Shown here: piece by piece, positions 1 to 21,010 of the stretch | Numbering within the stretch: position 1 is the first letter of the stretch | How the letters are laid out: every line of letters starts with the position of its first letter | Virus record (IMG/VR): IMGVR_UViG_3300046675_000310 | Span: 1 to 21,010 of that record | Source of the DNA: a virus | Length of the DNA stretch: 21,010 nucleotides | Direction: 5' to 3' (one strand) | Made by a program: the position numbers and the translations under genes | Notes under the pieces: generated by a model | Database searches by the model: none | Told to the model about the DNA's origin: nothing | What the model saw: only the letters and a program-made list of their open reading frames with translations

Positions 1-95
1 CCCGCGTTCAGCTCGGTCGTGGTCGGCGCGTTGATGTTGCCGATAGACGACGCCCAGACCACTTTGGTCATTCCGTCGTTGATCAGGTCGGACAT
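1..95 (-). CDS. Phage major tail (tube) protein, N-terminal part only
   Basis: The window edge cuts this gene, leaving 31 codons from an ATG at 95. The visible N-terminus reads MSDLINDGMTKVVWASSI and continues with a run of threonines (PTTTEL). An opening of the type 'short helix, then VxWASSI, then N/T-rich linker' resembles the start of tail tube proteins of actinophages, and the position after the head-tail connector and tail terminator genes is where the tube gene normally lies. A strong ribosome-binding site (GAGGAGG, five bases upstream) fixes the start. A canonical terminator lies just upstream, so this gene may be expressed partly by read-through. Most of the protein is outside the window, so the function is inferred from position and this short N-terminus. 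Confidence 0.7.
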   Translation of the reverse strand, partial: MSDLINDGMTKVVWASSIGNINAPTTTELNA

Positions 96-114
96 GGACC
101 CTCCTCAGGGCATG

Positions 115-137
115 AAAAAAGCCCCGGACGACGGGGC
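115..137 (-). terminator. Canonical rho-independent terminator between head-tail genes and tail tube gene
   Basis: Read on the minus strand, GCCCCG and CGGGGC form a 6-bp GC stem with a five-base loop (TCGTC), followed directly by six T residues. This is the only hairpin in the window with a clear U-tract. It lies after the stop of the 110-residue protein and before the ribosome-binding site of the tail protein, so it would reduce transcription into the tail genes. Confidence 0.85.
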
Positions 138-156
138 GGGCAGGACTGGGGGAGCG

Positions 157-489
157 TCAGATGGTGAGGCTGGCGACGGTGACCGACGTGGTCGATGAGT
201 AGGTGATCGAAGCGCTCACGCCGTCGGCAGTACTGGCGTAGGTGTCGGCGTAGATCGGCCCGATCATCTTGTCGCCGGTAGTGGCAGGGACAGTGACGAC
301 CAGGTCGACCACAGCCTGGCCTCGCTGCTTGGCCGTCGCCGTGACGGTGACGGTCATCGAGGAGCCGTTGGTGTTCTTGACGTGCAGGAACGACCGGTCG
401 CCACACGTCACAGTGGTGGATGCGGCGGCGGCCGAGTAGGTGGGGGTCAGGCCGCTCGACGCGATGACCTGCTGGGCGAGAAGCGCCAT
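157..489 (-). CDS. Small beta-rich head-decoration or tail-associated phage protein (110 aa)
   Basis: I chose the ATG at 489 because it is preceded by AGGAGAG; a longer frame reading upstream has an arginine/glycine-rich shadow sequence typical of an out-of-frame overlap with the next gene. The protein is rich in Ser, Thr, Val and Ala, has almost no charged clusters, and alternates polar and hydrophobic residues (for example STTVTC, MTVTVTATA), which predicts an all-beta fold. Proteins of this size and composition beside the tail tube gene in actinophages are often decoration or minor tail proteins. The exact role is unknown. It is the last gene before the terminator at 115-137 and probably belongs to the head-tail connector transcription unit. 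Confidence 0.75.
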   Translation of the reverse strand: MALLAQQVIASSGLTPTYSAAAASTTVTCGDRSFLHVKNTNGSSMTVTVTATAKQRGQAVVDLVVTVPATTGDKMIGPIYADTYASTADGVSASITYSSTTSVTVASLTI

Positions 490-503
490 TGGGGACTCTC
501 CTG

Positions 504-914
504 TCAGGCGGGGATGGACATCAGCCGGTACTGCACCGGCACGAACCAGGACGGCGGGTTGGTGTCGTCGTCGCGCTGCACCGGAGGCCCGCCCAGATCC
601 TCCGGTCGCCACGTAGCCCGGCCCTCGACCGCCAGCGGCGCCGACAGGGCGGCACGCGCCGTGTCGGCGACCCACAGGGCGCGCTCCAACGAGCCACCTA
701 CGCAGGTGATTTGGAACGTCGTCACGAAGTCGCTGCGCACGTCAGCCAGCGACTCGCGGACCGCCTCGCCGGGCTCCGGGTACAGCACGGCGTACTTGTC
801 GGGAGGCGTCCAGCCGGGCGACGTGGGCGCACCGCCCAAGTACACGGTCAGCTGCGCGGCCTCCAGGGCTGCCTGCACGGCGTCCACGTGCGGCAGGACT
901 GCTGGTGTCGTCAT
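504..914 (-). CDS. Putative tail terminator / tail-completion protein (136 aa)
   Basis: The sequence starts MTTPAVLPHVDAVQAALEAA, an amphipathic helix, followed by a beta-alpha-beta region with the segment ITCVGGSLERALWVADTARAAL and a C-terminal strand ending PVQYRLMSIPA. This layout, the length of about 130 to 140 residues and the position after a gp10-like connector and before the tail protein fit phage tail terminator proteins, which cap the tail tube and join it to the head. The ATG at 914 lies two bases past the TGA of the upstream gene, so translation is probably coupled. No catalytic residues are expected. The assignment rests on position and general shape rather than on a signature motif. 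Confidence 0.72.
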   Translation of the reverse strand: MTTPAVLPHVDAVQAALEAAQLTVYLGGAPTSPGWTPPDKYAVLYPEPGEAVRESLADVRSDFVTTFQITCVGGSLERALWVADTARAALSAPLAVEGRATWRPEDLGGPPVQRDDDTNPPSWFVPVQYRLMSIPA

Positions 915-918
915 CCGC

Positions 919-1317
919 TCACCACCAGGCCAGGCCGCGCTCGGCGATCAGCGCCATCTGCGCCTCGAAGCGGGGCTCCTCGACGTCCAACGCCCTCCCG
1001 CCGTCCCTATGGGGCGGGTTTTTCACCGAGCCGTACTCAAGCAGGTTGCCGAGCGCGCCCTGAGGCCCGCCCTTGTCCGGGCCGATGATGGCCAGGGTGA
1101 CGTCCCGGCCGTAGGCGGCGACGTCGTAGCTGATCGACCGGGGGTAGAGCTTCGCGTGCTTCCGGCCCGTAGCGCGGGCGTTGGCCTTCCAGTCCTTCTT
1201 GATATTCATCGCCCCGCGCCGCACCACTGCCCGTGCGTCGCGGCGCGCTCGGGGTATCGCGCGGGCCAAATGGCGCTCCAGACGCCGCACATCGCCCATA
1301 TCGAATCGAGCACTCAT
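919..1317 (-). CDS. HK97 gp10-like head-tail joining protein (132 aa)
   Basis: I chose the ATG at 1317, giving MSARFDMGDVRRLERHL, because it has GGAGG eight bases upstream and forms an ATGA overlap with the stop of the preceding gene. A frame extending to 1383 is out-of-frame overlap. The protein is basic in its first half, with two helices (VRRLERHLARAIPRARRDARAVVRR and MNIKKDWKANARA), then a segment with LYPRSISYDV and LGNLLEYGSVKNPPHRDGGRALD. The 'LEYGS/T...PPH/PF..pAld' block is typical of the HK97 gp10 family of tail-completion/neck proteins. It probably acts at the head-tail interface. Confidence 0.82.
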   Translation of the reverse strand: MSARFDMGDVRRLERHLARAIPRARRDARAVVRRGAMNIKKDWKANARATGRKHAKLYPRSISYDVAAYGRDVTLAIIGPDKGGPQGALGNLLEYGSVKNPPHRDGGRALDVEEPRFEAQMALIAERGLAWW

Positions 1318-1727
1318 GACCGGTCCTCCACTCTGATCCGCCACGCCGTGGACTGGTCGCTGAAGCTGGCCCCGGTAACCCACAGGATCAGCCCGGTCAT
1401 CCGGGCATCCGGCGAAGCGGTCACCTCGATACGGGTCCCGGGGAGCACCCGGGAGCCAGGAACGAGCGGCGTGTCCCAGGGCAGGGACACCTCGTACTCG
1501 CGCAGCATGAGTCCACGCTCACCGGCCTTGGTCTCCTGGCCGGTGCTCGCGGCGATGGCCTTCACGCGGGCCTTGCCCGTGTACAGGGTCGTCTGGGCGC
1601 CCGGCGTGGTGTTGCCGGTGGGCCGGTCGAACACGTCGTCGGCCTGCGTGTACAGGCTCACCGTGTCCCGCATCCGGGCCTCGGCTTCTCGTCGGCCCGC
1701 GGCTAGCGTGTCATCCAACAGGCTCAT
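1314..1727 (-). CDS. Head-tail connector / head-closure protein, DUF6093-like (137 aa)
   Basis: The protein begins MSLLDDTLAAGRREAEARM and then DTVSLYTQADDVFDRPTG. The order 'helix, then a strand stating DTVxLYR/T, then a beta barrel with LYTGKARVK and YEVSLPWD' resembles the small head-closure (stopper) proteins of actinophages annotated as DUF6093. This family identification is from memory. Its ATG overlaps the stop of the preceding connector by ATGA, and its own stop overlaps the next start by ATGA, so three connector genes form a tightly coupled set. It probably seals the portal vertex and receives the tail. Confidence 0.78.
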   Translation of the reverse strand: MSLLDDTLAAGRREAEARMRDTVSLYTQADDVFDRPTGNTTPGAQTTLYTGKARVKAIAASTGQETKAGERGLMLREYEVSLPWDTPLVPGSRVLPGTRIEVTASPDARMTGLILWVTGASFSDQSTAWRIRVEDRS

Positions 1728-2347
1728 GACGGCGCCACCGAGAACGCGGAGCGCCGGTAGGGGCGCAGGTCTTCCTTGTGCTGCTGTGTCAGCCTGGCAC
1801 TGCCGATGGTCTCCGACGCGAACGTCCGCTGGAAGTCATCGATGCTGACCTGCCGCAGATTCTCCGGGTTGGCCAGGTTCATCGTCGCCAGATCCAGCAC
1901 CACGTCGACGATGTCATCAGGGACCTCGTCGTAGCCGTGGCTGTAGGTGACCCGGACTTTCGGCCCCCATACACCCTGCGCGCGATTCCACGGCCACCCC
2001 ATCAGCCGGTTCGGAGCCTGCCACGGGTAGCCCCGGGTCAGCTCATTTCCAATCCGGGAGTAGTCGCGGTTTTCAATCGCCGTCCACTCGACGCCGCTGA
2101 AGTCGGCGACCTCCACGATGCCGAGTGGATGGGTGTCGTCGACGACGAGCGGATACTGCGGCAAGACCAGCACCCGCTCGCCGCCAGGCAGGGTGATCGT
2201 CTCGTTCTCGACGAAAGTGATGTCCTGCCGCGTGTGGCGGCGCACGCGGGCCGAGGCCCGGCGCAGCGCCATCTCCAGCTCGGCGTCAGAACCCGTGGCG
2301 CCCGTGGCCTGGAGGTCGGCCGCCGTAGCGAGCGGAGGCAAAGCCAT
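1724..2347 (-). CDS. Head-tail adaptor (gp6/gp15-like connector) (207 aa)
   Basis: The N-terminus MALPPLATAADLQATG followed by a helix ending in RRASARVRRHTRQDI is the usual opening of phage head-tail adaptors: a 'DLA..lg' helix followed by an 'A...r.yc/htgq' helix. The middle is beta-rich and tryptophan-rich (PWQAPNRLMGWPWNRAQGVWGPKVRVTYSHGYDEVPDDI); 'v.vty.hGyd.vP.di' is a hallmark of this adaptor family. The C-terminal helix would dock onto the portal. The ribosome-binding site GGGGAGG and the ATG at 2347 are clear. It follows the small post-capsid gene by 12 bases. Confidence 0.85.
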   Translation of the reverse strand: MALPPLATAADLQATGATGSDAELEMALRRASARVRRHTRQDITFVENETITLPGGERVLVLPQYPLVVDDTHPLGIVEVADFSGVEWTAIENRDYSRIGNELTRGYPWQAPNRLMGWPWNRAQGVWGPKVRVTYSHGYDEVPDDIVDVVLDLATMNLANPENLRQVSIDDFQRTFASETIGSARLTQQHKEDLRPYRRSAFSVAPS

Positions 2348-2359
2348 GGCGGCCTCCCC

Positions 2360-2710
2360 TCACTCGTCGCCGGAGTCTGCGAGCTTCTCCAGCTGCTTCA
2401 CCAGAGTCGAGCGCGGCTTCTCCTTCGCCTGCTCCGCCTCCAGGGCGACCGCCGCCCGCTCCCGGTCCTCGCCGACCCAGGCCAGGACGTCGTCAGCCTT
2501 GGCGTCGATGTCCAGCTCGGCGGGCGGCTCCTTGGATTCTTCCTGGGCGGGTTCCAGGAGGGCGCGGGCCTCGTCATCGAGCGGCTCGACAGGCGAGCGC
2601 GTCGACACCAGGTACGCGGCCAGCTCGCCGCTGATTTCGTCGCCCTTGGCCAGGGTGACGACCGCGTAGTTGTAGTACGGCGCAATGTTCTCCAGCACCT
2701 TTGCACGCAT
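2360..2710 (-). CDS. Small post-capsid protein with HeH/SAP-like C-terminal helix pair (116 aa)
   Basis: The protein opens MRAKVLENIAPYYNYAVVTLAKG, followed by a Glu/Pro-rich acidic linker and a C-terminal segment VLAWVGEDRERAAVALEAEQ...RSTLVKQLEKL. The 'VLxWVGxDxERAxxALxAEQ' segment is common at the C-terminus of small phage proteins placed directly after the capsid gene, and resembles a helix-extension-helix unit. It may be a head-fibre or minor head protein; the exact role is unknown. It has a strong AAGGAGGACTTGGC-ATG start. A very stable hairpin (2728-2765) separates it from the capsid gene, which probably lowers its expression relative to capsid. Confidence 0.8.
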   Translation of the reverse strand: MRAKVLENIAPYYNYAVVTLAKGDEISGELAAYLVSTRSPVEPLDDEARALLEPAQEESKEPPAELDIDAKADDVLAWVGEDRERAAVALEAEQAKEKPRSTLVKQLEKLADSGDE

Positions 2711-2727
2711 GCCAAGTCCTCCTTGAT

Positions 2728-2765
2728 CCCGGCCGGGCGGGCCTCAATGGGCCCGCCCGGCCGGG
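2728..2765 (-). terminator. Very strong GC hairpin after the capsid gene (attenuator/terminator)
   Basis: Arms 2728-2743 and 2750-2765 are perfectly complementary over 16 bp with a six-base loop. There is no T-run after it on the minus strand; the sequence goes straight into the ribosome-binding site of the next gene. Hairpins without U-tracts are common terminators in Streptomyces. A partial terminator here, or an mRNA-stabilising 3' end, would raise capsid protein levels relative to the connector proteins. Confidence 0.7.
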
Positions 2766-2772
2766 GGCGTTG

Positions 2773-4071
2773 TCAGGCGTGCTCCAGGACCACGGCGCGC
2801 TTGTACAGGGCCGCGTCGCCGGTGGTGGAGTCGGACGGGACGCCGTAGTCGCCGACCCAGGACCACGACGTGGACAGGGTCTGTTGCAGGCGGTCCTGCG
2901 GCGGGCGGACGATCCGTGCGACCTGCACGCCCGGGGCGGCCTCGATCATCGAGATGTCGGGGACGTCCTCGACGCCGCTGCCGCGCAGCAGCTCGCCCAT
3001 GCCCTCGAACGGAGCCGCCACAAGGGCGCCCGCACCGAGCACGATCGGCCGGTGCACGGTCACGTTGCCCGCCGAACCGCCCAGCAGGGTCGGGGCCTCG
3101 ATGTTGCGGACCCAGTCGATGCCGCCGAACCGGCCGATCGACAGATCCGTGTAGATCGGGCTATCCACTCGACCCTGCAACGCCTGCTTGAAGTCCGAGT
3201 CGGAGAACAGTTGCGCCTCGGTGTCCGGGTCGATGTGCGCGACGTAGTAGCCGCCGACCGTGGGCACGTTCATCTTCCGCAGACGGGTGACGCAGGACCG
3301 GAACAGCGCGAACGTCGCCGTGTTGGAGGTGCCCAGGTCGTAGGCCGAGCCGCCGGTCGGCCGCACCGACACGGGCGCGTTCGCCGCCACCACGGTGTCG
3401 CCGGCGACGTCGACGCGGGCGGTGCCCAGCGTCAGCGTGCTGGTGCCGGTGTTAACGCCGGTCACGGTGTTCGCGACACCGGCGACGGTGACGGTGAGCG
3501 GGTTCGACGCGGACACCGCGGTCGGCACACCGTTGACGAGGACGGTCTCGAAACCGTTCGTCGACTGCACGATGATGCTCGTGTCCGAAGACCCGGCCGT
3601 GGTGCACCAGGTCCGGCCGCCCGCGTAGGCCTTAAAAAGCTTGTTCCGGGAGATCTGGTTGATGGACTGGCCGGCGTTGATGCCGAGCGTCTCGACATCG
3701 GCGAGGAACTTCGACGCGAGCGCCATGCTCGAAGTGAGCATGTTCGTGTCGACGGCCTGGCCGTACTGGTCCATCGTCACAGACCACTGCTCGATGCTGT
3801 ACGTCGCAGCCGAAGTGTCCGACCCGGTGATCGCGGTCGTCGCCGGGGCGAGCAGGCCCTTACGGGTGAAGGTCTTGGTGTCGCCGAGCCCGCCCTGCCA
3901 CGGCATCGCATCGGCGATCGCCGGGAAGATGAAGTTCGGCTTGAGGGCTTCCTGGAAGACGCGGTCCAGGATGCCGTTCTGCATCATGGCGCGGATGGCG
4001 GCCGGGACGGTCGACCGCACGTCGTGGCGGTTGAGCCGGAACCACGGCTTGGCAGCCGTCAGTACGGTCAT
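2773..4071 (-). CDS. Major capsid protein, P22 coat / N4-gp56-like HK97 fold (432 aa)
   Basis: This is the main shell protein. Signs of the P22-coat/N4-gp56 group are the segment YSIEQWSVTMDQYGQAVDTN (residues 91-110), a central beta-rich insertion at about 164-238 comparable to an I-domain, the block MNVPTVGGYYVAHIDPD (268-284), and a C-terminal region with RPIVLGAGALVAAPFEGMGELLRG. The N-terminus contains WFRLNRHD at residues 10-17 (bases 4021-4044), shared with the scaffold protein and proposed here as a processing site. The start is an ATG with AGGAG six bases upstream, the Shine-Dalgarno overlapping the stop of the protease gene. The length of 432 residues is normal for the family. Confidence 0.92.
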   Translation of the reverse strand: MTVLTAAKPWFRLNRHDVRSTVPAAIRAMMQNGILDRVFQEALKPNFIFPAIADAMPWQGGLGDTKTFTRKGLLAPATTAITGSDTSAATYSIEQWSVTMDQYGQAVDTNMLTSSMALASKFLADVETLGINAGQSINQISRNKLFKAYAGGRTWCTTAGSSDTSIIVQSTNGFETVLVNGVPTAVSASNPLTVTVAGVANTVTGVNTGTSTLTLGTARVDVAGDTVVAANAPVSVRPTGGSAYDLGTSNTATFALFRSCVTRLRKMNVPTVGGYYVAHIDPDTEAQLFSDSDFKQALQGRVDSPIYTDLSIGRFGGIDWVRNIEAPTLLGGSAGNVTVHRPIVLGAGALVAAPFEGMGELLRGSGVEDVPDISMIEAAPGVQVARIVRPPQDRLQQTLSTSWSWVGDYGVPSDSTTGDAALYKRAVVLEHA

Positions 4072-4074
4072 GGT

Positions 4075-4263
4075 CTACTCCTGTGTGATCGTTACGGACA
4101 CGAGGTCCGGGTGCTGCTGTGCGACCTGTTCAAGGCCCAGCAGTGCGGTTTGGGTGATGGCCGACACCGCCGCGCAGACCCGGCCGTTCTCGGCGTGCTC
4201 CTCGTGACCGTCCACCTCAATAGAGGTGCGGCCGTCGCCCAGATGGGCACGGATACGGATCAC
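4075..4263 (-). CDS. Prp-like cysteine protease, candidate capsid maturation protease (62 aa)
   Basis: The short protein carries the signature of Prp, the ribosomal-processing cysteine protease: a G-H pair (G19, H20) and VCAAVSAITQTALLGLEQ (residues 29-46), where C30 would be the nucleophile and H20 its partner. Prp proteins are usually about 105 to 110 residues, so this is a minimal form. It starts with GTG, overlapping the scaffold stop as GTGA, and ends four bases before the capsid gene, so it sits exactly between scaffold and capsid. In Staphylococcus, Prp trims ribosomal protein L27 and also the capsid and scaffold proteins of phage 80alpha. Here the two neighbours share an N-terminal motif, supporting a head-maturation role. 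Activity of so short a version is not proven. Confidence 0.82.
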   Translation of the reverse strand: MIRIRAHLGDGRTSIEVDGHEEHAENGRVCAAVSAITQTALLGLEQVAQQHPDLVSVTITQE

Positions 4264-4949
4264 GAGCGGATACGGAACCCGGGCGCAATCTGGGCCAGTT
4301 CGGCATCCAGTGCGGCACGGTCGGCGGTGCGGAAATCGGTCGGCGGCTCGGCCGGACGTGCTCCTTGCCCAGGGTCGGGCCGGGGTGCCGGCGGCTTCGG
4401 CGCGGCCGACGGCCTCTTCAGGTGCGGCTTGCGCTCCAGCAGATCGGCGAGGTCCGCCGAGATCGCCTCGGTGTCGATGTCCCCGTCGTCGCTGGTGTAC
4501 TTCGCCAGGTCGAGAAACGCGGCAGCGTCCTCCGGGTCGGCGAACTCGGCGGCAGCAGCCTTGACTTCGGCCTTCACCGCGCGGGCCGTGGCCTTCGCGG
4601 CGGCAGCTTCGAGCCGCTCAGCCTTCGAAGTCGCCTTCTCCAGTTCGGACTTCTGCGAGTCCTCGAACTCGGCGACCTTGCGGGCCAGGTCGTCGGCACG
4701 CTTCTTCTCGGCAGCGGCAGTCTTCCTTGCGGCTGCTCGATCGGCCTTCATCCGGTCCAGGGCGCGCTTCCCCTCGTCGCCGAGCTTGTCAGCGCCTTCC
4801 GGGTCCGGATCGGGCTCAGGGTCTGCCGGGTCGTCCGCCGGGTCCGCGGCGGGTTCCGGGTCGGTTGTTTCGGGGTCGTCGTGACGGTTGAGCTGGAACC
4901 AGCCCGCGCTCTGGGCAGCGGGAAGCCAGCGGTTACGCGTCCTACTCAT
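4260..4949 (-). CDS. Phage capsid scaffolding protein (229 aa)
   Basis: The layout is typical of scaffold proteins: a short N-terminal segment, an acidic Asp/Pro/Glu-rich stretch (about residues 24-55), a long Ala/Lys/Glu coiled coil (about 60-135), and a C-terminal region with a Pro-rich linker and a final helix ending LAQIAPGFRIRS. Residues 17-24 read WFQLNRHD (bases 4878-4901), matching WFRLNRHD of the capsid protein in seven of eight positions. That similarity is unexpected for two unrelated folds and suggests a common protease site. The start is an ATG at 4949 with GGGAG nine bases upstream. The gene directly precedes the Prp-like protease and capsid genes, as scaffold genes usually do. 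Confidence 0.88.
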   Translation of the reverse strand: MSRTRNRWLPAAQSAGWFQLNRHDDPETTDPEPAADPADDPADPEPDPDPEGADKLGDEGKRALDRMKADRAAARKTAAAEKKRADDLARKVAEFEDSQKSELEKATSKAERLEAAAAKATARAVKAEVKAAAAEFADPEDAAAFLDLAKYTSDDGDIDTEAISADLADLLERKPHLKRPSAAPKPPAPRPDPGQGARPAEPPTDFRTADRAALDAELAQIAPGFRIRS

Positions 4950-5015
4950 GGTGATGTGCTCCCGTTGCGGGATCAGTGGCCCGGCCTTGCGCCAGGTCAG
5001 GTGGAGACAGCCACC

Positions 5016-6035
5016 TCAGTCCAGGTAGCCGAAACGCCGGAGCATCGCGATGGCCTCATCGCGGGACTCGGCGAGCTCGAAAATCTGCTCAGGCAGCAAA
5101 CGCGGTGACGTCAGCCGGTACTGCCGCCCGATGTTGGCGGGCACCCGGCCGCGGGCAATGTCCCGGGCCCGCTCTCGCCGGTAGAAATGCCCGCGCGTCG
5201 TGGTTCCCTCGCGGGTTGCTCGCAGCGTCCTGCCGTAGGCGGTTGTGGTGTACATGCCGCGGCGGGCGTTGACGATCTGCCCCATGTCGGCGCCTTCACG
5301 GATCGCGCGAGCACCGGCCGCCGTGAAGACGCGGTCCTGCTCGGCGCGGGACAAGCCGCGGAAGTAGGCGTTCGGATCGATGAAGCCACCACGGTCGTGG
5401 TGCTGGTTGCGGGCGATCAGCGTGGTCGGCAGATGGACGCAGTCGCAGCGCGGATGCCGCTGGAAGCCCTTGTTCCAGCCGTACTCCTTGCCCGCCAAGA
5501 TGATGCACCGTGAGCAGGCCGGCGGCTGCACCACCCGCACGTAGCCCTGGATCGTGCGCTTGCCCGCCATAGAAGCCCCGACGGCCGAGCGGCCGGCCTG
5601 CGCCGTCTCCGATGCCCCCAGTCGAAGCGCTTGGCTCAGGCCCCGCATCAGCGCGTCGTCCGTCGACAAGCCGCCAGCGATGCCCTGCTTCGACGTGATG
5701 ACCGACAACAGCATCAGCGAGTCGAGCGACCGACCGTCAGCCGCCAGGCCCGCAAACGCCTCCGGGCGAACCCGGCCCGCCCTGACCGGGTCCGCACCCT
5801 CGGCATCCACCACCTCATCCACATACTCGTCCGCCGCCCCGGCCGATGACAGCTGGCCGACAGTGATGGCGCGGACGATCCGCGGCCCCACCGAGGCCTC
5901 CCACGACCCCGACAAGTCCCTGCTGTCGAGCTGGCTCCAAAGACGCTGAATCTCGTTCGCCGTAAGCCTTGCGCGGCGCGCCTGCGCGGCCTGGAAGGCC
6001 AGCGCGATCTCCTCAACCGTCCGTGTGGCACGCAC
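5016..6035 (-). CDS. MuF-like minor head morphogenesis protein (339 aa)
   Basis: The gene follows the portal gene by one base and starts with GTG. The N-terminal half is helical. The centre has the diagnostic block PPACSRCIILAGKEYGWNKGFQRHPRCDCVHLP, with C174, C177, H194, C197, C199 and H201 as a possible metal-binding cluster. Blocks of the form 'C..CiilaGk.y.w..gF.rHP.CdC.H.P' mark the MuF/minor capsid proteins of actinophages, which enter the prohead with the portal. The C-terminal part (GRQYRLTSPRLLPEQIFELAESRDEAIAMLRRFGYLD) is basic then helical and has no recognised toxin domain. About 66 bases separate it from the scaffold gene. Confidence 0.87.
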   Translation of the reverse strand: MRATRTVEEIALAFQAAQARRARLTANEIQRLWSQLDSRDLSGSWEASVGPRIVRAITVGQLSSAGAADEYVDEVVDAEGADPVRAGRVRPEAFAGLAADGRSLDSLMLLSVITSKQGIAGGLSTDDALMRGLSQALRLGASETAQAGRSAVGASMAGKRTIQGYVRVVQPPACSRCIILAGKEYGWNKGFQRHPRCDCVHLPTTLIARNQHHDRGGFIDPNAYFRGLSRAEQDRVFTAAGARAIREGADMGQIVNARRGMYTTTAYGRTLRATREGTTTRGHFYRRERARDIARGRVPANIGRQYRLTSPRLLPEQIFELAESRDEAIAMLRRFGYLD

Positions 6036-6036
6036 G

Positions 6037-7461
6037 TCAGGTCACCGGAACGGGCTCAGGATCGGGAGGCATCGGCTCGGCGGGCGGTTTCGGGCCGGCC
6101 TCCAGGGCTGCCAGGTCGCCGCTCATGATGCGCTGCATGGCATCCTGTGCCGCCTGCTCGTCCTGCTCCTCCATGCGCTCGATCTGCGCCTGCGTGTAGC
6201 CCATATCTTCGCGGGTCTGCCGCAGCGGAACGATGTGCGCCGTGAACAGCTTCACCGCGGCGTCCGCCTTCTGCGCCACCGTCGGCGTGGAGGCGTCCTG
6301 CCAGATCGTCTCCAGCGAACGCGCGTCAGGGTTCCAGGCGCCATCCCGGATCCGCATCACCTTGCGGTTGACGCGTTCCCAGGTGCCGCCCGCCCGGCGC
6401 TGCTTGCGCTCGGCCCGCTTGACCAGCCGGGTCTCCGCGCTGCGGATACCGTCGGCACTCGCCGGGTTGTCGGTCGAATGGCCGAGGAAGTGCGGCGGGA
6501 GCCCGGACAGGGAGGCAACCAGCGAGGCCAGCAGTTTGATGGTCTCGTGGAAGTTCGACAGGGATGCCTCAGAGAACTGGACGACGTCCGCCCCGTCCTC
6601 CTTGCGGTTCTTCTCCGTCGCCCACATCCGGCCGATGATCCGGCTGAACGCCGAGACCTTCCGGCCGTTGGCATCGACGAAGTCCTCCTCGCCGAACCCG
6701 AACGCCACCCGGCGCGGGGTGGCGTGGTACTCGGCGGACACCATCATGTCCGTGGCGATCTTGCATGCGGCGTCCGAGATCGGGATCACGTCGGCCAGGT
6801 CACTGACACCGTTCGGCGTCTTCAGGCGCGGACGGTTCGCGAGCACCTCGACCATGACCTCGCCGATGCTGTGCTCATCCCGCTCGTGCTCGGGATCCGG
6901 GATCCATGCGCCCCGCTCCTTCATCCACCAGGACGTCGCGTCCGGCAGATACAGGGTGGCGTGATCAACCTTCCCGTCCTCGGTGTCCTCGCACCAGCGC
7001 TTCACCGCCGCCCGCACCTCGCGGGTCTGCGGATCGAAGTCCGCGTACATGTCGATCGGCGACTCGACAGTGACGAGCGGCGTCGTGTCGTCGTCCAGCC
7101 GGGTGCCGACAACGACGTAGGCGCGGCCCATCACGAGCGAGTCGAGATGCCCCTGCTGGGACTGCTCGTCCATGTCGTTGGCCTGCCAGATCCGCCACAG
7201 CTCGGCGTCCGCTCCCGGCTCACCGGGGAAGCGGAAACCTTCGACATCCAGGCGCTCCTCGACGCTGTCGACGACCAGCCGCGGCCAGTTGACGACCACC
7301 TGCCGCACCGTCTCCTGGAGCTCCCGCTCCAGCTCCGGCGCCATGTACGACAGCGGCTGCTTGCCCTCGTAGTACGAGTTCAGCCGCCTCAGCGCCGGCA
7401 GCTCCTGGTCATGGCAGTGGATCAGATGCTTGAGCCACTGGATATCGGAGCGGTCCACCAC
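6037..7461 (-). CDS. Phage portal protein, SPP1 gp6-like (474 aa)
   Basis: The portal forms the ring at one capsid vertex through which DNA is packaged. The N-terminus with LNSYYEGKQPL, then LELQETVRQVVVNWPRLVVDSVEERLDVEGF-type text, is the classic opening of SPP1-like portals of actinophages ('r...yYeG...l...a....vnwp...vdsv.erL.veGFr'). Further signs are WRIWQANDMDEQSQQGHLDSLVMGRAYVVVG and LSGLPPHFLGHSTDNPASADGIRSAETRLV in the second half. The length is standard. The start is a GTG (two GTG codons in tandem, 7461 and 7458) with GAGGGG upstream. It lies between the large terminase and MuF genes, as expected. Confidence 0.93.
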   Translation of the reverse strand: MVDRSDIQWLKHLIHCHDQELPALRRLNSYYEGKQPLSYMAPELERELQETVRQVVVNWPRLVVDSVEERLDVEGFRFPGEPGADAELWRIWQANDMDEQSQQGHLDSLVMGRAYVVVGTRLDDDTTPLVTVESPIDMYADFDPQTREVRAAVKRWCEDTEDGKVDHATLYLPDATSWWMKERGAWIPDPEHERDEHSIGEVMVEVLANRPRLKTPNGVSDLADVIPISDAACKIATDMMVSAEYHATPRRVAFGFGEEDFVDANGRKVSAFSRIIGRMWATEKNRKEDGADVVQFSEASLSNFHETIKLLASLVASLSGLPPHFLGHSTDNPASADGIRSAETRLVKRAERKQRRAGGTWERVNRKVMRIRDGAWNPDARSLETIWQDASTPTVAQKADAAVKLFTAHIVPLRQTREDMGYTQAQIERMEEQDEQAAQDAMQRIMSGDLAALEAGPKPPAEPMPPDPEPVPVT

Positions 7462-7471
7462 TCACCGCCCC

Positions 7472-9106
7472 TCATTGCAGGATCAGCATCTTCGACTTCT
7501 TCTTCGGACGGGCCTGCCCTGCAGCCACGGCGTCACTCGCTGCCTCGTGAGCAAGAATCGACACCACGGCCAGGTCGATCTTTTGGTGGGCGGTGGCCTT
7601 GCGCAGGACGTACCGGTTCGACGTGCGGGCCGCCTTCCGGGCGTTGCGCACATGGATGGACGTGGCCTCACAGCCGTCATGCCGGAACGTGCTGTCCTTC
7701 TTGGTGACGTCCGTGAGCAGTTGCTCGCACGCGGCGTGCATCTGCACGACGCGGTAGGTCTGCCACTCGGTGACGCGCTTCTCGCCATGCCGGGCCTGCC
7801 AGGCGGCAACCTCGCTGGTCCAGTACGGCGGGTCGCAGTACATGCGCACCACGTCGTAGCGCCGCATCAGATCGTCCACCGCGGCGTCGACCTCGAGCCG
7901 CGGTACCTGGCCCTCCCACTCGGCGGGATCCCAGATGCACGGCCGTCGGTCCGGCCCGTAGACAGGCGTGAACTGGTAGCCGTCCAGGGTCTCGGCGCGG
8001 ATGCCGGTCCAGTCGTCGACGTCGCTGCCGTCAAAGCCCAGCACGATCCGCGCGCCTTCCGGCACCGCTTCCAGCGCTGCACGGGCATCCCAGCGGTCGT
8101 GCTGAAGCCAGGTGCCCATACCGGCCGTGATGCGGTTGCCGTGGAAGCGCTCCGCTTCCGCGGGCTCCTTCTCGAGCAGCTCGGACGCCTCGCCCTCGAT
8201 GGCGTCGAGGTCAATGTGCGTACTGCCCTGGTAGACCGCGGCATGAATCTTCCGGCGGTCGGCCTTCTTGGCGTAGTCCAGATCCTTGGGCGGCAGCCGG
8301 TGGAATCGGTACACGTCCTGGACCTTGGTCTCTGCCGTCTTCTGCGCGACCGAATTCTCGGTTGGGTCCCAGGCATTCGTCTGCTCGAGGGAGCGGCCGG
8401 ACATGCCGGCGAGGCCGCGGCGTTGGGTGGTCGCGACCTTGGTCATGCCGTTGCCGTCGGTCCAGATGCCCGTCTCATCCTGAGGAGCAAAGGTGATCGG
8501 GTTGCCCAGACGGCTCTGGGCGCTCGAGGTGACGACGTCGATGCGGCCGTCGTTGGGCAGCCGGATGAACTGCTCGCCGACCTTCATCACTTCAGCGAGA
8601 GGCCCGTTGCGGATCATCGCCTGCAGCGGCCGATAGGTGTTGTCGGTCTGGTCCTCGGACGTCGCCGTGATCTGGATCAGCGGTTGGTTCCACGGCCGGC
8701 CCATCGGCTCGCCCGGCTCGTACTCGTACACCCAGCCGCAGCCACACCGGTGGTCTGAGCATCGATAGCGCTCCCCGCCCTGCGCCCAGCCGTTGAACAG
8801 GACCGGCCCGACAGCCTCGGCGGCCACAACGCTGGCAGCCCAGGGCCCTTTCCCAGATTTTTGAGGAGCCACCGCCTGCGCCCGCCGGTAGTGGAACGCG
8901 GTCGACAGTTGGCCGAGCTGGGCGGTCGGCTTGATCCTGTACAGGTTGGCTGTGATCCGCAGCTGCCAGTCGTACATCTGGAACGGCCGCGGCGTGCTGT
9001 CCAGGCCGCCGACCGACTGCAACAGGCAGTGCCGGGCGATCCAGTCGGGGACGACGAACAGGGTAGGGAAGTCCAGGGACCAGGTCCCGTCGTCAGCCGC
9101 TACCAC
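7472..9106 (-). CDS. Phage terminase large subunit (544 aa)
   Basis: This is the packaging motor ATPase and nuclease. The N-terminal ATPase has the adenine-contact region MYDWQLRI (44-51), a Walker A variant AVAPQKSGKGPW (78-89) and a Walker B-like TFAPQDETGIW (205-215, D210-E211). The C-terminal nuclease shows GFDGSDVDD (357-365), a conserved acid in YCDPPYW (423-429) and KIDLAVVSILAHE (509-521), supplying the usual three aspartates. Between Walker A and B lies CSDHRCGCGW (116-125), a small Cys/His cluster that could bind zinc, which is unusual for terminases. The GTG start at 9106 overlaps the small terminase gene by 14 bases, so translation is coupled. Confidence 0.93.
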   Translation of the reverse strand: MVAADDGTWSLDFPTLFVVPDWIARHCLLQSVGGLDSTPRPFQMYDWQLRITANLYRIKPTAQLGQLSTAFHYRRAQAVAPQKSGKGPWAASVVAAEAVGPVLFNGWAQGGERYRCSDHRCGCGWVYEYEPGEPMGRPWNQPLIQITATSEDQTDNTYRPLQAMIRNGPLAEVMKVGEQFIRLPNDGRIDVVTSSAQSRLGNPITFAPQDETGIWTDGNGMTKVATTQRRGLAGMSGRSLEQTNAWDPTENSVAQKTAETKVQDVYRFHRLPPKDLDYAKKADRRKIHAAVYQGSTHIDLDAIEGEASELLEKEPAEAERFHGNRITAGMGTWLQHDRWDARAALEAVPEGARIVLGFDGSDVDDWTGIRAETLDGYQFTPVYGPDRRPCIWDPAEWEGQVPRLEVDAAVDDLMRRYDVVRMYCDPPYWTSEVAAWQARHGEKRVTEWQTYRVVQMHAACEQLLTDVTKKDSTFRHDGCEATSIHVRNARKAARTSNRYVLRKATAHQKIDLAVVSILAHEAASDAVAAGQARPKKKSKMLILQ

Positions 9107-9560
9107 CAGCCACCGCCCTCAGCCGAGCGCGCGCCGAGGTCAGGGCGATCGTCGGCGTCGGTCCGGTCGGGGCGTCGTCTTCCTCGCTGGGACGCTCCAC
9201 ACGCCACCGGTTCGCCCGCATCCCGGGCGTGGTCAGGCCGAGCGCATCGGCCATCTGCCGGACCAGGGTGCCGAGATTGACGAACGCCTCCGGCTTCTCC
9301 GCCTCAGCGAGACGGCGAACGTACAGCGCGACCTCGATGTCCTGGTTGTACCTCTCCCACATGAAGGCCTGAGGCATCTCCCAGAGGCGGTCCCACAGAT
9401 CGGCTTCTCGGTCGGTCTGCTCGGTGAGCGGCCAGTCGGGCGTTGCGCCCTGGCGGCCTTCAGCAGGCAGGATCGTCCACTCGCCGGCGTCTCGTTCCCG
9501 TCGCAAAGCCTCGGGGTCGGGCGCCGGGCCGGACCTCGAGCGTGCTCCACCTTTCGGCAT
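9093..9560 (-). CDS. Phage terminase small subunit (155 aa)
   Basis: The protein starts MPKGGARSRSGPAPDPEALRRERD, an opening common in small terminase subunits of actinophages (basic Gly/Arg/Ser/Pro tail, then 'PDP.AlrR'). A Trp-rich segment follows (LWDRLWEMPQAFMWERYNQ) and then helices leading to LGTLVRQMADALGLTTPGMRANRW, which resembles the C-terminal part of the family ('l..l..em..sLGLTp.gr.r..w'). I chose the ATG at 9560 over the GTG at 9569 because the Shine-Dalgarno GGAG (9569-9572) overlaps that GTG and lies eight bases before the ATG. It recognises the viral packaging site, which may be in the adjacent gap. Confidence 0.87.
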   Translation of the reverse strand: MPKGGARSRSGPAPDPEALRRERDAGEWTILPAEGRQGATPDWPLTEQTDREADLWDRLWEMPQAFMWERYNQDIEVALYVRRLAEAEKPEAFVNLGTLVRQMADALGLTTPGMRANRWRVERPSEEDDAPTGPTPTIALTSARARLRAVAGGSG

Positions 9561-9623
9561 ATCGATCACTCCACTTGGCCGCGTTGCGCGGCGTCAGTGC
9601 CATCACCTTGCGTGACGGCGGAG

Positions 9624-9756
9624 CATGATCACCGGGGGCTCTGAACCCGGAAAACCTGGGAGCCACCTCCCCGGCGGTCCCTGGTGGATCTTGAAATGGG
9701 GCCTCTCCCCGGGTGTGATCATGTCAACCGTCACGCTCGGTGACGATCGTCGTCAC
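9624..9756. other. Candidate packaging (cos/pac) region with inverted repeats
   Basis: The 217-bp gap between the small terminase gene and the next upstream gene holds no gene. It contains an imperfect inverted repeat, CATGATCACCGGGGG (9624-9638) against CCCCGGGTGTGATCATG (9707-9723), and next to it a perfect 7-bp stem GTGACGA-TCG-TCGTCAC (9740-9756) plus another GTCAC at 9730. HNH-type phages commonly keep their cos site beside the terminase and HNH genes. No T-run suggests a simple terminator. The role as packaging site is an inference. Confidence 0.4.
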
Positions 9757-9777
9757 TCCCTGGTGGCCGGCCGACGC

Positions 9778-9990
9778 CTACCAGACGTAGATCAAGTCGC
9801 CGTCCTGGTGGCGGTGCTCGTGGTCCGGGGTGCCGGGTGCCCGGTCCGGGTCCTGGGCCGGCTCGGAGCAGGCGACGGCGCCGGCGAGGGCCGGCAGGAA
9901 GTGCGGGGCTCCGCATCGCGGCGCCTCCTCGACCTTCGCCGGCTCTGCTGCTGCCTCGCTCTCGCTCTTCGCCCTGTCCTTCGTGGTCAT
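9778..9990 (-). CDS. Small conserved actinophage protein (70 aa)
   Basis: I chose the ATG at 9990: it makes an ATGA overlap with the end of the HNH gene and has GGAGG nine bases upstream. The protein has an acidic, alanine-rich start (MTTKDRAKSESEAAAEPAKVEEAP), then CGAPHFLPALAGAVACSEPAQ and a His/Asp-rich tail HEHRHQDGDLIYVW. Two cysteines separated by about 14 residues and the final 'D-G-D-x-x-Y-x-W' occur in small proteins next to terminase/HNH genes in Streptomyces phages. A metal-binding role is possible, but the function is unknown. Confidence 0.75.
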   Translation of the reverse strand: MTTKDRAKSESEAAAEPAKVEEAPRCGAPHFLPALAGAVACSEPAQDPDRAPGTPDHEHRHQDGDLIYVW

Positions 9991-10370
9991 CGGTTCCATC
10001 CTCCTGGCTGCTCGCGTGCCGTCGACTTGCTGTGGCATGACGTGCACAGGCCGCGGCCATGCTTCGGATCGTCTGGGTCGAGGCCCTGCTCGGTGAGCTC
10101 GCGCCGGCTGAGTGGCCAGTGGTCTGCGTGCACGCTGGCCTGACCGCATGGCTCGCCGTGTCCGTGCTCTACCTCGGTGCACACGCAGCGTGGATCACGG
10201 GCGAGGACGACGGGACGGAAGCGCGTCTCGTGCCGCTTGCCGTAGCCTCGCTGCCTCGCGCTGCCACGTCGCTGCTCTGCCTCGCGCCTGTGCTCGTCGC
10301 ATCGGCCGCCTGTGGTGTACTCCGGGCAGCCGGGCTGGGTGCACACCCGATATCCCCCGCGTCTGGGCAT
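9987..10370 (-). CDS. HNH endonuclease (127 aa)
   Basis: The start ATG at 10370 has GGAGG five bases upstream; a GTG two codons earlier overlaps this Shine-Dalgarno and is unlikely. The N-terminal part has cysteines in CTQPGC and CDEH (residues 10-26). The nuclease core includes VLARDPRCVC (55-64), HADHWPLSRR (81-90, the first H of HNH) and HGRGLCTSCHSKST (104-117, with CxxCH). The position normally taken by Asn in the HNH motif appears as His104. Stand-alone HNH proteins beside terminase genes are known to work with TerL in cleaving cos DNA, which fits the location here. An alternative is a homing nuclease. Confidence 0.88.
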   Translation of the reverse strand: MPRRGGYRVCTQPGCPEYTTGGRCDEHRREAEQRRGSARQRGYGKRHETRFRPVVLARDPRCVCTEVEHGHGEPCGQASVHADHWPLSRRELTEQGLDPDDPKHGRGLCTSCHSKSTAREQPGGWNR

Positions 10371-10389
10371 GGCCACCTCCGCCCGCGGT

Positions 10390-10743
10390 TCAGGGTTGGT
10401 AGCTGGCGTCCATCTTGTAGATCACGACGCCGACTTCGCTGGCCAGTGCTGTCGCCTCGCCTTGGCAGGCGGTCGCGACCTGCCCCTGGAAGCGGGTGAC
10501 GACGGCGTCGGCAGGCACTGTGCTGCCACCGTCTACCTTGCGTGCCCCGGCGAGCATGTCGGCTGCCATGACCCAGCGCTGCCGGTCGGTCATCTCGTTC
10601 AGGAAGTCGGAGCAGTACGTCTGGCTGTAGGGCGTGGTCCACGTCTGCTGGTACTTGCTGTCCACGTTCGACCGCGCACCGGCTGAGCAGGCACTCGCGG
10701 CGAGGAGAGCGAGTACGGCAAGCGCTGTTGCTTTGATTCGCAT
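10390..10743 (-). CDS. Secreted lipoprotein of unknown function (117 aa)
   Basis: The protein begins MRIKATALAVLALLAASACSAG: two basic residues, a hydrophobic stretch and a cysteine at residue 19 within ASAC, a plausible lipobox. The mature part contains YCSDFLNEMTDRQRWVMAADMLAGARKVDGG and ends VVIYKMDASYQP; a second and third cysteine could form a disulfide. 'C.d....Mt..qrw.aAadML..aR' is a recurring theme in small lipoproteins of Streptomyces phages and elements. Surface lipoproteins of temperate elements sometimes block superinfection, but no function is proven. The ATG at 10743 has only a weak ribosome-binding site (GTGAG). Confidence 0.75.
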   Translation of the reverse strand: MRIKATALAVLALLAASACSAGARSNVDSKYQQTWTTPYSQTYCSDFLNEMTDRQRWVMAADMLAGARKVDGGSTVPADAVVTRFQGQVATACQGEATALASEVGVVIYKMDASYQP

Positions 10744-10802
10744 CGGCTCACAGTGGCAGTCCGGCCATGCGGTCGAGTGCTGGGTGACGACTCCGTTACG
10801 TC

Positions 10803-11102
10803 TCAGGTGACCCCGAGGTACCCGGACATGCGCACGATGTTCTCCGACCCGGGCGGGTCGAAGGAGACGTACACCCGGTAGTCGCCTCGTTCGAGCGCGA
10901 GCGCCCCACCGTCGGGGCCGACGAGGAGCCGGGCCTCGGTGCCGTCCGCCCAGTCGCCCGTCTGCCAGTCGCCGGGCGCCGGGTTGGCGCGGTTGTGGAC
11001 GGGCAGGATGGCCAGCTTGGGCAGGGTGCCGGTGATGTCGACCCCGACCGGGGCGGTCACGGGGACGTGCAGGTACTCGGTCGAGGAGGCGGGGATCAGC
11101 AC
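10803..11102 (-). CDS. Small beta-rich protein coupled to the tail-fibre gene (99 aa)
   Basis: I chose the GTG at 11102, which overlaps the end of the fibre gene (GTGCTGA), giving MLIPASSTEYLHVPVTAPVG. A longer frame extends into the fibre gene, but its sequence is an out-of-frame shadow. The protein reads like one compact beta domain: LHVPVTAPVGVDITGTLPKLAIL, GDWQTGDWADGTEARLLVGP and DYRVYVSFDPPGSENIVRMSGYLGVT. It is probably a structural partner (baseplate, fibre or decoration) of the upstream gene product. I do not recognise a named family. Confidence 0.7.
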   Translation of the reverse strand: MLIPASSTEYLHVPVTAPVGVDITGTLPKLAILPVHNRANPAPGDWQTGDWADGTEARLLVGPDGGALALERGDYRVYVSFDPPGSENIVRMSGYLGVT

Positions 11103-12292
11103 GGCGCGCCCACCTCCCAGTCGTTGGCCTGGGGTGTCTGCACGGTCCAGGCGGGCACGTAGGGCTGGCCAGCCGCCCACGGGGTGTACGGCGCGCTGAC
11201 GGTGACGTCGACGTCGTCATGGCTGGAGGCCGTTGTCCCGCTGGCTGTGAGCGTCGCCGTGGCGACGAGCGCTGCGCTGCGGGCAGAGGCTGTGGTTCCT
11301 GCCGCTGCGAGTATCGCCACCGCGTTCAGCGAGGCGGCTCCCGGTGGCGCTCCCGTCGTCCCGTCAGCCGTCAGCGTGGCTACGGCAGTCAGGGCTGCGG
11401 TACCGCTGTGGGCGACCTGCCCTTGCGCGGTAAGGGTGGCGGCGGCGGTAAGGCCCGCGTCGGTGATGACGCCCCGCTGTCCAGTCGCCGAAAAGGCCGC
11501 GGTGGCTGCGAGTGCAGCGTCGCCTGCAACTCCTGCCTGCCCGGATGCGGTGAGGGTCGCTGTCGTAGCGAGGCTTGCTGCCGCCGATGTAGCCCGCGTG
11601 CCGTCTGCGGTCAGGCTGGCCGTCGACGCCAACGCTGAACTGCCCGCTGTGGCGCGCAGCCCGGACGTCGACAGGGTCGCGGTTGCGGCGAGGGCGGAGG
11701 CGCCTGTCGTGGCCCGTAGGCCAGTTGCCGACAGGGTGGCGGTACCTGAGAAGGCTGCATCGCCCGTGACACCGCTGGTGACGTCCGCCGCGGTGAAGTC
11801 GTCGAACCGGAGTGAGGAGGTGGATTCAGCGCGGAGGCCGACGCTGGTGCCGGTGGTGACGGCGGTGTCCGTGACGCTGATCCTCTGGGTCCCGTTGACG
11901 AAGCACTTGATCGCCGAGCCGATGACCTGGAGCTTCGCTACGTCGCCCGCTACCGCCGCCACCGCGTAGCTACCGATGACCGTGAAGCTGCCGCCGACGA
12001 CCGAGAAGAGATCCCACGAGGACCCGTCATTCCTGAACAGGTAGCCCTGCGAAATGTTCGAGTTGCCCCTGGCCCAGATGCCGTGGCTGACGGCTGCGGT
12101 GGCTGCGATCGTTACCTGGACGCTGTGATCGTTGCTGGCCATCGCGCCAGCGGCGCGCAGGATGATCGTCCCGCCCGCGTTGCCCGATGAGAGCCGGCTG
12201 GAGATGATCGACCAGTCGCCGCTTACCTCAACCCATCCGGCGCCGAGGGTTGAACTGTCCGACCGGTTGAAGTCGTCGGTGAAGGTCGTCAT
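11096..12292 (-). CDS. Tail-fibre-like protein: LamG-like domain plus nine tandem 20-residue repeats (398 aa)
   Basis: Residues 1-172 look like a concanavalin/LamG jelly roll: FTDDFNRSDSSTLGAGW at the start, VQVTIAATAAVSHGIWARGNS and LRFDDFTAADV at the end. Residues 177-357 are nine tandem units of 20 residues (one of 21) with the pattern G-x-A-A-L-x-A-T-A-T-L-T-A-x-G-x-x-A-x-x, which predicts a repeated beta strand or turn structure, perhaps a fibre shaft. The last 40 residues are Trp/Pro-rich (PYTPWAAGQPYVPAW) and may be a tip or an attachment segment. GGGGAGGG lies upstream of the ATG. A role in host-surface contact is inferred. Confidence 0.8.
   Translation of the reverse strand: MTTFTDDFNRSDSSTLGAGWVEVSGDWSIISSRLSSGNAGGTIILRAAGAMASNDHSVQVTIAATAAVSHGIWARGNSNISQGYLFRNDGSSWDLFSVVGGSFTVIGSYAVAAVAGDVAKLQVIGSAIKCFVNGTQRISVTDTAVTTGTSVGLRAESTSSLRFDDFTAADVTSGVTGDAAFSGTATLSATGLRATTGASALAATATLSTSGLRATAGSSALASTASLTADGTRATSAAASLATTATLTASGQAGVAGDAALAATAAFSATGQRGVITDAGLTAAATLTAQGQVAHSGTAALTAVATLTADGTTGAPPGAASLNAVAILAAAGTTASARSAALVATATLTASGTTASSHDDVDVTVSAPYTPWAAGQPYVPAWTVQTPQANDWEVGAPC
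11222..11764 (-). repeat. 60-bp-period coding repeats, nine units
   Basis: This is the DNA encoding the nine 20-residue repeats of the fibre-like protein. The units have diverged in sequence but keep period and pattern (ATATLTA cores), so they seem old and stabilised rather than freshly duplicated. They could still recombine to change the shaft length. Confidence 0.75.
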
Positions 12293-12312
12293 GAGCCCTC
12301 CCCGTCAGGGCG

Positions 12313-12720
12313 TTACGCCGCCTGCGCCCCGAGCGACGCGCCCAGCGTGTTCAGGGTGAACGAGTCGCCCGACGCCCACGTTTTCGACGCCGTCAGCGCC
12401 ACCGAGAACAGGAATGTCCCGGAGGTGCTTGCCGTCCACACGGAGATATGGGTGAGCGTTTCGCTGCTGCCGCCGCTGGTCCACGCTGACGGGGCGGTGC
12501 CCAGCGACAGCGCCGAGCCTGACGAGGAGCTGTTGAAGATGAAGGAGTTCCGCGTGCTGGATCCGGCGCTCACGTTGGAGGTTCCCGCCGCGCCAGGGTC
12601 GCCTACGTGCAGCTGAACGAAGGTGCCGGCAACGGCTGAGTACGCCGCGCCGCCGTTGCCAGTGGTGCGCTGGGTGTTGAGCCAGCCGGAGACGAGACTG
12701 GGGGCGAGTCCTGCGGTCAC
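12313..12720 (-). CDS. Phage tail-fibre-associated structural protein (135 aa)
   Basis: The protein starts with GTG overlapping the stop of the upstream gene (GTGA). It contains a block known from many phage tail proteins: LHVGDPGAAGTSNVSAGSSTRNSFIF, then SETLTHISVWTASTSGTFLFSVALTASKTWASGDSFTLNTLGASLG. The theme 'L...DPG..Gt.n.......R......f....g..........ish.slWda.s.g..l....l......v..Gdt..l' marks small tail or fibre-base proteins. It lies 20 bases upstream of the larger fibre-like gene, so the two are probably one tail-tip set. Confidence 0.8.
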   Translation of the reverse strand: MTAGLAPSLVSGWLNTQRTTGNGGAAYSAVAGTFVQLHVGDPGAAGTSNVSAGSSTRNSFIFNSSSSGSALSLGTAPSAWTSGGSSETLTHISVWTASTSGTFLFSVALTASKTWASGDSFTLNTLGASLGAQAA

Positions 12721-12821
12721 TGCTCGACCTCCTCAGGCTCAGGCTCTGCGGCGTCATCGGCGGGCTGCGCGCGAGTGACCTCGCCAGAGGCCTCCAGCCG
12801 CAGCACGTACTCGTCGGACAT
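12717..12821 (-). CDS. Small acidic protein (34 aa)
   Basis: The ATG at 12821 has a perfect GGAGG five bases upstream, and the frame MSDEYVLRLEASGEVTRAQP followed by an Asp/Glu/Pro-rich tail ends by overlapping the GTG of the next gene. The codon pattern and acidic content look like a real protein rather than noise, and tight coupling with the fibre gene supports this. The function is unknown. A small tail or assembly adaptor is possible. Confidence 0.65.
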   Translation of the reverse strand: MSDEYVLRLEASGEVTRAQPADDAAEPEPEEVEQ

Positions 12822-12849
12822 GGCTGCCTCCAGGGGCTGGAGTTGGGGT

Positions 12850-12916
12850 GTCCCGCCGTCCGTCCAGGGGCGGCCAGGCGGCGGGACGTCGGGGCCTGAT
12901 GAGCGGCAGGCCCCGA
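12850..12916 (-). terminator. Two tandem GC hairpins after the HTH gene
   Basis: One 9-bp perfect stem joins 12850-12858 and 12879-12887; another 10-bp perfect stem joins 12889-12898 and 12907-12916 with an eight-base loop. Both lie within the 97-bp gap between the HTH gene stop (12919) and the start at 12821. Neither is followed by a T-run. They may be partial terminators or may protect mRNA ends. Confidence 0.6.
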
Positions 12917-12918
12917 GT

Positions 12919-13143
12919 TCAGGCGGCGTGTGCTCGTTGCGGCAGTGGCGGCGGATCGCCGAGGGTGACCTCGCCAGTCCACTCGTCGATGGTCTTGCCG
13001 GGCAGTTCGTGCACGCTGTAGCGGACGGCCTTGCCTTTCCCGTAGCGGTTGATGCGGCCTTCGGACGCCCACCGCCAGATGGTGCCGACTGGACGGCCGG
13101 TGTAGTAGGCGGCGTCGGCTGCGGTGATGAGCGCGAGGGGCAT
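12919..13143 (-). CDS. MerR/excisionase-type winged helix DNA-binding protein (74 aa)
   Basis: The protein has the usual short winged-helix pattern: ITAADAAYYTGRPVGTIWRWASEGRINRYGKGKAVRYSVHEL. A first helix (AADAAYYTG) and recognition helix (VGTIWRWASEG) are followed by a basic wing (RYGKGKAVRYSVHEL). Proteins of this size serve as excisionases (Xis), as regulators or as small packaging factors in actinomycete phages and AICEs. The C-terminal tail (GEVTLGDPPPLPQRAHAA) is short. It is the first gene behind the promoter at 13219-13248 and thus may control the phage structural operon or excision. GGGAGG lies seven bases upstream of the ATG. Confidence 0.8.
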   Translation of the reverse strand: MPLALITAADAAYYTGRPVGTIWRWASEGRINRYGKGKAVRYSVHELPGKTIDEWTGEVTLGDPPPLPQRAHAA

Positions 13144-13167
13144 CGTGCACCTCCCCCGGGAAATGGC

Positions 13168-13194
13168 TGAGGCCCACCGGTGGGGTGGGCCTCA
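13168..13194 (-). promoter_or_regulatory. Perfect 11-bp leader hairpin (attenuator or terminator)
   Basis: TGAGGCCCACC (13168-13178) and GGTGGGCCTCA (13184-13194) form a perfect stem with a five-base loop. Read from the promoter at 13219-13248, it lies inside the untranslated leader of the HTH gene, about 20 bases after the predicted transcription start and 25 bases before the ATG. It could be a regulated terminator, or it could end transcripts from the lipoprotein gene upstream. Confidence 0.65.
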
Positions 13195-13218
13195 AGCGCA
13201 CGAAGGCTAGCTGAGTAG

Positions 13219-13248
13219 ATCATGACTTCGGTGGGGCTGAAGTGTCAA
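13219..13248 (-). promoter_or_regulatory. Predicted vegetative promoter for the HTH and late operon
   Basis: On the minus strand an exact TTGACA (13243-13248) lies 18 bases before CATGAT (13219-13224), a 4/6 match to the -10 consensus. The predicted start of transcription is near 13212. It lies in the 132-bp gap between the small lipoprotein stop and the HTH gene, and is the best sigma-70/HrdB-like promoter I see in the window. Confidence 0.55.
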
Positions 13249-13275
13249 GTTGTGGTTGAGAGTTCGCGTCGGCGG

Positions 13276-13509
13276 TTACTGCGTGTTCTCCTCGATCACA
13301 CTGACCGCGATCTTCGACACCTCGTCTGCGCTCAACCCGTCGCATTCCTTCGGCGTCCCCGGCTCCCCCTTCAACGTCGCCGTCCCCGGGAGGTACTGGG
13401 CTCTGATCGCCTCCCGGCATGCGGCCGGGTCGGGGTCCTGGTGGCTGCTCCCGCATCCGGTGGCGAGCAGCAGGGCTGCGGCGAGTACGGCGACGGTGGT
13501 GCGGTTCAT
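13276..13509 (-). CDS. Small secreted lipoprotein (77 aa)
   Basis: The ATG at 13509 follows a purine-rich GGGGGGA. The N-terminus MNRTTVAVLAAALLLATGCGSS has a hydrophobic core and an almost canonical lipobox ATGC with the cysteine at residue 19. The mature part has a pair of cysteines in AACREAIRAQYLPGTA and PKECDGLSADEVSKIAVSVIEEN. Small lipoproteins with 'C..am..q...........P..C.gv' are widespread in Streptomyces mobile elements. The function is unknown; an envelope role such as exclusion or transfer is possible. A strong hairpin lies upstream (13597-13632). Confidence 0.78.
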   Translation of the reverse strand: MNRTTVAVLAAALLLATGCGSSHQDPDPAACREAIRAQYLPGTATLKGEPGTPKECDGLSADEVSKIAVSVIEENTQ

Positions 13510-13596
13510 GGTCCCCCCAGGACTGTGCAGTGTCGGGATGCTAGCTGCGGGCGGGGTGGTTACGGGTGGGTTGCCGGATCTTCCACCGGTTCGTGC

Positions 13597-13632
13597 GCCA
13601 CGCCCCCGACCGATGGTGGCCGGGGGCGTGGC
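13597..13632 (-). terminator. 12-bp perfect hairpin between small gene and lipoprotein
   Basis: GCCACGCCCCCG (13597-13608) pairs with CGGGGGCGTGGC (13621-13632), loop of twelve bases. It lies 13 bases after the stop of the 65-residue gene. There is no U-tract on the minus strand, as is common for Streptomyces terminators. It probably ends the transfer-side operon. Confidence 0.68.
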
Positions 13633-13645
13633 ATGACGGTTTCTC

Positions 13646-13843
13646 CTATCGGCCCCAGGGGCGGGGCTTGTGGTCGGCTGCTGCGGCGAGAACCTCCATC
13701 GCGATCGCCTGCCGGTCGATCCCGGCTGCGACGGCGTCCTCGACGACCTTGTCGGCCTTCCTGCTGCTGCCGCGGCCGAGGAGTCCACCGCGTTGCAGCT
13801 GCCGTCCGGCCTCGGCGATCTCTTCAGGGGTGGGCTTGGGCAT
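13646..13843 (-). CDS. Small basic protein of unknown function (65 aa)
   Basis: The ATG at 13843 has GGGAG five bases upstream. The sequence MPKPTPEEIAEAGRQLQRGGLLGRGSSRKADKVVEDAVAAG followed by IDRQAIAMEVLAAAADHKPRPWGR predicts two helices with a basic glycine-rich hinge. I do not recognise a family. It is the last gene before a strong terminator-like hairpin, 16 bases after the DUF6197-like gene, so it probably shares that operon. Confidence 0.68.
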   Translation of the reverse strand: MPKPTPEEIAEAGRQLQRGGLLGRGSSRKADKVVEDAVAAGIDRQAIAMEVLAAAADHKPRPWGR

Positions 13844-13859
13844 GTGAGCTCCCTTGCGG

Positions 13860-14372
13860 TCAGATGCCGCGGCTGTGGGCGAGTTGGGCGGCTCGGTCGA
13901 ACTGGAGCAGCACGGGGCGCGCGCTGCTCTGGCCGGCGTTCCAGGACGGGATGGTCTCGGCGCCGGGGAAGCTGCGCTGGATGGCGTCGAGGAGGAGCAC
14001 GCAGGCGTCGTCGGCGAGGTGCAGATTGCCGTGGGCTTCGAGGCGGATAGCGCGGATCGGGCAGACCGCTCCGGCCTCGTCGAAGATGGCGTCGCAACAC
14101 CAGCCGTCGGCCTCGATCCGCTGCCGCGCCCGGTGGAGCAGCTCGGCGATGGGTGTGCTGTACGGGCTCGGCGCCAGCGTCGGGGTGAGCCGCAGCGGCG
14201 CGGTGATCTCGGCCGGTTCGCCGGTGTCAATGTGGGCGCTGTTGATGTCGACGGCCATGACCGCAGTGCGGCAGCGTCCGTCCATCTCGGCGAGGCGGAG
14301 TGCCATGCGGGCGTCGAGGTCGAGGGCTACCGGCGCGGCCAGTGCGACCGGCGTAACGGTGGCGGTGCTCAT
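13860..14372 (-). CDS. DUF6197-like protein (170 aa)
   Basis: The ATG at 14372 overlaps the stop of the upstream gene (ATGA). The second half matches a family common in actinomycete mobile elements, DUF6197, by the pattern IAELLHRARQRIEADGWCCDAIFDEAGAVCPIRAIRLEAHGNLHLADDACVLLLDAI. The 'l..Aa..ie..GWc.g...d..G..C..gAl' theme and the later 'iPsWNag' are typical. The biochemical function of the family is unknown. The first 80 residues are Ala/Leu-rich and less conserved in my reading. The gene marks this region as AICE/plasmid-like rather than phage-specific. Family assignment is from memory. Confidence 0.78.
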   Translation of the reverse strand: MSTATVTPVALAAPVALDLDARMALRLAEMDGRCRTAVMAVDINSAHIDTGEPAEITAPLRLTPTLAPSPYSTPIAELLHRARQRIEADGWCCDAIFDEAGAVCPIRAIRLEAHGNLHLADDACVLLLDAIQRSFPGAETIPSWNAGQSSARPVLLQFDRAAQLAHSRGI

Positions 14373-14554
14373 CGCTTCGCCTTTCCGTCGTCGCACTTCT
14401 CGCGACACGGCACGGCTCGCTGTACGCCCCCGAAGGCGGTGTAGTTGACGCCGTTGCCAGAGCAGTGCCAGCACAGTCCTCGGGCGGTGGCTTCGGCGGG
14501 TGAGAGGCTGCCGTTCTGGGCCTCCCATTCCTGGTCGGTCATGCGCTGGGGCAT
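14369..14554 (-). CDS. Small zinc-knuckle-like protein (61 aa)
   Basis: The ATG at 14554 has GGAG nine bases upstream. The protein MPQRMTDQEWEAQNGSLSPAEATARGLCWHCSGNGV is followed by AFGGVQRAVPCREKCDDGKAKR. CWHCSGNG and CREKC give four cysteines as two pairs, as in small zinc ribbons or DnaJ-type CxxCxGxG motifs. It is translationally coupled to the DUF6197-like gene by ATGA. The function is unknown; a nucleic-acid or protein adaptor is plausible. Confidence 0.72.
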   Translation of the reverse strand: MPQRMTDQEWEAQNGSLSPAEATARGLCWHCSGNGVNYTAFGGVQRAVPCREKCDDGKAKR

Positions 14555-14596
14555 GATGAAGCTCTCCTTGTCTGATCTTGATCGGGCGGGAGGGGT

Positions 14597-14636
14597 GGGG
14601 CGCCCCTGACTGCTGCCAGGCTGGGAGGGGCGCCCC
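14597..14636 (-). terminator. 11-bp perfect hairpin between small genes
   Basis: GGGGCGCCCCT (14597-14607) pairs with AGGGGCGCCCC (14626-14636), loop of 18 bases. The GGGGCGCCCC core is itself a palindrome, so each arm is also nearly self-complementary. It lies seven bases after the stop of the 63-residue gene, a usual place for a terminator or mRNA-processing hairpin. Confidence 0.62.
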
Positions 14637-14643
14637 GGCTGAG

Positions 14644-14835
14644 CTATCGGCCTTCGCCGAAGGTGACGTGCATCGAGGCGTGGCCAAGCTCGGCCATCTC
14701 GCTGCCGTCGGTCTTGCGGGTGGCGAAGCGGGCGCTGACTTCGCGGAGGATCCGGTCGGTGGTGGTGCGGTCGCCGCGCTTCTTCGCGTCGATGTAGTCG
14801 CGCACGGACTGGTGGGTGATCTTCAGGTCGGACAT
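14644..14835 (-). CDS. Small hypothetical protein (63 aa)
   Basis: The ATG at 14835 has a clear GGAG six bases upstream. The sequence starts MSDLKITHQSVRDYIDAKKRGDRTTTDRILREV and continues with SARFATRKTDGSEMAELGHASMHVTF. The first half predicts two charged helices and the end a beta strand. No family is recognised. The segment 'YIDAKKRGDRTTTDRILREV' loosely resembles the 'ITQWLTARQNGDRMAMRRIETEA' segment of the protein at 20309-20473, so the two may be related helical adaptors. It lies in the operon downstream of the translocase gene. Confidence 0.7.
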   Translation of the reverse strand: MSDLKITHQSVRDYIDAKKRGDRTTTDRILREVSARFATRKTDGSEMAELGHASMHVTFGEGR

Positions 14836-14877
14836 TCGATCTCCTGATTCGAGGGGCTGCTGGTCGGTTGCGCTGAT

Positions 14878-15237
14878 CTATCGGCGGCTGCCGGCCTTGG
14901 CGCGGTCGCTGCGGCGCAGGCGGTCGAGGGCCTGCTGCGAGGTGGGGGCGGCGTACTGGCGGCCGGGGGTGGCGATGTCGCGCATCCCGGCGGGCGGCTG
15001 CTCGTAGACGGTGCCGCTCTGGCCGAGGAGTCCGGAGGCGGACAGGTGGCCGGTCATCCATTCGCCGGTGAGCCGGGACTGCCGGTCGAAGGTGTGGGCG
15101 CTGTAGGTCTGGCCGTCTTCGTAGGGGGCGAGCTTGGTCGCCATGTTGTTGATCGTGTAGACGGTGGTGCCTTTGCTGAGCCAGCGGTTGAGGTCTTTGG
15201 CGCCCCTGCGGGTGGGCTGCCAGGTACGTCCGGCCAT
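14878..15237 (-). CDS. Hypothetical protein (119 aa)
   Basis: I chose the ATG at 15237, preceded by AAGGAG; the frame continues upstream only as shadow text over the inverted repeat. The protein starts MAGRTWQPTRRGAKDLNRWL, has TTVYTINNMATKLAPYEDGQTYSAHTFDRQSRL in the centre and a basic helical tail QQALDRLRRSDRAKAGSRR. No family is recognised. It is the first gene after the possible clt region; a small palindrome ACGTG-TTG-CACGT (15254-15266) just ahead of its ribosome-binding site may be an operator. Confidence 0.72.
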   Translation of the reverse strand: MAGRTWQPTRRGAKDLNRWLSKGTTVYTINNMATKLAPYEDGQTYSAHTFDRQSRLTGEWMTGHLSASGLLGQSGTVYEQPPAGMRDIATPGRQYAAPTSQQALDRLRRSDRAKAGSRR

Positions 15238-15253
15238 ATCTGATCTCCTTCTG

Positions 15254-15266
15254 ACGTGTTGCACGT
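15254..15266. promoter_or_regulatory. Small palindrome, possible operator
   Basis: ACGTG-TTG-CACGT is a 5-bp inverted repeat with a three-base spacer, just upstream of the ribosome-binding site of the 119-residue gene. It could be bound by a small regulator. The evidence is only the symmetry and location. Confidence 0.3.
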
Positions 15267-15326
15267 TTCGCCTTGTTATGGGCGGTTGGATGGGTGGTCG
15301 ACACCCGGTCGGCGTCGTGTTTGCGG

Positions 15327-15404
15327 CGGTATGTGACCCGGTCGAAGGAGCGCCGAGTCGGTCGTCCGACCTGGCCGGAGCGCCATCGACCGGGTCACAT
15401 ACCG
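15327..15404. repeat. Perfect 19-bp inverted repeat; candidate clt/transfer locus
   Basis: Arm 15327-15345 reads CGGTATGTGACCCGGTCGA and arm 15386-15404 is its exact reverse complement, with a 40-base spacer. The spacer holds a nested 5-bp hairpin (15357-15370) and two direct copies of GGAGCGCC (15347-15354 and 15377-15384). ACCCGGTCG occurs in both arms and again at 15303-15311. Another 7-bp stem (15415-15421 with 15440-15446) lies between this repeat and the translocase stop. Streptomyces TraB proteins bind short repeated 8-bp motifs in a clt locus; GACCCGGT here is one base from GACCCGGA, which I recall as the pSVH1 motif. A terminator or operator is the alternative. Confidence 0.5.
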
Positions 15405-15458
15405 GCTGAAACCAGGTCGAGACCACGCGGAGACCGGGCCTCGACCAGGCGGTTTGCC

Positions 15459-17522
15459 CTACTTCCCGGCGGCTTCGGCGAGCTGCTCGCGGGTGTAGCC
15501 GTTCGGGTTCGCCATGCCGTCGAGCGGCCCGAGCTTGCGGGTGACACCCGCGCCGACCTCTCGAAGCCGGGCCTGCAGATCCGCCTCGGCCAGCCCCGTG
15601 TACCGGTCGGGCCGGTAGGCGATCAGCAGCTCCAGGAGCCGCCTGGTCCGAGCCCGGTCGACACCATCGGCGTCGAGGACCGTGAGGCAGTCGGCCAGCA
15701 GCTCGTTGCGCGCTGCCGCCTTCAGGTCCGCCTTGCCGTAATCAGCGGCGAACCCGGTCAAGGTTCCGGCGTCGATGCGCAACTGTCGGCCGCGCAGGCA
15801 GATCTCCCGGAACTCGGGGATCGTCATGAAGTCGGTCCGCAGGGTGACGTGGCCTTCCTCGCCGCCCTGATCCAGGACGACGACGCCCTTCTGTGAGTCG
15901 AGCAGCATGTGTGGTGCGGCGCCCGCGGCGACGGCGTCGTCACCGAGGACCATCCGGGAACTGGCCGCGCCCTTCACGCGGAAGCAGGCCCGCTTACGGC
16001 AGACCTCGCGCAGCATGGTCGGCACACTGCTGGAGTCGGGGCGCTGGCTGATGAACAGGCCCATGCCGCCCGCGTACCGGCTGACGCGCACGAACCGGGC
16101 CATGGTCTCGACGAGGACGTCCTTACCGCTGCGCCCTCGGTCCTTGCTGTCGGGATCGTCGTCCGTCTTGATCTTCATCATGGCGGCGGCGTCCAGCAGT
16201 TCCTGTAGCTCGTCCACGACCAGCAGGGTCAGGCCGCGCTTCCACTCCTTGGCCAGCTCCGGGGTGATCTTGCCCTCGGGGCAGCGCTCCGGCTGCTCCT
16301 CGGAGAGCTGCTCCAGGCGCTCGCCGATCTGCTGCATGTCAGCGATCAGCGAGTTCAGCAGGTCGAGGAAGGCGAGGATCTTCGAGGGGGTGTTGCCGGC
16401 CACGTAGGAGTCGGCGAACTGCTTGGTGGCGGCCCAGTCCGGGCCAGCCTTTCCGGTGGCGACGTGGACAGTCATGTACGGGTCGAGGGCAGCGGTCGCG
16501 GCGACGAGGCGAGCCAGGAACGACTTGCCGTAGTCGGGCAGGCCGCCCAGCAGGATGGAGCACCACGCCATCTCCAGGTCGTGGCGGGTGCCGCGCGGGT
16601 CGGTGCCCAGCGGGACACCGTTCTGCCAGAAGTCCCACCGTTCCTGGGTGAGGAGCGGAGAGGGCACCTTCTTGGAGCCGTAGGGGTTGGCCGCGTTGGC
16701 CACCCACAGCACGAAGCGTCCCTCGTGGCCGTCTTCAGAAGCGTCGGCATGCATCTCGACCTGGGACTTCTTCACCTTCAGTGCCGAGGCCAGCTCTTCA
16801 GCCTTGGAGATGGCGGACGATGCCTTCATGCCGCCGGGCAGTTCGACGGTGGCCGTCCAGCCGGGGCCAGCGGGCCGGATGATGCCGACCAGGTGGGTCT
16901 CCTCGCGTTGGGCCTCGCTGATGATCCCCGCTTTGACGAGAGCGGTGACCAGGTCGGCTTCGCCGCGGATCTGGGCAGCGTCTCGCGGAATCGAGCCGGC
17001 CGGGGTGCCGTTCAGGTCCAGTCCTCCAGCCTCGGACCGGTCGCGGCCATGGAAGGCGCCGAGCCCCCACGCGCCGAGCCCGGTGAGCAGGTCAATCCAG
17101 AGGCTTCCGGTGACGACGCCGAAGCTCACCCCGCCAGCGACGGCCCCAGCTACGCCGGCAGTCTTGCTGGCGAACGCTTTCCGGTGCTGCTTGTACTCGG
17201 CTCGCAGATCGTCGCGCCGGTCGCCGAGCTGCTTCTCCGCGTGGACGTCGCCATCCGCCTCGCGCAGGGCCCGATCGACGGTGGCGATTCGCTGCGGATA
17301 GTCGTCGCGGAAGCGTTCGACCCAGCGGTGGCCGAGCTGCCGGTAGCCGCGGAAGGTGTGCGGCAGCAGGGCGACCTGGGCGATGCGGTTGGTGCGCTCG
17401 GCGAGCGTCCGCAACGGCTTGGCCGGCTTCTCGGCGGCGGCCTCGTCCTTGAAGAGGGGCTCCTCGGGGACGTCTTGGACGAGGGTCAACAGGACGCGCT
17501 CGTCAGTCAGCGGGGTGGCCAT
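15459..17522 (-). CDS. traB: FtsK/SpoIIIE-type DNA translocase, TraB-like (687 aa)
   Basis: This is a hexameric-type dsDNA motor of the FtsK/HerA class, as used by Streptomyces plasmids and AICEs to move double-stranded DNA between hyphae. Residues 1-120 are charged and soluble; two membrane segments lie at about 122-157 (VAGAVAGGVSFGVV and IDLLTGLGAWGLGAF). The ATPase has Walker A GLPDYGKS (327-334) and Walker B LTLLVVDE (431-438), followed by VSRYAGGMGLFISQRPDS. The C-terminal part (RTRRLLELLIAYRPDRYTGLAEADLQARL) could be the winged helix that reads the transfer site. The ATG at 17522 follows the SpdB-like gene by 11 bases; a longer frame to 18452 only overlaps that gene out of frame. A phage segregation motor is the alternative. 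The gene symbol is by family resemblance. Confidence 0.88.
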   Translation of the reverse strand: MATPLTDERVLLTLVQDVPEEPLFKDEAAAEKPAKPLRTLAERTNRIAQVALLPHTFRGYRQLGHRWVERFRDDYPQRIATVDRALREADGDVHAEKQLGDRRDDLRAEYKQHRKAFASKTAGVAGAVAGGVSFGVVTGSLWIDLLTGLGAWGLGAFHGRDRSEAGGLDLNGTPAGSIPRDAAQIRGEADLVTALVKAGIISEAQREETHLVGIIRPAGPGWTATVELPGGMKASSAISKAEELASALKVKKSQVEMHADASEDGHEGRFVLWVANAANPYGSKKVPSPLLTQERWDFWQNGVPLGTDPRGTRHDLEMAWCSILLGGLPDYGKSFLARLVAATAALDPYMTVHVATGKAGPDWAATKQFADSYVAGNTPSKILAFLDLLNSLIADMQQIGERLEQLSEEQPERCPEGKITPELAKEWKRGLTLLVVDELQELLDAAAMMKIKTDDDPDSKDRGRSGKDVLVETMARFVRVSRYAGGMGLFISQRPDSSSVPTMLREVCRKRACFRVKGAASSRMVLGDDAVAAGAAPHMLLDSQKGVVVLDQGGEEGHVTLRTDFMTIPEFREICLRGRQLRIDAGTLTGFAADYGKADLKAAARNELLADCLTVLDADGVDRARTRRLLELLIAYRPDRYTGLAEADLQARLREVGAGVTRKLGPLDGMANPNGYTREQLAEAAGK

Positions 17523-17533
17523 GGCGGGAGCCC

Positions 17534-18832
17534 TCAGTCCTTCTTCTCGGTGGTCTGCTCGACGCGTGCCTGACTGCGCGCGAGGGGATGGAGCGGAGCG
17601 GTCTCGCCGGCGCGCCGGACGGGCGGGGTGCCGCCGTTGTTGCGACGTCCGTCGGGGGCGTTCGGGTCGCGCTTCTCGCGGGGACCCTTTTGGGATTCGA
17701 TCAGCGACAACGACCCCAGAACGGGGGCGTCGGTGACGGTCCGCATGTGGGCCTGCGCAGCCCGCGACTGGGCTTCGATTTCGGCGCGGATTCCGACCGT
17801 CTTGCAGCCCGTCACGAGGAACCAGGCCTCGGCCCAAATCTGCTCCGTGACGTGCTGCGAACCGCGTGCGGCGCGGAGGGCGTTCGCCACCTTCCACACG
17901 TCGTCGTGGTTGGCCTTGCGGTCGTCGTCGCGGCGCTGCTGCTCCTCGTTGGCGCGGGCCTGCGCGGCAGCCTTCTCGGCGGCAGCCTTCGCGTCGGCGG
18001 CCAGCCGGTCGGCGTGCGCCTTCTCCCTCGCGGCGGTCAGTTCCTCGTCGGCCTTCTCGATGGCCCGCCGCTCCCGCCAGGACGGGATTCCGTCGGCCTT
18101 CTGGGCGATGCCGTGCTCGTAGGCCATGAGGACGATCGGCCCTCCGAGCGAAGCGATGGCGCCGATGAGGCCGGCGTTGAAACCGATCCGCTCGTCGGAC
18201 AGGCCGCCGTACAGGTTGATCCCTGCTGCGATGACCGCGCCGAGCATGATGCCGATCCGGTAGGGGGCGACGTCCCGACGGTGGGCGACCGCCCAGGTGG
18301 CGCCGAAAGCCAGGACGAGGGCCAGGCCTTCCAGTAGGACGGGGGCCGCGATGAGGAACTTGCGCGCCGGGTCCCAGAAGTGGATCAGCTGCACCGGTGC
18401 CGCGATGACCAGGCCGACCGCGTAGATACTGCGGGCACCCCACTTCCACCACTGCTCAGATCGCTGCTGCTCGGCGACCCGCTTCGCCTCGGCGGCCTCC
18501 ACCTCGGCGGCAGCCTTGCTCTCCTTCTCCTCTTCCGCGTTGGACTTGGTGGTCTCGGCGGCCTTCTTCGCGAGGTACGCCCGGTGGTCGGCCTTCTCCT
18601 TCTCCAGGCGCATGTCGGCGCGCTCGTTGGCGATGCGCAACTTCTCGGCTTCCTCGGCCGCCTTGATCTTCTCGGCTTCAGCCTTGCCCGCCGCTTCGGT
18701 GCGCAGGGCGTCGGCTTCGGCGGCGGCTCGGGTACGGATCGCCTCCGCCTCGGCCAGGGCGCGCGGGTCCAACCGCGGCTCGGGCGAGGTCTTCGGCGTG
18801 CCGTTGACCTTCTCGACGGACGTGGCGGTCAC
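17534..18832 (-). CDS. SpdB-like transfer/spread membrane protein with coiled coils (432 aa)
   Basis: The protein has a long Ala/Glu/Lys/Arg coiled coil (about residues 25-125), four predicted membrane helices (about 132-150, 158-181, 190-209 and 216-238), then a second charged coiled coil (about 250-310) and a polar tail. This layout, length and position just before a TraB-like gene match the SpdB/DUF2637 proteins of AICEs, which support plasmid spread between hyphal compartments and may form a pore or ring with TraB. The GTG at 18832 gives MTATSVEKVNG; the Shine-Dalgarno AAAGGA is 11 bases away, rather far. The exact mechanism of the family is not established. Confidence 0.82.
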   Translation of the reverse strand: MTATSVEKVNGTPKTSPEPRLDPRALAEAEAIRTRAAAEADALRTEAAGKAEAEKIKAAEEAEKLRIANERADMRLEKEKADHRAYLAKKAAETTKSNAEEEKESKAAAEVEAAEAKRVAEQQRSEQWWKWGARSIYAVGLVIAAPVQLIHFWDPARKFLIAAPVLLEGLALVLAFGATWAVAHRRDVAPYRIGIMLGAVIAAGINLYGGLSDERIGFNAGLIGAIASLGGPIVLMAYEHGIAQKADGIPSWRERRAIEKADEELTAAREKAHADRLAADAKAAAEKAAAQARANEEQQRRDDDRKANHDDVWKVANALRAARGSQHVTEQIWAEAWFLVTGCKTVGIRAEIEAQSRAAQAHMRTVTDAPVLGSLSLIESQKGPREKRDPNAPDGRRNNGGTPPVRRAGETAPLHPLARSQARVEQTTEKKD

Positions 18833-18871
18833 GGTGATTGGTGTCCTTTCGGATCGTTGACGGCGGGACGG

Positions 18872-19054
18872 TCAGTGCTGGTGGCGCGTAACCGTGTTCT
18901 GCGGCGGGGTGTGCCGGATCGCGTCCGTCTCGGCGGCGTTCCGGTCGACGGACGGGCGGGAGGCCCGCTTCCCGCAGGAGCAGGTCCAGTCGAAGTGGGC
19001 GGCCAGGGCGGGGCGGTTGGACTTCCAGGGGCCGATGTTGATGGTGTGGTTCAT
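18872..19054 (-). CDS. SpdA-like small mobile element transfer protein (60 aa)
   Basis: The ATG at 19054 has GAGG five bases upstream. The sequence MNHTINIGPWKSNRPALAAHFDWTCSCGKRASRPSVDRNAA contains one CxCG unit and ends in a polar, His-rich tail. Small proteins with 'I.iGP........h....tC..CG.......s..aA...A..H' lie directly before the DUF2637 gene in many AICEs and are called mobile element transfer proteins or SpdA. The single cysteine pair is not enough for a full zinc site within one chain. It is the second of the spd-like genes. Confidence 0.75.
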   Translation of the reverse strand: MNHTINIGPWKSNRPALAAHFDWTCSCGKRASRPSVDRNAAETDAIRHTPPQNTVTRHQH

Positions 19055-19071
19055 TCGGTCCTCACAGACGG

Positions 19072-19284
19072 TCAGGCGTCGACAGGGGTGGCAGTCGGGA
19101 TGTACGCGGGCCGGTTCTTGATCCAGGCGATCCCGGCGGTCAGTAGCCAGACGGGCGTGGGGATCAGGCTGAGGACAACGGCCAGTCCGGCGACCAGCAG
19201 GGATACCGGCGCGGCAGCCGCCGGCCACAGGCCCACGACGATCAGGTACAGGCCCAGCAGGGCGATCAGAATGATGCGGAGCAT
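19072..19284 (-). CDS. Small two-helix membrane protein, SpdD-like (70 aa)
   Basis: The ATG at 19284 has GAGG six bases upstream, in a TGTGAGG context that matches the next gene's ribosome-binding site. The protein has two hydrophobic segments: LRIILIALLGLYLIVVGLW (2-20) and a long one through SLLVAGLAVVLSLIPTPVWLLTAGIAW (28-54), with a polar tail KNRPAYIPTATPVDA. Small hydrophobic proteins in this position are typical Spd (spread) proteins of actinomycete transfer modules. It lies upstream of the SpdA-like and SpdB-like genes. Confidence 0.75.
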   Translation of the reverse strand: MLRIILIALLGLYLIVVGLWPAAAAPVSLLVAGLAVVLSLIPTPVWLLTAGIAWIKNRPAYIPTATPVDA

Positions 19285-19339
19285 GACGACCTCACAGGTC
19301 AGATGGGGTATCGGCAGGTGGTGCTGGTCGGTTCTCCTT

Positions 19340-19362
19340 GGCGCCCGGTCTTGCCGGGCGCC
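19340..19362 (-). terminator. 9-bp GC hairpin between small genes
   Basis: GGCGCCCGG (19340-19348) and CCGGGCGCC (19354-19362) form a perfect stem with a five-base loop, 12 bases after the stop of the 55-residue gene. There is no U-tract, so partial termination or mRNA processing is likely. Confidence 0.6.
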
Positions 19363-19374
19363 GCGGACAGCCGG

Positions 19375-19542
19375 TCAGCTGTGGTTGCAGTCGGGGGTGC
19401 ACTTCTCGTGCGTGCGGCCCAGGACGGGGCCGGTGACCTTGTTGGCGGCCTGGACGCCTTTGTCGCCGGCCACCCGCTGGCCGACACGCGCCACGGCGGC
19501 GGCGACAGAGTCGGCGGCCTTGGAGCCCTTACCTCGAAGCAT
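19375..19542 (-). CDS. Small AICE protein with CxxxC tail (55 aa)
   Basis: The ATG at 19542 is preceded by GGAAGGG. The protein starts MLRGKGSKAADSVAAAVARVGQRVAGDKG and ends VTGPVLGRTHEKCTPDCNHS. It is Lys/Ala-rich at the start, probably one amphipathic helix, and the ending 'GRTHxxCxPxCxHS' is a recognisable theme in small AICE proteins; two cysteines and two histidines could bind a metal ion. It lies immediately upstream of the SpdD-like gene. The function is unknown. Confidence 0.7.
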   Translation of the reverse strand: MLRGKGSKAADSVAAAVARVGQRVAGDKGVQAANKVTGPVLGRTHEKCTPDCNHS

Positions 19543-19559
19543 CGAGCGATCCCTTCCTG

Positions 19560-19605
19560 GCCGGGACTGTCCCGGCTCCCCTCACCGCCCGTGCGAGACG
19601 GGCGG
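19560..19605 (-). terminator. Two adjacent hairpins between small genes
   Basis: GCCGGGA-CTG-TCCCGGC (19560-19576) and CCGCCCGT-GCGAG-ACGGGCGG (19585-19605) are perfect stems of 7 and 8 bp lying nine bases apart, between the two 55-residue genes. On the minus strand they follow the stop at 19619 and precede the start at 19542. No U-tract is seen. Confidence 0.58.
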
Positions 19606-19618
19606 ATCGGGCAACCGG

Positions 19619-19786
19619 TCAGCGCTTGGTCTTGGCTCCGAAGAAGCCGCTGCTGGAGGTCGTGGTGTGGCTCCTGTGGATGCGGGCGTTGTCGCCCTTG
19701 ATCCGGACGGCCGGGTCCTGCGGGGTGGTCTCGTGGCCGCATGCCTGGCAGGGCTTGCCGGTCTCGTCCTTGCTGAACAGGGCCAT
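19619..19786 (-). CDS. Small zinc-ribbon-like protein (55 aa)
   Basis: The ATG at 19786 gives MALFSKDETGKPCQACGHETTPQDPAVRIKG and then a Ser/Thr/Gly-rich end SHTTTSSSGFFGAKTKR. One CxxCGH pair and further histidines (H18, H37, H40) suggest metal binding. Upstream GAGGAG is the ribosome-binding site. The family is unknown. Its place in a run of five or six very short genes ahead of the transfer genes fits AICE layouts. Confidence 0.68.
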   Translation of the reverse strand: MALFSKDETGKPCQACGHETTPQDPAVRIKGDNARIHRSHTTTSSSGFFGAKTKR

Positions 19787-19836
19787 CGCGGGCTCCTCTT
19801 CTGTGGTGGCGGGTGGTGGACGGTGGCGTGCCCCGG

Positions 19837-20022
19837 TTAGCGGCGCCACCAAGACGCGCTGGCGGCGGCCTTGTTCGCGGCGTCGTTCAGCCGCTGGTAC
19901 TCGGGCGTCTCGTCGCGGATGCCGGCCTTCTTCTCCTTGCGCTGGTTCGCGTGGAGCGCGGCGTCGGCCTGCTTGCTCGCCTCGTTGGCGGCCTTGCGGG
20001 CTACGCGGGATTCCTTCGACAT
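19837..20022 (-). CDS. Small basic helical protein (61 aa)
   Basis: The ATG at 20022 has AGAGGA upstream. The sequence MSKESRVARKAANEASKQADAALHANQRKEKKAG and the end YQRLNDAANKAAASASWWRR are strongly helical, basic and Ala-rich, with a terminal Trp-Trp-Arg-Arg. No family is recognised. The neighbour at 20061-20309 ends in a similar way (KKRGWFR), so both may be membrane- or DNA-contacting small proteins. Confidence 0.68.
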   Translation of the reverse strand: MSKESRVARKAANEASKQADAALHANQRKEKKAGIRDETPEYQRLNDAANKAAASASWWRR

Positions 20023-20060
20023 GCGGGTTCCTCTCGGTCGGGATCGGGTGTGGTGCGGAC

Positions 20061-20309
20061 CTAGCGGAACCAGCCGCGCTTCTTCGCTGCGGGCGCGATC
20101 CGTTCGGCGCGTGCTGCCTCGTGCTTGCGGGCTTCCGACTCGTTGCCGGACTGGCGGGCCAGGTAGGCGGCCTGCTCATAGCCGTCCATCGACCGCCACT
20201 CCCGATTCGAGAGCTGGTCCGCCTCGACGGCCGGGCGGTGCGGACGCTGGGCGGCCTCGCGGGCGAACCGCTGCTCCGGCGTCTCCAGGTCGCGGAATCG
20301 GCGGCCCAT
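20061..20309 (-). CDS. Small charged protein (82 aa)
   Basis: The ATG at 20309 is fused to the stop of the upstream gene as TGATG, so translation is coupled. The sequence MGRRFRDLETPEQRFAREAAQRPHRP is followed by YEQAAYLARQSGNESEARKHEAARAERIAPAAKKRGWFR. It is almost wholly helical, rich in Glu and Arg, and has a basic-aromatic C-terminus. The function is unknown. Confidence 0.68.
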   Translation of the reverse strand: MGRRFRDLETPEQRFAREAAQRPHRPAVEADQLSNREWRSMDGYEQAAYLARQSGNESEARKHEAARAERIAPAAKKRGWFR

Positions 20310-20473
20310 CAGGCGGCGGCCGGGGTGCGGAGACCGCTGATCTCGTCGGCGAGGCGCGGGCCGAACGGATTGTGCCGGTCGTACTCGGCGGCCTCGGTCT
20401 CGATGCGGCGCATCGCCATCCGGTCGCCGTTCTGGCGGGCGGTCAGCCACTGGGTGATCAGGTCATTGGGCAT
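20309..20473 (-). CDS. Small hypothetical protein (54 aa)
   Basis: A TTG at 20497 also lies in frame, but the ATG at 20473 has AAAGG seven bases upstream and is preferred. The protein reads MPNDLITQWLTARQNGDRMAMRRIETEAAEYDRHNPFG and ends SGLRTPAAA. The first half is helical and charged. It may be related to the 63-residue gene at 14644. It is coupled to the following gene by TGATG. Confidence 0.65.
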   Translation of the reverse strand: MPNDLITQWLTARQNGDRMAMRRIETEAAEYDRHNPFGPRLADEISGLRTPAAA

Positions 20474-20519
20474 GGGGGTGCCTTTCACGTGGATCAACGG
20501 GACGGGGAAGGGTGGAGGG

Positions 20520-20891
20520 TCAGGCCATCTCGCGGTACTCGTCTGCCATGTCCGTGAGGCCGGCCAGAAGGCTGCGGGCCCGCTTCAGGAGGACGACCTG
20601 GCCGATACCGGAGGCTTCGGCGGCTTCATCGATGTCAGCGAGGTAGATGGCGGCGGTCTCCAGGTCCTCGGCGCCGTTGATACCGGCGTCGGTCATGCGG
20701 AAGGAGGCCGTGCTGAGCTGGTCGACGAAGTCGGTGTGGGTGGTGGCGGGGATCTGCTCAGTGATGTCTGCGACGGTCTGGGCGTAGGCGGTGACGAGGT
20801 CGGCGAGGCGAGGGATGCAGTGGCCGTCGCACCCGTCGCCGTCGTGGACGGTGCAGGAGTAGCGGTGGATGAAGTCGGTCGGAAGAGGCAT
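20520..20891 (-). CDS. Hypothetical protein with an N-terminal Cys cluster (123 aa)
   Basis: The ATG at 20891 follows GAGGAAG. The N-terminus MPLPTDFIHRYSCTVHDGDGCDGHC has three cysteines and several histidines; the rest is helical (LADLVTAYAQTVADITEQI and LETAAIYLADIDEAAEASGIGQVVLLKRARSLLAGL). It may be a small regulatory or transfer accessory protein. No family is recognised. Confidence 0.68.
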   Translation of the reverse strand: MPLPTDFIHRYSCTVHDGDGCDGHCIPRLADLVTAYAQTVADITEQIPATTHTDFVDQLSTASFRMTDAGINGAEDLETAAIYLADIDEAAEASGIGQVVLLKRARSLLAGLTDMADEYREMA

Positions 20892-20938
20892 GAAGGGTCT
20901 TCCTCACTGGCTAGAGATGGCCGGTGCAGGGTGGAGCA

Positions 20939-20978
20939 CCGCGGCGCGGGACGGGGGGATTGTCGGACCGCGCCGCGG
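20939..20978 (-). terminator. 11-bp GC hairpin at the right end
   Basis: CCGCGGCGCGG (20939-20949) pairs perfectly with CCGCGCCGCGG (20968-20978), loop of 18 bases. It lies between the stop of the partial right-end gene and the next gene, without a U-tract. Confidence 0.55.
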
Positions 20979-20990
20979 CGGTCTAGGTGG

Positions 20991-21010
20991 TCAGCGCCGC
21001 TGCTGGGCGG
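20991..21010 (-). CDS. Possible C-terminal end of a gene running in from the right
   Basis: Read on the minus strand, the last bases encode AQQRR followed by TGA at 20991-20993. A hairpin directly follows, as expected after a gene end. Only six codons are visible, so both the frame and the gene are uncertain. Confidence 0.3.

Follow-up and report, generated by a model that had tools for sequence, protein, structure and literature searches.

A compact phage-encoded Prp-like protease and a shared N-terminal tag on the scaffold and capsid proteins of actinobacterial phages

Between the genes for the scaffolding protein and the major capsid protein (MCP) of a phage known from a 21-kb virus record (IMGVR_UViG_3300046675_000310, analysed in full over its 21,010 nucleotides and referred to here as the window) lies a gene encoding a 62 amino acid homologue of the cysteine protease Prp. 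We infer, with a probability of roughly 0.85, that this protein is a compact Prp, encoded by the phage itself and shifted in specificity, which trims both the capsid and the scaffold protein at a shared N-terminal tag. Prp-type head processing was previously known from a host enzyme in Staphylococcus; what would be new here is a self-sufficient and compact version of the process that makes use of a different recognition tag. The head module of the window lies on the minus strand and comprises, in order, the terminase small and large subunits, an SPP1-like portal, a VG15-like minor head protein, the scaffold, the Prp homologue and the MCP. The features that matter for the argument are as follows.

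2773..4071, minus strand: MCP, HK97 fold, 432 aa, predicted substrate (phrog_1357, E 7e-26)
4021..4044, minus strand: MCP tag W10-F-R-L-N-R-H16-D17, predicted cut between H16 and D17 (tag in 101 loci)
4075..4263, minus strand: compact Prp-like cysteine protease, 62 aa (PF04327, above cut-off)
4174..4176, minus strand: predicted catalytic Cys30 codon (aligns with C34 of Staphylococcus aureus Prp, SaPrp; invariant)
4204..4206, minus strand: predicted catalytic His20 codon (aligns with SaPrp H22; invariant)
4260..4949, minus strand: scaffolding protein, 229 aa, predicted substrate (phrog_4708, E 4e-24)
4878..4901, minus strand: scaffold tag W17-F-Q-L-N-R-H23-D24, predicted cut between H23 and D24 (tag in every one of the 91 loci whose scaffold N-terminus is intact)
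5016..6035, minus strand: VG15-like minor head protein (PF25310, E 2.5e-6; phrog_1522 'head maturation protease', E 4e-69)
6037..7461, minus strand: portal protein, SPP1-like (PF05133, E 1e-54)
7472..9106, minus strand: terminase large subunit (phrog_19179, E 5e-146)

The scaffold also matches PF06810 (E 1e-5), below the cut-off for that family. The Prp gene has a GTG start within a 4-bp overlap (GTGA) with the scaffold stop codon, and the sequence AGGAG is found at its end, ahead of the MCP start. Upstream of the terminase genes, positions 15459-18452 and 17534-18832 of the minus strand hold part of a TraB/FtsK-like translocase (assigned through a weak plasmid_TraB match that scores well below its cut-off), as well as another large ORF whose product seems to have membrane segments. 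No TraB is listed in the record of the Streptomyces phage Kromp, a relative, and the window is possibly a phage-plasmid or integrative-element mix.

The first-pass annotation of the window, made from the sequence alone, had drawn attention to a WFxLNRHD motif in two head proteins that are otherwise unrelated, and to its absence from all other proteins of the window; each of these observations stands. WFQLNRHD (scaffold residues 17-24) and WFRLNRHD (MCP residues 10-17) are identical at seven of eight positions, and the two 45 amino acid N-termini reach 47 as their highest 8-mer BLOSUM62 score, compared with a maximum of 35 in 20,000 shuffles of both. Outside the motif, blastp of scaffold against MCP gave no alignment better than E 2. 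The pattern F-x-[LIVM]-x-R-[HFY] is confined to the scaffold and MCP across the window and the complete Kromp genome, save for one antisense hit in Kromp, and a search of the two for a third tagged protein found none.

Relatives of the locus were gathered from viral contigs (80 loci) and from named genomes (21 loci, including Streptomyces, Nonomuraea, Actinoallomurus, Sphaerimonospora, Glycomyces, Kineosporia and others), which together with Kromp and the window make 103 loci, some of the viral-contig and named-genome loci being the same prophage. For the most part, a second broad scan with the MCP gave the same closest 80 loci again. Kromp shares its gene order and its tags with the window, and its gene 6, the product of which is 81% identical to the window Prp, is recorded only as 'protease', with no mention of a substrate or tag in the record. 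In 91 of the 103 loci Prp is accompanied by matching tags on the two proteins; in the other 12, among them a Kineosporia locus (L102), contig ends cut off the upstream genes. The co-occurrence of protease and tag in related phages, which had been proposed at first pass as a check, is therefore seen in each of the 91 loci where the two could be observed. These 91 represent 69 distinct tag pairs and are not independent tests, because co-occurrence within a single syntenic lineage is largely a matter of vertical inheritance. At one locus (L030) the scaffold region, positions 1078-2000, has a split reading frame with the tag in a different frame from the rest, possibly the result of a sequencing error.

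In a comparison of 68 distinct MCP and 76 distinct scaffold tag segments, which were selected by a pattern requiring F and R and agree with unfiltered listings, F and R are invariant, L is almost always present and H is found in 139 of 144 segments, with F replacing it in the remaining 5; D, A, E or N follows. The N of LNRHD is variable (N, D, T, S, A, G and H all occur). Because F, L, R and H are conserved and the N is not, the conserved tag is, on these alignments, F-x-L-x-R-H-(D/A), usually preceded by W, and N forms no part of it. Numbered from a cut after His, P6, P4, P2 and P1 are nearly invariant in both of these non-homologous proteins; P5 and P3 are free in the scaffolds, and the leaders vary in both sequence and length (3 to 31 amino acids from the nearest Met). 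In the other plus-strand frames of the loci, 656,751 residues in all, the pattern F-x-[LIV]-x-R-[HF]-[DNEA] has a single occurrence. The tryptophan is located at P7 in both proteins in 84 loci and at P8 in both proteins in five (two from Nonomuraea, one from Sphaerimonospora and two contigs), with a single discordant locus and a single scaffold lacking W. A parallel shift of this kind in two unrelated proteins points to one reader of the tag, and the five shifted loci may stem from one ancestral event. The AlphaFold2 model of the MCP is an HK97-fold capsid that matches phage capsid structures; residues 1-18, which include the tag, have pLDDT values below 50, and the first helix begins at residue 18.

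What might the reader of the tag be? The 62 amino acid protein matches PF04327 with E 3e-9 and 37.4 bits (curated cut-off 27) and, when aligned with 64 relatives, has invariant G19, H20 and C30 and a nearly invariant G27 in the GH...(V/I)CA context, bearing out the Prp signature (H20 and C30) noted at first pass. The S34 position, equivalent to Ser38 in the Cys helix of SaPrp, is occupied by Ser in 51 and by Thr in 18 of 69 distinct sequences, and dN was lower than dS in seven of seven comparisons of the gene, these being rough estimates for so short a sequence. Relative to canonical phage Prps the protein lacks ~41 internal residues: it aligns end-to-end with a full-length phage Prp (L352) across a 41-residue gap (E 2e-9, a two-sequence E-value). 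No counterpart was found for Asp31 of the SaPrp L2 loop, the loop being two residues shorter and reading G27-R28-V29-C30. The AlphaFold2 monomer model (pLDDT 90) contains only two strands (residues 3-8 and 13-18) and one long helix (residues 24-50). Foldseek with this model gave no significant match and no Prp structure among its matches, VIA-align placed Streptococcus mutans Prp (2g0i) first but weakly (Z 4.0, rmsd 2.7, 56 residues aligned), and scores against the NCBIfam Prp equivalogs (NF011126-NF011133) were 23.6 bits or less against cut-offs of 122-225, below all of them. The profile match, the catalytic residues and the alignment across the deletion lead us to regard the protein as a Prp homologue; it lacks two canonical features of family C108 (Asp31 and the full fold) and scores below the cut-offs of the NCBIfam equivalogs. 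Its best placement is in a compact branch of PF04327 rather than among the canonical Prps, and it probably works like them.

No second source of the enzyme is apparent in the hosts. Each of 17 host genomes contains exactly one PF04327 match, in all 17 cases inside the phage locus, and ribosomal protein L27 begins MAHKKG in these genomes, with no extension. A chromosomal Prp or a long L27 in the hosts was considered and ruled out, there being none in the 17 genomes. More widely, two of 396 Actinomycetota genomes have a PF04327 match: one is a host genome of the locus set, and in the other the match is weak, under cut-off and spans a stop codon. To judge from these genomes, the actinomycete host neither needs nor supplies Prp, and thus the phage brings its own.

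Phages that lack the protease provide a natural control. In 80 loci with MCP relatives (phiKX1 and its kin, ~32-39% identical) there is no Prp and no tag. The MCPs in question begin M-[AGSP]-[IV]-x-[ND]-F/L-P (with one GTG start, and S in place of N in a few) and align without gaps, with their first Met opposite D17 of the window MCP, the very residue that the predicted cut after His16 would expose. On the scaffold side, the Streptomyces phages Dubu and phiSASD1 encode homologous proteins (E 9e-26 and 1e-20; same PHROG) and likewise have neither Prp nor tag. In both substrate families, therefore, the tag goes with the protease; a motif kept by relatives that lack the protease, which the first-pass annotation said would count against its proposal, was not encountered in relatives of either substrate.

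That the tag tracks Prp also bears on a second candidate protease, the VG15-like protein at 5016-6035, the phrog_1522 relative of which is annotated in Kromp as a capsid maturation protease. Were this protein to do the cutting, the protease annotations in Kromp and in PHROGs would be accounted for; its curated Pfam match, however, is to VG15, with none to a peptidase family, and gene 5 of phage Isolde has the same annotation and the same place in a phage without the tag. We consider this very improbable indeed.

Rather more needs to be said about cutting as opposed to binding. The tag could be a docking or assembly signal that joins scaffold and capsid, or recruits a chaperone, with the Prp-like protein binding it without cleavage. 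In Staphylococcus phage 80alpha, cleavage of the capsid protein (CP) or scaffold protein (SP) is dispensable but an intact SP N-terminus is essential for assembly (PMC5744158), and the loss of Asp31, which is essential in SaPrp (PMC9405229), together with part of the fold could have turned the window protein into an inactive binder. The missing Asp31 and ~41 residues of canonical fold do indeed sit awkwardly with catalysis. Set against this, the active-site His, Cys and Ser/Thr are conserved throughout, the Prp-less MCPs start at the predicted cut and the homologous scaffolds of Dubu and phiSASD1 do without the tag, so that binding alone strikes us as improbable. The conserved residues, the low dN and the start of the Prp-less capsids argue for an active protease.

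If both head proteins are cut, where is the scissile bond likely to be? In the SaPrp-L27 complex, L4 and L6 of L27 (P6 and P4) lie at the dimer interface, the P1 Phe is stacked against His22, Gly29 and Asp31 are bonded to the P3 Gln, and P1' must be small (PMC9405229). Placing F-x-L-x-R-H↓D without gaps on L27 L-N-L-Q-F-F↓A (the arrow marks the cut) brings F and L to P6 and P4 and His (or Phe) to P1. The register F(P6)-x-L(P4)-x-R(P2)-H(P1)↓D/A(P1') is the better fit, since it agrees with the substrate bound in the crystal complex of S. aureus Prp. The likeness to the staphylococcal K-L-N element put forward by the first-pass annotation does not survive this comparison: the LN of the window tag is P4-P3, whereas that of K-L-N is P6-P5, and an equation of the N of LNRHD with that of KLNLQ was rejected because the former is not conserved. 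MCP length variation occurs directly after H (RH-D, RHA-G, RHAVG), the pattern expected for a cut at H. Asp31 and the substrate P3 Gln are both absent in the actinobacterial lineage; this is a single joint change, in keeping with the crystal contact, and not a statistical covariation.

Comparison with known systems puts these differences in perspective. S. aureus Prp (MEROPS C108; PDB 7KLD, 4PEO) shares with the window protein PF04327 homology, the Cys-His dyad, the Gly before His and the Ser in the Cys helix, and on 80alpha it acts on an N-terminal tag common to capsid and scaffold with hydrophobic P6/P4 and aromatic P1 residues, as we predict here. It is, however, host-encoded, 106 amino acids long and also processes L27, with the tag LxLNLQxF↓A, whereas the window Prp is phage-encoded, 62 amino acids long and without Asp31, its tag is FxLxRH↓D/A and host L27 has no extension. 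Cp-1 capsid protease, the other member of MEROPS clan CR, as described where it is cited in PMC9405229, is a phage cysteine protease that removes a capsid N-terminal extension; that description, with an extension of ~40 residues unlike the short tag here, sets it apart.

Phages of Firmicute type encode Prps of their own. Several (e.g. L229, L233, L241 and L279) have a full-length Prp of ~95-110 amino acids, as against 62 here, beside a scaffold and MCP that both carry an [ND]LQxFA tag, and at least 14 of the 80 loci kept from a pattern scan have two or more tagged proteins near Prp; the conservation of Asp in that scan is by construction, because the scan pattern demanded it. The scaffold-position protein of L265 reads WFNLQFF↓A, close to WFRLNRH↓D. 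Others (L336-L349 and L357) encode compact Prps of ~63-80 amino acids with the same ~41-residue internal deletion as the window Prp, aligning end-to-end with the full-length L352 protein across one 41-residue gap (32% identity, two-sequence E-value 4e-14). Their tags (WLFRLQRF↓N, FDLQRF↓N, FDIQKF↓A) have, in the case of FRLQRF↓N and FDLQRF↓N, the same P2 Arg as here; Asp31 is kept and P3 Gln mostly so, unlike the window lineage, which has neither, and their MCPs are of A118 type with no detectable similarity to the window MCP. These Firmicute-type phages with compact Prps provide intermediates (F-x-L-Q-R-F↓N).

Within the cleavage model, Prp might instead cut in or next to the tag at a bond other than H-D, for example after R or D. 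The P1' residue is Asp in most sequences, larger than the Ala or Ser usual for Prp and so a point against a cut after His, and the residue after D is fairly conserved in the scaffolds. The MCP length variation falls directly after H, however, the sole substitute for H is F, which is what Prp substrates usually have at P1, and the Firmicute-type intermediates read RF↓N. Another bond thus seems somewhat unlikely, and cleavage directly after His is the placement that we favour with reasonable, though not high, confidence.

Taken together, trimming by Prp would proceed as follows. The Prp-type cysteine protease (His20/Cys30), active and made from the scaffold-Prp-capsid operon, would bind (W)-F-x-L-x-R-H-(D/A) while the scaffold and MCP are freshly synthesised, in the flexible N-terminus of each. 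The F and L residues would occupy the P6 and P4 pockets, and the cut would fall after His, between H23 and D24 in the scaffold and H16 and D17 in the MCP. This would remove a non-conserved leader and leave the capsid with the native start of its protease-less relatives. Before its removal the tag would probably coordinate folding or assembly of scaffold and MCP, as proposed for 80alpha; because 80alpha capsid trimming is dispensable and the scaffold leader is needed (PMC5744158), the role may lie in the tag at this stage. Catalysis, the exact bond, the timing and this early role are the steps that we infer. Trimming 'during maturation', as first suggested, is unsupported, the 80alpha proteins being already cleaved in procapsids (PMC5744158); the broader proposal of a minimal, element-encoded Prp that trims both head proteins with a new specificity finds support in the comparative evidence.

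In the literature that was searched, neither the F-x-L-x-R-H tag nor a Prp encoded by actinobacterial phages was named in any paper, and the review consulted on Prp makes no mention of actinobacterial Prps. At about even odds, in our estimation, a sequence-specific protease of only 62 residues has lost a large internal part of Prp along with the Asp31 contact and, in concert with two unrelated substrates, has exchanged the recognition code LxNLQxF↓A for FxLxRH↓D. If so, it would rank among the smallest dedicated proteases known and would document how the specificity of such an enzyme is rewritten in nature. Phages of this lineage carry their own compact Prp, with a different tag, into hosts without the enzyme. 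That Asp31 and P3 Gln were lost together makes a specific structural prediction, and Kromp, growing on laboratory Streptomyces (S. coelicolor or S. lividans), offers a cultivable system in which to ask what phages gain by tagging and trimming the scaffold as well as the capsid, and how a two-substrate protease changes specificity. A very small tag-specific protease might also be of practical use.

Three further observations concern tags elsewhere. In a Kineosporia locus (L102) the Prp (positions 107-328) is divergent with longer loops, and the MCP start reads RAAVASHD rather than WFRLDRHD; with no clear MCP tag, and with the scaffold off the contig, this locus neither supports nor refutes the proposal, and it may represent a further specificity shift. 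In three Firmicute-type phages (L218, L229 and L255) an additional protein of ~175 amino acids with an NLQxFA-type start, perhaps the major tail protein, is encoded 3.5-3.9 kb from Prp. Finally, the MCP of a Streptomyces scabiei prophage (L098, positions ~5925-6030) has two tags in tandem (WFRLDRHDGLRTLIPSPAAARPWFDLGRHD).
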